From Acidiphilium sp. (lineage in GTDB: Bacteria > Pseudomonadota > Alphaproteobacteria > Acetobacterales > Acetobacteraceae), in contig JAQTXH010000006.1 of the NCBI GenBank assembly GCA_028688905.1, positions 1 through 64,000 on the forward strand: DNA of 64,000 bases, in the 5' to 3' direction. Within the stretch, counting starts at the first letter, position 1; the number at the start of each line of letters is the position of its first letter. Below the pieces are notes generated by a model, which saw only the letters and a program-made list of their open reading frames with translations, ran no database searches and had not been told where the DNA came from. This document shows, piece by piece, positions 1 to 64,000 of the stretch. Both the position numbers and the translations under genes were made by a program.

Positions 1-31
1 CTTGCCTATCCGTTTGACACCCACACCCACT
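1..31 (+). repeat. left terminal inverted repeat of the IS1595-type element
   Basis: The first bases CTTGCCTATCCG and the following run of CCCAC units are the reverse complement of 1050-1080, with two mismatches. The window starts exactly on this repeat. Confidence 0.8.
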
Positions 32-47
32 AGATCTAGTTCCAGCC

Positions 48-1064
48 ATGGATACCTTGGCTCGTGAAGATCTGCCTTTCCCCCAATCTCTGCCGGAATT
101 CCAGCGCATTTTCCCCGACGACGCGGCGTGCGCCGATTATCTCGAGAAGGCCCGGTGGAGTGATGGGTTTGCCTTCCCGTGGTGCGGCGTTGTCGGCGAA
201 CCATTCCGTTTTGCGGCGCGCCCCGGCGTGCTGCGCTGCCGAGCCTGTCGCAAAGACGTTGGCCTGATGGCCGGGACCGTTATGGAGCGCAGCCATACAC
301 CGTTGTCGATCTGGTTCTGGGCGGCTTATTTGATCGCCAGTCAAACGCCGGGAATGTCGGCGGTCCAATTTCAGCGGCAACTCGGCCTGTCGCGCTATGA
401 GACGGCCTTCGGCATCCTTCATAAGCTGCGCGCTGGGATGGTGCGCCCCGAGCGCGATAAGATTGGCGGCAAACCGCAAGAACATGTTGAAGTGGATGAA
501 ACCTGGGTCGGAGGACGAACCCGTGGCGAAGGCCGGGGCGTCCATCACAAGGTTCTCGTCTCTTGCGCCGTAGAGGTGCGCCACCGCAAGCCGGGAACCA
601 AACTCGACAAACGTAAAGACGGTCGCTACGCGGGACGTGTTCGTCTCGCTGTCGTCCCCGACCGTAGCGCTCATTCGCTCTGTGGATTCATCGAAAACGC
701 CGTCGCTCCCGGATCGCTGATCGTCACCGACGAATGGAGCGGATACGCTAGCCTCGGAAATCGGGGATTCGACCACAACGCAATCGCTGAATGCGCTGAC
801 CCGGAGGTCGCGGAAGAATTCCTGCCGATCATTCACTTGGTCTTCGCCAATCTGAAGACCTGGATCGACGGCATCCATCACGGGGTCAGCGCCAAGCATC
901 TACAAGCCTATCACAACGAATTCACATTTCGGTTCAATCGACGCTTCTATCCCTTCAACGCGTTCCGCTCGCTGCTCGCAATCGCGGGCGGGGCAGCCGC
1001 TCCGACCTTTGACGGGCTGTATTCCGGGGAATGGGCCCACCCCACATTTAGTGGGTGTGGGTGA
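48..1064 (+). CDS. IS1595 family (ISXO2-like) transposase
   Basis: This 338-residue protein should catalyse cut-and-paste movement of the surrounding element. The N-terminal part (about residues 40-75) has the zinc-ribbon pattern CG...LRCRACRK seen in this family, but the usual first cysteine is replaced (FPWCG instead of CPxCG), so the ribbon may be imperfect. The core contains VEVDETWVGG and VTDEWSGY, the likely catalytic aspartates, and NLKTWIDGIHHGVSAKHLQ followed by an EFTFRFNRR block, all typical of the ISXO2-like DDE domain. Full family length and absence of internal stops suggest it could be active. The ATG at 48 lies just inside the left inverted repeat. Confidence 0.9.
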   Translation: MDTLAREDLPFPQSLPEFQRIFPDDAACADYLEKARWSDGFAFPWCGVVGEPFRFAARPGVLRCRACRKDVGLMAGTVMERSHTPLSIWFWAAYLIASQTPGMSAVQFQRQLGLSRYETAFGILHKLRAGMVRPERDKIGGKPQEHVEVDETWVGGRTRGEGRGVHHKVLVSCAVEVRHRKPGTKLDKRKDGRYAGRVRLAVVPDRSAHSLCGFIENAVAPGSLIVTDEWSGYASLGNRGFDHNAIAECADPEVAEEFLPIIHLVFANLKTWIDGIHHGVSAKHLQAYHNEFTFRFNRRFYPFNAFRSLLAIAGGAAAPTFDGLYSGEWAHPTFSGCG

Positions 1065-1080
1065 CAACCGGATAGGCAAG
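1050..1080 (-). repeat. right terminal inverted repeat of the IS1595-type element
   Basis: This ends in CGGATAGGCAAG and pairs with positions 1-31 (29 of 31). It begins inside the end of the transposase gene, whose stop codon at 1062-1064 lies within the repeat. Confidence 0.8.
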
Positions 1081-1746
1081 GATCGGTGATCGCCTATGCG
1101 GTCTGGAGCTACTACCGGTTCAACCTGAGCCTTCGAGATGTTGAGGATCTTCTGGCCGCGCGCGGTGTTACCGTCAGCTACGAGACGATCCGAGTTTGGG
1201 TCGATCGGTTTGGACCGCAGATCGCCGCGCAAATCAGGCGCAGCCGTCCTCCGGCGGGCGACAAATGGCACCTTGATGAAATGGTGATCACCATTGGCGG
1301 CGAGAAGCACTGGCTTTGGCGGGCTGTTGATAATCGCGGCGACGTGCTGGAAATCCTGGTCCAGAAACGGCGAAATGCCCGAGCCGCCCGCCGGTTTCTC
1401 CGCAAGCTGATGCGCCGATGGGGGCAGCCGCGTGTCGTGGTGACCGACAAACTCCGCAGCTACGATGTTGCACTCCGCACGGACGGATTGCCGCAGGGCC
1501 GATCACCGATCGCACAAGCGGCTGAACAACCGGTTCGAGGCGTCCCATCGTCACACCAGGCGACGAGAAAAGATCATGGGTCGGTTCAAATCCCCGGGTC
1601 ATGCCCAGAGATTTCTAGCTACCCACGACCAGATCACCACACTGTTCCGCCCAAAACGCCACCGCCTCTCCGCCCGATCATTCCGCCACGCCAGAGCCGA
1701 CGCGTTTTCACTCTGGGCTGACTATGCCTCAAATCTGGCTACCTAA
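1081..1746 (+). pseudogene. IS6 family transposase, truncated and frameshifted
   Basis: The reading frame from about 1086 gives VIAYAVWSYYRFNLSLRDVE, HLDEM and VVVTDKLRSY, which are the N-terminal and first two catalytic (D, D) regions of IS6-type transposases. After about 1475 the homology jumps to another frame starting near 1480 (HKRLNNRFEASHRHTRRREK, then FKSPGHAQRFLATHD), which holds the catalytic glutamate and C-terminal helices and ends at 1746. The start codon and first residues are missing because the IS1595-type element is inserted there. Both lesions make it inactive. An actual programmed frameshift is unlikely because the element is also truncated. Confidence 0.8.
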
Positions 1747-1796
1747 TCGATCGCTGCCACTCCTGCCGCGCCCCCACCAATCAACTTGACAATGCC
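1081..1796 (+). mobile_element. IS6-type element, 5'-truncated remnant
   Basis: Everything between the IS1595-type element and the glycosyltransferase remnant reads as an IS6-type element without its left end. The right end is probably near 1781-1796, where TCAACTTGACAATGCC reads on the opposite strand as GGCATTGTCAAGTTGA, which resembles IS6-type ends; this is inference, since the matching left end is not in the window. Confidence 0.55.
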
Positions 1797-2082
1797 TTTC
1801 GCCGATACCGCGAGCCTGGTCGCCTGCCTCGATCTGGTGATCGCGGTGGATACCGCCGTCGCACATCTGGCGGGGGCGATGGGCAAGCCAGTATGGTTGC
1901 TCTCGCGCTACGACGGTTGCTGGCGCTGGCGCGACCGCCAAACCGACACCCCCTGGTATCCGGCCATGCGGATTTTTCGGCAGGCAAAGCCGAACGACTG
2001 GGATGGTGTTGTGGCGGACGTCGTGAGCGCATTGTCGGCGTGGGCGCGCGCTCATCCTGACGGTCTGGCGGTGCCCGGATGA
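1797..2082 (+). pseudogene. C-terminal remnant of a TPR-type glycosyltransferase
   Basis: About 95 residues match the end of glycosyltransferases of the TPR/GT9-GT41-like type: DTASLVACLDLVIAVDTAVAHLAGAMGKPVWLL followed by RYDGCWRWRDRQTDTPWYPAM and a final helix ending ...AWARAHPDGLAVPG. The VDTAVAHLAGA block is the nucleotide-sugar-binding signature of this fold. The N-terminal several hundred residues are missing because the IS6-type element lies immediately upstream, so the product is not functional. Confidence 0.75.
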
Positions 2083-2105
2083 AACTTGCTACGCTGGACC
2101 GCTTG

Positions 2106-2146
2106 GAGCCTGATCTTTCATGAACGATCAGGCTCCCGATTCTATT
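2106..2146 (+). terminator. candidate rho-independent terminator
   Basis: A perfect 10-bp stem (GAGCCTGATC at 2106-2115, GATCAGGCTC at 2126-2135) with a 10-base loop is followed by CCGATTCTATTTTTA. The T run begins about 8 bases after the stem, which is later than ideal. It would end transcription coming from the mobile-element region before gckA. Confidence 0.5.
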
Positions 2147-2189
2147 TTTATTGGCAATTTCATGGAATTAGGCAGGAGCCGCATGAACC

Positions 2190-3476
2190 ATGCCGACGGC
2201 TGAAACCGAATTGTTGCGGCAAATGTTTCAGGCTGCGGTGAACGCCGCGTTGCCGGCGCAGTGTGTGCCGCCGCATTTGCCCGTGCCGCCGCGCGGGCGG
2301 ACCGTGGTGGTCGGTGCCGGCAAGGCGGCAGCGGCGATGGCGGCGGCGGTGGACCGGGACTGGCCACCGGACCGGCCGCTCACGGGGTTGGTGGTGACCC
2401 GGTATCGGCACGCGGTGGGTCCACTCGACCGGATCGAGGTGGTCGAAGCAGCGCATCCGGTGCCCGACGATGCCGGCCAGCGGGCGGCGGCGCGAATTCT
2501 GGACCTGGTCCAAGGTTTGACGGCGGACGATCTGGTGCTCTGCCTGATCTCGGGCGGGGCGTCGGCACTGCTCGCCCTGCCTGCTCCCGGCGTGGAATTC
2601 GCCGCCAAACAGGCGATCAACCGCGCCCTGCTGCGCAGCGGGGCGAGCATCCACGAGATGAATTGTGTGCGCAAGCATCTGTCGGCGATCAAGGGAGGCC
2701 GACTGGCCGCCGCCGCCGCACCGGCCCGGCTGGTGACGCTGATGATATCCGACGTGCCGGGCGACGACGCCTCGGTGATCGGTTCGGGGCCGACGGTTCC
2801 GGACGCAACCACGATCGAACAGGCGCGCGACGTAGTGGCGCGCTACCGGATCGCGGTACCGGCGACGGTGGCGGCGCTCTGGCGCGACCCCGCGGCCGAA
2901 ACGCCCAAACCCGGCCATCCCGCGTTCCGCAACGCCCATGCGGTGCTGGTCGCGACGCCGTATCTGGCGCTTGCGGCGGCGGCGGGCGTGGCCCGAAAAG
3001 CCGGTATCGCGCCCTTGATTCTGGGCGATGCCATCGAGGGCGAAGCCGCCGAAGCCGCGCGGGTGTTGGCGGGGATAGCCCTTAGCTGCGCCCGCCATAA
3101 TCAACCCGCCGCACCGCCCTGCGTGCTGATTTCCGGCGGCGAAACCACAGTCACGGTGCGCGGCGGCGGCCGGGGCGGACGAAATGCCGAGTTTCTGCTC
3201 GCTCTCGCGCTGGCGCTCGACGGTCATGGCGCGATCCACGCCATCGCCGCCGACACCGATGGAATCGATGGCACTGAGGATAACGCCGGCGCGGTGCTGA
3301 CACCCTCGACCCTGTCGCGCGCCCGCGCTATGGGCCTCGACCCCCGCGCGCACCTCGCGGATAACGACGGTTACAGCGTGTTCGAGCGGCTGGGGGATCT
3401 GGTGATCACCGGCCCCACCCGCACCAACGTCAACGATTTCCGTGCGATCCTGGTGCGCGGCGGTCCGCGCGGATGA
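2190..3476 (+). CDS. gckA: glycerate 2-kinase (MOFRL family)
   Basis: This 428-residue protein should phosphorylate glycerate at position 2, feeding glyoxylate, tartronate or serine-derived carbon into glycolysis; older annotations call the same family hydroxypyruvate reductase TtuD. Visible motifs are VVGAGKAA near residue 40, CLISGGASALL near 118, MISDVPGDDASVIGSGPT near 190, and LISGGETTV followed by the C-terminal MOFRL domain (GGRNAEFLLALAL, DTDGIDGTED, GPTRTNVND). The ATG at 2190 is preceded by AGGAG at suitable distance; the nearby ATG at 2183 runs into a stop after six codons. It is monocistronic and converges with the cyclase gene. Confidence 0.9.
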   Translation: MPTAETELLRQMFQAAVNAALPAQCVPPHLPVPPRGRTVVVGAGKAAAAMAAAVDRDWPPDRPLTGLVVTRYRHAVGPLDRIEVVEAAHPVPDDAGQRAAARILDLVQGLTADDLVLCLISGGASALLALPAPGVEFAAKQAINRALLRSGASIHEMNCVRKHLSAIKGGRLAAAAAPARLVTLMISDVPGDDASVIGSGPTVPDATTIEQARDVVARYRIAVPATVAALWRDPAAETPKPGHPAFRNAHAVLVATPYLALAAAAGVARKAGIAPLILGDAIEGEAAEAARVLAGIALSCARHNQPAAPPCVLISGGETTVTVRGGGRGGRNAEFLLALALALDGHGAIHAIAADTDGIDGTEDNAGAVLTPSTLSRARAMGLDPRAHLADNDGYSVFERLGDLVITGPTRTNVNDFRAILVRGGPRG

Positions 3477-3511
3477 CGACGCCGTGCCGTTGGTCACCGC
3501 GATCCGTCACG

Positions 3512-6328
3512 TCAGGTGCGGGAGGCGAGCACCCGTTGTGCAGCCTTGATCGCCTCCGGCCTCGTCCAGGCGGCCCCTTCGGCGGCCAGGTGCTGGCGGT
3601 GCGTGGCCGTCAGCATGCCCTCGGCTTCCGCACGGTCGAATCGGGTCTCCAGGGCGCTCTGGATCGCCTCCTCGGTGGCTTCCCGCGCGATCGCGTTGAC
3701 CTGATAGAACAGATTGGCGTAACCCGCGAGGCGGGCGGCATTGGCGAGGTCGCCACGGTGCGCGGCCAGCAGGCCGGTGCTTTGCAGGCAGGCGATCAAC
3801 ACCAGTTCGACGCCGATATCGGCGACCAGCGGGACCGCCTCCTCAAGCGCCACCCGCGCTTTGGCCGTGTCGCCCAGCACCAGCGCGTAGGCGGCCAGAT
3901 TGTTCAGGGTGAACCCGAGGTCGAGCACGTTGCCGGTTTCGCGGCAGCTTGCCGCCACGGCTTCCGCCTCGGCCACGGCGCGGGCCGGGCTGCCGGCGGC
4001 GAACAGGATTTCGCCGAGATTGATCCCGGCGATCTGGATATTGACTGGGTCGCGGTAGTCGCGGCTGATCGCGACCGATTCTTCGAGCATGGCGATGGCG
4101 CGGTCGGCGTCGTGCTCGAAATGGATCAGGGCGGCCAGGATGTTGAGCAGCCACGCCCGCCGCCGGGTCCGGCCAATGCTGAAAAGATTGGCCTCGATCA
4201 AATCGACATAGGGTTGCGCCGCCGTCGTGTCCACCGGACTTGCCATACATACCGCGACGCGGGCGGCGGCCATCGCGATGTTCGGGCGGTCCGCCAGGGC
4301 GCGATAGCGGGCCAGAGCGTCCAGGGCGGACTCGACCTTGCGTTTGTCGCCGAATGCGCCACCACCATAGATGAACGCGATATCGAGTCCGATGCGGGCG
4401 GCCACACGGTCGGGTGTTTGCGGGCCTATCCGCCCCTCCGCCGCGCGCAGCCAGTGGCGCTGTTCGACCGCCAGGCCGATATCGCGCCAGAGTTCGCTGG
4501 TCAGGCTCATCAGTTGCAGTCCGCTGGCGGCATTGCCGCCCTGCCCACTGGCGGCATTGCCGCCGGACCCACTGGCGGCATTGCCGCCCGGCCCAAACGC
4601 CCAGGCGAGGCCCGCGCGCAGATTATCGAGATCGGGCTTGAAGCGGGCAATCCATTCATCGGTGGCGGTCACCGGCCAGATCGCCTCGGACTCGGCAAAA
4701 AGCCGGATCAGCCAGGCGCAGTAGCGCTGCATGATTTCAGGGCGGCCCGGGTCATCGGCCAGTTTTTCGAGCGCGTAGAGCCGCATGGTCTCGGCCAGCC
4801 GGTACCGCGTCTCGCCCGCCGTGCCGGGAGTACGGGCCAGCAGCGACTTGTCGAGCAGGCTGCCCAGCAGATCGAACACCGCCGTCGAACAGAGGGGGCT
4901 GGCACCAATGGTCTCGCGCGCCGCATCGAGGGTGAAACTGCCGCCGAATACCCCGAGCCGGGCGAAAGCGAGGGCTTCCTCCGGCATCAGCAGATCGTAA
5001 CTCCAATCGACCATGGCGCGCAGCGTCTGGTGGCGCGGCAGGGCAGTTCGGTCTCCGCCGGTGAGCAGGCTGAAGCGCTCGCCCAGCCGGTCGAGCAAAT
5101 CCGTGGGCGACAACATCCGCAGCCGCGCCGCCGCCAGTTCGATCGCCAGCGCCACCCCGTCGAGGCGGCGGCATATGGCGGTGACGGCGGCCACGTTGGT
5201 TTCGTTCAGCGTGAAATCCGGGGAAACCCGGCGCGCCCGGTCGGTGAACAGGCGGATCGCCGGAGCGGCCCGCGCGATCGGTACTGTCAGGGCTGCCTCC
5301 TCGTCCGGCAACCCGAGGCCCGCCAACGGGAGCAACTGCTCGCCCGAAACGCCCAGCGGGCAACGGCTGGTCGCCAGGATCGTAACCCCCGCGCAGCCGC
5401 GCAGCACGCCGCTGACGACCCCTGCGACCGAGGCCGCGAGGTGTTCGCAATTGTCGAGAACGATCAGCAACTGCTTGTGGCGCAACAGCACCGGCAGAAT
5501 TTCGGCGGCGGTGCGATCGCCGCCGATTTTCAAATTGAGCATGGCGCAAATCGTCTCGGCAATCTGCCCGGCCTCGGTCAGTGCCGCAAGTTCCACCAGC
5601 CACACTCCGTCGGGGAACCGCGCGAGCTGTTCGGCACCGCATTGCACGGCCAGCCTGGTTTTGCCGACGCCGCCCGCGCCGAGCAGGGTGATCAGGCGGC
5701 AAGAATCGAGCTGGCTGTTCAACTGCGCGAGTTCGGCGTCCCGCCCGATGCAGATGGTGGTGTAGAATGGCAGATTGTTCGGCGTCGTGTCGAGCGAGCG
5801 CAACGCCGGGAAGTCGGCGCGCAGATCGGGGTGGCGCAGCTGGTGTACCGCCTCCGGTTCGGTCAGATCCTTCAACCGGAACCGGCCAAGCGGGGTCAAG
5901 GTCGCCGATGGCGGCAGCTCCGCTGGATCGACCCGCCGCGCGACCGTGCCCGACACCAGCACCTGGCCCCCGTGGGCAATGGCGGTCAGCCGTGCCGCGC
6001 GGTTGAGCGTAGCCCCGATATAGTCGTCCCCCACCGCGTCGGCGGCACCGGTGTGGGCCGCCATCCGAACGCCCAGGCCGCCCACGTCGCTGAAATCGAG
6101 GGCGGCAAGCCCGCGTTGGGCATCGAGCATCGCCGCAATCGCCCGTTCATCGGCGGTGAAGGCGGCGAACACCCCATCGCCGGTCGATTTGAAGACCCGC
6201 CCCCCCTGACGCGTCACCGCGGCGCGAACGACAGCATCATGAACCGTAACCGCCCGCCGCATTGCATCCGGGTGGGCTTCCCAGCGCCGGCTCGATCCCT
6301 CGATGTCGGTCACCATGAAGCACACCAT
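3512..6328 (-). CDS. class III adenylate/guanylate cyclase - STAND ATPase - helical repeat regulator
   Basis: About 938 residues. The first ~170 form a class III cyclase homology domain: FMVTDIEGSS with a metal-binding Asp, GGRVFKSTGDGVFAAF with the second metal Asp, and GATLNRAARL with the transition-state Asn/Arg pair, so catalysis looks possible. A STAND-type NTPase follows (P-loop LLGAGGVGKTRLA, Walker B LLIVLDNCE, sensor ATSRCPLGV), then an alpha-helical TPR-like region to the C terminus. The family links nucleotide signalling or ligand sensing to a conformational switch; its ligand is unknown. I chose the ATG at 6328 because the cyclase domain begins there; an in-frame GTG at 6409 would add 27 unrelated residues. 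Three copies of an 8-residue GGNAASG repeat lie in the linker. Confidence 0.85.
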   Translation of the reverse strand: MVCFMVTDIEGSSRRWEAHPDAMRRAVTVHDAVVRAAVTRQGGRVFKSTGDGVFAAFTADERAIAAMLDAQRGLAALDFSDVGGLGVRMAAHTGAADAVGDDYIGATLNRAARLTAIAHGGQVLVSGTVARRVDPAELPPSATLTPLGRFRLKDLTEPEAVHQLRHPDLRADFPALRSLDTTPNNLPFYTTICIGRDAELAQLNSQLDSCRLITLLGAGGVGKTRLAVQCGAEQLARFPDGVWLVELAALTEAGQIAETICAMLNLKIGGDRTAAEILPVLLRHKQLLIVLDNCEHLAASVAGVVSGVLRGCAGVTILATSRCPLGVSGEQLLPLAGLGLPDEEAALTVPIARAAPAIRLFTDRARRVSPDFTLNETNVAAVTAICRRLDGVALAIELAAARLRMLSPTDLLDRLGERFSLLTGGDRTALPRHQTLRAMVDWSYDLLMPEEALAFARLGVFGGSFTLDAARETIGASPLCSTAVFDLLGSLLDKSLLARTPGTAGETRYRLAETMRLYALEKLADDPGRPEIMQRYCAWLIRLFAESEAIWPVTATDEWIARFKPDLDNLRAGLAWAFGPGGNAASGSGGNAASGQGGNAASGLQLMSLTSELWRDIGLAVEQRHWLRAAEGRIGPQTPDRVAARIGLDIAFIYGGGAFGDKRKVESALDALARYRALADRPNIAMAAARVAVCMASPVDTTAAQPYVDLIEANLFSIGRTRRRAWLLNILAALIHFEHDADRAIAMLEESVAISRDYRDPVNIQIAGINLGEILFAAGSPARAVAEAEAVAASCRETGNVLDLGFTLNNLAAYALVLGDTAKARVALEEAVPLVADIGVELVLIACLQSTGLLAAHRGDLANAARLAGYANLFYQVNAIAREATEEAIQSALETRFDRAEAEGMLTATHRQHLAAEGAAWTRPEAIKAAQRVLASRT
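4524..4595 (-). repeat. 24-bp in-frame tandem repeat (3 copies) in the cyclase/STAND gene
   Basis: Three 24-bp units start at 4524, 4548 and 4572, each holding the same CTGGCGGCATTGCCGCC core and differing in the next seven bases. They encode GGNAASG separated by P/S/Q residues, between the STAND module and the helical repeats. Because 24 is divisible by 3, copy number can change without breaking the frame. Confidence 0.9.
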
Positions 6329-6421
6329 CCCCTTCGCGGAATCGGGACGACGACGCGGAAACTGGATGATTGCCGATTTCAACCTTAGACTCCTGCATCG
6401 GAACCACACCGATCACATTAT

Positions 6422-6468
6422 CGTGTGCAATATAACAAAAACGCTGCACATTGACAATAATGTTATTG
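6422..6468 (-). promoter_or_regulatory. sigma70-type promoter with overlapping palindrome upstream of the cyclase gene
   Basis: On the minus strand TTGTCA (6452-6457) and TATATT (6429-6434) are separated by 17 bases, close to the consensus. The perfect palindrome CAATAATGTTATTG (6455-6468) overlaps the -35 box and is a plausible operator. Start of transcription would be near 6422, giving a leader of about 94 bases to the ATG at 6328 or about 13 bases to the GTG at 6409. Confidence 0.6.
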
Positions 6469-6531
6469 GAAGCACGCTTTTGAAGAAATTGTTAATGTTT
6501 TTCCAGTAACATTTTAGTTAGGTTAGCAACC

Positions 6532-7812
6532 TCAGGCTGCCGCGCTGGACGAGGTAGCGCGGGGCTTGATCCCGAAATACTCCATGTACGGCGCGAAATC
6601 GGGCCGTAGCCGCTCCGGGTTGATCCCGAAATCCGCCAGTTGATAGCGGTTGCGCCCGTAGCCGCCACGGGGTGCCGCGGCGAGATGGGCGCGCATGCCG
6701 GTTTCGGCGTGAGATGACAATGCTTCGCCGAAATGCTGGTAAATATCGGCCACCGCCGCCACCGGATCGGCGGTCAGATCGTCGTAGTGCAGGTTGATCA
6801 GACGCGATGGCGGGACCGCGCCGCTGCGGTCGAAATCGACCAGCAACCGCGCCCCCTCGATCCAGCGTTCGGTCACCTGCTGGCCGATCTCGGCGGTGTC
6901 GATATTGCGCAGGAACGGCCGGCGTAGCACCTCGGTCATATGCGCGACCGAGGCGAACACATGCACCGGATCGCGATGCACCACGACGAACCGCGCATCC
7001 GGATAGGCCGCCAGAATGCCGGGGATCGAGAACGTGTGGTCCGGGCATTTCAGCGCCCAGAATTTGGCACCGACGCCGTGCTGCAACGCCTGCAAGTAGC
7101 GCTTGTGGAAGGCAAACGCCGCGTCGTGGCCGAACGCATCGAGCCATTCGCGATACGACGGCACCCGGAACGTGGTGTCGAACCGCAGTGACTGAAAGAC
7201 ATGCGCGGTGATCTCGCTGCATTCCTGTGGACTGTCGGCGTCGATCGGGTGGATCGCCGGGAAATCCGGGGCCATGCCGGCGAAAATACTCAGTTGCCGG
7301 TCAGTCTGGCGCGCCGCCGCACTGGTGCGCTTGACGAAATCGCGCGGACGTGGGGCTGGATACAACGTCTGCCATACCCGCGGGACCAGAACGTCGGGGT
7401 CGTAGCCGAGCAGCGTATGCAGAAAGCTGGTGCCCGAGCGCGGCAACCCCATGATGAACAACGGGGCCGTCACCGGGGCCGCGCCGATCGCGGGGGTTTC
7501 GGCGTGCATCCGATCGATCAACGCAGCATTGCGGGCCAGCCGGGTCAGGTCGTAGCGCACCGACACCCGGCCAAACAATGACAGCCGGGTTTCCCGCGCC
7601 ATCGCCTCGGTCAGCCGGATCAGGCCTTCGCGCGCCGCACCGTCCAGCGTCACCTTCGCCGCCGCCTCGATGGCCGTTGCGTTCACCGCCGGCCAGTCGC
7701 GCGGGGCCAGGAATTCCGCGGCACCGAACCCGGCCGACAAGGCCCGGAACGACAGGCTTTTGCCCCGCCGCTTCAAGGGGATCGAGGGAACGGGTCGGGG
7801 CGTGGGGGTCAT
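6532..7812 (-). CDS. sulfotransferase family protein
   Basis: This 426-residue protein has the two PAPS-binding signatures of sulfotransferases: the 5'-phosphosulfate loop FIMGLPRSGTSFLH near residue 120 and the 3'-phosphate motif VVHRDPVHVFAS near residue 275. Between them lie WALKCPDHTF and a long acceptor region without recognisable specificity. It probably transfers sulfate from PAPS to a carbohydrate, lipid or small molecule, but the acceptor cannot be told from sequence. It is downstream of gloA with its start 1 bp from the gloA stop, so it probably belongs to the lpx-gloA transcription unit. Confidence 0.8.
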   Translation of the reverse strand: MTPTPRPVPSIPLKRRGKSLSFRALSAGFGAAEFLAPRDWPAVNATAIEAAAKVTLDGAAREGLIRLTEAMARETRLSLFGRVSVRYDLTRLARNAALIDRMHAETPAIGAAPVTAPLFIMGLPRSGTSFLHTLLGYDPDVLVPRVWQTLYPAPRPRDFVKRTSAAARQTDRQLSIFAGMAPDFPAIHPIDADSPQECSEITAHVFQSLRFDTTFRVPSYREWLDAFGHDAAFAFHKRYLQALQHGVGAKFWALKCPDHTFSIPGILAAYPDARFVVVHRDPVHVFASVAHMTEVLRRPFLRNIDTAEIGQQVTERWIEGARLLVDFDRSGAVPPSRLINLHYDDLTADPVAAVADIYQHFGEALSSHAETGMRAHLAAAPRGGYGRNRYQLADFGINPERLRPDFAPYMEYFGIKPRATSSSAAA

Positions 7813-7813
7813 G

Positions 7814-8209
7814 TCAGTGACGCTCGATCAGTTCGATCTTGTAGCCGTTCGGGTCTTCGATGAAGGCGATCACCGTGGTGCCGAATTTGACCGGGCCGGG
7901 TTCACGGGTGATTTTGGCCCCCGCCGCGCGTAGTTTTTCCACCGTCGCCTTGATGTCGGAAACGCCGAGCGCCAGATGGCCGAACGCGGTACCCTGATCA
8001 TAGTGGTCCGTGCCATAATTGTACGTCAGCTCCAGCACCGTGTGGTCCTTTTCACTGCCATATCCCACGAACGCCAGAGTATATTCGCCGTCCGGCACAT
8101 CGGTCCGGCGCAACTCCTTCATGCCGAGAAGTTTGGTGTAGAATTGAAGGCTCTGCTCCAGGTCGTTGACCCGGATCATCGTGTGCAGATATTGAAATTC
8201 GCCGCTCAT
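7814..8209 (-). CDS. gloA: lactoylglutathione lyase (glyoxalase I)
   Basis: This 131-residue protein converts the hemithioacetal of methylglyoxal and glutathione to S-lactoylglutathione, the first step of methylglyoxal detoxification. It has normal family length. The metal ligands expected for GloA can be matched: His in YLHTMIRV, Glu in TVLELTYN, His in FGHLALGV and Glu in [25 protein letters not shown] is the usual N-terminal helix. Its ATG overlaps the lpxI stop by four bases (ATGA), indicating translational coupling to the lipid A genes. Confidence 0.93.
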
Positions 8210-9051
8210 ACTGGTCTCCCTTGCTGATAATGAGGTGATTCCGGGTCGATGCCGAGCAGAAACAGCCCGGAGCCATCGGCCATTGCAACCATCGCCGCGC
8301 GCTCGATCAATATCGCACCCGCAGCCTCGAAGGCGACACCGCGCAACCCTGCCCCACGGGCTTGCACCACGGTTTCAGCCCCCAGCGTCGGCAAATCCGC
8401 CCGGCGGTCCTGCCCCGGCTTCACCAGCTTGACCAATACCCCGCCCGGTCCCGGCCGCGCCAGTTCCGCCACCCGTGCCAGCATCGCATCGGTTCCCTCG
8501 ATGGCTTCCACCGCCAGCACGATCCCCTGCTGCACCACACACGCCTGCCCGACATCTGCGGCACCCAACGCACGCAGCACCGCAACTCCGCGCGCGATAT
8601 CCGCCAGCGCCGCCACATCCGGTGCTGCCCGCGTCAGCAGCCCCGCCGGGGCCAGCGCCTCCGCCATCACCTCATGCGCGCCGAGAACCCGAAACCCCTC
8701 CTCGCCCAGAACGCGCACGATCGCCGCGAGAAATCCGTCATCGCCGGCAAACGCGGCCCGGCCAACCCTTGCGAGCAACTTGGCACCCGTCGCATCCGGC
8801 CGCAGATCGAGCAGCGACGGCCGCCGCACCGGCCCGGCCAGCACAATCTCGACACATCCGGCCCGCCGCAACGCCGCCATCGCGGCTCCCACCGCGCCCA
8901 ATCGCACCACCGCATGGGGAAACCCGCCAATCACCCGCGCGTCGGCATATCCCTCCAACGCCACCACAAACACCCCTCGCCCCGCCGCGCGCGCGGCCCC
9001 GGCGACCTGACCCGGCAACGGACCCCCGCCAGCGACGATGCCGAGGGTCAT
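8206..9051 (-). CDS. lpxI: UDP-2,3-diacylglucosamine pyrophosphatase LpxI
   Basis: LpxI hydrolyses UDP-2,3-diacylglucosamine to lipid X and UMP, replacing LpxH in most alphaproteobacteria. The 281-residue product starts [13 protein letters not shown], the typical LpxI N terminus, followed by [23 protein letters not shown] and a C-terminal catalytic half with [19 protein letters not shown] and [22 protein letters not shown]. The ATG at 9051 fits this; an upstream in-frame start at 9195 would add 48 residues from a repeat-like intergenic sequence. It follows lpxA after 166 bp. lpxB, normally next, is absent here. Confidence 0.92.
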
Positions 9052-9217
9052 GGGAATGGAACGGGAGTTGGAAGACGGCCAAGCGGTCTGGCTCCTTGGA
9101 ACGCCGCCAAGGTCTTCGCCCTTGGAATCCCAAACCCGATGGATCTCAATGGCTCTGCCTTTGGTGGGGTCCAAGGACAATGCCCTGGCCTTCAACCCAA
9201 CCCCGCCCCATTGCCCC
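9052..9217. other. lpxA-lpxI intergenic region, repeat-like
   Basis: 166 bp without a credible gene. It holds short inverted words (CCTTGGAACGCCGCCAAGG) and GGGGTCCAAGGACAATGCCCTGGCC, which looks like a decayed palindromic intergenic repeat. No promoter is obvious. Confidence 0.4.
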
Positions 9218-10024
9218 CTACCCCTCGGCGTCGTCGCCGTGCCGCGTGGCGGTGCGGATCAGGCCGCGTTTGCTGGGGGTATCGATGAAGGCGAGAATTT
9301 CGGTGAGATAGGGGTCGCCCTCGGCGGTGGCGCGCACCTGTTCGACGCGATCGGCGAAGGTACCGTCGCATTGGAACAGGGTTTTATAGGCGGTACGCAG
9401 CCGGTGCAGGGCGGGTTTGTCGAGGCCGCGGCGGCGCAGGCCGATCATGTTCAACCCATGCAGGCGGGCGCGGTTACCGATGACCGAGCCATAGGGGATG
9501 ACGTCGGCTTCGACGCCGGAGGCACCGCCGACCATCGCTCCGGTGCCGATGCGAACGAACTGGTGAATCGCGGTGGCCCCGCCGATGATCGCGTGGGCAG
9601 CGATGTCGACATGGCCGCCCATCACCACGTTGTTCGCGATCACCACGCCATCGCCCAGGGTGCAATCGTGGGCGACGTGGACCACCGCCATCAGCAGGCA
9701 GCCGGCCCCGATGCGGGTGACGCCGGTGCCGGTGACGGTGCCGCGATGGATGGAGCCGTGCTCGCGGATGACGCAGTGCGGACCAATGATGGTTTCGGTA
9801 TCCTCGCCCTGGTATTTCAGATCCTGCGGGGCAAGGCCGACGGTCGCGAACGGGTAGATTTTGGTGCCGGTGCCGATGGTGGTGCGGCCGTCGATCACCA
9901 CGTGGGAGACCAGATCGACACCGTCGTGCAGGATCGCACCGGGTCCGACCATGCAGAACGGTCCGATATGCACCCGCGCGCCGAGTTTGGCACTTGGGTC
10001 GACAACCGATGAGGGGTGGATCAT
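9218..10024 (-). CDS. lpxA: acyl-ACP--UDP-N-acetylglucosamine O-acyltransferase
   Basis: LpxA performs the first committed step of lipid A synthesis, 3-O-acylation of UDP-GlcNAc, in the cytoplasm. The 268-residue protein has left-handed beta-helix hexapeptide repeats through residues 1-190 and a C-terminal alpha-helical domain. The catalytic histidine is in VVHVAHDCTLG, and GNRARLHGLNMIGLRRRG matches the conserved exit from the helix. Length is close to the 262 residues of the E. coli enzyme. It overlaps the fabZ end by four bases. Confidence 0.96.
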   Translation of the reverse strand: MIHPSSVVDPSAKLGARVHIGPFCMVGPGAILHDGVDLVSHVVIDGRTTIGTGTKIYPFATVGLAPQDLKYQGEDTETIIGPHCVIREHGSIHRGTVTGTGVTRIGAGCLLMAVVHVAHDCTLGDGVVIANNVVMGGHVDIAAHAIIGGATAIHQFVRIGTGAMVGGASGVEADVIPYGSVIGNRARLHGLNMIGLRRRGLDKPALHRLRTAYKTLFQCDGTFADRVEQVRATAEGDPYLTEILAFIDTPSKRGLIRTATRHGDDAEG

Positions 10025-10548
10025 CCTTGACCGGCTTTCTGATCCATGATCATGGCGGCGAACGTGGCTTCGGCGACCGCGATGCCGTCAACCCGGGCGA
10101 CGGCGTGGAACTTCCATACATTGCCGCGGTTGCGCTCCTTGGCGACGTGGATGCGCAGGGCATCGCCCGGCACCACCGGGCGGCGGAATTTGGCACCTTC
10201 GACCGACATGAAATAGACCACCTTGCCGGCTTCCTCCGGGCCGAGGGTTTCGACCACCAGCACGGCGGCGGTCTGGGCCATGCTTTCGACGATCAGCACG
10301 CCCGGCATGACCGGATGACCGGGGAAATGGCCCTGGAAAAAGCTTTCGTTGACCGAGACGTTCTTCACCCCGATCGCCGAGACGTTCTCGATCAGGTCGA
10401 TCACCCGGTCGATCAGCAGGAACGGATAGCGATGCGGAATCGCGTGCATGATGCCGGCAATGTCGATCGTACGGCCCCTTTCAGAAGTCTGTGCCGCGGT
10501 GCCAGTGGTCGCGCCGTCCATCGCCGAGGGTCCGCCCTTTGCGTTCAT
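10021..10548 (-). CDS. fabZ: 3-hydroxyacyl-ACP dehydratase FabZ
   Basis: FabZ dehydrates 3-hydroxyacyl-ACP in fatty acid elongation, competing with LpxA for substrate. The hot-dog fold motifs are visible: HAIPHRYPFLLIDRV with the catalytic His and HPVMPGVLIVESMAQ with the catalytic Glu. I set the start at the ATG at 10548 (175 residues), just after the lpxD stop; an ATG nine codons on is also possible. About 25 residues before the motif region are poorly conserved. Coupled to lpxA by an ATGA overlap. Confidence 0.94.
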   Translation of the reverse strand: MNAKGGPSAMDGATTGTAAQTSERGRTIDIAGIMHAIPHRYPFLLIDRVIDLIENVSAIGVKNVSVNESFFQGHFPGHPVMPGVLIVESMAQTAAVLVVETLGPEEAGKVVYFMSVEGAKFRRPVVPGDALRIHVAKERNRGNVWKFHAVARVDGIAVAEATFAAMIMDQKAGQG

Positions 10549-10564
10549 GATGCCCAATAGCCGG

Positions 10565-11650
10565 TCACGGTGTGGAATCCGGTGCCGGAGGTATCGTAGA
10601 ATGCCGCATTTTGTCGCGCCGTGCAAAGCGCCGGATCGCGGCGACCTCGCGGAAGAACGATTTTGCCGGCTGCGCCGGGCTGCCAAGCATTTCCGCGCCC
10701 GGCGGAATGTTCGACATCACCCCGGCCTGCGGGCCGATGCGCGCCCCTTTGCCGATGGTCAGATGCCCGGCGAACCCCGCCTGACCCGCGACCACGACGA
10801 AATCCTCAAACACCGTCGAACCCGAAATGCCGACCTGGGCGACCAGGATGCAGCAGCGGCCCAATCGCACATTATGGGCGATTTGCACCTGATTATCGAT
10901 TCTTGTGCCGGCACCGATGATCGTATCCTGCGCCGAGCCGCGATCGACCGTGGTGTTGGCCCCGATATCGACGTCGTGCCCGATGATGACGCGGCCGAGT
11001 TGGGCCACGCTGACGAAGCCCTGGGGCGAGGGCGCGAAGCCGAAGCCATCCTGGCCGATCCGCACGCCGGGGTGCAGGGTGACGCGGTCGCCGATCAGGG
11101 CATAGCTGACCGTCACATGGGCGGCGATGCGGCAATCGGCACCGATCGTGACACCGGGGCCGATCACGCTGTGGGACCCGACCACGCTGCGCGGGCCGAT
11201 TTCGGCGCGGGCTTCGATGATCGCGTAGGGGCCGATTTCGGCGGATTGATCGACCAGCGCCGACGGATCGACGATGGCGGTGGGATGGCGTCCAGCAGTG
11301 GCGGGCGGTGGCGGGTGGAACAGGCCACCGGCCTTGGCCCAGGCGAGGTAGGGCTGGGGAACCGGCAGGGCGATGCCGGGCGGGGGCAGACGGTCCGCGA
11401 GGTCGGTGAGCAAAATGACCGCGCCGGCGCGGGTGGCGGCGAGCAACGGCAGATATTTGCGGTTGTCGAGAAAGCTGATTTCGTCCGGCCCGGCGCTTTG
11501 CAACGGCGCGATGCCGCGAAACCGCCGTTCGGCGGCGGTTGGCGGCACCGGAGCGCCGATCGCGGCAGCGATCTCGGCCAGGGTGAACGGGCCGCCGCGC
11601 GGGAAAAATCGCGGATCGCCAGGTAGACCGGCACCGCCTGTATCAGTCAT
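10565..11650 (-). CDS. lpxD: UDP-3-O-acylglucosamine N-acyltransferase
   Basis: LpxD adds the N-linked 3-hydroxyacyl chain in the third step of lipid A synthesis. The 361-residue protein has the N-terminal uridine-binding domain (GIAPLQSAGPDEISFLDNRKY), a hexapeptide left-handed helix from about residue 120, and the catalytic histidine in QVQIAHNVRLG. It ends in a basic helix (VAAIRRFARRDK). Length is slightly above the E. coli enzyme (341). It lies between skp and fabZ in the classical order. Confidence 0.96.
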   Translation of the reverse strand: MTDTGGAGLPGDPRFFPRGGPFTLAEIAAAIGAPVPPTAAERRFRGIAPLQSAGPDEISFLDNRKYLPLLAATRAGAVILLTDLADRLPPPGIALPVPQPYLAWAKAGGLFHPPPPATAGRHPTAIVDPSALVDQSAEIGPYAIIEARAEIGPRSVVGSHSVIGPGVTIGADCRIAAHVTVSYALIGDRVTLHPGVRIGQDGFGFAPSPQGFVSVAQLGRVIIGHDVDIGANTTVDRGSAQDTIIGAGTRIDNQVQIAHNVRLGRCCILVAQVGISGSTVFEDFVVVAGQAGFAGHLTIGKGARIGPQAGVMSNIPPGAEMLGSPAQPAKSFFREVAAIRRFARRDKMRHSTIPPAPDSTP

Positions 11651-11659
11651 GCCAGCGCC

Positions 11660-12442
11660 TTATTTTTGCGCGGATGCAGCGGCCATGTTCGGCACGACCG
11701 AGGGCGGCACCGCGACCGAGGGTAGGATTTTGTTGAGATGGCCCGCGACTTCCTTGGAAATATCGAACCCGTTGACGTTCAGCGCCACCTGCGAGCGGTG
11801 TAGCACCAAATTCATGCCGTGCGCCTGCGCCACCTGGCGGATCACCGCGATCAGGGTCGCCTCGATTTTGCCGAGGGCGGTGCGGGCGGCCACCTCGATG
11901 GCGAGGTTGCGGTTGTGGAAATCGACCTGGGCCTGCTCGATTTCGGTTTGCAGCGCCTGCTCCTTGCCGGCGAGCGCCGCTTTCGAGAGCTTGGCCTTTT
12001 CGCCGGTGATGGTTTTTTGCTCGCCTTCCCATTTCTGTTGATCGGCCTGAGCTTCGGCGGCGAGTTTCTGGCGGCGGGCCTCGATGATTTTTTCAACACC
12101 TTGGGCGGCGGTCGATTCCTGCATCACTTCGGGTACCGAGAGCACGCCCATCACCGGAGCCGGGGGCGTGTTTTCCTTGGGCAGCGCCGGAAGCTGGGGA
12201 ATCGGCGGCAGTTTTTGCTGCGGGATCGCCTGGGTGCCGGGCTGCTCGCCGTTTTGCGCCATACCGGGCTGTTCCGGCATGGCGGGCGCGGCGGCGCGCA
12301 TCGGGGCGGTGTGGCTGGCCGGGGCGGCTTTCGGGTGGGGAATGAAATAGCCGGGGCCGTTGCTTTGGGCATGACCGATCCCCAACCCGAGGGCGAGCGC
12401 CGGCAGGGTTAAACCAAGTCGTAGAGAAGACGAAAATTTCAC
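11660..12442 (-). CDS. skp: Skp/OmpH family periplasmic chaperone with proline-rich insert
   Basis: Skp holds unfolded outer-membrane proteins in the periplasm for delivery to BamA. Residues 1-25 are a signal peptide (hydrophobic LGLTLPALALGLGIG, cleavage near AHA/Q). Residues ~100-230 form the Skp core: VLSVPEVMQES, a long charged coiled coil and a C-terminal VIRQVAQAHGMNLVLHRSQVAL segment. Between them about 60 residues rich in Pro, Ala and Gln (PEQPGMAQNG, PPIPQLPALP) are absent from E. coli Skp, making the protein 260 rather than about 160 residues. It lies 4 bp after bamA. Confidence 0.88.
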   Translation of the reverse strand: MKFSSSLRLGLTLPALALGLGIGHAQSNGPGYFIPHPKAAPASHTAPMRAAAPAMPEQPGMAQNGEQPGTQAIPQQKLPPIPQLPALPKENTPPAPVMGVLSVPEVMQESTAAQGVEKIIEARRQKLAAEAQADQQKWEGEQKTITGEKAKLSKAALAGKEQALQTEIEQAQVDFHNRNLAIEVAARTALGKIEATLIAVIRQVAQAHGMNLVLHRSQVALNVNGFDISKEVAGHLNKILPSVAVPPSVVPNMAAASAQK

Positions 12443-12446
12443 GATG

Positions 12447-14795
12447 TTAGAACCTCGTACCGAAGGAAACGCGGAATTGCTCGATCTGGTCGTATTTGTA
12501 TTTTTTGATCGGTTGGGCGAACGACAGGTCGATCAGCCCGAACGGGGTGTTCCAGGCCACGCCGACACCGGCGGAAATGCGCGGCGCGGCATTGTCATAC
12601 AGCCCCAGGGTTTTGCCGTTCACCGTCAGGGGGCTGACGCCGGACAGGCTGCCGATGTCGGTGAAGGCGAAGCCGGAAACCCCAAGATCAGGCGAGACCG
12701 GCAGCGGGAAGTGCAGCACGGTATCCTGGGTCCAGATGAACTTGCCGCCCAGGCTGTCACCATACAAGGTGTCATGCGGGCCGGCACCGCCGGTCTGGAA
12801 ACCGAGCAGGCTGTCGCCGCCGAGGAAGAACCGATCGGCGATCAGGGATTTGTAACCCTCGATATCGATAAGGTCGCCGACGTGGCCATCGAACTCCAGC
12901 ACCCAGGCTTTGCTGCCGAAATAACGGGCGAGCGGAATGTAATAGGCACCGCGCGCTTGCAGGCGGATGTATTTCGCGGAGCCGCCCAGGCCGGCCAGAT
13001 CGGTCGAGAGGCTCAGCAAGCCACCGGAGGTTGGGTCGAGCCTGTCGTTGCGGTAGTCGAATGTCAGGCTGGTGCCGAGCTGCGACAGGCTCGATGAGCC
13101 TTGCTCGTTCAAAATATAAAGGCTGGCCCCGGTCGCGATATTGTAGATGTCGCGGGTGCTGAGGGTGTAGGTGAAGGCTTGGCTGACATGCTGGTTGTAG
13201 CGGAAGCCGAGCCGCACGTCGCCGCCGATCGAACGCTCGCTGAACACGTAGGACGTCGTGTTATAAGTGTCGGTGCGGAACAGGTCGAACCCGGCGATCA
13301 GGTTGCGGCCGAGGAAATACGGGTTGGTGACGCCAAGGTTGAACTGGGTACCCTTTTGCGCCAGCAGCGCGCTGATCGAGGTATCGATGCCGGTGCCGAG
13401 GAAGTTGTTCTGGCTCAGCCCGACATTCACCAAAGCGCCCAGATCGGTCGAGTAGCCACCGCCGAGCGAGAACTGGCCGGTGGCCTGTTCGGCCAAGGCG
13501 ACGTCGAGATTGACCTCGTCGGGCTGGTCGGTGGGCACCGGCTTGATCGAAATGTCCTTCTTTTTGAAGAACCCGAGATTTTCGAGATTGTCCTTGGATT
13601 CCTTGACCGCCTGCTCGTTATAGGCGTCGCCAGGGGCAAGTTCGATCTCGCGGCGGATCACGCTGTCTTCGGTGCGGGTGTTACCGCTGATCGACACGTT
13701 GTTCACATAGACCCGCGGCCCCTCGATCACCCGGAAGGTGAGCGCGATGGTATGGGTCTTCTTGTTTTCCTTCACATCCGGCTCGACCTGGGCGAAAGCG
13801 TAGCCCTTGTTCTGCACGTAGTCGGAAATCGCCGTGTCGGTGGTTTGCAGGGCATCGCCGTCGAAAATGTCGCCCTTTTCGATGGGCACCAGCGGCCGCA
13901 GTTGCTTGCCGGGCAGGTTGCGCAGCGCGGAGACCACCTGCACCGACCCGATCCGGTAGCGCGGCCCTTCATCGACCACGAAGGTCAGATAGAACGACTT
14001 GCGGTCGGGGGCCAATTGCGCGGTGGCGCTGATGATTTTGAAATCGGCGTAGCCATGGTGGAAATAGAACCGGCTGAGCAGGGATTCGTCGTATTTGACC
14101 CGCTCGGGATTGTACTGGTCGGAATCGGATAAAAACCGGTACCACGCGTCCTGGCGCGACGAGATCACTTCGCGCAGCTTGGTCTGGCCGTATTCGTGAT
14201 TGCCGATGAAATTGATCCGGCTGATCAGGGTTTCCGAGCCATCGTGGCAGTTGAACACCACGTTGACCCGGTTTTCCGGCAGCTTGACGATTTCGGGTTC
14301 GACCGTCGCGCTGTAATGGCCGTGGGTGGCGTAGAGGGCGAGAATTTCCTTGGTGGCCGCGGCGGCTTCGGCGGGGGTGAACACCGAGCCGGACTTGAGC
14401 CCGATGGCACCGCTCATGTCTTTGTCTTTGACGACCGAATTGCCCTCGAAAAACACCTGATTGACGATCGGGTTTTCACGGACCCGCACCATCAGATCGT
14501 CGCCCTGGCGGGTGATCGACACGGTTTTGAACAGGCCGGTAGCATACAAAGTCTTGAGGCTGAGATCCATCCGCCGCGCGCTGAACGCATCGCCGGGCTG
14601 GAGCAGGATGTAGGAGCGGATCGTGCTCGCATCGATCCGCTGGTTGCCAGATACGTCGACCGCGGCAATGCGCGCGCCGCTGGGCACCGGCACCTGGGCC
14701 GGCCGCGTCGCCGCTACGGCGGATTGAGCGGCAGGCACCAGAAATCCTGGCACCAGACACGCCGTGGTCATCAGAGCCAACCGCAGTCGCCGCAA
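12447..14795 (-). CDS. bamA: outer membrane protein assembly factor BamA
   Basis: BamA inserts beta-barrel proteins into the outer membrane. The 782-residue product has a signal peptide, five POTRA-like repeats (residues ~35-380; e.g. VNQVFFEGNSVV, VNNVSISGNTRTEDSVIRRE) and a 16-strand Omp85 barrel ending in the C-terminal signature FRVSFGTRF. I chose a TTG start at 14795: AGGAG lies 7 bases upstream and it yields a compact signal peptide MRRLRLALMTTACLVPG; the longer open frame to 14924 adds no signal-like sequence. The loop-6 xRGF motif reads LLGF, so the arginine is missing. Confidence 0.95.
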   Translation of the reverse strand: MRRLRLALMTTACLVPGFLVPAAQSAVAATRPAQVPVPSGARIAAVDVSGNQRIDASTIRSYILLQPGDAFSARRMDLSLKTLYATGLFKTVSITRQGDDLMVRVRENPIVNQVFFEGNSVVKDKDMSGAIGLKSGSVFTPAEAAAATKEILALYATHGHYSATVEPEIVKLPENRVNVVFNCHDGSETLISRINFIGNHEYGQTKLREVISSRQDAWYRFLSDSDQYNPERVKYDESLLSRFYFHHGYADFKIISATAQLAPDRKSFYLTFVVDEGPRYRIGSVQVVSALRNLPGKQLRPLVPIEKGDIFDGDALQTTDTAISDYVQNKGYAFAQVEPDVKENKKTHTIALTFRVIEGPRVYVNNVSISGNTRTEDSVIRREIELAPGDAYNEQAVKESKDNLENLGFFKKKDISIKPVPTDQPDEVNLDVALAEQATGQFSLGGGYSTDLGALVNVGLSQNNFLGTGIDTSISALLAQKGTQFNLGVTNPYFLGRNLIAGFDLFRTDTYNTTSYVFSERSIGGDVRLGFRYNQHVSQAFTYTLSTRDIYNIATGASLYILNEQGSSSLSQLGTSLTFDYRNDRLDPTSGGLLSLSTDLAGLGGSAKYIRLQARGAYYIPLARYFGSKAWVLEFDGHVGDLIDIEGYKSLIADRFFLGGDSLLGFQTGGAGPHDTLYGDSLGGKFIWTQDTVLHFPLPVSPDLGVSGFAFTDIGSLSGVSPLTVNGKTLGLYDNAAPRISAGVGVAWNTPFGLIDLSFAQPIKKYKYDQIEQFRVSFGTRF

Positions 14796-15142
14796 GGATA
14801 TTCTCCTAACCGATCCCAGATCGTGAAACCCGATGTTGGGGGGTAGCCCATACACCGCACCGACATGCGGCCTAGCCGCAACCGCCCGTAACCGCAAGGG
14901 CATCACCGGGCGGTGATCACGCAAAGCGGCCGCGCGGGCACAAAATACCCACCAGCATACCGTATCAACGCCCGGTCCACTTCGCCTCGATCACCCGCGC
15001 GGCTTTGCGCGAAGCGGTCGCGCGGGTATGAAATCGTTTGCCGCAATACCGCATCAACGCCCGGTCCACTTCGCCTCGATCACCCGCGCGGCTTTGCGCG
15101 AAGCGGTCGCGCGGGTATGAAATCGTTTGCCGCAATACCGCA
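14796..15142. other. bamA-ctaG intergenic region holding tandem repeats
   Basis: 347 bp without an independent gene. The part nearest bamA (14796-14923) should carry its promoter but I see no clear boxes. The rest is the 89-bp tandem array described separately. The rseP, dxr and cdsA genes that often precede bamA are not here. Confidence 0.6.
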
Positions 15143-15177
15143 TCAACGCCCGGTCCACTTCGCCTCGATCACCCGCG
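14924..15177 (-). repeat. 89-bp tandem repeats copying the ctaG 3' end
   Basis: Two exact units start at 14964 and 15053; a third partial copy at 15142 is the end of ctaG itself, and a diverged partial copy occupies about 14924-14963. Each unit contains the codons for ARVIEAKWTGR plus the stop, then about 50 bp of downstream DNA with a hairpin whose arms are ACCCGCGCG and CGCGCGGGT. Since 89 is not a multiple of three, the copies are in different frames, yet each keeps its own stop. Confidence 0.9.
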
Positions 15178-16105
15178 CTCCGGGCGGAATGGGGGTTTCC
15201 CTTGTTTCCGTCTCCTCGTTTTTGCGGATCGCGTTGAGCAGCACGAACAGCACGGCGGTGTTCAGCAGGCCGGGGGGAATCCATTCGATCATGCCGCCGA
15301 TCAACTGGTCCTGGGAAGGTGAAATCGAGGGGTACAGGCGACCGCACAGATCGTAGAAATCATAGAAATTGGTGGCCGAGAGCGCCACCGTCGCCGCCAC
15401 CAGGATTTGCGGGAACATGGTGAGAAACCCCGTCGCCATCCGGGTGAGGTAGGAGTACCCGGCTTGCGCGCGCGGGCGCGGGTCCAGAACCACCAGCCAG
15501 AACAGCAGGCCGGATAAAATCATGGCGACGTTCATCGCGGCATAGAGCGGCGGATTGATCATCGAGGCGAAATCGACCGCGGGCAGCAGCCACACATCGG
15601 TGACGGCAATCGAGATCGCCGCCGCGACAATCGGGTTGCGCAAAATCGCGAGCGGGCGGCGCAGGGCGCGGTGCCGGGCAAAGGCGATCGCCTCGGCAGG
15701 AACCCCGCACGCCAGCACGTCGCGCGGCCAGGCGAAAGCAACCAGGAACGGCGCAAAGACCCCCAGCGTCATCTGTTGTAGGCGGTTGAGGAAAAACATG
15801 TGCTGGGCGGCGTATTCGAAATGGGTCTGCGCCACGAAATAGATCGCCGCGACGCCGGTGAAATAGCTGATCCGCCGCCACAGCGCGGGCCGCGCGGCCC
15901 GCGGCATCCGGCGCAGGCCCCGCCCGTACCAGAAGGCGAATACCAAGGTTCCGGCAAAGATCGGCGCGTTGAAAATGAAGGGCGCGAGATACGGCAGATC
16001 GGCCGGCAGAAAACGACACGCGAGGTCGAGCAGGACGCCCGCGGCCACGATCGCGCTGATCGCGCGGCGGTCGGTGGTGTCGAACCGGTGGGCGGTGTCG
16101 TTCAT
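15143..16105 (-). CDS. CtaG/caa3-type cytochrome c oxidase assembly factor
   Basis: About 320 residues with seven to eight predicted membrane spans (e.g. AIVAAGVLLDLACRF, PIFAGTLVFAFWYG, YFTGVAAIYFVAQTHFEYAAQHMFF, MILSGLLFWLVVLDPRP). The HMFFLNRLQQMTLGVFAPFL and FW..ILDPRP-like blocks are characteristic of the Caa3_CtaG family, which helps deliver copper or assemble heme-copper oxidase. The ATG at 16105 (MNDTAHRF) avoids ten upstream residues that overlap the lrp end. The last 11 codons and stop are duplicated downstream in the 89-bp repeats. Confidence 0.8.
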   Translation of the reverse strand: MNDTAHRFDTTDRRAISAIVAAGVLLDLACRFLPADLPYLAPFIFNAPIFAGTLVFAFWYGRGLRRMPRAARPALWRRISYFTGVAAIYFVAQTHFEYAAQHMFFLNRLQQMTLGVFAPFLVAFAWPRDVLACGVPAEAIAFARHRALRRPLAILRNPIVAAAISIAVTDVWLLPAVDFASMINPPLYAAMNVAMILSGLLFWLVVLDPRPRAQAGYSYLTRMATGFLTMFPQILVAATVALSATNFYDFYDLCGRLYPSISPSQDQLIGGMIEWIPPGLLNTAVLFVLLNAIRKNEETETRETPIPPGARVIEAKWTGR

Positions 16106-16112
16106 GGCGCGC

Positions 16113-16634
16113 TCAGATCGGCACGCCGGCCACAACCCGGCTGGTGCGGATGGTCTGAAGCGTTTGCACCCGGGAGACGCTGGGGGTGGCGGTCAGCCGT
16201 TCGGTCAGATGGTTTTCGTGCGCCGCGTCGCGCGCCACGAATTTCAGCAGGAAATCGCCGCCGCCCCTGATCATGTGGCATTCCCGCAATTCCACCCACG
16301 AGCCGACCTGCGCCTCGAACGCGTCGAGCACCGACTGGCGCTGACTTTCAAGGCCGACAACCGCGAAAAACTGGATTTGCCAGCCGAGTTTTTGCGGGTC
16401 GGTTTCGGCGTGATAGCCACGGATCAGGCCGGTTTCCTCCAGCCTTCGCACCCGGCGCAGGCAGGGTGGCGGCGATATGCCGGCGCGACTCGCCAGCTCC
16501 ACGTTGGTCATCCGGCCGTTTTCCTGCAACTCGGTGAGGATGCGGCGATCGATGTCGTCAAGCTGCGGCAGGTCGCCGGAGCGGGGACCAGGATTGGGGT
16601 TAGTTGCGTTCGTAGGGGCCGTGCTAGGCGGCAT
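16113..16634 (-). CDS. Lrp/AsnC family transcriptional regulator
   Basis: A 173-residue regulator with an N-terminal winged helix-turn-helix (LDDIDRRILTELQENGRMTNVELASRAGISPPPCLRRVRRLEE) and a C-terminal RAM ligand-binding/oligomerisation domain (FFAVVGLESQRQSVLDAFE, GGGDFLLKFVARD). About 24 Pro/Asn-rich residues precede the DNA-binding domain. Such proteins respond to amino acids and often regulate the divergent neighbour; trxB starts about 160 bp away on the other strand. Start at the ATG 16634; a longer frame to 16745 lacks support. Confidence 0.9.
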   Translation of the reverse strand: MPPSTAPTNATNPNPGPRSGDLPQLDDIDRRILTELQENGRMTNVELASRAGISPPPCLRRVRRLEETGLIRGYHAETDPQKLGWQIQFFAVVGLESQRQSVLDAFEAQVGSWVELRECHMIRGGGDFLLKFVARDAAHENHLTERLTATPSVSRVQTLQTIRTSRVVAGVPI

Positions 16635-16662
16635 GAATATCACCGGTGAGAGAGTTGCGCGC

Positions 16663-16675
16663 GCAATATAATTGC
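16663..16675. promoter_or_regulatory. palindrome in the lrp-trxB divergent promoter region
   Basis: GCAATATAATTGC is a 5+3+5 inverted repeat lying between the divergent genes, about 30 bp before the lrp start. Lrp-type proteins bind AT-rich palindromes, so autoregulation through this site is plausible but unproven. Confidence 0.35.
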
Positions 16676-16727
16676 ATATCGCCGGTCTGTGAATGTGTTC
16701 AAGTCCGGATACGCCGTCAATCGGCGC

Positions 16728-16757
16728 TTGTGCGGTGCGATGCAACGTCGATATGAT
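16728..16757 (+). promoter_or_regulatory. candidate trxB promoter
   Basis: TTGTGC (16728-16733) and TATGAT (16752-16757) are 18 bases apart on the plus strand, giving a start near 16764 and a leader of about 30 bases before the trxB ATG. Confidence 0.5.
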
Positions 16758-16793
16758 ACAATCTGGTGAAAAAACAGGCGGCGAGTGAGGGTT

Positions 16794-17768
16794 ATGGCTG
16801 AAACGAGCGAAACGATCGAGGCACGGGTGTTAATTATCGGGGCGGGGCCGGCGGGCTACACCGCCGCGATTTATGCGGCGCGCGCCAATCTGGGGCCGGT
16901 GCTGGTCGCCGGATTGCAGCCCGGCGGGCAGCTGACCATCACCACCGATGTCGAGAATTATCCAGGGTTTGCCGATGTTATCCAGGGGCCGTGGCTGATG
17001 GAGCAGATGGAGGCGCAGGCCCGCCACGTCGGCACCCGAATCGATTTCGATGTTATCACCGAGGTCGATTTTTCCACCCGCCCGATGCGGGCCGCGGCCG
17101 ATTCCGGCGCGGTCTACCGGGCGGAAGCCATTGTTATCGCCACCGGGGCGCAGGCGCGCTGGCTGGGTTTGCCCTCGGAACAGACCTATCAGGGCGGCGG
17201 GGTTTCGGCCTGCGCGACCTGCGACGGGTTTTTCTATCGCGGCAAAACCGTGGCCGTGGTGGGCGGCGGCAATTCGGCGGTCGAAGAAGCGCTGTATCTG
17301 ACCCATCACGCCAGCAAGGTAACGCTGATCCACCGGCGCGGCGCGCTGCGGGCGGAAAAGATTTTGCAGGACCGGCTGTTTGCCAACCCCAAAATCGACG
17401 TGATCTGGGATCACGCGGTCGATGAAATTCTGGGCGGCGGCACCCCGCCGGTGGTGACCGGGGTGCGCCTGCGCGACACCAATACGGGAACGCTGCGCGA
17501 CCTCGCCGTCGATGGCGTGTTCATCGCGATCGGGCACGATCCGGCAACCGCATTGTTTCGCGGCAAAATCGAGATGGATCGCGAGGGCTATATTACCACC
17601 GTGCCGGGCAGCACCCGCACCTCGGTACCCGGCGTGTTCGCCGCCGGCGATGTTCAGGACCGGATTTATCGCCAGGCCGTGACCGCCGCCGGATCGGGCT
17701 GCATGGCCGCGCTGGAAGCCGAAAAATTCCTCGCCGAACACCCGCGAATCGAACAGCGTGCGGCGTGA
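16794..17768 (+). CDS. trxB: thioredoxin reductase
   Basis: TrxB transfers electrons from NADPH through FAD and a redox disulfide to thioredoxin. The 324-residue protein has the FAD-binding GAGPAGYTAAIYAARA, the redox-active CATCDGFFYRGK, the NADPH-binding VVGGGNSAVEEAL and HRRGALRAEK, and the second FAD motif GVFAAGDVQDRIYRQAVTAAGSG. Length matches low-molecular-weight bacterial enzymes. The start is the ATG at 16794; a GTG nine bases upstream is an alternative. A 57-bp repeat follows its stop. Confidence 0.96.
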   Translation: MAETSETIEARVLIIGAGPAGYTAAIYAARANLGPVLVAGLQPGGQLTITTDVENYPGFADVIQGPWLMEQMEAQARHVGTRIDFDVITEVDFSTRPMRAAADSGAVYRAEAIVIATGAQARWLGLPSEQTYQGGGVSACATCDGFFYRGKTVAVVGGGNSAVEEALYLTHHASKVTLIHRRGALRAEKILQDRLFANPKIDVIWDHAVDEILGGGTPPVVTGVRLRDTNTGTLRDLAVDGVFIAIGHDPATALFRGKIEMDREGYITTVPGSTRTSVPGVFAAGDVQDRIYRQAVTAAGSGCMAALEAEKFLAEHPRIEQRAA

Positions 17769-17783
17769 ACGTCAAGAACCTTA

Positions 17784-17840
17784 GAGCAGTATTGCTTGAG
17801 GTTGACGCCCCTGCGACAACCGAATGCGATGAAATTGCTC
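17784..17840 (+). repeat. 57-bp dispersed repeat, copy 1
   Basis: This starts 16 bp after the trxB stop. It begins GAGCAGT and ends ATTGCTC, and matches 21482-21538 at 53 of 57 positions. No coding potential is evident; it behaves like an intergenic palindromic repeat or shared terminator element. Confidence 0.85.
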
Positions 17841-17934
17841 GCAAAAATAGAGAGGGGGCCTGTTCATCCTTGAAACGATCAGGTTCTATAACACGACCAC
17901 GGCGCATCGCGACGCCGCGAAAGGGAAGCTGAAC

Positions 17935-18837
17935 GTGACAGGCAATCACATGGATTGGGACAAATTACGCGTATTTCACGCCGTGGCGGAGGCGGGCAGC
18001 TTTACCCATGCGGGTGATACGCTGAACCTGTCGCAATCGGCGGTATCGCGCCAGATTTCGGCACTGGAGGAGGCATTGTCGGTGCCGCTGTTCCATCGCC
18101 ACGCGCGCGGACTGATTTTGACCGAGCAGGGCGAGCAACTCAACCGCACGGTGCGCGAGGTGTTCGCCAAGCTGGCGATGACCGAGGCGCTGCTGGCCGA
18201 AAGCAAGGATCGCCCGGCGGGACGGCTGAAAGTCACCACCACCCATAGTTTCGGGGTGGCGTGGCTGGCACCACGGCTCAAGGGCTTCCTCAATCAGTAT
18301 CCCGATGTCAGCATGACCCTGCTGCTCGACGATGTCGATCTCGACCTCGCGATGCGGGAAGCCGACGTCGCGATCCGGATGCATCCGCCGCGCCAGCCCG
18401 ATCTGGTGCAGCGCTCGCTGGGGGAAATCCGCTGGCAGATTTTTGCGTCGGAAGACTATTTGAAGGGGGCCGGAGCCAAGCCGGAGCGCGCGGAAGACCT
18501 CGATCAACACCGGTTGATCTTGTTCGGCGACCGCAAACCGCCGGTTTCCGATGTGAACTGGCTGGCCGGGCTGGGCCGGGCGGAAGGCGCGCCGCCGCGC
18601 AGCGGGGCGCTGGAAGTAAACTCCCTGCAAGCCATGCTGATCGCGGTGCGCAGCGGGTTGGGCATTGGCGCGATACCGGAATACCTGGCCGAGGACACCA
18701 CCGGAATGGTGCGGCTGCTCCCGGACGCGAAAACGCCGAAAATCGACATGTTTTTCGTCTATCCCGAGGAATTGCGCAATTCCAAGCGGGTCGGAGTGTT
18801 CCGCGATTTCCTGGTGAGCGAGATCGGCCGGCGGTAG
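17935..18837 (+). CDS. LysR family transcriptional regulator
   Basis: A 300-residue LysR protein: N-terminal helix-turn-helix (LRVFHAVAEAGSFTHAGDTLNLSQSAVSRQISALE), linker helix, then a periplasmic-binding-protein-like effector domain (LKVTTTHSFGVAWLAPRLKGF ... GLGIGAIPEYLAED). The GTG at 17935 has GGGAAG upstream; an ATG five codons later is possible. It lies downstream of trxB in the same direction and convergent with the phosphoketolase gene. Its targets and inducer cannot be assigned. Confidence 0.88.
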   Translation: MTGNHMDWDKLRVFHAVAEAGSFTHAGDTLNLSQSAVSRQISALEEALSVPLFHRHARGLILTEQGEQLNRTVREVFAKLAMTEALLAESKDRPAGRLKVTTTHSFGVAWLAPRLKGFLNQYPDVSMTLLLDDVDLDLAMREADVAIRMHPPRQPDLVQRSLGEIRWQIFASEDYLKGAGAKPERAEDLDQHRLILFGDRKPPVSDVNWLAGLGRAEGAPPRSGALEVNSLQAMLIAVRSGLGIGAIPEYLAEDTTGMVRLLPDAKTPKIDMFFVYPEELRNSKRVGVFRDFLVSEIGRR

Positions 18838-18856
18838 GGCGGTTGGGCGGTTGGGA

Positions 18857-21247
18857 CTACCCCCACCGCCAGTCGCGGACCTCCGGCATGTCTTCGCCGT
18901 GGGCACCGATATAGAGCCGGTGGCGTTCCATGGTTGACCAGTAGCGGGCGGTCGCGGCTTCGACCCGATCGTGCAGGCGGGGGACGCGGGAGATCGCATC
19001 GAGCGCGAGTTGGTAGCGGTCGAGGTTGTTCAGCACCACCATGTCGAACGGGGTGGTGGTGGTGCCTTCCTCTTTGTAGCCGCGCACGTGGATGTTGTCG
19101 TGATTGTGCCGCCGGTAGGTGAGGGTGTGGATGATCGCGGGGTAGCCGTGGAACGCGAAAATCACCGGCCGGTCGGTGGTGAACAAATCGTCGAAATCGC
19201 GGTCATCCAACCCGTGCGGATGCTCCGATTGCGGTTGCAGCACCATCAGATCGACCACGTTGACCACCCGGATGCGGATATCCGGCACGTAGTCGCGAAG
19301 CAGGCGTACCGCCGCGAGGGTTTCCAGCGTGGGAACATCGCCGGCGCAGGCCATCACCACATCGGGATCGCCAGCGTCGTTGCTCGCCCAGTCCCACACG
19401 CCGATGCCGGTCATGCAGTGACAGATCGCCTGATCCATGGTCAGCCACTGGAATTCCGGTTGTTTGCCGGCGACGATCAGGTTGATGTAGTTGCGGCTGC
19501 GCAGGCAGTGATCGGCGACCGAAAGCAGGCAATTGGCGTCGGGCGGCAGGTAAATCCGGACGACTTCGGCCTTTTTGCTGGCGACATGGTCGATGAAGCC
19601 GGGGTCCTGGTGGGAAAACCCGTTGTGATCCTGCCGCCAGACATGCGAGGTCAGCAAGTAGTTCAGCGAGGCGATGGGTTTGCGCCAGGCGAGGGCGCGG
19701 CTCACCTTCAGCCATTTGGCGTGCTGGTTGAACATGGAATCGACGATGTGGATGAACGCCTCGTAGCAGGAAAACAGCCCGTGGCGGCCGGTCAGCAGGT
19801 AGCCTTCGAGCCAGCCTTCGCACAGGTGCTCGCTCAAAATTTCCATCACCCGGCCGCCGGCGGCAAGATCGGTGTCGGTGTCGGTCGTGGCGGCCATCCA
19901 TTCCTTGCCGGAGACCTGATAGACCGCTTCCAGCCGGTTCGAGGCGGTTTCGTCGGGACCGAACAGGCGGAAATTCGCCGCCGCGAGATTGAGTTGCATC
20001 ACATCGCGCAGAAATCCGCCCAGCACGGCGGTGGCCTGGGCGGTGACGCTGCCGGGGGCGGGTACCGCGACGGCGTAGTCGCGAAAATGCGGCATTTCGA
20101 GCGGTTTGAGCACGTCGCCGCCGTTGGCGTGCGGATTGAAGCCCATCCGCCGATGGCCGGTGGGGGCCAGGGCGGCGTATTCGTCGCGAAAGGTGCCCTC
20201 GGCATCGAATAATTCGGCGGGGCGGTAGCTGCGCATCCAGTCTTCGAGTTGGCGGAGATGTTCGGGGTTGTCGAAATCGGCGATCGGCACCTGATGGGCG
20301 CGCCAGGTGCCTTCGACCGGTTTGCCATCGACGAATTTCGGGCCGGTCCAGCCTTTCGGGCTGCGCAGCACGATCATCGGCCAGCGGGGGCGACCGGGTT
20401 GGGTGGTTTTGGCACCGGAGCGGGCGGCGACCTGGATCGCGCGGATTTTTGCAAGCACAGTATCGAGGGTCGTGGCCATGAGCCGATGCATCAGGTCCGG
20501 ATCGTGGCCCTCGACGAAATGCGGCTCGTAGCCGTAGCCTTGCAGCAGCGACGTCAGTTCCTCGGGGCCGATCCGGGCCAGCACGGTGGGATTGGCGATT
20601 TTGAAGCCGTTCAGGTGCAGAATCGGTAGCACCGCGCCGTCGCGCGCCGGGTTGAGGAATTTGTTGGAATGCCAGCTGGTCGCCAGCGCGCCGGTTTCCG
20701 CCTCGCCGTCGCCGATCACGCAGGAGACGATCAGATCGGGGTTGTCGAACGCGGCACCATAGGCGTGGGCGAGCGAATAGCCGAGTTCGCCGCCTTCGTG
20801 GATCGAGCCGGGCGTGCCGGGCGAGACGTGGCTGGGGATGCCGTGGGGCCAGGAAAATTGCCGGAACAGCCGGCGGATGCCGCTGCGGTTCTGCTCGATA
20901 TCGGGGTAGCGCTCGGTGTAGGAGCCTTCGAGATAGGTCTGCGCCACCACTCCCGGCCCGCCGTGGCCGGGGCCGGCGACAAAGATCATGCTCAGATCGT
21001 GCTGGGTGATCAACCGGTTCAGATGGACATAGATGAAATTCAGCCCCGGCGTGGTGCCCCAATGGCCGAGCAGGCGCGGCTTGAGGTGGTCACGGGTCAG
21101 GGGCGCTTCGAGCAGCGGATTGTCCTTGAGGTAAATTTGTCCCACCGACAGGTAATTCGCCGCCCGCCAGTAGGCGTGCATTTTTTCCAGCAGATCGGGC
21201 GATAGCGGTTCGCCTTTCCCGACAGAATTCACTGAACGATCAAGCAT
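18857..21247 (-). CDS. xfp: phosphoketolase
   Basis: Thiamine-diphosphate enzyme that splits xylulose 5-phosphate and/or fructose 6-phosphate with phosphate to acetyl phosphate plus an aldose phosphate, a bypass of glycolysis giving acetyl units. The 796-residue length is standard. Diagnostic blocks are [19 protein letters not shown], the ThDP-binding [34 protein letters not shown], and [21 protein letters not shown] near 560. The ATG at 21247 ([12 protein letters not shown]) has GGGAGC upstream; the open frame to 21322 lacks a site. It is monocistronic behind an AT-rich promoter region. Confidence 0.96.
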
Positions 21248-21481
21248 ATTTTGCTCCCACCCGGTCGTATGACGCCGATTGCGGGGTTCCGATCGGCGCA
21301 TCCGACCATAAACGCAAAGCACATGCTTCGATAGACTCGGTGATTACAGACACCCGATATTGTAATCGATCAGTAAAATTGAGCCACAGATTGTGGTATA
21401 GGCCGATAAAATCGGTTCATGACTTATTTTTCATGACCACACAAATTTGTTACTTCACGATTTTCGAGGGCTGGACCGTCA
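21248..21481. promoter_or_regulatory. AT-rich upstream region of the phosphoketolase gene
   Basis: An AT-rich stretch with two TTCATGAC words 14 bp apart (around 21416-21438) and ATTGTAATCGATC-type dyads near 21360. It probably contains the xfp promoter and operators, but no single -35/-10 pair is convincing. No gene is seen in it. Confidence 0.4.
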
Positions 21482-21538
21482 GAGCAATATTGCTTGAGGT
21501 TGACGCCCCTGCGGCAACCGAAGGCGCTGAAATTGCTC
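21482..21538 (+). repeat. 57-bp dispersed repeat, copy 2
   Basis: This matches 17784-17840 at 53 of 57 positions and ends 5 bp from the wecG-like stop codon. The ends GAGCAAT and ATTGCTC are perfectly inverted, and the first 13 bases contain the 12-bp palindrome AGCAATATTGCT. As in copy 1, it lies just past the 3' end of a gene. Confidence 0.85.
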
Positions 21539-21543
21539 CAGGG

Positions 21544-22296
21544 TCATGGGGGATACCCGCGCAGATCGGCGGCGAGGGCCGCAATGAAGCGGAATGCCCC
21601 CAGGCCGTAGCGCGCGCCGAGGCGGCGGGGTTCCTGCAACAGCCGCCACAACCATTCGGCGTGCAGGGCGCGGAGTGCCGGCGGGGCGCGGCGAACCAGG
21701 CCGAGCGCCATTTTTACCCCCTGGCCGACGCACAACGCCCAGCAGTCCGGCAGGGCCGGGTTGTAGCGGTCGACGAAAATCTCGCTCTGCGGCGCACCGA
21801 CCGCCATGACCAGAATCGTGGGCCGGTGGCGGACGATGGCGGCGGCCAGGGAGGTGCAGGCGGGGGGTTTATCGATGAAACCCTGCGGCGGCACCGCCAC
21901 GGCGACATTGGCGGCGATGCCCTGTGACGTCGCCCAGAGTTCCACCGCCTGGGCGGTTTCCGCCCGATCGACCACGAACATCAGGCGGCACTCCGGATGC
22001 AGGTGGGCCTGCGCCATCACCCGGGCGATCAGGCCCGCGCCGGTGACCCGGTGGGCGGCGTGGTGGCGCAGGCGGGCGTAGTAGTGGACCGGAAACCCAT
22101 CGCACAGAATCATGGTTGCGTTGTCGTAGGCGGCGCGAAGGGCCGGATGGCGTTGCAATTGCACGATGTGATCGAGATTGGGGGTGACAACCAGGCTGGG
22201 GCCGACCCCGACCGCCGCGGGCGCTGCGATGCGCGCCGCTGCCTGTGCCTCGTTCAGCGCGCTCGGCACGAAACCGAAAATTGGTTGCCGGGTCAC
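21544..22296 (-). CDS. WecG/TagA/CpsF family glycosyltransferase
   Basis: A 250-residue GT26-type enzyme that would transfer a sugar (ManNAc, ManNAcA or glucose in known members) to a polyprenyl-linked acceptor during surface polysaccharide synthesis. Visible motifs: VTPNLDHIVQLQ near residue 38 (the T/N-x-N-x-D site), ATMILCDGFPVHYYAR, and MAVGAPQSEIFVDRY near 165 (the GxPxQE block). The GTG start at 22296 falls in a duplicated 17-bp sequence. Donor and acceptor are unknown; the WecA-type gene at 27830 may act in the same pathway. Confidence 0.85.
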   Translation of the reverse strand: MTRQPIFGFVPSALNEAQAAARIAAPAAVGVGPSLVVTPNLDHIVQLQRHPALRAAYDNATMILCDGFPVHYYARLRHHAAHRVTGAGLIARVMAQAHLHPECRLMFVVDRAETAQAVELWATSQGIAANVAVAVPPQGFIDKPPACTSLAAAIVRHRPTILVMAVGAPQSEIFVDRYNPALPDCWALCVGQGVKMALGLVRRAPPALRALHAEWLWRLLQEPRRLGARYGLGAFRFIAALAADLRGYPP

Positions 22297-22325
22297 GCGG
22301 TGCTCTGGGTCACGCGGTGCTCTGG
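22292..22325. repeat. 17-bp tandem duplication at the wecG-like start
   Basis: GTCACGCGGTGCTCTGG occurs twice in direct succession (22292-22308, 22309-22325). The first copy contains the GTG start codon on the minus strand; the second places another GTG out of frame upstream. Confidence 0.85.
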
Positions 22326-22368
22326 GAGCGGTAAACCCGGTCGAAACGGTGAAGCGGCGGCGGGGCGA

Positions 22369-23064
22369 TCATGCGCGAGGATCGGGGCGGGGCAACGGGC
22401 GCATGTTGGCGAGCGATACCGTAGCGGCCGCCACCCCGACACCGAGGAAAAATCCGGCGATCGTATCTGAGACGAAATGGAAATCAGCCGCGATCAGGCC
22501 GCACACGACGATCAGGACCAGCGATCCCCAGAACGCGCGGTAACGCGGCACCAGCATCCAGAGCACCGCCATCGGCGCGGTGATGGCGGTGGTGTGACCG
22601 GACGGGAACGAGGCGTAGCTGCTACCGCCGTGGAACGGGTAGAACCCGAACACGTGATCGTCGATGAAGGACGGATGGTTGTGGATGCCGGGAAACGGAT
22701 GGGATTCCGGCCAGACCCGCCCGAAATCGAACTTCAACTGGTTTTTCACCATAATGGCGATCAGCGTCGCCACCGCCAGAATAAGGATGAGCCGCGCCAT
22801 GGCGCTGAGCGGGATGCCGGACCAGCGGGCGAGCGCGAGGGCGATGAGGCTGAGGGTTGCCAGCGGCGCAGGCAGGTTGGCGATACTGGCCATCGCCATG
22901 AAGGGGAGACGGTCGTGGACGTGCTGCGCCATGAACCGCGCAACCGGGCGATCGATATAGGCGATCGAAACCAAAATGAGGCTGGCCGCCAGGCTGGCCG
23001 CGAGACAAACCCGGCGCAGGGTCCGCGTGACATGAAGGCTGACACCACGGACCTGATCCGACAC
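22369..23064 (-). CDS. PAP2 superfamily membrane phosphatase
   Basis: About 231 residues with five to six membrane spans. The catalytic signature is split as usual: KNQLKFDFGRVWPE (KxxxxxxRP-like), SSYASFPSGHTT (PSGH) and ADFHFVSDTIAGFFLG (SRxxxxxHxxxD-like, with the first residues varied). Substrates are likely undecaprenyl pyrophosphate or phosphatidyl-phosphates. I favour the GTG at 23064, which has GGAG nine bases upstream; the open frame extends to 23133. It lies upstream of the WecG-type gene in the same direction. Confidence 0.82.
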   Translation of the reverse strand: MSDQVRGVSLHVTRTLRRVCLAASLAASLILVSIAYIDRPVARFMAQHVHDRLPFMAMASIANLPAPLATLSLIALALARWSGIPLSAMARLILILAVATLIAIMVKNQLKFDFGRVWPESHPFPGIHNHPSFIDDHVFGFYPFHGGSSYASFPSGHTTAITAPMAVLWMLVPRYRAFWGSLVLIVVCGLIAADFHFVSDTIAGFFLGVGVAAATVSLANMRPLPRPDPRA

Positions 23065-23199
23065 TGAAATCCACTCCGGGCGTAAAAAATGTTGCGAAGG
23101 CCCGATCATAAATGAGCGTTTGAACCAAAGCAAAAATCGGCGGCGAGGTGAAGGCCCATGGCGCGCGGTGCCACCACGGTATGCGGTGCCGCGCTGCGG

Positions 23200-23520
23200 T
23201 CAAAGTTTGGGGCCGAAATTCGCGAAGACCGTGCGGTTCTTGTTGTCTTCCATCAGCATGCGGAACCCTTGCAGCGTGGTGAATCCCAGGCCGCGCGGCA
23301 GGCCGGTTTCCGGGTCGGGCGCGATCGCGCCATAGGCCGCGCCGGAGAGTTTTTCCCATTTGCCGGCGGGCTTTTTTGCCTCGATGTTTACCACTGTCGC
23401 CTTGCAGACCATGCGGACGACGGCTTCCTTCGGGGCGGACGGTTTGGTCAGGCTGGGGTGGCCGCCGATGATCTGCCAGCCATTGGCCAGCGCCCAGGTG
23501 GTGAGGTCTTCGCGTGTCAT
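23200..23520 (-). CDS. hypothetical protein, 106 residues
   Basis: I do not recognise a family. The gene has a strong ribosome site (GGAGGAAGACC before the ATG) and high-GC third positions, so it is likely real. The product is soluble, mixed alpha/beta, starting MTREDLTTWALANGWQIIGG and containing many Lys residues and MVCKATVVNIEAKKPAGKWEKL in the middle. It sits between the PAP2 gene and the YhiN-type flavoprotein, both on the same strand. Confidence 0.7.
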   Translation of the reverse strand: MTREDLTTWALANGWQIIGGHPSLTKPSAPKEAVVRMVCKATVVNIEAKKPAGKWEKLSGAAYGAIAPDPETGLPRGLGFTTLQGFRMLMEDNKNRTVFANFGPKL

Positions 23521-23537
23521 GATGGTCTTCCTCCGGT

Positions 23538-24710
23538 TCAGGCCACGCTACCGGCGCACCAGCCACTTGCCCAGGCCCATTGAAAATTATAGCCGCCAAG
23601 CCAGCCGGTGACATCGACCGCTTCGCCGATCACGTAGAGACCCGGCACATTGCGGGCTTGCATGGTTTGCGACGACAGATCGGCGGTGTCGATGCCGCCA
23701 CGGGTGACCTCGGCCTTGGCGTAGCCTTCGGTGCCGGCGGGGGTGATCTGCCAGGATTTTAATCCTGATATCAAGGTGGCGAGCGATTGATCCGTCAGGG
23801 TGCCGATCGGGTGGGGTGCCAGGGTTTCGGGCAGGAAGGCATCGGCCATGCGGCTTGGCATCAGTTCGGCCATGATGGTGCGGAGTGCGGCTTTGGGGCG
23901 GGTGCGTTTGCGGGCGGCGAGGGTGGCTGCGGATTCATCGGGCAGCAAATCGAGTGTTATAGGATTTTTATCCTTCCAGACCGACGAGATTTGCAGGATC
24001 GCCGGGCCGGACAGGCCGCGATGGGTGAACAGCATGGCCTCACGGAATTGTGTTGCGCCGCAGCGCGCGAGAATCGGTTGCGAGACACCCGCGAGAGTCT
24101 GGGTGCGGGCGAGGTCGGCGGGTGCCAGGGTGAACGGGACCAGGGCAGGACGGATATCGGTCAGGCGCAGGCCGAATTGGGTGGCGATGTCGTAGGCGAG
24201 GCCAGTGGCCCCCATTTTGGGGATCGACAGGCCGCCGGTGGCCAGGATCAGCGCGTCGGCGGCGAGCGGGCCGGTGTCGGTTTCGATCCGGAAGCGATGG
24301 GCGCGGGAGACGCCGGTGATCCGGCGGTTCAGGCCGATGGTCACGTGGGCGGCGTCACATTCGGTGAGCAGCATGGTCACGATCGCGCGAGCCGAACCGT
24401 CGCAAAACAACTGGCCGAGGGTTTTTTCGTGCCAGGCGATGCGGTGTTTTTCGACCAGGGCCATGAAGTCGCGCGGGGTGTAGCGGGCGAGGGCGGATGT
24501 GCAGAAATGCCGGTTGGCCGAGATAAATCGCCCGGGATCGGTGTGGAGATTGGTGAAATTGCAGCGCCCGCCGCCGGAGATCAGGATTTTTTTGCCCGCC
24601 TCGTCGGCGTGGTCGAGCACCAGCACCCGCCGGCCCCGCTGGCCGGCGGCGATGGCGGCCATCAGCCCGGCGGCACCGGCACCCAGAATGACCACGTCAT
24701 AGTGTTGCAT
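23538..24710 (-). CDS. NAD(P)/FAD-dependent oxidoreductase, HI0933/YhiN family
   Basis: A 390-residue flavoprotein of unknown substrate. The N terminus has the dinucleotide-binding VVILGAGAAGLMAAIAAGQRGRRVLVLDHADEAGKKILISGGGRCNFTN, the family hallmark. Other blocks are ILATGGLSIPKMGATG, LFTHRGLSGPAILQIS, EVTRGGIDTADLSSQTMQ and the C-terminal GLYVIGEAVDVTGWLGGYNFQWAWASG. The ATG at 24710 is chosen because the fold starts there; the frame opens at 24734. Confidence 0.9.
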   Translation of the reverse strand: MQHYDVVILGAGAAGLMAAIAAGQRGRRVLVLDHADEAGKKILISGGGRCNFTNLHTDPGRFISANRHFCTSALARYTPRDFMALVEKHRIAWHEKTLGQLFCDGSARAIVTMLLTECDAAHVTIGLNRRITGVSRAHRFRIETDTGPLAADALILATGGLSIPKMGATGLAYDIATQFGLRLTDIRPALVPFTLAPADLARTQTLAGVSQPILARCGATQFREAMLFTHRGLSGPAILQISSVWKDKNPITLDLLPDESAATLAARKRTRPKAALRTIMAELMPSRMADAFLPETLAPHPIGTLTDQSLATLISGLKSWQITPAGTEGYAKAEVTRGGIDTADLSSQTMQARNVPGLYVIGEAVDVTGWLGGYNFQWAWASGWCAGSVA

Positions 24711-24741
24711 CCGTACTCCTGTTGCAGCCGGCACGGCTTAC

Positions 24742-25152
24742 ATGCGGGGGATGTACAATGTGATGCTTGCTGAAGCGATTCTGGCGGCGCACCTGGGGAT
24801 CATTGCGTTCAATGTGGCGGGGCTGGTGGTGATCCCGCTGGGGGCTGTGCTGGGGTGGCGGATTGTGCGGGTGGCGTGGCTGCGGCTGCTGCATCTGGCG
24901 CTGCTCGCGGTCGTCGCCGGGCAGGCGCTGGCCGGGCAGGCGTGTATTCTGACGATCTGGCAAAGCGAACTGGCCAGCCGCGGTACCGCACCCTCGCCGC
25001 TGATCATGCATTTTGTCGACCAGCTGATCTACTGGGATTTTCCGTTTTGGGTATTTACTGCTATGTATGTAGGTGTTTTTTTATACGTGGTTGCCCTGTC
25101 GGTACTGGTACCGTTTTGGGGACGTTACGGGGCAAACCCGCTGCAAACTTAA
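24742..25152 (+). CDS. DUF2784 family membrane protein
   Basis: A 136-residue integral membrane protein with three to four hydrophobic spans. The pattern AHLGIIAFNVAGLVVIPLGAVLGWRIVRVAWLRLLHL followed by CILTIWQSELASRG matches DUF2784, whose role is unknown. ATG codons at 24742, 24751 and 24763 are all in frame; the last has GGGGGA upstream. It is divergent from the YhiN-type gene and 40 bp ahead of a LysR gene. Confidence 0.75.
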   Translation: MRGMYNVMLAEAILAAHLGIIAFNVAGLVVIPLGAVLGWRIVRVAWLRLLHLALLAVVAGQALAGQACILTIWQSELASRGTAPSPLIMHFVDQLIYWDFPFWVFTAMYVGVFLYVVALSVLVPFWGRYGANPLQT

Positions 25153-25191
25153 TTTGTGTATTATGACATTTAGCTCTAACTTGAATTTGTT

Positions 25192-26175
25192 ATGAATATT
25201 ACTCTTCGCCAATTGCGCGCGATCGCAGCTGTAAACAGGCATGGTTCGGTCACCAGGGCGGCGGGAGAGTTGAACGTATCACCCCCGGCGGTGACCTTGC
25301 AGGTCAAGGCGCTGGAAGATCAACTCGGCATCGTGCTGGTCGAACGCTCGGCGGGGGGAATGGTTTTGACCCAGGGTGGCCGGGTGATTGCCGACGCCGC
25401 GGCGCGGATCGAGGCGGTGCTGCGGGAATCGGCGGCGACGCTGGCGGCGATGGCCGGAGCGGAGCGGGGCGAGGTGCGGGTTGGGATTATCAGCACGGCG
25501 AAATACTACGCCCCGCGCGCGCTGGCGGCGTTCGCGCAGGCGCATCCGGGAATCGATCTGCGGCTCATCATCGGCAATCGCGACGATATCATCGATGGTC
25601 TGGCGCACCACATGGTCGATCTTGCCATCATGGGGCGGCCGCCGACCGATATGAAGGTGATTGCCGACGAGATCGGCGAGCATCCGCACGTGGTGGTGGC
25701 ACCTCCGGGGCACCGGCTGGCGGGGATGCGGCGGATCGCCCCTGAGGAACTGAACCACGAAGTGTTGCTGGTGCGCGAGGCCGGCAGCGGCACCCGGCGG
25801 CTGATGGAACAATATTGCAAAGAGACGGGTATTGCGCCGCGCATCGGCATGGAGATCGGCAGCAACGAGACCATCAAGCAATCGGTGATGGCCGGCCTCG
25901 GGATTTCATTCATTTCAGCCCATACGATCGACGCTGAAGTGATGGACGGCCGGTTGGTGCTGCTTGACATCATTGGGCTGCCGATTTTGCGACGGTGGTT
26001 CGCGGTGCATTTGAACGAGCGGGCGATGATGCCGGCCTCGGCGGCGTTGCTCAAGTTTTTGCACGAGCAAGGAGCACGGTTTCTGCCGCACGCGGCGGTG
26101 GACCTGTTGCGTGCCGTCAATGCAACACCCCCCGTACAGCCCTTACAACCATTGAAGCGGACCGTGCGCTCATAA
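25192..26175 (+). CDS. LysR family regulator, CbbR-like
   Basis: A 327-residue LysR protein resembling CbbR: DNA-binding domain LRQLRAIAAVNRHGSVTRAAGELNVSPPAVTLQVKALEDQLG, and an effector domain with VGIISTAKYYAPRALAAFAQAHPGIDLRLIIGNRDDIIDGL and LVREAGSGTRRLMEQY. CbbR proteins normally activate Calvin-cycle genes, but no cbb gene is adjacent here, so the target is elsewhere or different. The ATG at 25192 follows a short AT-rich leader. Confidence 0.85.
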   Translation: MNITLRQLRAIAAVNRHGSVTRAAGELNVSPPAVTLQVKALEDQLGIVLVERSAGGMVLTQGGRVIADAAARIEAVLRESAATLAAMAGAERGEVRVGIISTAKYYAPRALAAFAQAHPGIDLRLIIGNRDDIIDGLAHHMVDLAIMGRPPTDMKVIADEIGEHPHVVVAPPGHRLAGMRRIAPEELNHEVLLVREAGSGTRRLMEQYCKETGIAPRIGMEIGSNETIKQSVMAGLGISFISAHTIDAEVMDGRLVLLDIIGLPILRRWFAVHLNERAMMPASAALLKFLHEQGARFLPHAAVDLLRAVNATPPVQPLQPLKRTVRS

Positions 26176-26463
26176 AAGCCGTGCGCAGACAAACTGAATC
26201 TCAAAACGACAGACGCGTGGCCGGCAGATGACGAATTATACATTCGATTGCGATCCACAACAATAAATCGCGCCAGCCAACGCTAAATTTTTGAAGGCCG
26301 TACACTATATCTATGAAGTTGATGGACGCGACGAAAACGCCGGTCCGCAATACGGCAGCAATAAGGCGAGGGTGCCCAATCTTTGCCGCATCGAGCCTCA
26401 ACGTTGCTCCGTGGTTGGAAACACAGTTTTGTTGGTCGATCCACTCACAGGAGTTTTACAGCG
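26176..26463. other. intergenic region upstream of the GT4 glycosyltransferase
   Basis: 288 bp, AT-richer than the surroundings, likely holding the promoter for the gene at 26464. A possible 66-codon frame on the minus strand (26201-26401) has no ribosome site or recognisable product, so I do not call it. Confidence 0.4.
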
Positions 26464-27513
26464 ATGCGAATTGCGCAGATTGCCCCTTTGACCGAAGCGG
26501 TGCCACCCAAGCTTTATGGCGGAACCGAAAGAGTTGTTTCGTTCCTCACTGAGGAACTGGTCGCGATGGGGCACGACGTCACCCTGTTCGCGAGCGGCGA
26601 TTCGGTGACGCGGGCGAAGCTGGAAGCGGTGTGGCCGCGCGCCTTGCGGCTTGATCCCACGATCCGCGATTTCATGGGACCGCATATGCTGCTGATGGAG
26701 CGGGTGCGGCAGATGGCCCATGAATTCGACGTGCTGCATTTCCACATGGATTATTGGCCGGCCTCGTTGTTCTCGCGCCAGGCGGTGCCGTTCGTGACCA
26801 CGCTGCACGGGCGGCTCGATCTGCCGGAATTGAAGCCGGTGTTCGCGGGGCTGCCGCCGATGAACGTGATTTCGATCTCCGACAGCCAGCGCCTGCCCTT
26901 GCCGGAGGCCCATTTTGTCGGGACGATCCATCACGGGTTGCCGGAGTTTTTGCTGACGCCACGGCCAATGGCGCAGGATTATGTCGCCTTCCTCGGGCGT
27001 ATCTGCCCGGAGAAGCGGCCGGACCGGGCGATCCGGATTGCGCGGGCGGCGGGAATTCCCCTGCGTTTGGCGGCGAAGGTGGACCGCGCCGACATCGAAT
27101 ACCACGAGACCACGATCAAGCCGATGCTGGGGCCGGACGCCGATCTGATCGGCGAGATCGACGATCGCAACAAACCGGAGTTTCTGTCGGGGGCCAAGGC
27201 GCTGCTGATGCCGATCGACTGGCCGGAGCCGTTCGGACTGGTGATGATCGAGGCGATGGCCTGCGGCACGCCGGTAATTGCGTACGGGCATGGCTCGGTG
27301 CCGGAGATCATCGAGGACGGCGTGACCGGGTTTATCGTGCAGGACGAGGCGGAAGCCGTGGCGGCGTTGCGGCGGATCGATACGCTGTCGCGCACGCGCA
27401 TCCGCGCCGAGTTCGAGCGGCGGTTCACCGCGCGGCGGATGGCCGAGGATTACCTGGATACGTATGAAAAGCTGATGGTGCCGCGCAACGAGCGGTTGCG
27501 GCTGGTGGGGTAG
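26464..27513 (+). CDS. glycosyltransferase family 4 protein
   Basis: A 349-residue GT-B fold enzyme. The N terminus MRIAQIAPLTEAVPPKLYGGTERVV is the acceptor-side glycine loop, DVLHFHMD and TTLHGRLDLPE follow, and the donor side has FLGRICPEKRPDRAIRIA, PIDWPEPFGLVMIEAMACGTPVIAYGHGSVPEIIEDGVTGF (the E-x7-E motif). The ATG at 26464 has AGGAG upstream. The sugar specificity is unknown; it may contribute to exopolysaccharide or trehalose-like sugar synthesis. Confidence 0.88.
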   Translation: MRIAQIAPLTEAVPPKLYGGTERVVSFLTEELVAMGHDVTLFASGDSVTRAKLEAVWPRALRLDPTIRDFMGPHMLLMERVRQMAHEFDVLHFHMDYWPASLFSRQAVPFVTTLHGRLDLPELKPVFAGLPPMNVISISDSQRLPLPEAHFVGTIHHGLPEFLLTPRPMAQDYVAFLGRICPEKRPDRAIRIARAAGIPLRLAAKVDRADIEYHETTIKPMLGPDADLIGEIDDRNKPEFLSGAKALLMPIDWPEPFGLVMIEAMACGTPVIAYGHGSVPEIIEDGVTGFIVQDEAEAVAALRRIDTLSRTRIRAEFERRFTARRMAEDYLDTYEKLMVPRNERLRLVG

Positions 27514-27720
27514 GCTGGGCTTGATCCCGGCGAGGGGCTGACCGATCGTGATGATCTGAAGTTTCGGGAAGCAGCCGAAGCTGGTGTCGATCATATCGGC
27601 GGCGGCTTCGTGCTGCATGTCGCGGGTGGGCTCGGCCAAGCCGAGGCACAGGCCACCGAGGGCTTCTTCCGCTCCACGGCGGTAGCAACCGGGGTTGCAA
27701 CCGGGCGGAATGAACCGGAC
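27514..27720 (-). pseudogene. possible C-terminal remnant of a DNA methyltransferase-like protein
   Basis: On the minus strand one open frame has strongly coding-like codons and reads AEEALGGLCLGLAEPTRDMQHEAAA then DTSFGCFPKLQIITIGQPLAG and KPSLP. The pattern EP(T)R.M..EAA...FPKLQIITI..L.G.KP..P resembles the last ~60 residues of a group of site-specific DNA methyltransferases found on mobile DNA. There is no start, no catalytic domain and no native stop: the frame runs on antisense into the glycosyltransferase gene. The family assignment is from memory of the motif and is tentative. Confidence 0.4.
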
Positions 27721-27721
27721 C

Positions 27722-27813
27722 GATTGACGCGGAGCGGGACTCCCGATTGACGCGGAGCGGAACTTCCGATTGACGCGGAGCGGGACTCCCAATTGAAGCG
27801 GAGCGGGACTTCC
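27722..27813. repeat. 23-bp tandem repeat, 4 copies
   Basis: Units start at 27722, 27745, 27768 and 27791 with core ATTGACGCGGAGCGG, and the last copy is the most diverged (AATTGAAGCGG). There are no unique spacers, so it is a simple tandem array and not CRISPR. It lies directly after the methyltransferase-like remnant and 17 bp before the WecA-type gene, where it could affect expression. Confidence 0.9.
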
Positions 27814-27829
27814 GCCATGGTCCGCCGGC

Positions 27830-28918
27830 ATGAACCCGGTTCCATTTTTAGCCCATCCCGATTTCGCCGCCCTGGCACTGCCACGCCACATCGCCCTGCT
27901 GGCGGGGCTGGCGCTGTTTTCCGGGATCGTGGTGCGCGCCATGATCACGGTGGGGGTGCCGGACCGGCCGGATGCGCGCAAGGCGCATACCCGGGTGACA
28001 CCGAAATCGGGCGGGGTCGGGATCGTGGCGGCGTTTCTGCTCGGAATCAGCCTGCTGTACCGGTATGGCGAGGTGTCGCGCCTGGCGGCACCCTTGTTCC
28101 TCGGGGTGATCGCGGCGGCGGTGCTCATCGCCACAGTGTCGCTGCTCGACGATCTGTTCGATTTTCCGTTTCTGGTGAAGCTGGGGGCGCAGTTGATCGC
28201 CGCCCTGGTGGCGGTGGGCGCTGGATTGACGGCGCGAAAACTGGATTTTCCGGTGATCGGCGCGGTCGAACTTGGCTGGACCGGGCCGGTGCTGTCACTG
28301 GTGTGGATTTTGTTCGTGACCAACGCGATGAATTTCATCGATGGACTCGATGGTCTGGCGGCGGGGACCACCTTGGTCGCGTGCTTGTTCCTGGCCGGAA
28401 TCGCCGGGCTGCATGGCGGGTTTTTCGTCTATACGACAGCACTGCTGCTGGCCGGGGGCGTTGCCGGGTTTCTGCCGTTCAACTATCCCCGCGCGCGGAT
28501 TTTCATGGGCGATGTCGGCAGCCAGTTCTGCGGGTTCATGCTGGCGGTGCTGGGCATTGCGGCGACGCATTATCAGCATGTGACCCTGTCGTTCCTGGTG
28601 GTGCCCCTGTTGCTGTCGGGCGTGCTGCTGGACGTGAGCTTCACGCTCATCCGGCGTGCCATCGCGGGGCAGAACCTCGCGCAGGCGCATCGGGGGCATT
28701 TATATCAGGTGGCGCACCGCGCCGGGATGGACGCGCGGGTGATCGCGGTCATCTATTGGGGATTCGCCGTGTTCGGCGGTGCCACCGTGGTTGCGTTCCT
28801 GCACGCCGCCACAGATTGGAAACCCATCGTGATCTTCGTGCCCTTAGTGCCGTTTGTAGGATGGGCCGCCTATGTCGCGCATCTGGCACGCCGATCCGCC
28901 CTCGGGGCTTGGGGGTAA
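27830..28918 (+). CDS. polyprenyl-phosphate GlcNAc-1-phosphate transferase (WecA/MraY superfamily)
   Basis: A 362-residue membrane protein with ten to eleven spans that should move a sugar-1-phosphate from a UDP-sugar to undecaprenyl phosphate, starting a surface glycan. Superfamily signatures are present: KAHTRVTPKSGGVGI, SLLDDLFDFPF (Mg-binding DD), FVTNAMNFIDGLDGLAAG, RARIFMGDVGSQFCGF and the cytoplasmic AHRGHLYQ (HxxH-like). The MraY-specific signature is weaker, so a WecA-like role is more likely. Start at the ATG after the 23-bp repeats. Confidence 0.87.
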   Translation: MNPVPFLAHPDFAALALPRHIALLAGLALFSGIVVRAMITVGVPDRPDARKAHTRVTPKSGGVGIVAAFLLGISLLYRYGEVSRLAAPLFLGVIAAAVLIATVSLLDDLFDFPFLVKLGAQLIAALVAVGAGLTARKLDFPVIGAVELGWTGPVLSLVWILFVTNAMNFIDGLDGLAAGTTLVACLFLAGIAGLHGGFFVYTTALLLAGGVAGFLPFNYPRARIFMGDVGSQFCGFMLAVLGIAATHYQHVTLSFLVVPLLLSGVLLDVSFTLIRRAIAGQNLAQAHRGHLYQVAHRAGMDARVIAVIYWGFAVFGGATVVAFLHAATDWKPIVIFVPLVPFVGWAAYVAHLARRSALGAWG

Positions 28919-28934
28919 GGCAGGTAAGCCCGGC

Positions 28935-30410
28935 TCAGACGAGGCGCGTTTCAGCGTCCAGGCCGACCATGGAGGCGAGGCGGCTGAGGCGGCGGTCGAT
29001 CGGGTCGCCGGCGAAGACGCCGCTGGAGGCGTCCAGGGTCAGGATCAGTTTGTTTTCCTCGCGGGTAAGGTGAGTGGCGGCGAGCAGGGCAGGGGTTCCG
29101 GCCGAGAGCGTGTAGGCGAGGCGGAGGGCGATGCCGAGGGTTTCGGCGCGGCGCGCGGCGGCCATGTCGAGCAGGGCGCGGGCGGGGGCGAGGAACAAAC
29201 TATCGGGCGGGGCCTCGTACCGCAACGCAAGGGTGAGGGCGAGGAAGGCGCGCGCGTGATGGTCGAGGCCGACGCCGGTCTGGCGCAGTACGCGGAGGAA
29301 GGCTTGTTCGGCGCGATATTCGGGGTGTTCGTGGTTGCCGATGTCGGAAAACCAGCAGGCCCCTTCGCGCAAGCGGCGCTGGGCGTTGGTTTCGGTGGGA
29401 AACAGGGGTGTGGTCCAGGCGATCAGGGCGTCCGGCACGTTGGGATCGCGCAGCAGCCCGGCCGTAAGGTCGCGGCCGGCGGCGACAAGGGGGTCCTGCC
29501 CGCGCGTTTCCGGCGGCAACTGGCGCAGGAACCAGCCTTCGCGCAATCCATTGGCGCTGAACACGACGCGGGCGGCTCCGGTGGCGCGCAGCAGGCGACG
29601 CAAAATGATGGCGGCGTAGGGCAGGTCGTCGATGCGTTTGCGGGCCACGCCGGGCATGCGTTCGATCAGTTTGCGCCCGGCGTCGCCGATGACGGCAGAA
29701 AGATCACGGGCTTCGTCACGGCCGATGGTGTAGTGGTGAACCATGGCGAGCGGGTAGCCGGTCTGGGCGATGTGGATGCGGGCGAGGGCGCGAAAGGCAC
29801 CGCCTGACACGTAAAGGTCGCCCCCGGTACCTTCGGGCAGGAACGGAATGGCGGCGAGTTCATCGGCGACGATGGTTTTGGCACGGGCCGGATTGCCTCC
29901 CGCGCGTTCGGCGAGGCGGATGACGCCGACCGGCATGGTGGCGGCGGCACCAATGCTGCCGGCGGCAAGGCGGACGACTTCGAGCGAACCGCCGCCAAGA
30001 TCGGCGAGAATGCCATCCGCGCCGGGAATGCCGCAGAGCACGCCCTCGGCGGAGAGGCGGGCTTCTTCCTCGCCGGTGAGGGTAATGACGTCGAGACCCG
30101 GCGTAGCGGCTTCAAGCCGGGCAACAAACTCCGGACCGTTGGCGGCATCCCGCACCGCCGAGGTGGCGAGGGCTTCGAACGGATAGGCGTGCATCGCACG
30201 GGCGATGGCCCCGTAGCGCCGCACCACGGTGATGGCTTCGTCCATTGAGGCGGCATCGAGATTGCCGGTGGCGATAAGGCCGCGCGCGAGGCGGAGGACG
30301 GCTTTTTCGTTGAAAATCTGGAGCGGGTTGCGGGATTCGCCCTGGAACACCACAAGGCGGACCGAATTGGACCCAAGATCGACGACGGCGCGGCGGGCAA
30401 AGCTCTGCAT
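28935..30410 (-). CDS. ppx: Ppx/GppA exopolyphosphatase
   Basis: A 491-residue ASKHA-fold phosphatase that releases phosphate from polyphosphate and/or hydrolyses pppGpp. Motifs: VVDLGSNSVRLVVF (phosphate 1), ATSAVRDAANG, LTGEEEARLSAEGVLCGI (with catalytic Glu) and LADLGGGSLEVVRLA (phosphate 2), followed by a C-terminal HD-like helical domain. It is divergent from argD and converges with the WecA-type gene. The matching kinase ppk1 is at 37419; in many alphaproteobacteria the two genes are neighbours. Confidence 0.92.
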   Translation of the reverse strand: MQSFARRAVVDLGSNSVRLVVFQGESRNPLQIFNEKAVLRLARGLIATGNLDAASMDEAITVVRRYGAIARAMHAYPFEALATSAVRDAANGPEFVARLEAATPGLDVITLTGEEEARLSAEGVLCGIPGADGILADLGGGSLEVVRLAAGSIGAAATMPVGVIRLAERAGGNPARAKTIVADELAAIPFLPEGTGGDLYVSGGAFRALARIHIAQTGYPLAMVHHYTIGRDEARDLSAVIGDAGRKLIERMPGVARKRIDDLPYAAIILRRLLRATGAARVVFSANGLREGWFLRQLPPETRGQDPLVAAGRDLTAGLLRDPNVPDALIAWTTPLFPTETNAQRRLREGACWFSDIGNHEHPEYRAEQAFLRVLRQTGVGLDHHARAFLALTLALRYEAPPDSLFLAPARALLDMAAARRAETLGIALRLAYTLSAGTPALLAATHLTREENKLILTLDASSGVFAGDPIDRRLSRLASMVGLDAETRLV

Positions 30411-30583
30411 GGGCGGGTGCGTAGCGTGTCTTTCCGGGTCGCGATAGAGGGCTTTAAACTGTTGTCATTGTCACGGGGGCTGCGTCATTTTCCGCATCGT
30501 CTTTGGCTGTCCCTCGAAATTGGCGTTTGACTTACGGCGGCGGCTTCGCACAATACCAGACTTGCGGAAGAAAGTGACGGCTA

Positions 30584-31780
30584 ATGATCTCGTCTTTGAT
30601 GCCAAATTACAATCGGATCGACCTTTCGTTCAGCCATGGCGACGGGGTGTGGCTGGTGGCGGACGATGGCCGGCGATTCCTGGATTTTGGTGCCGGGATT
30701 GCCACCTCGTCGCTTGGGCACGGTCATCCCGGGCTGACGCGCGCGATTGCCGAGCAGGCGGCGCGGGTGATGCATGTTTCGAATTTGTATCGGGTGCCGC
30801 AAGCGGAGCGGCTGGCGGAGCGGCTGGTCGCGGCGAGCTTTGCCGACAGCGTGTTCTTTTGCAACTCCGGGGCGGAGGCGAACGAGGCGCTGGTCAAAGC
30901 CTTTCGCAAGACGATGGCGGACGAGGGCAAGCCTGAACGCTACCGGGTGATTTGTGCCGAGGGCGCGTTTCATGGCCGCACGCTGGCGATGATTTCAGCG
31001 ACCGGCAATGCCCGGTATCTGGCGGGGTTCGGGCCGGCGGTCGAGGGGTTCGATCATGTGCCGTTCAATAATCTGAATGAATTGCGCGCGGCGATCACCC
31101 CGGAGACGGCGGGGATTTTGGTCGAGCCGGTGCAGGGTGAGGGCGGGGTGCGGCCGGCATCCGCCGCATATTTGCGCGGGTTGCGCGCAGCGGCGGACGA
31201 GTTTGGCCTTCTGCTGGGGTTCGACGAAGTGCAGTGCGGAATGGGGCGGACCGGCCGGCTGTTCGCGCATGAATGGGCGGGTGTGGTGCCCGATGCGGTG
31301 AGCACGGCGAAAGGGATCGGCGGCGGGTTTCCCCTGGGAGCCATGCTGGCGCGCGAGCGGGTGGCGCAACATCTGGTTCCGGGCAGCCACGGCACCACGT
31401 TCGGCGGCAACCCGCTGGCGTGTGCGGCGGGAAATGCCGTGCTGGACGTGGTTTTGGCACCAGGGTTTCTCGACGAGGTGGTGCGGACGGGCGCGCGGTT
31501 CCGTCAGGGACTGGAGGCGCTGGTGCTGCGGCACGGCGATGTGTTCAGCGCGGTGCGAGGCCAGGGGTTGATGCAAGGGCTGGTGTGCGCGGTGCCGAAT
31601 GGCGACGCGCAGAGTGCGTGTCTGGTCGAGGGTCTGCTCGCGGTGGCGGCGGGGGATAATGTGCTGCGGTTGGTGCCGCCGTTGATCGTGACCGAGGCCG
31701 AGATCGATGATGCGCTGGCGCGGCTCGATGGCGTGGCGCGGCGTTGCAAACCCTATGCGTTTGCGGACGCCGCGAAATGA
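30584..31780 (+). CDS. argD: acetylornithine aminotransferase
   Basis: PLP enzyme of arginine biosynthesis converting N-acetylglutamate semialdehyde to N-acetylornithine. The 398-residue product has the expected [37 protein letters not shown] (phosphate-binding), [13 protein letters not shown], the Asp of [13 protein letters not shown] and the PLP lysine in [15 protein letters not shown]. The ATG at 30584 has only a weak purine-rich site; an ATG five codons later is possible. It is translationally coupled to argF. Confidence 0.94.
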
Positions 31781-32715
31781 GCATCGCGATCGGGACGGGA
31801 AATAACGACGAAAAGCCGAGGCATTTTCTGGATTTGGCGCTGATCGAAACGCCGGTGCTGCGCCGGATTCTGGACCAGGCGGTGCGGTTCAAGCGGGCTG
31901 GGCGATCGGCCTCGCGGCCCCTCGCCGGCCGGGCGCTGGCGATGATTTTCGAGAAGCCCTCGACCCGCACGCGGGTGAGTTTCGAGATGGCGATGCGCGG
32001 GCTGGGTGGCGATGTGGTGATGCTGTCGTCGCGCGAAATGCAAATCGGGCGCGGCGAGACGGTGGCCGACACCGCGCGGGTGCTGTCGCGCTATGTGGAC
32101 GCCATCATGTTGCGGACCGATCGGGAGTCCAAGCTGCGGGAACTGGCCGCGTATGCGACGGTGCCGGTGATCAACGGGCTGACCGAGCGGTCGCATCCGT
32201 GCCAGGTGATGGCGGATGTGATGACGTTCGAGGAGCGGCAGGGACCGATCGCCGGACAAAAAATCGCCTGGGTCGGCGATGGCAACAACATGGCGAAAAG
32301 CTGGATCGAGGCGGCGGCGCGGTTCGGTTTCCGGCTCGATCTGGCGTGTCCGGCAGAATTACCGCCCGAGGCGGCGGCGCTCGACTGGGCACGGGCACAG
32401 GGGGCGGAGGTCGTGCTGACCACCGACCCGGATGCGGCGGCGGCGGGTGCCCGTTGCGTGGTGACCGACACTTGGGTCAGCATGAGCGATGATGATACCG
32501 AAAGCCGGCACAACCTGCTGGCGGCGTTTCAGGTCAATGAGCGACTGATGGCCGGCGCGGCCAAGGACGCGATTTTCATGCATTGCCTGCCAGCGCACCG
32601 GGGCGAGGAGGTCAGCGCCGGGGTGATCGATGGACCGCAATCGGTGGTATTCGACGAGGCGGAGAACCGGCTGTTCGCGCAGCAGGGGATATTGGCGTGG
32701 GCGCTGGGTGCCTGA
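31777..32715 (+). CDS. argF: ornithine carbamoyltransferase
   Basis: Forms citrulline from ornithine and carbamoyl phosphate. The 312-residue protein has the carbamoyl-phosphate motif [16 protein letters not shown], the ornithine-binding DTWVSMSDD and HCLPAHRG; all signature residues are present. The ATG at 31777 overlaps the argD stop (ATGA); the frame opens further upstream but that part overlaps argD. The argD-argF pair forms the usual alphaproteobacterial operon. Confidence 0.96.
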
Positions 32716-32810
32716 CGCACCCACTCGCGCGCATCAGGCGATCAGTATTAGGCGATAGGCTGCGGAAAGGCGACCCGGCGGGCCGCCCCCGATTAATGCC
32801 AGACGATGGG

Positions 32811-32975
32811 TCAACGCCAGACGGTGAACGCCGCGATCAGAAGCATGATCACGACCAGACTGATAACGGTAATGACCAGAAAGCGGGTGAAACCATTCCA
32901 ACCGGCTTGGCTGTTTTGCTCAAGCTGCTCCAGACCGATGGGAAGATTGTTCGATGTATCAGTGTCGACCATCAT
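32811..32975 (-). CDS. small membrane protein, aa3-type cytochrome c oxidase subunit IV-like
   Basis: A 54-residue reading frame with an AAGG ribosome site before two tandem ATGs (32975, 32972). The first 25 residues are polar (DTSNNLPIGLEQLEQN), then SQAGWNGFTRFLVITVI leads into a single hydrophobic helix LVVIMLLIAAFTVW. The W-x-GF-x-x-F motif before one membrane span is the pattern of bacterial aa3 oxidase subunit IV. Such short proteins are easily overlooked. It converges with argF. The family call is tentative because so many single-span proteins look alike. Confidence 0.65.
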   Translation of the reverse strand: MMVDTDTSNNLPIGLEQLEQNSQAGWNGFTRFLVITVISLVVIMLLIAAFTVWR

Positions 32976-33061
32976 GTTCGCCTTAACCCTTTCGCGTCGC
33001 GTTCGCGCATCCTCATGTCACACGGTTTCGTGACACTTTCAACGATTATTGTGTCTTGGCG

Positions 33062-33682
33062 TCAAGCGCAAGGGCTGACCAAGGCGGCGGTGGACTCAGC
33101 GGGAACCGACTGTCCGCTGATATGGTGTGAAAGTGCCATCGGGAAAATAATATGCTCCTGGGCGAGCACCCTGTCACCCAGGGTTTGCGCGGTGTCGTCG
33201 GGTAGCACCGGAACCGCCGCCTGAGCCAGGATCGGCCCGTCATCCATGGTTTCGGTGACCAGATGCACCGTGCAGCCATGGATTTTGATGCCGGCGGCAA
33301 GGGCGCGGGCGTGGGTATCCAGACCGGGAAACGCCGGCAACAGGGCGGGGTGGATGTTCAGCATCCGGCCCGCCCAGTGCTGCACAAAATAGGGGGTCAG
33401 CAGGCGCATGTAGCCCGCGAGGCAGACGATGGTGCATCCTGCGGCGTCCAGCGCATGGGTCATTTGCGCTTCATGCGTGGCACGGTCGGCGCGGAAATCG
33501 CGGCTGGGAATCGCCTGCGCGGCGATGCCATGGCGGCGGGCGATTTCGAGGCCGGGGGCGTCGCTACGGTTGGACAGCACGAGGGCGATTTCGGCCGGGT
33601 ATCCCGATTGTGCGGCGGCGCGGATCAACGCCTGCATGTTCGAGCCACGGCCGGAAATCAGGATGCCGACACGCGGTTTCAT
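33062..33682 (-). CDS. purN: phosphoribosylglycinamide formyltransferase
   Basis: Transfers the formyl group of 10-formyltetrahydrofolate to GAR, step three of purine synthesis. The 206-residue enzyme shows [15 protein letters not shown] (phosphate loop), [20 protein letters not shown] with the catalytic Asn-His, [17 protein letters not shown] with the catalytic Asp. The ATG overlaps the purM stop by four bases, so the two are translated together. Confidence 0.96.
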
Positions 33683-34749
33683 GCAAACAGCGAGGTGGGG
33701 TTGGCGATATGGAGCGTCGCGGCACCTTCGGCGGCGACAATCCGGCCGAGGGGGAACGGGACCATGCCCTCATTTGCCAGACACCCGATGGCGGCGGCGT
33801 GATCGGCGGCGCGGATGACCAGCACCATGCCGACGCCGCAGTTGAAGACGCGGAGCATTTCCGCCGCATCGACGCCGCCGGTCCGGGCCAGCCAACGGAA
33901 AACCGCCGGTATCGGCCAGTTTATATCGATTGTGGCGGCGCACCCCGCGGGCAGCACCCGCGGCAGATTGCCGGGCAGGCCGCCGCCGGTGATATGGGCG
34001 GCGGCACGCAGCAAACCGGCGCGGGCCAAGGCCAGGACCGGCCGGACATAAAGCGCGGTCGGCGTCATCAGCGCTGCCCCCAATGTCTGTTCCGGCGCGA
34101 ACGGTGCCGGTGCGCCAAGCGCGATGCCGGCGGTTTCGACAATTTGGCGCACCAGGGAAAATCCGTTGGAATGAACGCCGGTACTGGGCAGACCGAGCAG
34201 AACATCGCCCGCCGCCACACCATCGGGCAGCAAGGTGCCGCGCTCGGCGGCCCCGACGGCAAACCCGGCGAGATCGTAATCGCCCTTGCCATACATGCCC
34301 GGCATTTCAGCGGTCTCACCGCCGGTCAGCGCGCAGCCGACGCGCCGGCAGCCCTCGGCGATGCCGGCGATCACCCGGGTCGCGATGGCGGGATCGAGCT
34401 GGCCGGTTGCGAAATAATCGAGGAAAAACAAAGGTTCGGCACCCTGCACCACCAGATCGTTGACGCACATGGCGACAAGGTCGATCCCCACCGTGTCGTG
34501 GATGCCAGTGTCGATCGCAAGGCGCAGCTTGGTGCCGACGCCATCGGTGGTGGCGACCAGCACCGGGTCGGTAAAGCCCGCTGCCCGCGGATCGAACAGC
34601 GCGCCGAAGCCGCCGATGCCACCGATCACGCCGGGGCGGGTCGTCGCCTTGGCCAGCGGCTTGATCGCCTCGACCAGCGCGTCACCCGCCGCGATATCCA
34701 CGCCGGCACCGCGATAGGTCGCACCGTTCCTGCCGTCGTCGCTGGTCAT
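33679..34749 (-). CDS. purM: phosphoribosylformylglycinamidine cyclo-ligase
   Basis: Closes the imidazole ring of AIR using ATP, step five of purine synthesis. The 356-residue protein has the conserved [86 protein letters not shown] and [15 protein letters not shown] blocks. It heads the purM-purN operon and is divergent from pgsA. Confidence 0.97.
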
Positions 34750-34934
34750 GCAAGCCTCCGATGCGCTAATCTTCGTTCATGAATGACCGGCGCACGAGGT
34801 CCGCCAGCGGTAGCCGCCAGAAAACCGGGCAGGAGCACGGCAGGCATTCGGCGCGGTTATCACCACACCCCACGATCCAGCGCAACCGGGCCAGCGCAAC
34901 CGGGTCACGCGCAGGAGATGAAAGCGGAATAGAG

Positions 34935-35510
34935 ATGCCGGACGGAATGAGTAACCCCCGGTCGGGTGCGATGGTCTCCACCGATGTGGTCACGGTGCCC
35001 AACATTCTGACCTTCGGGCGGATTTGCGCGGTCCCGGTCGCGATCTGGCTCGTGCTGCGCGGCGAATGCGGGATTGCCACGATATTGTTCGCCCTCGCCG
35101 GCCTGACCGACGCGCTCGATGGCTGGCTCGCCCGCCGCCAGGGCGTATCCGCCCTGGGTACCCTGCTCGACCCGCTCGCCGACAAATTATTGCTGACCTC
35201 GATGTTCATCACCCTGGCCGCCGTCGGGCGGCTGCCGCTCTGGCTGGCGATTATGGTGGTGTTTCGCGATATCATGATCATCGGCGGGATCGGCTTGCTG
35301 CGACTCATCGGCAGCCCCGTGGTGATCCGGCCGCTGATCATCTCCAAACTCAACACCGTGGCCCAGATCGGGCTGGTGGGCGTCGCTCTTGCGGAGGCGG
35401 GATTTGCCGTGCATCCGCCCTATATACGAACGGCGCTGATTGGTCTGGTCGCGCTGACCACGTTGATTTCAGGGGGGGCCTACGTCATGCGCGGCACGAA
35501 ACTGGTATGA
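34935..35510 (+). CDS. pgsA: CDP-diacylglycerol--glycerol-3-phosphate 3-phosphatidyltransferase
   Basis: Makes phosphatidylglycerol phosphate in the inner membrane. About 191 residues, with four to five spans. The CDP-alcohol phosphotransferase signature is complete: D-x2-DG-x2-AR-x8-G-x3-D-x3-D in TDALDGWLARRQGVSALGTLLDPLADK. Several starts are possible; I use the ATG at 34935 because the conserved domain begins soon after (VVTVPNILTFGRI). The frame opens at 34779 but the extra residues look non-conserved. It is coupled to the following permease gene. Confidence 0.88.
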   Translation: MPDGMSNPRSGAMVSTDVVTVPNILTFGRICAVPVAIWLVLRGECGIATILFALAGLTDALDGWLARRQGVSALGTLLDPLADKLLLTSMFITLAAVGRLPLWLAIMVVFRDIMIIGGIGLLRLIGSPVVIRPLIISKLNTVAQIGLVGVALAEAGFAVHPPYIRTALIGLVALTTLISGGAYVMRGTKLV

Positions 35511-36601
35511 GCGGACAGATCGAAAGCGGCCCTCGTTGGCAGCGTATTGTGGCAATCGCCGCCGCGCTGGTGCTGGCCATCCTGTTTTTGCGGCTGTTTT
35601 CGCCGATATTGCTGCCCTTCGTGGCCGCCGCCGGCATCGCCTATTTTCTGGACCCGGCGGTTTCGGCGTTAACCCGGCTGCGGGTGCCGCGGTCTCTGGG
35701 CACCGCGATCATGCTGCTCGCGCTGATCGCCAGTGTCGCACTGGCCGCTCTGCTGCTCTATCCGCTGATCTCGGCCCAGATCGGGCTGCTGAGCCACCAA
35801 CTGCCGGGAATGATCGACGGGCTGCAAAAATTCGTCACCCGTGAGATCAATAGTATCCAGCAACGGTTCGGCCACGGCTTCGTATCGACCAAACTCCAGT
35901 CATTGGTCAGCAACGAAGCCGGTACCATCATGGGGTTTGCCGGTACGGCGGCGCGGCGCGTGGTGGGAACCGGGTTCGTCGTGATCAATATTCTGACCCT
36001 GCTGATCATCACCCCGATTGTCGCGTTCTATTTCCTGCGCGACTGGCCCTTTTTCATCGCGCGCATCGATTCCTGGCTGCCGCGCTCGCATGAAAGCGTG
36101 ATCCGCAACCTGGCGCAGGAGATCAGCCGGATTCTGAACGCATGGCTGCGGGGGCAGGCGATTTGCTGTCTGTTCCTTGGCGTATTCTACGCCATCGCGC
36201 TGAGCCTCGCGGGGCTGAACCTGGGTCTGGTGATCGGGCTGACGGCGGGCTTATTGTCGTTCATCCCCTATGTCGGCACCATCGTGGGGGCGGTGTCGTC
36301 GATCGTGCTGGCGCTGGGGCAGTTCAACGGGATCGATCACGTCATCGTCGTCGCGGTGATTTTCGTGGTCGGCCAATTGCTGAACGATTATGTGGTGGCT
36401 CCACGGTTTCTGGGCGACCGCCTGGGCTTGTCGGCGGTATGGGTAATTTTCGCGTTGTTCGCAGGGGCGGAAACCTTTGGGTTTCTCGGCGTTTTGCTGG
36501 CCGTGCCGGTCACCGCCACGCTGGGCGTGCTCGCCCGGTTCTGGCTGCGCCGCTACCTGCAGAGTTCCCTGTATCTCGATCCGCCGAACCCCGATGTCTG
36601 A
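35507..36601 (+). CDS. AI-2E family transporter (PerM-like)
   Basis: A 364-residue membrane protein with about eight spans. The region FIPYVGTIVGAVSSIVLALGQF and the C-terminal APRFLGDRLGLSAVWVIFALFAGAETFGFLGVLLAVPVTATLGVL are hallmarks of the family. Members export signals, peptides or ions; the substrate here is unknown. The ATG overlaps the pgsA stop (ATGA) and its own stop overlaps the next gene by 8 bp, so pgsA, this gene and hdaA form one unit. Confidence 0.88.
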   Translation: MSGQIESGPRWQRIVAIAAALVLAILFLRLFSPILLPFVAAAGIAYFLDPAVSALTRLRVPRSLGTAIMLLALIASVALAALLLYPLISAQIGLLSHQLPGMIDGLQKFVTREINSIQQRFGHGFVSTKLQSLVSNEAGTIMGFAGTAARRVVGTGFVVINILTLLIITPIVAFYFLRDWPFFIARIDSWLPRSHESVIRNLAQEISRILNAWLRGQAICCLFLGVFYAIALSLAGLNLGLVIGLTAGLLSFIPYVGTIVGAVSSIVLALGQFNGIDHVIVVAVIFVVGQLLNDYVVAPRFLGDRLGLSAVWVIFALFAGAETFGFLGVLLAVPVTATLGVLARFWLRRYLQSSLYLDPPNPDV

Positions 36602-37388
36602 GGCGGCGACCGAGGCAAGGCAACTCGCCCTGCCTTTCGACGAACCCGATCAATTCGCCGCCGCCGACTTCATCGAGGCGGCTTCGAACAGCGCGGCGCG
36701 GGCGGCGCTGGCGGCACCGGACACCTGGGTGAACGCAAGGCTGATCCTGTGGGGCGACGCCGGGTGCGGCAAGACCCATCTGGCACGGATCTGGGCCGGC
36801 ACCCAAGGCGCGGAAATCGTCGCCGCGTCGCGGTTGCGCGCCCCGGTGTCGCCACAGGCCACCGCCCTGCTGATCGAGGATATCGACATCATGGTCGCCC
36901 CCGTAGCCTTGCTCGCCACGCTGGAGCGGGCAAGTGCCGCGCGGTGCCGCGTGCTGCTGACCAGCCGAAGCCCGCCCGCTCGGCTCGCCATCGAATTGGC
37001 GGATCTCGCAAGCCGGTTGCGCGCCAGCCTGACAATCCAGATCGAGCCGGCTGAACCCGCCCTGCTCGACGCACTGCTGATGCGGCTCGCTTCGGCCCGG
37101 CAACTCACCTTGACCGCGCCCCTGCGCCAGTTTTTGCTCAGCCGCCTGCCGCGCCGGCCGGCGGTGTTGCGCGAAGCGATCGCCCGGCTCGATCGCTATG
37201 CGATGGCCCTGGGCACCGCACCCTCCCGCCGCATTGCCGAGCGCCTGCTGGGCGAACTGGCCGACCCGCCAGAGTGCGATCCTGAGTGCGATCCCGAGCG
37301 CGATCCCGAGTCCGGCCCCCGCCGGCAAGATCGTCCCCAAGATCGTCCCATGGAAAATCACGAAACCGACATACGATCTCTGCTTTAG
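36594..37388 (+). CDS. hdaA: DnaA-like AAA protein, probable HdaA
   Basis: A 264-residue DnaA-homologous ATPase without the DNA-binding domain. It has an N-terminal clamp-binding-like motif (RQLALPFDEPDQF), Walker A WGDAGCGKTHLARIW, Walker B LLIEDIDIM and sensor LLTSRSPP. In Caulobacter HdaA stimulates DnaA-ATP hydrolysis at the replication clamp. The C terminus has an extra acidic tail with tandem CDPE/RDPE units and RQDRPQDRP, which is not part of the family core. It overlaps the permease gene end by 8 bp and precedes ppk1, a common alphaproteobacterial order. Confidence 0.82.
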   Translation: MSEAATEARQLALPFDEPDQFAAADFIEAASNSAARAALAAPDTWVNARLILWGDAGCGKTHLARIWAGTQGAEIVAASRLRAPVSPQATALLIEDIDIMVAPVALLATLERASAARCRVLLTSRSPPARLAIELADLASRLRASLTIQIEPAEPALLDALLMRLASARQLTLTAPLRQFLLSRLPRRPAVLREAIARLDRYAMALGTAPSRRIAERLLGELADPPECDPECDPERDPESGPRRQDRPQDRPMENHETDIRSLL

Positions 37389-37418
37389 CCGCGCGCGATT
37401 TCATGCCAACATCGGATC

Positions 37419-39608
37419 ATGGATCAGGATCAGGGCACACACGTCGAGGCGGTTGCCGCACCCATCACGCAGGACGATCCCGCCCGCTTCATCAACCGCG
37501 AGCTGTCCTGGCTCGATTTCAATTCGCGCGTGGTGGCGGCGGCGGAAAATACGCGCTACCCTTTGCTGGAGCGGCTGCGGTTCGTTTCGATCAGCGCGTC
37601 CAATCTCGATGAATTCTACTCGGTCCGGGTCGCGGGGCTGATCGGCCAGGTGCGCGCCGGCCTGGTTCTGCAATCATCGGACGGCCAGACACCGACCCAG
37701 CAGCTCACCGAGGTCAATCGCTGCGCCCGCACCCTGATGGAAACGCAGCAGCGGGCACTGGCGACGCTGCGGGCGGAGTTGGCGGCGGTCGGTCTCACCA
37801 TCGTCGGCACCGCCGACCTCAGTCACGAGGATCAGCGATTTCTCGATGCCCACTTCATGGAACGAGTGTTCCCCGTGCTCACCCCGCTGGCGATCGATCC
37901 GGCGCATCCCTTCCCGTTTGTCCCGAACATGGGTCTGGTTCTGGCGCTCAAGCTGATCCGCGAGGAAGACGCCGGGGTGATGCGGGCGCTGATTCCGCTG
38001 CCCGCGCAAATCAGGCGCTTCATTCGCCTGCCGAACGCCTCGCCCGCGACCATCCGGTTCATCCTGCTGGAAGATCTGGTCAAGCTGTTTCTCGACCGGT
38101 TGTTTCACGGTTTCCGCCTCGCGGGGTCCGGCCTGTTCCGCGTCTCGCGCGATACCGACGTCGAGTTCGAGGAAGAGGCCGAGGACTTGGTGCAGTCCTA
38201 TGAAACCGCCCTGAAACGCCGCCGGCGCGGGGCCGCCATCCAGTTGACTCTCGCGACCGACATGCCCGACGATTTGCGGACATTGGTGATCGACGAGGTG
38301 GAAGCACCGGAAGACGAGTTGTTCAGCGAAGCCGGCATGCTGGGACTGGTCGATCTCAAGGAAATGATCGTCGACGACCGGCCCGAATTGTTATTCCCCG
38401 CCTATGCGCCCCGGTTTCCCGAACGGATCCGCGATTTCGGCGGCGATTGCTTCGCGGCCATTCGCAACAAGGACATCATCGTCCACCATCCGTTCGAAAG
38501 CTTCGACGTGGTGGTGCAATTTCTGCGTCAGGCCGCAGGCGACCCTCATGTGGTGGCGATCAAACAAACCGTCTACCGCACCAGCCGCGACTCCCCGATC
38601 GTGGGTGCCCTGATCGAAGCGGCTGAATCCGGCAAAAGCGTCACCGCCATGGTGGAACTGCGGGCGCGGTTCGACGAAGAGGCCAACATCCGCCTCGCCC
38701 GCACCCTCGAAGCCGCCGGCGTTCAGGTGGTCTATGGCTTTCTCGGCTTGAAGACGCACGCCAAGCTTTCGCTGGTGGTCCGGCGTGAGGGATCGGCGAT
38801 GCGCGCCTACTCCCATTTCGGTACCGGCAATTATCATCCGATCACCGCGCGCATCTATACCGATCTGTCGTTCTTCACCTGCGACCCTGAACTGACCCGC
38901 GATGCCGCCCGGCTGTTCAACTACATGACCGGCTACGCCCGGCCCGAACATATGGACCAGCTCGTCTTCAGCCCGATCAGCACGCGCCGAACCATCGAAA
39001 CCCTGATCGATGCCGAGATCGCCGCGGCCCAGGCCGAAAAGCCTGCCGGTATCTGGCTGAAACTCAACTCCCTGGTCGATGAACGGCTGATCGACCATCT
39101 CTACCGCGCGTCGATGGCAGGGGTACCCATCATCTGTGTCATCCGTGGTATCTGCTGCCTGCGCCCTGGCGTGCCCGGCCTGTCGGACCGGATCCAGGTC
39201 AAATCGATCATCGGCCGGTTTCTCGAGCACGCGCGCATCGCGGTATTCGCCAACGGCGCTGAAATGCCATGCCGCGAGAACAAGGTTTTCATTTCGAGCG
39301 CGGACTGGATGGCGCGCAATATGGACTGGCGCGTCGAAACCTTCGTCCCCATCCACAATCCCACCGTCCACGCCCAGGTTCTCGACCAGATCATGGCGGT
39401 CAATCTGCGCGACAACGTCGATTCCTGGAGTCTCGGGGCCGACGCCCAGTGGACCAAGATACCCCGGGGCAACCCGCCGGTTTCGGCGCATGAGTATTTC
39501 ATGACCAATCCGTCACTGTCCGGCCGGGGTTCGGCGCTGCGCAACCCGATCAATCATCAGCAACGCGAGCGCAACCGGTATCGCAAAACCTTCCTGATCA
39601 ACGAGTAG
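37419..39608 (+). CDS. ppk1: polyphosphate kinase 1
   Basis: Reversibly polymerises the gamma phosphate of ATP into polyphosphate. The 729-residue protein has [16 protein letters not shown] at the N terminus, [16 protein letters not shown], the middle head domain, [12 protein letters not shown], the catalytic-loop [12 protein letters not shown] with the phosphorylated His, and a PLD-like second domain with the second catalytic region ([32 protein letters not shown]). Normal family length. Its last codons lie in a 16-bp tandem repeat at the junction with the prophage. Confidence 0.97.
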
Positions 39609-39643
39609 AGCGATCAACGAGGAGGGTGATCAATGGGTAGAGC
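39596..39643. repeat. 16-bp tandem repeat, 3 imperfect copies, at the ppk1/prophage junction
   Basis: Units start at 39596, 39612 and 39628 (GATCAACGAGTAGAGC and variants; copies 1 and 3 differ at two positions, 1 and 2 at three). Copy 1 includes the ppk1 stop codon and copy 3 the stop codon of the spanin gene on the other strand. It could be an attachment core, a local duplication, or both. Confidence 0.8.
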
Positions 39644-39890
39644 GCGGCGGCAGAAGGGTCTGGCGAACCGCCGCAAGATGCTCGTAGCAAATCGCATGCG
39701 CGCGCCACAAGTCCACAATATAAACCGCGACCTGTGACTGCTTCGCCGCCACCGGCACCGCCGGGCTGGCCGGGCAGGTCAATAACGCGGCGGGAATCCG
39801 CGGCTGAACCAGCTTGATTTTGGTGACCGTGAGGGGCTTTGCGCCAGCGCAGCCCGCCAGCAGGCAACAGACAAGGCCGGCCCTGATCAT
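39630..39890 (-). CDS. Rz1-like outer-membrane spanin lipoprotein
   Basis: An 86-residue lipoprotein: MIRAGLVCCLLAGC is a signal sequence with lipobox LLAGC, so Cys14 is the likely lipidated residue. The rest is short and proline-containing (KLVQPRIPAALLTCPASPAVPV). Its ATG overlaps the end of the upstream spanin gene (ATGA), the classical Rz/Rz1 layout. Spanins bridge the inner and outer membranes to finish host lysis. Confidence 0.78.
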   Translation of the reverse strand: MIRAGLVCCLLAGCAGAKPLTVTKIKLVQPRIPAALLTCPASPAVPVAAKQSQVAVYIVDLWRAHAICYEHLAAVRQTLLPPRSTH

Positions 39891-40276
39891 GGTGTGTTTC
39901 CTTGTACTTTTGCAATCGCCGCCAGGGTGCTCGCCAGCACCTGCGCCACCGGCGCATCGCTCGTGGCCGGTGTGGCGGCAACCGTTGCTAACATTCCATC
40001 GGCAAACCGGGCGACCCCGCTGTCGCTCGCGATCGTGCTTGTCAACGCCGCCTGCCAGGCGGCATCCGCCGCTTGCAGCCGTTTGAGGGCCACGAGATTC
40101 TGCTGGTTCGTCGCGGTCAACCGATCGATCGTGGTCTGCGCCGCCGCGACGTTCTGATGGGCGATGGTCAGCTGATCCTGCAAATGCCGCACATAGACGA
40201 TGCCACCCATGACTAACAATCCGGCGACAATCCACGGCAAAAAACGGGTCAGATAAGGCAGGAGCAGTGCGGGCAT
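39887..40276 (-). CDS. Rz-like inner-membrane spanin
   Basis: About 129 residues with one N-terminal membrane anchor (LLLPYLTRFLPWIVAGLLVMGGIVYV) and then a periplasmic alpha-helical segment (RHLQDQLTIAHQNVAAAQTTIDRL). This is the architecture of i-spanins. The ATG at 40276 has GGAG eight bases upstream; a TTG at 40282 is also in frame. It overlaps the Rz1-like gene and follows the small membrane protein gene. Confidence 0.75.
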   Translation of the reverse strand: MPALLLPYLTRFLPWIVAGLLVMGGIVYVRHLQDQLTIAHQNVAAAQTTIDRLTATNQQNLVALKRLQAADAAWQAALTSTIASDSGVARFADGMLATVAATPATSDAPVAQVLASTLAAIAKVQGNTP

Positions 40277-40278
40277 CG

Positions 40279-40503
40279 TCAATCTCCAAACCGGGTGCTC
40301 AGACCCATGCCAAGGGCACCGGCGGCGATGGTCGAACCCAGCCCCATGCCAAAATGCTCCGGATCGAACAGTTGATGCCGCACCAGGACGGTAAACAATT
40401 CCAACCCGATAAACGTTATCACCCCGATAATCGACAGCACCGCCATCTCGTCGGATCGGCCATTGGCGTCCGAGACGAGCTCAAACAAAAACCGCTTCAT
40501 CAA
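40279..40503 (-). CDS. small phage membrane protein, possible holin
   Basis: A 74-residue protein with a charged N terminus (MMKRFLFELVSDANGRSDEM) and two hydrophobic stretches (AVLSIIGVITFIGLELFTVLV and STIAAGALGMGLS). Position directly ahead of the spanin pair suggests a holin, which would make lethal holes in the inner membrane. No family motif confirms this. Confidence 0.6.
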   Translation of the reverse strand: MMKRFLFELVSDANGRSDEMAVLSIIGVITFIGLELFTVLVRHQLFDPEHFGMGLGSTIAAGALGMGLSTRFGD

Positions 40504-40515
40504 TTCACCTATCGA

Positions 40516-40869
40516 TCAAGACAATGTGTGCAGATAATGCGCGGCAAGACTGCCGATCACCGCCGACAGCAGCCCCACCATAATCATCGTGACCCGATGA
40601 CTGCCCGATTGCTCGCCGCGAAACTGCGCCAGATCGGCACGAAAGCGCGACAATTCCTTGACCAGTTCGTCGGATTTTCCGACAAACCGGTCCTGCGCGG
40701 TCGCAACCTGCATCTCGAACCGGCTCCGCCAGGTTTCCAAAGCCATATGGCGCGCCTCGATCGCCGCAATATCGCGGCGCGCCGAAGCAACCTCGGTCTG
40801 CAACAACCCAACCTCCGAGCGCAGTTCGGCCATCGCCTCGCGCAGCAGCGCGATCACGTCTTCTGCCAT
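40516..40869 (-). CDS. phage coiled-coil protein with C-terminal membrane anchor
   Basis: A 117-residue protein. Residues 1-85 are a charged amphipathic helix region (LLREAMAELRSEVGLLQTEVASARRDIAAIEARH) and residues ~93-115 one membrane span (VTMIMVGLLSAVIGSLAAHYL). This topology occurs in phage lysis-module proteins and in some holin-associated proteins, but the role is not known. The ATG at 40869 follows the tail-esterase stop by 4 bp. Confidence 0.65.
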   Translation of the reverse strand: MAEDVIALLREAMAELRSEVGLLQTEVASARRDIAAIEARHMALETWRSRFEMQVATAQDRFVGKSDELVKELSRFRADLAQFRGEQSGSHRVTMIMVGLLSAVIGSLAAHYLHTLS

Positions 40870-40873
40870 GGGA

Positions 40874-43048
40874 TCAGGCCGGTAACGTCGCGAGCGGCAA
40901 GCCATAGGCGGTCGCCTGCAACGGCATGTCGATGGCAAACGCCGCGCCAAGATCGTTCGCGATCGACCAGCCTGCGGGGGGCGTCACTGTTGCAAGGTTG
41001 TCGGTCACCGCGTCACCTCTGCCCATTTGCGTACTGCCGTACGGATAGTAGAACAAACATTGCGCCGCCGCGTTGAGCGGTGCCCGCGCGAGTGTGACCG
41101 CGACATGGGTCGCATCGATCCGCGCCGCCGCCACCGCGCCGATGATCGGTCCAGGATCAGCGACCGTGCCGCCGTCCATCACTGCGAATCCGGCACCGTT
41201 GGCGGCTTGCAACGGCACCATCAGGTCATCGCCCGCGTCGTGCTGAACCGTCAGAATGATTTCGGTCGGACCGGCCTGATAGGCGTGGACGATGGCAGGC
41301 CCCCCCGCGAGCGGCAATCCGGTCGCCGGCACCGCGCTTGCCGGAATCGAATCCGACAGGCCGAGTGCCAGTGCCGCCCGTGCCGCCGGATGCACACCGA
41401 TCCGGCCATAGCGCAGCAGATCGGGCTGGTCGCGATGTTGCGGATCACCGCCTGAAAACAGGCCGGTCTCCGGGTCCCACGTCGCATTCAGCGGATTGGA
41501 ATCCGCCGTCTGCGCCACGAAAATCCTGATCCCCTGGCTCGGATCGAGCGCAAGATCGCACACGCTTTCACGCACCATCTGCACACCTTCATCGGTTTCG
41601 TAGGGAATCGCACTCCACATCAGCAGCGGCATCTGGGCGGCGGAACGCCCGAACATCGCCCGCGTCAGACTGGCCAACTGGGTGACGCTGCCTTTGTAGA
41701 GTGTCTTGTTGGCATAGGGCATCGTGCTGTCCTGTTCGGACCACGGCCAGAGCAGAAATTCGATGTCACCCGCATCCGCCGCCGATACCAAAGCCTGCGC
41801 GCCGGACAGATACGCCGCCAGCGCCTGCCCATCGGCACCCAACCCCCAGGTTGACGGTTGCGATCCATCGCCCGGATTGGTCAGAAACGTGCCGTTCCCG
41901 GCACCGGGTGGAAACAAAGGCGGCGAGGAATTTGAAATCGGATGCCCGGCCACCAGCGAATAACGCGCCGGACTGTTATAGTTGCCGGACTGCATCGAGG
42001 TTGAACCCCACGCCGCCGCCCCCAGATACCACGCAACGCCCTGCGCGAGCGCCACCGCGCCCTTCGCCTGCACGAACCATTCGGCATTGGATTGACCCAT
42101 CACCAGCACATTGACACCGCGCCGCGCGCCCAACACCCAGCGCGCCTGGCCGGCGATCAGTATCGCCATGTCGGTTGCCGACAATGCATGAGTCCAGCAC
42201 GCCGCCTCATGAAACCAGCATTGCGCCGAGCCTTGAACCGTATTGTCGTGAAACAGTAAAACCTGCCCCGCTGCCTGGGTGGGCATCGGGTTCGCCGCCG
42301 CCGTCACGGTTTGCACGCCATCGAGCCACACATCCACACCCACCCCCGGCGTGTTCCGCAGAATGAGCGCGTGGGTATGACGCCGTTCGAGCGAAGCCGC
42401 GATGCTGACGCTCTGGGCGGTGCCGGCAAACAATACCAGCCCCCCGCCCGCCGGCCCGGCCGCCTGAACAATCGTGGTGCCGGTCGCCATGGCATGGATC
42501 AACGGTGTCGGATTATTATCGACCTGTATTGTTCCCTGCCGCCAGTTCGGCCGGGTCCACACCAGATAAATCGTCCACGCGGCTTCACGTCCCAGGTCGA
42601 AACTGGCGAGCGACAAGCCCCAATCGGGATCGAGGCTTGGCCCATACTGCGCGATCGCCGCATCCGGGCTGCCGACAGCCCCCAGAAATCCGTTGACGCG
42701 TGGCACCACAAGCGTCGGATTAGGCGCGGTATCCGCCACGAAATGAAAGGGCAATAACGTGACGTTATTGCCCGATTTGTCGGCCAGTGATCCCACCGTG
42801 CTGTTGGATACGTTCAGCACATTGCCACTCAAATCGAGCACCGCGCCGAGCGCCCCGGCATCCCACCAGCCGGAAAGCCCGGCAATCGCCGAGGGAAAGG
42901 GACCGGAAAATCCACCCGATGCCGGCGCACCCCCCGTTCCCACACCCCCCGTTCCCGCACCCCCCGTTCCGGCCCCCAAGGCTTGCGTGAGAATACGCCC
43001 CGTCGTCGTGGCCAAAACGGCACCGCGCGTCACCGCCATCAGCGCCAT
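40874..43048 (-). CDS. tail-associated SGNH-type esterase
   Basis: A 724-residue protein. After an N-terminal segment with a GTGGx repeat (about residues 26-42), residues ~50-310 look like a concanavalin/LamG-type beta sandwich (GLSGWWDAGALG...VLDLSGN, WTIYLVWTRPNW, LFHDNTVQGSAQCWFHEAACW). Residues ~330-600 hold the SGNH hydrolase entry motif VNVLVMGQSNAEWF and a late HPAARAALALG block. Such enzymes deacetylate host polysaccharides during adsorption. A small all-beta domain ends the protein. Acceptor unknown. Confidence 0.7.
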   Translation of the reverse strand: MALMAVTRGAVLATTTGRILTQALGAGTGGAGTGGVGTGGAPASGGFSGPFPSAIAGLSGWWDAGALGAVLDLSGNVLNVSNSTVGSLADKSGNNVTLLPFHFVADTAPNPTLVVPRVNGFLGAVGSPDAAIAQYGPSLDPDWGLSLASFDLGREAAWTIYLVWTRPNWRQGTIQVDNNPTPLIHAMATGTTIVQAAGPAGGGLVLFAGTAQSVSIAASLERRHTHALILRNTPGVGVDVWLDGVQTVTAAANPMPTQAAGQVLLFHDNTVQGSAQCWFHEAACWTHALSATDMAILIAGQARWVLGARRGVNVLVMGQSNAEWFVQAKGAVALAQGVAWYLGAAAWGSTSMQSGNYNSPARYSLVAGHPISNSSPPLFPPGAGNGTFLTNPGDGSQPSTWGLGADGQALAAYLSGAQALVSAADAGDIEFLLWPWSEQDSTMPYANKTLYKGSVTQLASLTRAMFGRSAAQMPLLMWSAIPYETDEGVQMVRESVCDLALDPSQGIRIFVAQTADSNPLNATWDPETGLFSGGDPQHRDQPDLLRYGRIGVHPAARAALALGLSDSIPASAVPATGLPLAGGPAIVHAYQAGPTEIILTVQHDAGDDLMVPLQAANGAGFAVMDGGTVADPGPIIGAVAAARIDATHVAVTLARAPLNAAAQCLFYYPYGSTQMGRGDAVTDNLATVTPPAGWSIANDLGAAFAIDMPLQATAYGLPLATLPA
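42933..42977 (-). repeat. 15-bp in-frame tandem repeat in the tail-esterase gene
   Basis: Three units start at 42933, 42948 and 42963 (CCCGTTCC followed by CACACCC, CGCACCC and GGCCCCC). They encode GTGGx pentapeptides, a flexible glycine linker whose length could vary by slippage. Confidence 0.85.
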
Positions 43049-43050
43049 GA

Positions 43051-44943
43051 TCAGGTCACCTCAATCGTGAAAGCCGAAACCGTCGCCGCCGTGCCGCTCG
43101 CGGTCTCGACCCAGACGTAATACGTCCCCGCGGTGGAAGGGATTGTCGCATAGGCGGCCCAGACCGAATTATTGTCGATAATCGAAACCGCCTGCCAACC
43201 AGCGGTCGGCACCACCGTATTACTGGTCGAAAACGCGATCTGGGTTGCGGTCGTCTGCGCCGGACTCACCCCGCCGTTCAGCGCCATGGTGCCGGACCCT
43301 GCCGGCACGCTGCTCGGCGCGGGTTGGTTGATCGTGTAGGCAATCGCCGGAATACTTGCCGATACAGTCATCGCCGCGGAAATCGCCTGCACGGCGGTAT
43401 CGTTAGTCTGCTGTGCCCAAATATAAAAGCTTCCCGCCGCCGCGCCAGCGGTCAGCGCGGCGCTCCAATTCGTGCCACTGACACTCGCGATCACCAAACT
43501 GGTCGGCGCGGCGGTAGTACTTGCCGACAATCCCACCTGCACCGCCGTTCCGGCCGGAGACACCGTGCCGCTCACCGCAATCGCGCCCCCCGCTATGACA
43601 TTTGCCGGAATGGTGCCGATCCCGATCGAAGCCGCTGCCACGCTGAACGGTGGGCTGGTGCCAAATATGGTGGGATTCGCGTGATCGCGCACCAGCAGCG
43701 TATAGGTTCCCACCGCAAGGCCCGGCATCTGGAAACTATAGCCACCGGCCCCGATCACCGGCGCATTCGCGGCAATCCAGGTGGTACCGTCGGTCGAATA
43801 ATCGAGTGCCGCCGGTGCCTCGTCGAACAGCCCCCCGGTCACCAGAATGGCGGTACCCAGCGCCGGTGCCGCGATTGTGTTCACCGTAATTGTCGGCACG
43901 GATGGCACGGCACCTCCCCACCACACGATCGAGCCACCCGAATAGGTCAGCGCCACAATCGTGGTCTCTGCCCCCGGTGGCAGGGTAGCCCCGCCGTTGC
44001 CCGAGGTGATGCCGGTTCCCATCGTCACTGTGCCGGCTGAAAGATTGATCAGCCGGCAGGAAAATCCACTGCCCATGTTCGTAAAATTGGCCGACAGTGT
44101 CATCGGCTGGCTGGCCACCAATATGCGCTGGTTATGGGTGGTCGCATCCAGCACCGTATTCGCGGTGAGTTCGACGACGCCTGGCCGCAGGGTCGGAATC
44201 TTCTGCGCCACATAGGTCCAGATCGCGGCAAAGCTCTGGCTCGAGAGGGCGTTGCCCCCCTGCGCCACCAGCAACTGATCGGAATCCGCCGCCGGCCCCG
44301 CTGCCGGCAATTGATCGATCGTCTGCCCACCGATCAACTGCTGATAGGTGATCCACGCGTTCGCGCCATTCTGCCAGATCGCGACGTAATCGGTCGCGCC
44401 AATGGTACTCGCCGCGTTTGCCGTGGCGGGTGCCGCCAACCCCGTTCCCTGCGGCCCCATCGGCCCCATGGCACCTTGCGGGCCTGGCGCGCCGTTCGGC
44501 CCCGGCGGGCCGGCGGGTCCGGCAATCGCCCCCGCCGTGACGCTCAACGTTCCATTCGGATCGATCGCAATCCCGGAACCAGCGGCAAACAACCCCCGCA
44601 AATCGGCCACCGGCAGGCGCGCCGGGGCACCGGCGGCATTCACGATCACCTCATCGCCACTTGCAAAACTGCCGAGCAGGGGAAACGCAAGATGGTCCGT
44701 ACCGGTCGCCGCCAATGTCGTCGCCGACAAGGCAAGTCCGGCACCCAGTGTGAGCGCCTCGGGTGCGCCCGCTCCCGCGCTGGCACGCCCGAGGACATCG
44801 CCGGTCGGCAGGACAATCTCGGTCTGAAGCCCCGCCGTAATCTGCGCCACCGTCGCCGCGTAGAGCGTGCCGTTCTGCGATAGCGGCACCAGATCGCCGT
44901 ACCCAACCGTGACTACGGTGGGAAGCTGCGGAATTGTCGTCAT
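43051..44943 (-). CDS. modular tail fibre protein with collagen-like segment
   Basis: A 630-residue fibre. Residues 1-80 form the same module as the N terminus of the next fibre gene (QLP...QNG...AQI.AG...LP.G..LG). Diverged copies of that small module recur at about 84-122, 179-204 and 208-245. Residues 141-167 are Gly-X-Y collagen-like (GPAGPPGPNGAPGPQG). The C-terminal half has three tandem Ig-like repeats of about 95 residues, each with an A-rich strand and ST...P..W pattern. I use the ATG at 44943 with AAGGA upstream. Likely a trimeric receptor-binding fibre. Confidence 0.75.
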   Translation of the reverse strand: MTTIPQLPTVVTVGYGDLVPLSQNGTLYAATVAQITAGLQTEIVLPTGDVLGRASAGAGAPEALTLGAGLALSATTLAATGTDHLAFPLLGSFASGDEVIVNAAGAPARLPVADLRGLFAAGSGIAIDPNGTLSVTAGAIAGPAGPPGPNGAPGPQGAMGPMGPQGTGLAAPATANAASTIGATDYVAIWQNGANAWITYQQLIGGQTIDQLPAAGPAADSDQLLVAQGGNALSSQSFAAIWTYVAQKIPTLRPGVVELTANTVLDATTHNQRILVASQPMTLSANFTNMGSGFSCRLINLSAGTVTMGTGITSGNGGATLPPGAETTIVALTYSGGSIVWWGGAVPSVPTITVNTIAAPALGTAILVTGGLFDEAPAALDYSTDGTTWIAANAPVIGAGGYSFQMPGLAVGTYTLLVRDHANPTIFGTSPPFSVAAASIGIGTIPANVIAGGAIAVSGTVSPAGTAVQVGLSASTTAAPTSLVIASVSGTNWSAALTAGAAAGSFYIWAQQTNDTAVQAISAAMTVSASIPAIAYTINQPAPSSVPAGSGTMALNGGVSPAQTTATQIAFSTSNTVVPTAGWQAVSIIDNNSVWAAYATIPSTAGTYYVWVETASGTAATVSAFTIEVT

Positions 44944-44990
44944 TTCATCCAATCCTTGTCGCGCGGTTCAGGGGTTGTCCGGCCGATCGG

Positions 44991-47534
44991 CTACGCCACC
45001 GCCACCCAGCCGGTCGCATCCGTCGCGGTCTGCTTGACCCAATAGGTTGCCCCAACCCCGCCATTGAGGTTGCGGAAACATGACCCCGGCGTCGCCGTCA
45101 CCACGCCCAGGGGCGATCCCCGTCCGATCAAGGTCATGCATCCGGTCGGCTCGGTGCCGGAAATCAATCGCACCCCGCCACCGCTCGCCGGACACAGCTT
45201 CACATCCCCGCTCTGGCTTTGGAACGTCACGCTGCCATCGCCGTCCGGTGACACATAGTCCGATTGCATGAACCGCACGGCCTGCCAGGCCCCCGCGGCA
45301 CCTTCCCACTCGATCACGGCACCGGCCGGCACCGTTACGGCGGACCCCGTCCAGTTATTTTGGGCCGGTTCACTGCCAGCCGCGGCAAACCCGGTCGGTG
45401 CCAGGCAATGCACCGCAAGCCGCTTCCCCTGCACAACGGGCAACCCGACCTGCGCTACCGCCGTCGCCCCGGTGCCATTGCCGCCGATGAGAACCTGCGT
45501 GCCGGCGTCATACCCGCTACCGGCATCGCCGATAACAACGCCGATCACCGTGCCATTCGCCACCCATGCCGTAGCGCTCGCGCCACTGCCCGCCCCGGTG
45601 ATCGACACCGTGGCGTTCGTGTAATTCGACCCGCCATTGATCACTTTGATAAAACTGATCTGCCCCGCCATGCTCCGCGCGGTCGCGCTGACCATGCTCG
45701 CAATCAAGCCGGAACTCTGCGAGACCGCGACACGGTCGATCAGATCGGGAAACACGAGCGTGTTGACCCCGCTCGACGCCGTTGGATTGACCGCGAACGA
45801 CTCCGAATAATTCACCACATTGCCGCGCAGAACCATCGAGTCGGTGAAGGGAACCAGCGCATTCAGCGGATCACCCGAAACGCCGGACGACACGACGTTA
45901 TCCGCGATCACCACAAGCTGCGGCGCATCTCGCAGCACAATCCCCGATCCGCCCGCACCATACCCGACATAATTTCCAATAATCGACAAATTATTGCAGC
46001 TGATTCCAAAGTTCTGGCCGCGCCCATCAGATTCTACATTCAGTGCAATAATCCCAATCCCGCAATCCTGAACATAATTACCCCGAACCGTACAATTCTG
46101 CGACCCACCAATACCAATACCTATACTTGGTCCATCAATATAATTTCCGGAAATATCAACAAAAATCGATCCCCCTGCATCGATACCAAACCCGCCCGAT
46201 CCGGTGATCATGTTATCCGCGATCCGGCAGTACCCGGTATTGGCCAGCATACCACCACCCGCCGGACCATTGTTGACGATCAGATTGCCACAAACCAGTA
46301 TATTTCTGCCAGAAATCGAAATTCCGTAACTTGTATTATTGAATACACAATTGTTGGCAACCAGCCCGCCCAGAACATCCGGGTTTGCATTGCCATAAAT
46401 GCTCGGCTCACGATTCGTTGCATTGAAATTACCGACCGATATACCGGTCTGATTATTCCAGCACGTGTTCCCAACCATCTGCACATCGCGGATTTTCAGA
46501 ACAAAGCTTGGATCCTGACTATCGACATAAATCCCGTTGCGCGCATTGTCATGGGCCCGGCAGCTTGTCACCGCGACCGCATCGCACGCGGCGACCCACA
46601 TGCCGTCCACGGCATTCGCCGTGAATTCGCAGTCGTGAATATGGTGGCGCGTTAGCGCCGGATCGCTGGGCGCAATCGCAAGCCCCCAGCCATAAATCGA
46701 TCCCATCGCGTTGCGGAACAACGACCGGGTGATATTCGCACCGGTGCATGAGGCCTGCACCACCACGCCCCAGGTATCCGCCGTTATCGACGGGTTCGCG
46801 TCAAACACAATGCCATCGGCAAAAAACTGTGTTGCACTGATACTGATCCACGCCGGTGTGGCCGAAATCCCGCTCTGACTTTGTGCGCCCCGCGTCAACA
46901 CTGTCGTACCCGCCACGCCGAGCAGCACAGCGCATGAGCCGCCAATATCGCACTCGCCGTCGATCCGGTACGTCGCCGGTCCCAGCCGCACCGGATAGCC
47001 CGAGGCCAGTGCGGCGATCAACGCCGCCGCATCATTGGTCACCCCGTCGCCGACCGCACCAAAATCTTCGATGGCGACCGCATTCATCCCCATGGCGGCC
47101 AGCGTCCGCAGCGTGTTGGCCCCTGCCGCCATCGCCTGAAAGCTCCCGGCTTGAATGCCGGAAACCCCTGAAATACCCTGCATGAATGCCGTGTAGGGCA
47201 ATACGCTGTTGACGCCCGATTGCCCAAACGCCACCAGATCGGTCGTGCAGGGCGACGTTCCCGCCGGCAATTCCGCAATCTCGAACGGTGCCGCCGCCGC
47301 CGACAACGTGGTTCCGTTCAGCGCCAGATTAGCCCCAATGCTGATCGCAACCGGACTAGCCACCCCCGGCCCCACACCGCCGAGCAAGGTGCCCTGCGGC
47401 AACGCCAGCGCCTGCTGCATCCCGGCCAGAATCTGCGCCCGCGTCGCCGCAACGGTCGCGCCGTTCTGAAACACCGGCAGTTCATCGCTATCCGAAACCG
47501 ATGCGGTACCGGGCAACTGTCCAATCGTTGGCAT
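44991..47534 (-). CDS. tail spike with right-handed beta-helix (pectate-lyase-like)
   Basis: An 847-residue fibre/spike. Residues 1-80 match the N-terminal module of the neighbouring fibre and are probably the virion anchor. Residue ~155 has DFGAVGDGVTNDAAAL, the usual entry to a pectate-lyase-type beta-helix, and residues ~190-560 contain many parallel-helix turns rich in Asn and Gly (GNYIDGP, GNLIVNNG, RGNYVQDCG). A C-terminal domain with Gly-rich strands follows. Such proteins bind or cleave surface polysaccharide. The catalytic residues cannot be assigned. Confidence 0.8.
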   Translation of the reverse strand: MPTIGQLPGTASVSDSDELPVFQNGATVAATRAQILAGMQQALALPQGTLLGGVGPGVASPVAISIGANLALNGTTLSAAAAPFEIAELPAGTSPCTTDLVAFGQSGVNSVLPYTAFMQGISGVSGIQAGSFQAMAAGANTLRTLAAMGMNAVAIEDFGAVGDGVTNDAAALIAALASGYPVRLGPATYRIDGECDIGGSCAVLLGVAGTTVLTRGAQSQSGISATPAWISISATQFFADGIVFDANPSITADTWGVVVQASCTGANITRSLFRNAMGSIYGWGLAIAPSDPALTRHHIHDCEFTANAVDGMWVAACDAVAVTSCRAHDNARNGIYVDSQDPSFVLKIRDVQMVGNTCWNNQTGISVGNFNATNREPSIYGNANPDVLGGLVANNCVFNNTSYGISISGRNILVCGNLIVNNGPAGGGMLANTGYCRIADNMITGSGGFGIDAGGSIFVDISGNYIDGPSIGIGIGGSQNCTVRGNYVQDCGIGIIALNVESDGRGQNFGISCNNLSIIGNYVGYGAGGSGIVLRDAPQLVVIADNVVSSGVSGDPLNALVPFTDSMVLRGNVVNYSESFAVNPTASSGVNTLVFPDLIDRVAVSQSSGLIASMVSATARSMAGQISFIKVINGGSNYTNATVSITGAGSGASATAWVANGTVIGVVIGDAGSGYDAGTQVLIGGNGTGATAVAQVGLPVVQGKRLAVHCLAPTGFAAAGSEPAQNNWTGSAVTVPAGAVIEWEGAAGAWQAVRFMQSDYVSPDGDGSVTFQSQSGDVKLCPASGGGVRLISGTEPTGCMTLIGRGSPLGVVTATPGSCFRNLNGGVGATYWVKQTATDATGWVAVA

Positions 47535-47544
47535 GAAAACCCCT

Positions 47545-48036
47545 TCAATCCGCAGTAATCGGCTGACCGGACGGGCTGGTCAGCGGCACGCCGCCCAGCG
47601 TCGTGATCGCGGTTGGCGGTGCCGGCACCGCAGCCAGGGCCACCACCGGCAGGGCAATACTGCGGGCAAAACTTCGCCCGCACGCTGTCGAAATCCCAAT
47701 GGTTACGGTGTAATCGGTTCCCGGTTGCCCCGCCGTCAGCCACAACACCGCCCGCGTGCCATCGGCCGCCGAAGACGCCAGCGTCAGATCGCCCGGATTA
47801 TTCGGCGAGATCGCAACACTCATCGACGCAATCGTGTCCCCCGGATTCCCCGTCAGGGCCGGCGCGATCTCGAACACATAGTCCAGCGTATCGCCAGGGT
47901 CTTTCTCAGGCCACGTCAATGGTTGTGGCGGCTGCAGGGCCAGCCCGCGTGGCGTCGGAATGAACCCCTCGATCTCGATCAGCCGCGCCGATGATACTTG
48001 CCAGACATAGCTGGCCGGCGTCGTGGTTCCGCTCAT
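47545..48036 (-). CDS. putative phage fibre-tail adaptor protein
   Basis: A 163-residue all-beta protein. The block LTWPEKDPGDTLDYVFEIAPAL followed by two Ig-like halves (DTIASMSVAISPNNPGDLTL, TVTIGISTACGRSFARSIALPV) resembles small adaptor proteins found between fibres and baseplates. The ATG at 48036 has GGAG six bases upstream; a GTG at 48048 is in frame. It lies between the glycine-rich fibre and the beta-helix spike, fitting a linking role. Confidence 0.6.
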   Translation of the reverse strand: MSGTTTPASYVWQVSSARLIEIEGFIPTPRGLALQPPQPLTWPEKDPGDTLDYVFEIAPALTGNPGDTIASMSVAISPNNPGDLTLASSAADGTRAVLWLTAGQPGTDYTVTIGISTACGRSFARSIALPVVALAAVPAPPTAITTLGGVPLTSPSGQPITAD

Positions 48037-48048
48037 GATTTGCTCCAC

Positions 48049-49305
48049 TCAGTATTCGACGATCACGATGCCCGGCGCGCCCTGCCCACCCAGGCTTCCC
48101 GCCGGGTTGCCGCCGCTGGTGGTCGTGCCACCGCCGCCGCCGCCGCCGCCAAACCCGGTGGCGGCAAAACCCGCGACCGGTCCGCTGGCACCACGGCCGC
48201 GTCCCGCACCCCCGCCGTCGCCACCCCGGCACGCAATGGTGATACCGTCGCAACCCATGGCCCCGCCTTGAACGATCCGCGCACCCAACCCGATGCCGCC
48301 GGTTCCGCCTGCGGTCGCGAACAGGGTCGCGGTGCCGCCTTGGCCGCCACTGCCCCCGGACGCCGATAAATACGTGCCGAAACTCGAGGTTCCGCCGGCA
48401 CCGCCATTCCCCGGCGACGTCGTCGGCACGCCCGCCGCGCCCACGGTCACGGGGATCGACTGCCCCGGTACCAGCCCGGTCACAATGTCGATCGCGGTGC
48501 CGCCTTCGCCACCGCCGGCACCCGGCAGGGTCGCGTGATACCCGGCCGCGCCGCCACCGCCGACCACCTTCACCCGAACCTGACCGACACCTGCCGGAAC
48601 CACGAAGCTGCCGGACAGGTCGAACACCTGCATCGCCGAAAAACCAGGCCGCAACTGGGGTAATTTGAAACTCAGGAACGGCGCGGCCGGCAGCGTGATA
48701 ATATCCGCAGCGGTAATCGCGCTCTGCCCGTAGTTCACCGTAACCACGTACAGACCGACCCAGCCGGCATCCACCGCCGGCGTCGTCTGTGTCCCCGCGC
48801 TGGCCGCCGCGCCAGGCTTCACCTGCAACTGCACCCGCTCGATCCGCATCGTGTTCTGTGCGCCACCGGTATTGTCAGGTCCGGAATAGGGCACCGAAGG
48901 TGTGGCCGCATTCACATACGGCAGCACGACCGGCGCTGTGTCGGTTTCAGAAAACGTCGCCTCGATCAGGTAATTCACCGACTGGCCCGAACTCGCCGGT
49001 GCCGCCAGGCTGAAGGTGACCGGGTCAAGATTGATCCCGGTTTTGACGATCTGCTCAGCCTGACTGGCCGTCAGGCTGCCATAAGCATTGGCATCGACCG
49101 GCCCGAACTGGGTGATCGACCCCGGTGCCACCGTCACCGTCAGTGCGGCGGGTACCGTTGGCGCGCAGCCCAGGCCATCGGCGACCATCCCGGTGCCGAA
49201 CACCGCCGCGCTCAGTGCTCCGAGTCCCACCATGACGTTGCGATTGATGTTGAGAATATCGGTGTCGAGCGGAATTGCGCCCGGGTAGACGATCGTGCGA
49301 TCCAT
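48049..49305 (-). CDS. glycine-rich tail fibre protein
   Basis: A 418-residue protein. The N-terminal ~220 residues look like a baseplate-proximal fibre domain (MDRTIVYPGAIPLDTDILNINRN...). From ~225 a beta strand region (GSFVVPAGVGQVRVKVVGGGGAAGYH) leads into ~170 residues very rich in Gly (e.g. GGEGGTAIDIV, GGDGGGAGRGRG, GFGGGGGGGGTTTSGG), as in polyglycine-type adhesins and similar phage fibre tips. It ends GIVIVEY. An AAGGA site precedes the ATG. Confidence 0.75.
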   Translation of the reverse strand: MDRTIVYPGAIPLDTDILNINRNVMVGLGALSAAVFGTGMVADGLGCAPTVPAALTVTVAPGSITQFGPVDANAYGSLTASQAEQIVKTGINLDPVTFSLAAPASSGQSVNYLIEATFSETDTAPVVLPYVNAATPSVPYSGPDNTGGAQNTMRIERVQLQVKPGAAASAGTQTTPAVDAGWVGLYVVTVNYGQSAITAADIITLPAAPFLSFKLPQLRPGFSAMQVFDLSGSFVVPAGVGQVRVKVVGGGGAAGYHATLPGAGGGEGGTAIDIVTGLVPGQSIPVTVGAAGVPTTSPGNGGAGGTSSFGTYLSASGGSGGQGGTATLFATAGGTGGIGLGARIVQGGAMGCDGITIACRGGDGGGAGRGRGASGPVAGFAATGFGGGGGGGGTTTSGGNPAGSLGGQGAPGIVIVEY

Positions 49306-49357
49306 GGAATATCCTTTATTTGATCGTGAAAATCAGGCGGTCGCGCGGGGCGTCCCG

Positions 49358-50035
49358 TCAGTCCGACAGGCGGGTCCACGCAACGGCACCAGCCGGCAAA
49401 ACCGCGACAATCGCCGCATAAATGTCAGAATCCGTCGTCAATCCAGGGTCGTCGGCCAGATCGCTCCAGGCCATCGGCACACACCCATATCCGCCCGGCC
49501 CCAGATTATAACCGCCATCGTTGCCCGAAGACGAAACAACCGGTCGAAACGCCATGACAAAACATTGATACGGCAACGCAAGACTACCATAGCCACCAGC
49601 CGTGTTATATCCCAGCGTATTACTGTCATAACCGCCAGTATCGCCTGTATTGAACGGCTCGAATACATTGGGTGTCCGTCCGGTCTCGGCGATCAGCCCC
49701 GCAACCAGCGCGGCCCGCGTCGCCCGAGGTGCGAGCAGATTGGCCCTGATCCTGGCGCTGAACATCGCATCGGTTTCGCCAGCCCGGCGCGCCAGGCTCG
49801 CACCAAAAAAATCCTGCGCCGCGATATCCAAAAACGGCCCGGTCGCCGTGGCAATCCGGGTCTGCGTCGTCGCAAACCCGATCAGCGCGTACAGCGCCGC
49901 CCACAGTGTCGCGACCCCACCCAATACCATATCGAGCACGGGCGTCGCGTCGGCGAACCAGCCCGCCGGCAACACCGATTTCAGCCGCGCCACCATATCG
50001 GCAACACCGCCGGTCGAAACCCCGGTTCCGCTCAT
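49358..50035 (-). CDS. phage tail protein I-like
   Basis: A 225-residue protein located just after baseplate J, the position of P2 gpI or Mu gp48. N-terminal helices include MVARLKSVLPAGWFADATPVLDMVLGG and DFFGASLARRAGETDAMFSARIRANLL; the second half is Gly/Tyr-rich (NTAGGYGSLALPYQCFVMAF). It probably joins baseplate wedge and fibres. The assignment rests mostly on gene order. Confidence 0.6.
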   Translation of the reverse strand: MSGTGVSTGGVADMVARLKSVLPAGWFADATPVLDMVLGGVATLWAALYALIGFATTQTRIATATGPFLDIAAQDFFGASLARRAGETDAMFSARIRANLLAPRATRAALVAGLIAETGRTPNVFEPFNTGDTGGYDSNTLGYNTAGGYGSLALPYQCFVMAFRPVVSSSGNDGGYNLGPGGYGCVPMAWSDLADDPGLTTDSDIYAAIVAVLPAGAVAWTRLSD

Positions 50036-50038
50036 GGC

Positions 50039-51163
50039 TCAGGCCACACTGATCGTGCCGACCCGCACCGCGCCAAATAACGGCGGTACGAGGTCTGCCA
50101 TTGTGCCGTTCAGCATTGTGTCGGTCACGTTGATCACAGTATTCGAAGCATCGTAAGCAATCTGAGCCAGCCTGGAATAGGGCAAACCCGCCCCCACCGG
50201 CAGGCTCTCTATGTAGGCCGCCAACGCATCGTTGACCGCACCGATCACCACCTGTGACTGCGCATTCTGCGTCAGCGCCAGCGTCATCGCCACGTCGGCC
50301 ACCACCACCACCGGCCCCTGAACCGCAAACCGCGTTCCTATTGGCCGCACGGCGTTTACCGCCTGCGCCACCGTCGCCAGCAAGCTCGCCGGCGGCGCGC
50401 CGGTTCCATTGTCCACGGTTACAACAAAGTTACCCAGGCTGACCGCTCCGGTCTGATCGACATTCTCCGCAATCGAGACCGACAACCCCTGCTGCACCCC
50501 CACAACGGTGGCCTCGATGGCACCCAGTGTCGCCCGCGACAGGCTTGCCAGATAATTACCGAACCGCGCCTTGAACGCCGCGTCGCTTTCGCCGTCCAAT
50601 CCACCCGTCATCGGTGCTGCATTACCGACAGTATCGACCCCCGGAATCGCACTGGTCAACAAACCAATCGTTCCCGCCAATACATCACCGGCCGAACCCG
50701 CTACAGTGGCACTCACCGGCAAATCAATCGAGGCAATACCCGCCGCAAGACTATAACCGACCCGCACAACCGAATAGGCGGCGTTCGTGTTATCGGCCGT
50801 CACCATGAAACTCTGGCTGCCATCGCTGGTCATCACCGTGGTTCCCACCGGCACGAATGCCGCGAGAACCGGCGCGAACCGCGCAAACGTCACCATCCCG
50901 GCGGCTTGCGACGCCGGTAGCCGGACAAACCCGAAATCCGCGCCAAAACTATCGCAATCCACCCCGCTGCTGGTCGCCAACCGGGTCGTCTGCAAGACCT
51001 CGACGATCAACCACTGCAACCACAATCCCAGCGACGCATTCGCCTCCAGAATCGCCCGCAACACCGACCCCACGGTCAAATCCAGAACCTGCGTCGCGGC
51101 CCCCTGCACGGCAGCCGCCATCTGCTCCACCATCGCGGTGAAGGTCTGCAACGATAATTGCAT
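50039..51163 (-). CDS. baseplate J-like protein
   Basis: A 374-residue wedge protein of the contractile-tail baseplate. It has the family pattern: N-terminal helices (LDLTVGSVLRAILEANASLGLWLQWL), GVDCDSFGADFGFVRLPASQAAGMVTF, GLDGESDAAFKARF in the centre and the C-terminal AYIESLPVGAGLPYSRLAQIAYDA. It overlaps neither neighbour but is within 4 bp of the downstream gene. Confidence 0.88.
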   Translation of the reverse strand: MQLSLQTFTAMVEQMAAAVQGAATQVLDLTVGSVLRAILEANASLGLWLQWLIVEVLQTTRLATSSGVDCDSFGADFGFVRLPASQAAGMVTFARFAPVLAAFVPVGTTVMTSDGSQSFMVTADNTNAAYSVVRVGYSLAAGIASIDLPVSATVAGSAGDVLAGTIGLLTSAIPGVDTVGNAAPMTGGLDGESDAAFKARFGNYLASLSRATLGAIEATVVGVQQGLSVSIAENVDQTGAVSLGNFVVTVDNGTGAPPASLLATVAQAVNAVRPIGTRFAVQGPVVVVADVAMTLALTQNAQSQVVIGAVNDALAAYIESLPVGAGLPYSRLAQIAYDASNTVINVTDTMLNGTMADLVPPLFGAVRVGTISVA

Positions 51164-51201
51164 GAAATATCCTCTGAAGCGCGAAAAGACCGTTCCGCCG
51201 A

Positions 51202-51567
51202 TCAGCCCGGCAGCGTCAGCGCCGTACTCTGCCCGGTGATCGCATCCTGATAGGCAATCGTCATCGCAATCCCCGATGGATTATCCTGATCCACCACAAT
51301 CTGCGGCAACGGCGATTGCGCCACCCGGCTCTCCGCCTGCATCTGCGCCCGCGCCACCGCGGTCACCGCACCCACGGCACCGGCCGCCCCGACAAACCGA
51401 CCCAACCCGGCACCGTAAGTCAGTTGCCAGATATAATCGCCGGGATTCGTCAGCAGCCGCCGCAACACCCGTTGCTCGGTCAACCCCGATCCGCTGGCCA
51501 GCGCCAGATCGCCCGACACCCCAATCGCCAGATCGCCGCCGAACACCACCGAAGCATCCGCCATCAC
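51202..51567 (-). CDS. baseplate gp25/W-like protein
   Basis: A 121-residue protein of the size and position of gp25/W, which closes the baseplate around the tube. GSGLTEQRVLRRLLTNPGDYIWQLTYGAGL resembles the core helix and strand of the family, followed by the conserved hydrophobic strand and C-terminal DAITGQSTALTL. It overlaps the V gene by four bases. Confidence 0.7.
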   Translation of the reverse strand: MMADASVVFGGDLAIGVSGDLALASGSGLTEQRVLRRLLTNPGDYIWQLTYGAGLGRFVGAAGAVGAVTAVARAQMQAESRVAQSPLPQIVVDQDNPSGIAMTIAYQDAITGQSTALTLPG

Positions 51568-52112
51568 ACCACCGCCGATGGCGTGCCGGTCTGCCCGCCC
51601 TGCGGATCAGGGTGTACATGCCCATCATAAGCCTGGCGCAACGTGTCGACACTTCCGTGCTGACCCCCCAAATCGGAAATCCCGCCGCTGACCATCAAAT
51701 TTCCCTCAATCGAAACCGTGCTTGCCTGCAATGCGATCGTCCCATCGTTCTTGAGCTTGATGAACGACCCGGTCTGATGCACCAGCCAGAACTCCCCCAC
51801 CGGCGCCCCCGGCGTCGGCTCCGCATTCGACCACACCCGCCCGATCACCACGGCCTGCTCGGCATCGCCCTCCTGACCGAGCACCATCACCTGATCGCCC
51901 GGCGACAGCGGTGCGGCCATGCCCCAGCCCGCGCCAATCCACCCACTCAGCACCGGCAACCAGCCCGACAGCAAATTTTCCGGCTGCATCGTCACCCGCG
52001 CCGCATAGGCGGTCGGATCGAAACTCGCCACCACGCCAAACCGCGCCTGCCCGCTCATCCCGTCCAGCGCCGCCGCCCGCACCTTCACCGCATTCCAAAA
52101 TGCGTCCATCAC
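51564..52112 (-). CDS. baseplate assembly protein V (tail spike)
   Basis: A 182-residue puncturing-spike protein. The N terminus carries an OB-fold (RFGVVASFDPTAYAARVTMQPENLLSGWLPVLSGWIGAG, SPGDQVMVLGQEGDAEQAVVIGRVWSN) and the C terminus a short beta-helix tip (GSFIKLKNDGTIALQASTVSIEGNLMVSG) ending in a histidine-containing apex (DGHVHPDPQGG), as in P2 gpV. It overlaps the D gene end by four bases. Confidence 0.85.
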   Translation of the reverse strand: MMDAFWNAVKVRAAALDGMSGQARFGVVASFDPTAYAARVTMQPENLLSGWLPVLSGWIGAGWGMAAPLSPGDQVMVLGQEGDAEQAVVIGRVWSNAEPTPGAPVGEFWLVHQTGSFIKLKNDGTIALQASTVSIEGNLMVSGGISDLGGQHGSVDTLRQAYDGHVHPDPQGGQTGTPSAVV

Positions 52113-53107
52113 GCCACCTGCAACGCTTCAAACCGCTGGATAAACCCCTGGCGCATATCGACACTCCGTTCGATCGTTCGGACGACATAGGATGCATCGA
52201 GCGACGTCCCGGTCCCTTGCAATAAAATCACGCCATCCGGCCCCAGCGACAACTCGCCCGGCATGCTCGCGCGCAACAATACCGCCTGCGCCGCCAACGC
52301 CGCCTGCTGCGCCGTCGTTTCCTGGTCCACCTCTGCCTGGGTCAAATTCGGCCGCACCAGGGTCACCCCGCCCGCCGTGCCGGAACTCTGTGAAAAACTC
52401 TGCTTCAATTTCGGATTCCAACTGGTCACGGTCACCTTCGGCGTCACCAGGCCCAGCGCCCGATCCACCACCAGCGACAAAAAATCCCGCCCGAACGTCA
52501 GCAGCATCGGCGCGCGGAGGGCCGGCGGCCCGAAGTTCAACACCGTGCCGGTCACCGACAATGAAAACTGTTCGAAGGCGGCAAACCCCGCCAGCAAATC
52601 CCACCGCGTCACATGCCGCGTATGCAACCCCAGCCCGGTGCGCATATGGGCCAATTCGTAATACTGCCCGACCGGCGTGCTCGTTGCCGTCACATTGGTC
52701 TCAAGTGCGGCATCGGCGGCAAACGCGGTGGCAATTTCACTCGCGGTCTGATTGGCAAAACTCTGCGCCACCTCGGCATCGATCAACCGCGCCGACAAAT
52801 CCCGCCCCGACAGCACAACATGCCCGGTCCCGAAATCCACCGCGACATTGTCGATCTGACCGGTCAGAATTGGCTCTCCCGCCAAACCGGCCGAACCAAG
52901 ACCGATCGTGATCGTCACAATACCGGCCTGCAACCCCGCAAACAGCGCCGCACCGCCCAGCGTCGCCCCGGTCGCCAGCCACACCTGAAACCGGTCCGCG
53001 GCAAAATGCCCGCATTGCATCAACTCCAGCCGCTCAACCCCCGCAACCGGAACGCCATCGATCGCAACGCCGACCGCGATCGACCGCGACCCCACGGTAT
53101 CAAACAT
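52109..53107 (-). CDS. late control D-like tail hub protein
   Basis: A 332-residue hub protein of the P2 gpD/VgrG-gp27 type. Recognisable blocks are GVERLELMQCGHFAADRFQV, GQIDNVAVDFGTGHVVLSGRDLSARLIDAEVAQSFANQTASEIATAFA and the C-terminal TSLDASYVVRTIERSVDMRQGF. The ATG at 53107 overlaps the gpX-like gene by 8 bp. It connects the tail tube to the spike. Confidence 0.8.
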   Translation of the reverse strand: MFDTVGSRSIAVGVAIDGVPVAGVERLELMQCGHFAADRFQVWLATGATLGGAALFAGLQAGIVTITIGLGSAGLAGEPILTGQIDNVAVDFGTGHVVLSGRDLSARLIDAEVAQSFANQTASEIATAFAADAALETNVTATSTPVGQYYELAHMRTGLGLHTRHVTRWDLLAGFAAFEQFSLSVTGTVLNFGPPALRAPMLLTFGRDFLSLVVDRALGLVTPKVTVTSWNPKLKQSFSQSSGTAGGVTLVRPNLTQAEVDQETTAQQAALAAQAVLLRASMPGELSLGPDGVILLQGTGTSLDASYVVRTIERSVDMRQGFIQRFEALQVA

Positions 53108-53291
53108 TCGGCACCCCGCCGGTCGCCGCCGGGTCAACCGGAGGCAACACCAGCCTCACCACCCCACTCAATACCGGATCGCTCAGATCATTCGCCTGCG
53201 CAATCCGGACCCATTGCGTCGCATCGCCAAGATATTGCGCGGCAATCGCGAACAGATTGCCGCCCACCACGGTCACAACCGTCTCGCTCAC
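53100..53291 (-). CDS. tail protein X-like (LysM-like)
   Basis: A 63-residue protein. VVGGNLFAIAAQYLGDATQWVRIAQANDLSDP is the LysM-like core of small tail proteins such as P2 gpX, which sits at the tail tip. The C terminus is short and ends VDPAATGGVPNV. It overlaps the D gene start by 8 bp and the gpU-like gene end by four. Confidence 0.78.
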   Translation of the reverse strand: MSETVVTVVGGNLFAIAAQYLGDATQWVRIAQANDLSDPVLSGVVRLVLPPVDPAATGGVPNV

Positions 53292-53974
53292 AGCGCCCCC
53301 AATCCGATATTCGCCACCACCCGCCCCACATAGGCTTGCGCCGCCGCGGCCCCGGCCAGGACCGACGAGGCCGACCCCAGCGTCGCCATCGCCGCGATCG
53401 GTGCCGCCGCACCGGCCGTGCCGGAAAATTCATTGCTCGCGGCACTCAGCGCTTCACCCGCGCCACTCACCGCCGCCGCCAGCCCGCTCTGCGCCATCGC
53501 CAGCGCCGCCGAACTGACCGTCGAAACCCCCGCCAACGATACGCCGCTCAACCCTGAAAACCCCGCCGCACTCGCCAGATCGAGTCCCGCCTGCGCCAAC
53601 GCACTCGGCAACGCGGCAACCAGATTCTCAACCGCCAGCAGAGTGATTTGAAACGGAATCCACCACGGTTTCTGATACGAGGCACTGAACGCGGTAATCA
53701 CCACGCTATAGGCAAACCCGCCAAACGCCAGTGGCAGCGTCGCACCCACATTCCGCGCGCCGTCGAGCACCTGCGCGCGCAATTCCGCATCGGGACCGGA
53801 AAAAGTCCCGGCAAACGTAATCTCCCCCGCCGCGCCACCCAGCACATCGACCACCCGGCCCCCGCCCAACGGCTGATGCACCGCCAACCGTTGGGTGCCG
53901 CCGAACCCTATCTCCGCCGGCACCTCGAAATCCCGGAACGCGACACCGCCCAGCGTCACCGCAACCGCCGCCAT
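53288..53974 (-). CDS. phage tail protein, gpU-like by position
   Basis: A 228-residue protein. The N-terminal half (VTLGGVAFRDFEVPAEIGFGGTQRLAVHQPLGGGRVVDVLG...EITFAG) resembles tail completion proteins of the P2 gpU class. The C-terminal half is a long Ala/Gly/Ser-rich helical segment (AMAQSGLAAAVSGAGEALSAASN) that is unusual in length. It lies between the short tape-measure-position gene and X. Confidence 0.65.
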   Translation of the reverse strand: MAAVAVTLGGVAFRDFEVPAEIGFGGTQRLAVHQPLGGGRVVDVLGGAAGEITFAGTFSGPDAELRAQVLDGARNVGATLPLAFGGFAYSVVITAFSASYQKPWWIPFQITLLAVENLVAALPSALAQAGLDLASAAGFSGLSGVSLAGVSTVSSAALAMAQSGLAAAVSGAGEALSAASNEFSGTAGAAAPIAAMATLGSASSVLAGAAAAQAYVGRVVANIGLGAL

Positions 53975-53989
53975 CCACCCCTCCTGATT

Positions 53990-54925
53990 TCAAAATCCTG
54001 GCTTTCTACCGGCAAATATCGGCGCCAGCCGGCCATCGAACCCGGTCACCCCCGAAGGCGGCCGGCGCGCCTCATCGGCGAACAAATCCCCGATCATCCG
54101 AGCCACGTCATACCGCGGCACGGCCTCGTCACGGCCAACCATCATCGCATCCGGCCCCGCTGCCCGATCGACCCGTCCATGATCCGTCACCGAATGTGAC
54201 CGGAACCGATCCGCATCCTCCGGCGCACCGGCTTTCGCAGGAGACGCTCTCCAACCCGCCACGGCACCCGCATCGCGCCGATCCCACGCCGAACGATCTC
54301 CCACCGGTGCCGCCGCCCGCGCCAGAAGGCCCCCACCGCCCGCTATGGCGCGAGCCGCCGGCATCCAGGATCGCAACCCCGAAGCACGGCCCGCGCGCCA
54401 GGTTCGCTCCACTTCCACACGATCTACCCCGCCACCATCATCGCGACCGATCGCCGTGCCGCGCGAAGCCCGTCGCACCACGTCTGCAACCCGCGCCGCC
54501 ATACCGCGTCGCCACCCCTCGGCACCGCGCAAAAACCCGCCGCCCCACCCCTTCATCAACACCGCCGCCGCTGCCCGCTCGCCGGCAACCCGCGCCACCC
54601 GCCGCCGATCGTCCGCCACCCGCTTGATCGCCGCACCAATCCCGCCCGAACCACCCCGGACCGAGCGCACCGCCATCCATCCAGTCGCGGCAATCCGCCG
54701 CATCCCCGCCCAGCCCACCGCGGCCCGAACATGGAAACGTACAGGCCGCTCAAATGCGGCCCGCCCAGGCTCCTGGCGTGGTCCGATCACCCGCACATCC
54801 CGAACGTCAAACCGCCGTCGCGGGGCAAATCGCGCGCCAAAGCCCAACGCCCGCGTCGCGCGCCGGGCCATACCGGCCGCAAAGCGCGCGAACCGCCGCC
54901 CTGCCCGATCGCGCCGCACGCTCAC
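53990..54925 (-). CDS. short arginine-rich protein in the tape-measure position
   Basis: 311 residues, starting at a GTG whose last two bases are shared with the stop of the chaperone frameshift frame (GTGA). It occupies the place of the tail tape measure, between the chaperone and the gpU-like gene. It lacks the features expected of tape measures: there is no long coiled coil and no hydrophobic transmembrane stretch. It is extremely Arg-, Gly- and Ala-rich (RRDRAGRRFARFAAGMARRATRALG, RRVARVAGERAAAAVL). The C-terminal ~70 residues look more ordinary (YDVARMIGDLFADEARRPPSG). Function uncertain. Confidence 0.55.
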   Translation of the reverse strand: MSVRRDRAGRRFARFAAGMARRATRALGFGARFAPRRRFDVRDVRVIGPRQEPGRAAFERPVRFHVRAAVGWAGMRRIAATGWMAVRSVRGGSGGIGAAIKRVADDRRRVARVAGERAAAAVLMKGWGGGFLRGAEGWRRGMAARVADVVRRASRGTAIGRDDGGGVDRVEVERTWRAGRASGLRSWMPAARAIAGGGGLLARAAAPVGDRSAWDRRDAGAVAGWRASPAKAGAPEDADRFRSHSVTDHGRVDRAAGPDAMMVGRDEAVPRYDVARMIGDLFADEARRPPSGVTGFDGRLAPIFAGRKPGF

Positions 54926-55098
54926 CGCCGCACCCACTGCATGGTTTTCCAATCGAAATCGAACCCGTCCAGTTCGCCACAGGCCACCACAAACGCCAGG
55001 CGCTCCGCCTCACCCAGCGTGAACGCCACCTCGAACGGCACCCCGCGCCCGACCAGATACAAACAGTCGATCAACCCGGGGTGCCGGCTCAGTTTCCC
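54922..55098 (-). CDS. tail assembly chaperone, -1 frameshift extension
   Basis: From the slippery site the -1 frame stays open for 58 codons: GKLSRHPGLIDCLYLVGRGV, PFEVAFTLGEAERLAFVVAC, GELDGFDFDWKTMQWVRR and stop. The composition is that of a folded protein, and it lacks its own start and ribosome site. The fused product would be about 155 residues, like lambda gpGT or P2 E+E'. Such chaperones coat the tape measure during tail assembly. Confidence 0.8.
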   Translation of the reverse strand, partial: GKLSRHPGLIDCLYLVGRGVPFEVAFTLGEAERLAFVVACGELDGFDFDWKTMQWVRR

Positions 55099-55394
55099 GC
55101 CAGCGCCTTCACCGACGCCGCATCGCCCGCATCGAGCACCACGGCCACCGCCTCGATGCCATCATCGCCCAACCGCTCGACCGCGTTCTCCACCGCCGCC
55201 TCACTCGCCGGAAACAGCAGCGGCACCCCGTCCACCGCCGTCACCGACGCCGCCAGCGATGCCACCCCGAGATATGCATCGTTCATTGCCAAATCATTGC
55301 CCAGCGCCTTGAACAGCCGTAACCGATCCAGCATCGTCAGAGCACGCACCGATAATTGCCGTCCCCGCGCATCCTCAACCACAAGCTCGCTCAT
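55089..55394 (-). CDS. tail assembly chaperone (gpE/gpG-like)
   Basis: A 101-residue protein, ELVVEDARGRQLSVRALTMLDRLRLFKALGNDLAMN at the start and AVAVVLDAGDAASVKALAGN at the end. The helical composition, size and location (between tail tube and tape-measure-position gene) fit the tail chaperone. The stop codon follows a GGGAAAC heptamer, implying that a fraction of ribosomes shift -1 to make the longer form. Confidence 0.82.
   Translation of the reverse strand: MSELVVEDARGRQLSVRALTMLDRLRLFKALGNDLAMNDAYLGVASLAASVTAVDGVPLLFPASEAAVENAVERLGDDGIEAVAVVLDAGDAASVKALAGN
55092..55098 (-). promoter_or_regulatory. slippery heptamer for programmed -1 frameshifting
   Basis: On the coding strand the sequence is G GGA AAC directly before the UGA stop of the chaperone, a textbook X XXY YYZ site. 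The -1 frame then continues for 58 codons. Lambda uses GGGAAAG at the equivalent place. Confidence 0.8.
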
Positions 55395-55819
55395 ACCCGC
55401 TTCCTGGTCGAGGCAAAGAAGTCAAGCTTCTGCGCCACCGGCATATCGCCCCGATACATCCCCGCCGAACTCAGCTTGAACACCACGCCCTCATACTGAT
55501 AGGTCGAGATCGAGCCATCAACTTCGCTGACATACTGATACAAGGTCCCCGGCGGAATCGCCTGCCCCGCCAGATAGGTCTGCTCGATCTGTGCCATGAA
55601 ATCGTCGGCGACCGACGTCCCCCGATCCAGCGCAAAACTACCCTGCCAGCCGCGCGGCAGTTCCGCCCCCAGCTGTATCCCATCGAGCCGATCGACCCGC
55701 ACACTCTGCGTCACCTGGCTCACCTCGAACCCGGTCACATACGACAGATCAACCCGGCCAAACGGCCCCATCACCACAACCTGGCAATCATTACCAACGG
55801 AAAAACTATTATATGGCAT
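55391..55819 (-). CDS. tail tube protein
   Basis: A 142-residue protein following the sheath, the standard place for the tube. It is beta-rich: VVVMGPFGRVDLSYVTGFEVSQVTQSVRVDRLDGIQLGAELPRGWQGSFALDRG, then YVSEVDGSISTYQYEGVVFKLSSAGMYRGD. The DNA-conducting inner tube is made of stacked hexamers of such proteins. It overlaps the chaperone start by four bases. Confidence 0.82.
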   Translation of the reverse strand: MPYNSFSVGNDCQVVVMGPFGRVDLSYVTGFEVSQVTQSVRVDRLDGIQLGAELPRGWQGSFALDRGTSVADDFMAQIEQTYLAGQAIPPGTLYQYVSEVDGSISTYQYEGVVFKLSSAGMYRGDMPVAQKLDFFASTRKRV

Positions 55820-55831
55820 GTTCTATTGTCC

Positions 55832-57388
55832 TCACACGGTGCCCTGCGGCAATGTCTGCTGACTGACCTGCACGGTCTGCCCGCCCTCGACATTGACGAT
55901 GAATTTCTCGTTGATCGCCTGATACTGAACCTGCACATCCGCCTGCACATACCCAAGCGCCGTGCGCGCCGGCGGATTGTTCGAAATGTCGCACACCACC
56001 GCAAACGGCAGCGACCCATTGGTTGACCCCAACATCCCCTGACCCAGCATGGCATTCAAAAACGACAGCAGGGTCGAGCGGATGTTTTGAAACAGCGTGG
56101 TATTGACCAACTGCCCGACATACGAACCCATCCCGGCCGAGAGGGTATCGGCAATATAATTGGTCATCCGCGTATAGTTATCGCCATTGGTCGCACTATC
56201 GGACGCTGTATTATGCCCACCCCGCACGCCCCAGAATGCCCCACCCGGCTGCGGATTACTGATCACATCAATCCCCGCCGACAACAGAACCGACAAATCG
56301 GCGGTGGAGTAAGTATTGCTGGTCCCGGCAACCGCCTGCCCCGACTTCTGGCTGCCCACCACACCATAAAGCGGCTTGTTCAACGAAGACTGCTCGGGCG
56401 ACAAATTCGCCAATCGCCCCGCCGCAAACCCCTGGGGTGACACCAGGCGCGTCACCGCATTGGCCTGATCGTACCACCAGATCCAATCGCCAAACATCAG
56501 CTTGGCCACGTAGGAATCAATCCCTATCGATTGCTTGGCCGCCACAGCACTCGTGATCGTATCGCCCGGTGGTCCAGCGAGGATCATATAACAGCCCTCT
56601 TCCAACCCGAACGCAACCTCGGCGCTCCACTGCGTCTGATCGTCTAAATCCGCCAGCACGACAATGCTGCATCCCTGGCCCCGCAGCGCATACATCCCCG
56701 ATCGTGGCAATACATCCTGCCCGGTCACCATGCCCGATATCAGACCGGCAGCCCCATCGCTCCCAGGCGTTCCCGCCGAAAACAGAAACGAACCCGCCGA
56801 GGGTGCCAGCGACGATGTCCCCGCACTGGCCACCACCAATTGTGAAGCCCCCCGCAATGGCCCGACACCATTATTGATCGCACTGGCAACCGCCTGCCAG
56901 AATGCCGCGCCACTGCCGGTAATATTATCGAACACCTCAGGCGCACGCCCCGGCATCCCAACCGTCACCCGCCAGGAATTCGCCGCCGACCCAGCCGAAA
57001 CCGTCGCGACCAGTGCATTGCCCAGACTTCCGGTATACAAAGCGGTCAAGGTCAGGGCACCCAGAATCGAAATCGAAGCCGCGGCGTCGGTCCCATCGGT
57101 CACCCGCACGCAACGGAAATTCGAAGCCCCCTGCTGCACCCCGATCGCAACCACCGTCCCCATATCATACTGGCGCGCCATCACCGGCCCGAACGCGGTG
57201 GCGTAATCGCCCATCGAGCCGACGATCATCGGTTGATCCACCGGCCCCCAGCTCGCGCTGCCCACCACGCCCAGCACATTGGTCGGCACGCCATTGAGCA
57301 GCAGCGTCTGTGGCGGCACGATCTGCACATACAAATCCGGCACGATCAGCGCGGTCGTATTCAAGGCACCCGCTTGTGAAATCGGCAT
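55832..57388 (-). CDS. tail sheath protein
   Basis: A 518-residue contractile sheath subunit. It has the early TNVLGVVGSASWGPVDQPMIVGSMGDYATAFG block (typical of sheath N termini), a variable middle domain and the conserved C-terminal half with MTNYIADTLSAGMGSYVGQLVNTTLFQNIRSTLLSFLNAMLGQGML and PARTALGYVQADVQVQYQAINEKFIVNVEGG. This gene is the main reason to call the tail contractile. Confidence 0.9.
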   Translation of the reverse strand: MPISQAGALNTTALIVPDLYVQIVPPQTLLLNGVPTNVLGVVGSASWGPVDQPMIVGSMGDYATAFGPVMARQYDMGTVVAIGVQQGASNFRCVRVTDGTDAAASISILGALTLTALYTGSLGNALVATVSAGSAANSWRVTVGMPGRAPEVFDNITGSGAAFWQAVASAINNGVGPLRGASQLVVASAGTSSLAPSAGSFLFSAGTPGSDGAAGLISGMVTGQDVLPRSGMYALRGQGCSIVVLADLDDQTQWSAEVAFGLEEGCYMILAGPPGDTITSAVAAKQSIGIDSYVAKLMFGDWIWWYDQANAVTRLVSPQGFAAGRLANLSPEQSSLNKPLYGVVGSQKSGQAVAGTSNTYSTADLSVLLSAGIDVISNPQPGGAFWGVRGGHNTASDSATNGDNYTRMTNYIADTLSAGMGSYVGQLVNTTLFQNIRSTLLSFLNAMLGQGMLGSTNGSLPFAVVCDISNNPPARTALGYVQADVQVQYQAINEKFIVNVEGGQTVQVSQQTLPQGTV

Positions 57389-57391
57389 TCC

Positions 57392-57529
57392 TCAATCCCC
57401 CGCCATAACACGCACGACCGACTGCCCCTGGCCCTCGGCCAGAATTTTCGCGATCGCTGCTGCATCGGTGATCACGTCACCCCGTTTGAAGCCGCCGAAC
57501 GGCTTCACCACCACGAATTTAATTGTCAT
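57392..57529 (-). CDS. 45-residue phage protein between sheath and neck genes
   Basis: A small gene with a strong AAGGAG site before its ATG. The product MTIKFVVVKPFGGFKRGDVI then TDAAAIAKILAEGQGQSVVRVMAGD looks like a compact beta-alpha fold with a basic face. Small proteins of similar size and sequence pattern occur next to head or tail genes in many phages, but the function is unknown. It starts 10 bp downstream of the neck gene and ends 4 bp before the sheath start. Confidence 0.8.
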   Translation of the reverse strand: MTIKFVVVKPFGGFKRGDVITDAAAIAKILAEGQGQSVVRVMAGD

Positions 57530-57538
57530 GAAGTCTCC

Positions 57539-58387
57539 TTAACCGGATATCCCGGCAATAAACGCGCCGTTCGCCTCGATACCGCCCACGCCGAACAACA
57601 TCGCCGGCGTCAAAGCCGCCAATGTCGTCGGATATTCGACAGTATAAATAATATCCCGCCGGTACAGCGCCGCATCCGCACTGGCATCGGTGGTCAACCC
57701 GCCCGCATAAACAACATGCCCGCACGACCCATCGGCCAGCCCGATGAAATTCAGCTCCGCCAGCGCCGGCTCGATCGCCGCCGCCGCCGCATCCCGCGTC
57801 AGCGGATCGCCACACCATAATGAAATTCGAAACGCCTGCGCCTGACGCTTGATCTCCTGCAACGAAATTCCGCCCGCCACCACGCGCGCCACCAACAACT
57901 GAGCCGCCGGCACCGTCACGGTCGTCCCGGCATAATCCACCAGCCACCCCGCCGTCCGCATCATCGCCGCCAGGTTGCTCGCAACCGTCGGCGGTGTATC
58001 CCGCGCCTGCACCGCATAGGGAAAAATCGCCCCATCCACCGCAATGCCCGCCAATTGCCCCGCCGCACAAACGCCCGAAAACGTCGCCGACAAATCGCCC
58101 ACACTAACAACGAGCGTCGCCGGCACCGGTGCCACCTCCTGCCACACCCGAGGAAATCGGGTGGTGTTCTTCACTGCTGTATCGGCCGGAAACACCGTCG
58201 CGTGCATCGCCCCCTGCGCCAGGTCCGTCTCCAGCGTCGGCCCGTTCGGCATCCCCCGATACACCCGGCAGGTCACAACCCCGCCAGGCCCGATCACCGA
58301 CGAAGGAGCCGCCATCCCATTGGGATAAACCGCGCTCGCCACCAACGACACCAAGGCAGTCTCCACATCCGATTGATCCGCCATCAC
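57539..58387 (-). CDS. phage neck/tail terminator-type protein
   Basis: A 282-residue protein of unknown family, located where tail terminator or neck proteins are encoded. It starts MADQSDVETALVSLVASAVYPNG, a typical beginning for tail terminator proteins that dock on the last tube ring, then GVVTCRVYRGMPNGPTLETDL; the second half (ISLQEIKRQAQAFRISLWCGDPLTRDAAAAAIEPAL) is also reminiscent of that class. Assignment is by position and these patterns. Confidence 0.6.
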   Translation of the reverse strand: MMADQSDVETALVSLVASAVYPNGMAAPSSVIGPGGVVTCRVYRGMPNGPTLETDLAQGAMHATVFPADTAVKNTTRFPRVWQEVAPVPATLVVSVGDLSATFSGVCAAGQLAGIAVDGAIFPYAVQARDTPPTVASNLAAMMRTAGWLVDYAGTTVTVPAAQLLVARVVAGGISLQEIKRQAQAFRISLWCGDPLTRDAAAAAIEPALAELNFIGLADGSCGHVVYAGGLTTDASADAALYRRDIIYTVEYPTTLAALTPAMLFGVGGIEANGAFIAGISG

Positions 58388-59028
58388 ATCACGCTTTCGG
58401 TCAGCGCCAACCGCCAGATGCCGCCATAAGCCACCACCGCGTCCACCACGAACTGCCGCCCGCGTGCGTCGCGTACCAAATCCGCCACCTGCGGTGCCAA
58501 CCCCGCAACCGCGGCCACCGCCCCGATATACCCCGGCAATTTGGTATCATCCGGCAACCCGGCGCGGGACCGGTCACTAACACCGCCCGGCAGTAACGCC
58601 GCCGGAAACCCTACCAGAATCGCGGTCGCCGCCCCGGCCAGAATCGCCCCGTACGGATTGACCCCCGCCAGTACCGGCCCCGAAGGCCGCCATACGCTCA
58701 CGGTCTCATTGCACTGCACCCCCAGCACCGGTGCCGGCGGCTCATTGGTCGCCACCAGCAGCGTTCCCAACGGCCCCACCACATAATCCCCGGCCGCGAC
58801 ATACGCCTGATCCAGCACCAGCTGCCGATACGGCACCCCGAACGGTGCCGGCCCGCGCGCCGAGCCTGAAACCGGCAGCGAAAGCACCGCCAGCCGTACC
58901 GTCCGGTTCACCGCCACCACCGGGCACGCCCCATCGCGCGGCCGGAACGCATCGCAGATCACCCCCGCCTTGCGCGCCGCCATGCCCCCGCCATACGCAA
59001 TGCGGTCCGCCAGCCTCACACCGTCCAT
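58384..59028 (-). CDS. hypothetical phage neck protein
   Basis: A 214-residue protein (ATG 59028, MDGVRLADRIAYGGGMAARKAGVICDAFRPRD). I do not recognise a family. It contains a Gly/Ala/Pro-rich beta region (PVSGSARGPAPFGVPYRQLVLDQAYVAAGDYVVG) and ends in ARGRQFVVDAVVAYGGIWRLALTES, which resembles structural collar proteins. It overlaps the next gene by four bases. Confidence 0.6.
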   Translation of the reverse strand: MDGVRLADRIAYGGGMAARKAGVICDAFRPRDGACPVVAVNRTVRLAVLSLPVSGSARGPAPFGVPYRQLVLDQAYVAAGDYVVGPLGTLLVATNEPPAPVLGVQCNETVSVWRPSGPVLAGVNPYGAILAGAATAILVGFPAALLPGGVSDRSRAGLPDDTKLPGYIGAVAAVAGLAPQVADLVRDARGRQFVVDAVVAYGGIWRLALTESVM

Positions 59029-59036
59029 GAAAATCC

Positions 59037-59441
59037 TCAAACGATCAGGGTAATGCCGGAAGATTCCAAAGCCCCACCCGGTGGCACGCCGATGAACCCA
59101 CACAACCGCCGTCGCCAGCCATCGAACAACGCGTCCCGATCCCGCACCTCGCGCTGGTTATGCTGCCAACTCGCCGCCGCATCGGTATCAAGGTTGCCGC
59201 TCGCCAACGGCACCGCCGCCTCAAGGGCGTTCAACGTCGCCAGATAATTCACCACAACGGCGACCTCGGCTGGAGCAAAGTTGTTCATCCGATATTCCAG
59301 CGTGCCGTAGGCCTGAAAGAACCGCCAGGATTCAAACCCCGCCGCCCCGGCACCATAGGCCGGATACCCGCAGAATCGCCGCACATCGACCTTCTGCGCC
59401 TCGGTCAGAACCCCCGGCGCACTGTCATAAACGCCCGACAT
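59037..59441 (-). CDS. head-tail adaptor-like protein
   Basis: A 134-residue protein. LTEAQKVDVRRFCGYPAYG at the start and YRMNNFAPAEVAVVVNYLATLNALEAAV in the middle are alpha-helical, as in head-tail connector proteins. The C terminus carries RDALFDGWRRRLCGFIGVPPG. It starts at an ATG just after the upstream stop (TGAGATG) and follows the decoration-like gene. Confidence 0.62.
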   Translation of the reverse strand: MSGVYDSAPGVLTEAQKVDVRRFCGYPAYGAGAAGFESWRFFQAYGTLEYRMNNFAPAEVAVVVNYLATLNALEAAVPLASGNLDTDAAASWQHNQREVRDRDALFDGWRRRLCGFIGVPPGGALESSGITLIV

Positions 59442-59442
59442 C

Positions 59443-59751
59443 TCAATACACCGAGCCGTCACCACGGGTGAAAAACACCGACCCGGTGCCCGATCCCAGC
59501 ACCGCGCTGGCATAAGTCGCCAACCGTCCGGCATCCACCAGCACCCGCCCACCCGGCGGCACCGGCATATCCCCAGCCGCCGAAGCGGCCACCCCCGCCA
59601 TCCCGAACCGCACGAATGCCACTCCGGCCGCCGCATTGAACACCAACACGCTCGCTCCGCCCCCCACCAATGCGACCGTGGCCGCACTGGTCGAAGCCGC
59701 AACCGAAGCCGTCCCGGCAGGCCGGAACGGTAACGATGCCCCAACTGACAT
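59443..59751 (-). CDS. small phage head protein, decoration-like
   Basis: A 102-residue Ala/Gly/Val-rich all-beta protein (ASLPFRPAGTASVAASTSAATVALVGGGASVLVFNAAAGVAFVRFG) between the major capsid protein and the adaptor. Its placement and composition suggest a capsid decoration or stabilising protein. No signature motif is present. Confidence 0.6.
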   Translation of the reverse strand: MSVGASLPFRPAGTASVAASTSAATVALVGGGASVLVFNAAAGVAFVRFGMAGVAASAAGDMPVPPGGRVLVDAGRLATYASAVLGSGTGSVFFTRGDGSVY

Positions 59752-59764
59752 GGTTAAATACCCC

Positions 59765-61087
59765 TCAACCGATATGCTCGATCATCACCGCGCGCTTGAA
59801 ATTCGAATTGTTAGCGGTCGGAACCGTGGTCGACGTCGTGGTGGTGTCAGAAGGCGCACAGAACCCGCCAATCCAATACCAGGATTGCGCAATGATCTGC
59901 TGCAACCGATCGATCGGTTCCCGCGTCACCATTGCGACACTGTCGATAATGCTGACCAGCGCATCCTTCGGTGCCACATCCTCGGCACCCATTCCCGCGA
60001 AATCGGCCTCGATCAGCGCACCCTTGCCGCAAATAATCGGCCGCCGGACCGCAAGTCCGCCCGCAATCCCCAGCGTCTGCACATAAGCCTCGGTCGTCGT
60101 AATGAACCGCAGACCGAGGAAATCATTGACCATACCCTGGCGAAACACCGGATTGCTCGAGGTCGCGCCCTGGAACAACTGCCTGAAGTCGGGATCGGAA
60201 AACAACTGTCGTGCGGAAACCGGATCGAGATAGCAATTATACGCACCATCGAGTTCGGGTACCGCATTCTGCCGCAGCGTTGCCACCGCATCCAGAAGAA
60301 CCGACATCGTCAGCGAATCCCCCGCCTGCAACGCGGTTGTGGTCAGACGGCCCGACGGTCGCACAATCGTACTCGCCGTAACCGCAATCACCGAATTTCC
60401 GGCGGTCGCGTCACTCACGCTGAGATCGACCGCGAAAGTCAACTGGCCCGAAAGGCCGGACGGTGCGGTCGATGTATTGCTCATATCCGGTGTTACCGAG
60501 ACCAGGTTATAGTTGTTGGTCCCCACCGTCACGAGCAATGGATTCGCCGCCGAAACCGCTGTTTGCACCCCATTGACATAGACCGTGGTAAATCCACGAA
60601 TATCATCAACCGCAATCGTCGGTCCCGTACTGGTCAACGTGGTCAAGACCCGCGTATTGCCGCCGAAATACGGTGCAAACAACGCATTCCGCGCCAGTTC
60701 ATCCAGGCTTCGCGCTGCCTGCTCGCCATTGGTCGACGCATTCTGCAAAAACTGCGAAGCAATGCCGACCCGGCTGGTCACCATATTCAAATCCTGCGTC
60801 GCCGCATAAAAATTCAGCGTCACAGTATACTGCTCGACCCCCCAACCCTGCGGGGTCAAACCATTGTCCAGATTGGTGTTAGTGCTGGCCGCCATCGGAG
60901 TGGTCACCGAAGGCTTCAACCCCGCCCGCGTCTTGGTCAATGTTTCACCAATGCCGACCGCGAAACTCTCCCGGTCCGCCACCATCCGATACCCCAGCCG
61001 CGACCGCAAAGCCTGCTCGAACTCGCGCTCCAGAAACCCCTGCTGAATGATCGGCTGCAACGAAGCTGGAAAATTCGAAATACCCAT
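59765..61087 (-). CDS. major capsid protein
   Basis: A 440-residue protein located after the scaffold, the standard place for the coat protein. The N-terminal arm ISNFPASLQPIIQQGFLEREFEQALRSRLGYRMVADRESFAVGIGETLTKTRAGLKP is characteristic of this group of coat proteins. The long central beta region and C-terminal VTREPIDRLQQIIAQSWYWIGGF follow. No cleavage site is evident. It forms the icosahedral shell. Confidence 0.78.
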   Translation of the reverse strand: MGISNFPASLQPIIQQGFLEREFEQALRSRLGYRMVADRESFAVGIGETLTKTRAGLKPSVTTPMAASTNTNLDNGLTPQGWGVEQYTVTLNFYAATQDLNMVTSRVGIASQFLQNASTNGEQAARSLDELARNALFAPYFGGNTRVLTTLTSTGPTIAVDDIRGFTTVYVNGVQTAVSAANPLLVTVGTNNYNLVSVTPDMSNTSTAPSGLSGQLTFAVDLSVSDATAGNSVIAVTASTIVRPSGRLTTTALQAGDSLTMSVLLDAVATLRQNAVPELDGAYNCYLDPVSARQLFSDPDFRQLFQGATSSNPVFRQGMVNDFLGLRFITTTEAYVQTLGIAGGLAVRRPIICGKGALIEADFAGMGAEDVAPKDALVSIIDSVAMVTREPIDRLQQIIAQSWYWIGGFCAPSDTTTTSTTVPTANNSNFKRAVMIEHIG

Positions 61088-61154
61088 GTTTGATCCCCTT
61101 GCGAACGACGCAAAAAAGCCGCGCTTCCGGAGGAAGGCGGCGGTGAAGAAAGCA

Positions 61155-61176
61155 GTTCTTTTTTGTAAAAAAGAAC
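61155..61176. terminator. A/T-rich hairpin, copy 1
   Basis: A 10-bp stem GTTCTTTTTT / AAAAAAGAAC with a 2-base loop. Read on either strand, it has a T run inside the stem, so it could act as a bidirectional terminator or a transcript-processing site between scaffold and capsid genes. Confidence 0.45.
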
Positions 61177-61244
61177 CAAAAACTTTTATGAATTAGGCCC
61201 GAGACAGTTAAACCACCCATGCCCCAACAGAGCGAAAGTTTTTT

Positions 61245-61271
61245 GCTTCTTTTTTTACAAAAAAAAGAAGC
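61245..61271. terminator. A/T-rich hairpin, copy 2
   Basis: A 12-bp stem GCTTCTTTTTTT / AAAAAAAGAAGC with a 3-base loop ACA, ending 14 bp before the scaffold stop codon. Together with copy 1 it forms an inverted pair. Confidence 0.45.
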
Positions 61272-61285
61272 CTTAACCTATCTCT

Positions 61286-61690
61286 CTACCCACCGGACCG
61301 TCGCAATAACTCCGCCCGCGCCGCCCGCCACTCATCCTCGCTCAAATCCCGCGCATGCCGCGCCCGCGCCGGTTCGGCTCGCGGCACCGCGGCGGTCGAG
61401 GACGATGAAGCCGCCCCGAACAGCCACGGCTTATCCCGTTTCAATCGCGCCATCACCGCCGCCGCATCCGGCACCGAACCATCGTCCGCCAACACGACCC
61501 GATCGAAATCGACGAGTTTCAACCCATCGAGATCGACCATTCCGGCCCGTACCGCTTCGATCTTCAATTCAACCCGCTTGAGTTTTTCCAGATGCTCATG
61601 CCGCATCTGGTCCAACGCCTTTTCAGCCGCCTCGGCCCGCGCCTGCCAGTCATCCGGCGGTGCGTCCTCACGCTCGATTTCATCGGTCAT
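61286..61690 (-). CDS. capsid scaffold protein
   Basis: A 134-residue protein with an N-terminal coiled coil (WQARAEAAEKALDQMRHEHLEKLKRVELKIEAVRAGM), an acidic middle and a C-terminal basic helix (ARHARDLSEDEWRAARAELLRR). AGMVDLDGLKLVDFDRV and DAAAVMARLKRDKPWLFG are typical of scaffolding proteins, which guide shell assembly and are then lost. It overlaps the portal gene end by four bases (ATGA). Confidence 0.8.
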   Translation of the reverse strand: MTDEIEREDAPPDDWQARAEAAEKALDQMRHEHLEKLKRVELKIEAVRAGMVDLDGLKLVDFDRVVLADDGSVPDAAAVMARLKRDKPWLFGAASSSSTAAVPRAEPARARHARDLSEDEWRAARAELLRRSGG

Positions 61691-63099
61691 GCGCCATCCT
61701 GTTGCATTTGATCTCCGTCATGTTCGATCCGGTCGAGTTCCGCTGCCACATCGGCAATCGCATGGGTCGCCGCCAGGCTCTTCACCGCTGTTTCGCGGGA
61801 AAGCTGACCCGCATTGACCAGTGTCGCAATCGCCTGTGCCTCCTTGAGCCGATCATCCGCCGAAGCCGGATACCAGCGCGGCCACCGCAAATTCAGCCGC
61901 ACCTCGGCCTCCACCGGCGGCACCGCCTGACCCATCACGATCAGCGGAAACCGCGCCCGCGCCCGCAGCACCATCCGCAGCAACGCCAGCAATCCGCCCT
62001 CGCCATAGGAAATCCGCAGATTATCCGCGAGCCAGATCAGCCCCTGGTTCATCAATTCCAGCGCCCGCCCCGACTGCGCCGCACTCAACCGATCCGCATT
62101 GGCCCGATTGCCATGCACGCTTTCGAGCGCCATTTCCCGCAGCGTCCGCACATACTCGATCACCGCCGCCGATGCGGTCCCGCCAATCTCCAACAGCTTG
62201 GCATCGCCCTTCTCGGAGACAATCAAAGCATTGCCGGCACCTTTGACCAGTTCCCGATCCGTCGTCGCCGGCTCCTTGATCAACAACGTCGGGTCAGAGG
62301 CATATTTTAACCCGCGCCCTGCCTGCGACAACTGATAATCGATCTCGATCCCGGATTCGATCGCGGCCCGAAACGTACACGCCCCGTCGATACCATCGCC
62401 ACCCGGCAAATTCCGGATCCACACGACCGGCACAAACCCCAGCCCATGCCGCACACTACGCTCATCGTCGATCTCGAGCGGCAACGGGTCCACAACGCTC
62501 TGCGGCACATACCAAACCTCGCCCAAGCCATCCCAGACGCGCTGGAACCAGTAATATTGTCCGGCATCAACATCCTGATACCCTTGCGCCAGTAATTCAG
62601 ACCCTTTGACTTTATACCGCTCGCTCACCGAAGCCAGCGTATCCGGCGCATCCTCCCGCCACACCGGCGTCAGATACGTCGTCTCCAGCACCGAAAAGAA
62701 CAACCGCCCCTTCAGCACCCGCAACAGCACCGCAACCGACCCTACGGCCCCGCGCAACGCCGCATCGATCATCACCTCATTGAGCCGGCTTTCCCGCATC
62801 ACATCGCCGATCAGCGCTTCGGCAACGGGGTCCGCACATTCAACCGACGGAAAATGCCCTGCACTGAACAGCAACGAAACCGAATCCTCCACCACAATCC
62901 GGCACAACCCATACCGCACCGAAGGCCGGCGCGCCCGCAACGGAATATACTCTCCCGCCCCGTTCCGCTCATCGCCGAACGCATAGGGCAACGCATCGTA
63001 GATCGTCCCCTCCAGCACCCGCCGATAAACCTCCAGCCGCCGCGCCCGCGGGGCCAGATGAGGGTCCGCCGGAATCGTCTGACAGATCGTCTCGAACAT
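61687..63099 (-). CDS. phage portal protein
   Basis: A 470-residue portal of the SPP1 gp6-like type, which forms the dodecameric DNA gate at one vertex. It contains an N-terminal RVLEGTIYDALPYAFGDE wing, LCRIVVEDSVSLLFSAGHFPSVEC, and the central LREMALESVHGNRANADRLSAAQSGRALELMNQGLIWLADNL stem/clip region followed by WPRWYPASADDRLKEAQAIATLVNAG. It lies directly downstream of terminase and upstream of the scaffold. Confidence 0.85.
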   Translation of the reverse strand: MFETICQTIPADPHLAPRARRLEVYRRVLEGTIYDALPYAFGDERNGAGEYIPLRARRPSVRYGLCRIVVEDSVSLLFSAGHFPSVECADPVAEALIGDVMRESRLNEVMIDAALRGAVGSVAVLLRVLKGRLFFSVLETTYLTPVWREDAPDTLASVSERYKVKGSELLAQGYQDVDAGQYYWFQRVWDGLGEVWYVPQSVVDPLPLEIDDERSVRHGLGFVPVVWIRNLPGGDGIDGACTFRAAIESGIEIDYQLSQAGRGLKYASDPTLLIKEPATTDRELVKGAGNALIVSEKGDAKLLEIGGTASAAVIEYVRTLREMALESVHGNRANADRLSAAQSGRALELMNQGLIWLADNLRISYGEGGLLALLRMVLRARARFPLIVMGQAVPPVEAEVRLNLRWPRWYPASADDRLKEAQAIATLVNAGQLSRETAVKSLAATHAIADVAAELDRIEHDGDQMQQDGA

Positions 63100-63102
63100 A
63101 AT

Positions 63103-64000
63103 TCACCGCTCCATCAGAGAATATCGAACCACCCGACTCGCAGCCGGGACAACCGAAATCGTCGCCACCGCGCGCGACAGCGCATCGATCTGGTCGTCCT
63201 TGTCGCCATCCGGAAATGCTTGCAGTTCAGCAACAAATGTCCGGGTCCATCCGGCATCCACCACCAGCAATTGCCCTGCCCCAACCAGTGCCGCCGCCGG
63301 CATCGCCCGCGTATGCTTCGCGCCGGTCTCTGGACTCGATAATACCGTGAACCCCGCCAACCCGCGCTTCAAATACGCAATCTGCGCCACCCCGGCCTGG
63401 CCTGGGTCCTGCGCCAGCGCAATCGCGGTCGCAACCCCATCGGCACGCGCGGTCTCAACCAAAACCCGCTCGACCTCCGCCGGCCCCGCCCGCAAGCGTA
63501 CGATGTCGAGCACCACAAACCGTGCATCCGCCATCAACCCCAACTTCACGCCAACGGTCCAGTCCGGATCGCGCCCCGGCATCGCAACGCTGGCCGCCAA
63601 ATCCCACGCCCGCACCGTCCGCACCACGGCAGGGGTTTCTGCAACGGCGACAATCTGCGTCACATCAAAGACCCGGCCGCCATCGACCGTCGGTTTTTGC
63701 TGATACAGCGCCATGAACACCCGTTCGCCCATCGCCGCCCGCTTGCGCAGAATCGCTGCTTTGCACTCCCATTCCGGCCACAACGCCTCACCCGGCACGC
63801 GCCCGAGCGGATCGTCGGCCTCCGCAAGCGCCGGCAACCGCAACACCTTCCACTGCTCGTCCTGGCGCAGCAGCCGCCCGGCCAAGTCGTCTTCATGCCA
63901 ACGCGTCATGATCAACACAACGCGCCCATCCGGTTTCAACCGCGAGAGCAACTCCGCCCGATACCAATCATACAGAGCATCCCGCGCAGCCCGGCTATCC
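63103..64000 (-). CDS. terminase large subunit, C-terminal part
   Basis: About 299 codons are visible and the frame continues past the window edge, so the ATPase N terminus is mostly missing. What remains includes the end of the motor region (VVLIMTRWHEDDLAGRLL, ERVFMALYQQKPTVDGG) and the RNase H-like nuclease (TVRAWDLAAS, ALAQDPGQAGVAQ, FPDGDKDDQIDALSRAV) with its metal-binding aspartates. It cuts and packages phage DNA. The portal gene begins 3 bp downstream. Confidence 0.9.
   Translation of the reverse strand, partial: DSRAARDALYDWYRAELLSRLKPDGRVVLIMTRWHEDDLAGRLLRQDEQWKVLRLPALAEADDPLGRVPGEALWPEWECKAAILRKRAAMGERVFMALYQQKPTVDGGRVFDVTQIVAVAETPAVVRTVRAWDLAASVAMPGRDPDWTVGVKLGLMADARFVVLDIVRLRAGPAEVERVLVETARADGVATAIALAQDPGQAGVAQIAYLKRGLAGFTVLSSPETGAKHTRAMPAAALVGAGQLLVVDAGWTRTFVAELQAFPDGDKDDQIDALSRAVATISVVPAASRVVRYSLMER

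Follow-up and report, generated by a model that had tools for sequence, protein, structure and literature searches.

A conserved, very probably programmed −1 frameshift in the presumed tail chaperone of myovirus-like prophages found mostly in Acetobacteraceae

The synthesis of a tail chaperone in a short and a frameshifted form is known from several phages. In lambda, for which the gpG/gpGT frameshift mechanism is described in passages of PMC5009743, the slippery heptamer is G GGA AAG and the zero-frame stop lies five codons past it. In P2, a −1 shift at T TTT TTG near the end of E, six codons before the stop, adds a short extension (57 residues past the heptamer by translation) to give E+E', and the genes follow the contractile-tail order sheath, tube, E, E' and then T. 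For Mu, the record of gp41/FS-gp41 notes a shift of −2. The same passages of PMC5009743 give the heptamers G_GGA_AAC and A_AAA_AAC for the archaeal siphoviruses HCTV-1 and HCTV-2, and state that, in E. coli, A AAA AAC is less shifty and heptamers ending in AAC are not the shiftiest type. A measured frameshifting of 6–7% is given for an HK97-like chaperone cluster in a passage of PMC3711429. Homologues of the two reading frames treated here, E and E', occur in the Komagataeibacter phages phiKX1 and phiKX2, and the pair is annotated as two hypothetical proteins in phiKX1 (L148; LC644975.1, 31376-31917). A term search of the main text of the phiKX1 paper (PMC8566455) found neither "frameshift" nor "chaperone". 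That paper reports myovirus particles of acetic acid bacteria that can be induced with mitomycin, and phiKX1, whose host is Komagataeibacter xylinus NBRC 13772, is predicted in it to be incomplete. No report of the element treated here was found in the literature on Acidiphilium prophages or Acetobacteraceae phages, most subscription journals being outside the scope of that search.

The locus described here belongs to the genome of an Acidiphilium sp. (3.41 Mb in 26 contigs) and lies in the window, that is, the whole stretch of DNA analysed, which comprises the first 64,000 bases of one contig. The surrounding genes form a contractile-tail phage module, with PHROGs assignments for portal, major head protein, sheath, baseplate hub, and baseplate assembly and wedge proteins. 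The genes of interest are on the minus strand, and their order (sheath, presumed tube, E, E') is like that of P2. The tail sheath gene (55832..57388; PHROG 23, tail sheath, E 6.4e-52) is followed by a gene of 142 aa (55391..55819; PHROG 12993, of unknown function, E 2e-39), presumed to encode the tail tube from its place after the sheath. Next come the zero-frame gene E (55089..55394, 101 aa, stop TGA 55089..55091), a presumed tail assembly chaperone, and its −1-frame extension E' (54922..55092, 56 codons and a stop). The reading frame that follows, 311 aa from a GTG (53990..54925), is presumed from gene order only to encode the tape measure. Taken as a 320-aa ORF, it had no Pfam match up to E 1 and a best PHROG match at E 0.19, and no NCBIfam match up to E 1 was obtained when it was read from the GTG. 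A tape measure acts as a ruler of 1.5 angstrom per residue, by which such a short protein would predict a tail of about 47 nm. At 53100..53974, two adjoining genes matched the first and the last parts of PHROG 21362 and, judging by these matches, probably correspond to one gene in other phages.

The 3' end of E reads GCG GGA AAC TGA, with the heptamer G GGA AAC (55092..55098, minus strand) in the frame of E and directly abutting the stop, exactly as the original prediction had described for this 101-residue gene. It has the in-frame X XXY YYZ form of a programmed −1 frameshift element. The first six bases are the same as in the lambda heptamer, the last being C here and G in lambda, and the published HCTV-1 and HCTV-2 heptamers equal the two main types found at this locus, whereas the T TTT TTG of P2 is unlike it. 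As in P2, the shift would fall near the end of E and add a short extension. The −1 frame begins with a CTG that starts on the last base of the heptamer, reads LSRHPGLIDCLYLVGRGVPFEVAFTLGEAERLAFVVACGELDGFDFDWKTMQWVRR and ends at the TGA 54922..54924. This stop overlaps the GTG 54923..54925 (GTGA) that opens the next frame, an overlap that had also been announced. The extension had been put at 58 codons; the frame was indeed open, but its length was 56 codons after the AAC, and 58 only when the re-paired GGG and AAA were counted.

Of 195 relative genomes, 53 contained homologues of E, counting the genome of the window, and three sets of loci were compared. The first comprised 64 loci, 58 from genomes and 6 from IMG/VR (65 loci less L001, a duplicate of L002). 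An in-frame X XXY YYZ heptamer was located at the E/E' junction in 62 of them (36 GGGAAAC, 24 AAAAAAC, 1 AAAAAAA and 1 GGGAAAT), and in 60 of these 62 it abutted the stop. The two loci lacking it were L047 and L064; the end of the latter resembles a short-chain dehydrogenase motif, and we take this locus to be probably spurious, although it was counted as a miss. The second set was collected with an E profile as the best 80 of 404 IMG/VR relatives, 75 of which were new. Two of these (L116 and L137) were cut by contig ends, and the remaining 73 testable loci all carried both the heptamer and the extension, the latter ending at the contig end in L071 and L120. The third set was obtained by searching with E' alone (best 80 of 119 genome loci), using peptides that include residues encoded by the stem described below, but as degenerate codons; here, the heptamer was present in 79 of the 80 loci. 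The sets overlapped in identical 65-mers (31 between the first and the third, 6 between the second and the third, and 1 between the first and the second), and together gave a pool of 160 distinct heptamer-bearing sequences, from which L047, L064, L223 and the contig-cut loci were excluded. This layout of heptamer and extension is far beyond chance.

In this pool, the heptamer was GGGAAAC in 120 sequences, AAAAAAC in 38, and AAAAAAA and GGGAAAT in one each. RNA polymerase might slip on a run of six A, and the 38 sequences with A AAA AAC would suit an explanation by transcriptional slippage on a homopolymer run, which would yield a mixed mRNA population. Nevertheless, in the 120 GGGAAAC sites, runs inside the heptamer do not exceed three bases, and the feature common to the sites is in-frame tRNA re-pairing together with a stem-loop in a fixed register, so that slippage of the polymerase is considered extremely improbable. 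The zero-frame stop abutted the heptamer in 133 of the 160 sequences (118 TGA, 13 TAA and 2 TAG), and was found six codons past it in 26 and seven codons past it in one. The excess of TGA may simply mirror the Leu and Ser codons that overlap the stop. Compared with the five codons of lambda, the six of P2, and the mean distances given in a passage of PMC10885494 for a published tool (26 nt for the set on which it was trained and 36 nt for the Xu phages), an abutting stop was unusual, yet not required.

Downstream of the heptamer, a stem-loop was identified that had no place in the original prediction. It extends over 55036..55086 on the minus strand, with 10-bp arms (55077..55086 with 55036..55045) and an upper stem at about 55064..55070 with 55049..55055. 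The stem, GGCACCCCG..CGGGGTGCC, starts 5–6 nt past the heptamer (7 in a few sequences), the register being the same in 61 of the 62 heptamer-bearing loci of the first set, and lies where a −1 frameshift element would have its downstream RNA structure. Eight of eight lower-stem pairs were formed in 140 of the 160 distinct sequences, seven in 19 and three in one (L057). Counted by set, the figures were 71 loci with 8/8 and 2 with 7/8 in the second, and 66 with 8/8 and 13 with 7/8 in the third. Under random synonymous recoding (200 rounds), 8/8 pairs were reached on average by 1.9 of 58 sequences and never by more than 5, versus the 47 of 58 observed.

Furthermore, 92.5% of the cells were paired, versus 34–50% when the structure was slid by 1–3 columns, and 29 cells had changed on both sides, versus 13.8 in shuffles and 2–15 when slid. 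Counted by pairs, such changes affected four, a number equalled or exceeded in three of six slid controls, and RNAalifold gave a small covariation term (−0.25). These changes were located mainly in the upper stem, the sequence of the lower stem being too uniform for covariation, and the case for the lower stem rests on synonymous constraint, its fourfold sites being nearly frozen (GGG in 158 and GTG in all of the 160 sequences). Folding energies compared with synonymous recodings gave a mean z of −2.26 over 159 sequences, 61% of which were below −2, and a z of −2.38 in the window; against shuffles, the window fold was modest (z −1.78, 12 of 200 shuffles as good). A covariance model matched 55034..55098, the window being among the model's own sequences, and an Rfam scan of 54500..55900 returned 0 matches up to E 5. 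No excess of loop-to-3' pseudoknot pairing was detected, the mean longest run being 6.6 versus 6.8 in shuffled sequences. Regarding a possible Shine-Dalgarno-like stimulator upstream of the site, the 4-mers AGGA, GGAG or GAGG were present in 68 of 159 sequences, versus a mean of 40 (sd 5.3) in a crude single-base shuffle; the upstream stretch of the window has none of these three, and has AAGG. The stem-loop would stimulate the slippage.

E' was under purifying selection in the −1 frame only. Over 30 codons beyond the stem, pN/pS was 0.27 in this frame, as calculated from 356 sequence pairs at 75–97% identity; the corresponding values were 1.37 for the frame of E (from 316 pairs) and 2.28 for the +1 frame (from 302), with pairs that were not independent of one another. 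Internal stops were present in 0, 68 and 89 of 163 distinct loci, respectively. Conservation of the extension among relatives, which had been suggested as a check, was hence borne out. The AlphaFold2 model of E' had a mean pLDDT of 90.6 on 55 residues (the window row without its first Leu). Spurious long ORFs are frequent in this GC-rich DNA, 95 of at least 60 aa overlapping 48000..62000, and the −1 frame could have been a chance open frame of this kind or the remnant of a broken gene; given the lack of stops in 163 loci, the pN/pS of 0.27, the conserved residues and the confident E' fold, this has next to no probability. On sequence grounds, the site, the conserved stem-loop and the selection of the −1 frame as protein can be regarded as established.

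A more serious alternative was a separate E' gene that has a start of its own, with translation perhaps coupled to the stop of E, and needs no frameshift. The absence of a start codon for the −1 frame alone had been claimed, but in that frame an ORF of 50 aa begins with a TTG at 55074, and of the 163 loci, a set that includes the window, 96 had an ATG, GTG or TTG within the first 16 extension codons (codons 0–15). Likewise, in the annotation of phiKX1, E' is an ORF of its own, 59 aa long and starting at an internal ATG; gene callers had been expected to miss the extension, but annotators sometimes call part of it. Nevertheless, nothing supports the use of the TTG as a start, and the annotated ATG of phiKX1 is downstream of an intact heptamer, read there as A AAA AAC TGA, and of the 5' arm of a stem with 8/8 pairs. 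A start codon within the first six extension codons (codons 0–5) was present in only 8 of the 163 loci, and in none of the 163 was an extension start preceded by AGGA, GGAG, GAGG or AAGG at the usual distance. Moreover, an own start accounts for neither the heptamer nor the stem. A locus speaking for it was L047 (G013:C29), without heptamer and with 5/8 stem pairs, in which E' lies in the +1 register and has an ATG of its own after GGAG. Overall, an independent E' gene is considered very unlikely in comparison with the frameshift. The genome of L047 contains two other loci (L055 and L063) that keep the heptamer and the stem.

Other exceptional loci were also observed. In L223, E and E' are in the −1 register, the junction having only T TTT, with no X XXY YYZ heptamer, and 5/8 stem pairs being formed. 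In L057, the heptamer A AAA AAC was kept and a compact 6-bp hairpin (GCCCGG ACTTTA CCGGGC), 9 nt past the heptamer, replaces the long stem. A second, more distant copy was present in one genome (L143/L147, G068:C9), with A AAA AAC, the stem GGCACCCC and a zero-frame stop that is not directly past the heptamer. In L143 (AAAAAAC), 8/8 pairs were obtained if the 5' arm was moved by one base, the spacer being one base shorter.

Regarding the identity of the proteins, the window E matched PHROG 20383, of unknown function, at E 8.6e-17. This family was matched by all 51 scanned E members, and PHROG 508, tail assembly chaperone, by 5 of the 51 (best E 2.4e-4). In Pfam, the window E had matches below the cut-off only, and 1 of the 51 members matched eIF-5a (E 0.0028); in NCBIfam, the matches of E were all below the cut-offs. 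Sequence searches of the PDB gave no meaningful match. The best viral fold match to the E model (pLDDT 91.5) was an uncharacterised phage protein (E 1.4e-5); the E values of all other matches were 0.001 or higher. The first eight viral fold matches include two named tail assembly chaperones and FS-gp41 of Mu (E 0.019, TM 0.60), in which the noted shift is −2 and not −1 as here. The values were E 0.016 and TM 0.55 for the tail assembly chaperone of Bacillus phage Gemini and E 0.032 for a Rhodococcus phage chaperone, and the list also holds some baseplate hub proteins. In the PDB fold list, the HK97 chaperone (2ob9) was first, with a weak match (E 0.7, TM 0.44). As modelled, the fold of E appears to resemble those of tail assembly chaperones weakly to moderately. 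For E', none of 53 members matched Pfam at E 0.01, no NCBIfam match was obtained for the two members tried, and 1 of 53 had a weak PHROG match (E 0.0023). The best match of its fold in the viral library was a 49-aa uncharacterised phage protein (E 0.44).

Lambda and P2 had been named as precedents only, and the likeness in gene order and proposed mechanism stood, without extending to sequence kinship with E and E' of P2: an alignment of the profiles to the single P2 sequences with hhalign gave probabilities of 0.1 and 0.2 percent, and this candidate relationship was rejected. Regarding distribution, the named hosts among the 160 distinct sequences were mostly Acetobacteraceae. In a draw of 385 class genomes, which held few of the window's own family, the covariance model with stricter filters was found in two (the window's own and one of the same family), and the E profile in three, the third being a weak match from another family, inside a 451-codon frame. 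A MAG labelled Terriglobia (L216) carries the locus as well, perhaps because it is mis-binned or because the host range is wider.

On sequence grounds, the heptamer, the selection on the −1 frame and the stem-loop strongly supported the original prediction that a tail chaperone is subject to programmed −1 frameshifting, and the place of E after the sheath and the presumed tube, together with its weakly to moderately chaperone-like fold, agreed with it. Shifting from E to E-E' in this presumed tail-chaperone family is regarded as highly probable; the sequences very probably contain a conserved programmed −1 frameshift in the chaperone gene of myovirus-like prophages, the hosts of which are mostly Acetobacteraceae. 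The kind of frameshift is ordinary and known in other phages; the gene pair and the hairpin are unlabelled in the databases searched. Most ribosomes would finish E (101 aa) at the TGA abutting the heptamer. A fraction of them would meet G GGA AAC while the stem-loop 5–6 nt ahead resists unwinding, tRNA-Gly and tRNA-Asn would move back by one base to pair with GGG AAA, and the ribosome would then go on to make E-E' (101 + 56 = 157 aa). If the analogy with gpG/gpGT of lambda holds, the tape measure might be bound by many copies of E and few of E-E', and the E' domain might recruit tube subunits. We infer the slippage, its efficiency and these roles of E and E' from the features described above.

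Given that heptamer and zero-frame stop adjoin in 133 of 160 sequences, the stop could occupy the A site during slippage, which would then compete with the release factor. Such a termination-gated frameshift was contemplated because of results in passages of PMC4373837, according to which −1 frameshifting at an HIV site in bacteria was reduced by a stop at this position and lost altogether when RF2 was raised; stops at this position are also stated there to occur naturally at some viral sites. It is put forward as a tentative and rather unlikely refinement of the programmed frameshift.

The locus thus provides a compact −1 frameshift element whose conservation extends over 160 distinct sequences. 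Through it, PHROG 20383, a family of unknown function, may be identified as a tail chaperone, and E' would be an extension domain for which Pfam has no match and PHROGs a single weak one. The E/E' pair of phiKX1 could be re-annotated as a joined gene. Additionally, the abutting stop offers a natural test case for competition between the release factor and −1 frameshifting in bacteria. If termination gating were true, the release-factor activity of the host, that of RF2 above all, would influence the ratio of E to E-E' and, through it, tail assembly.
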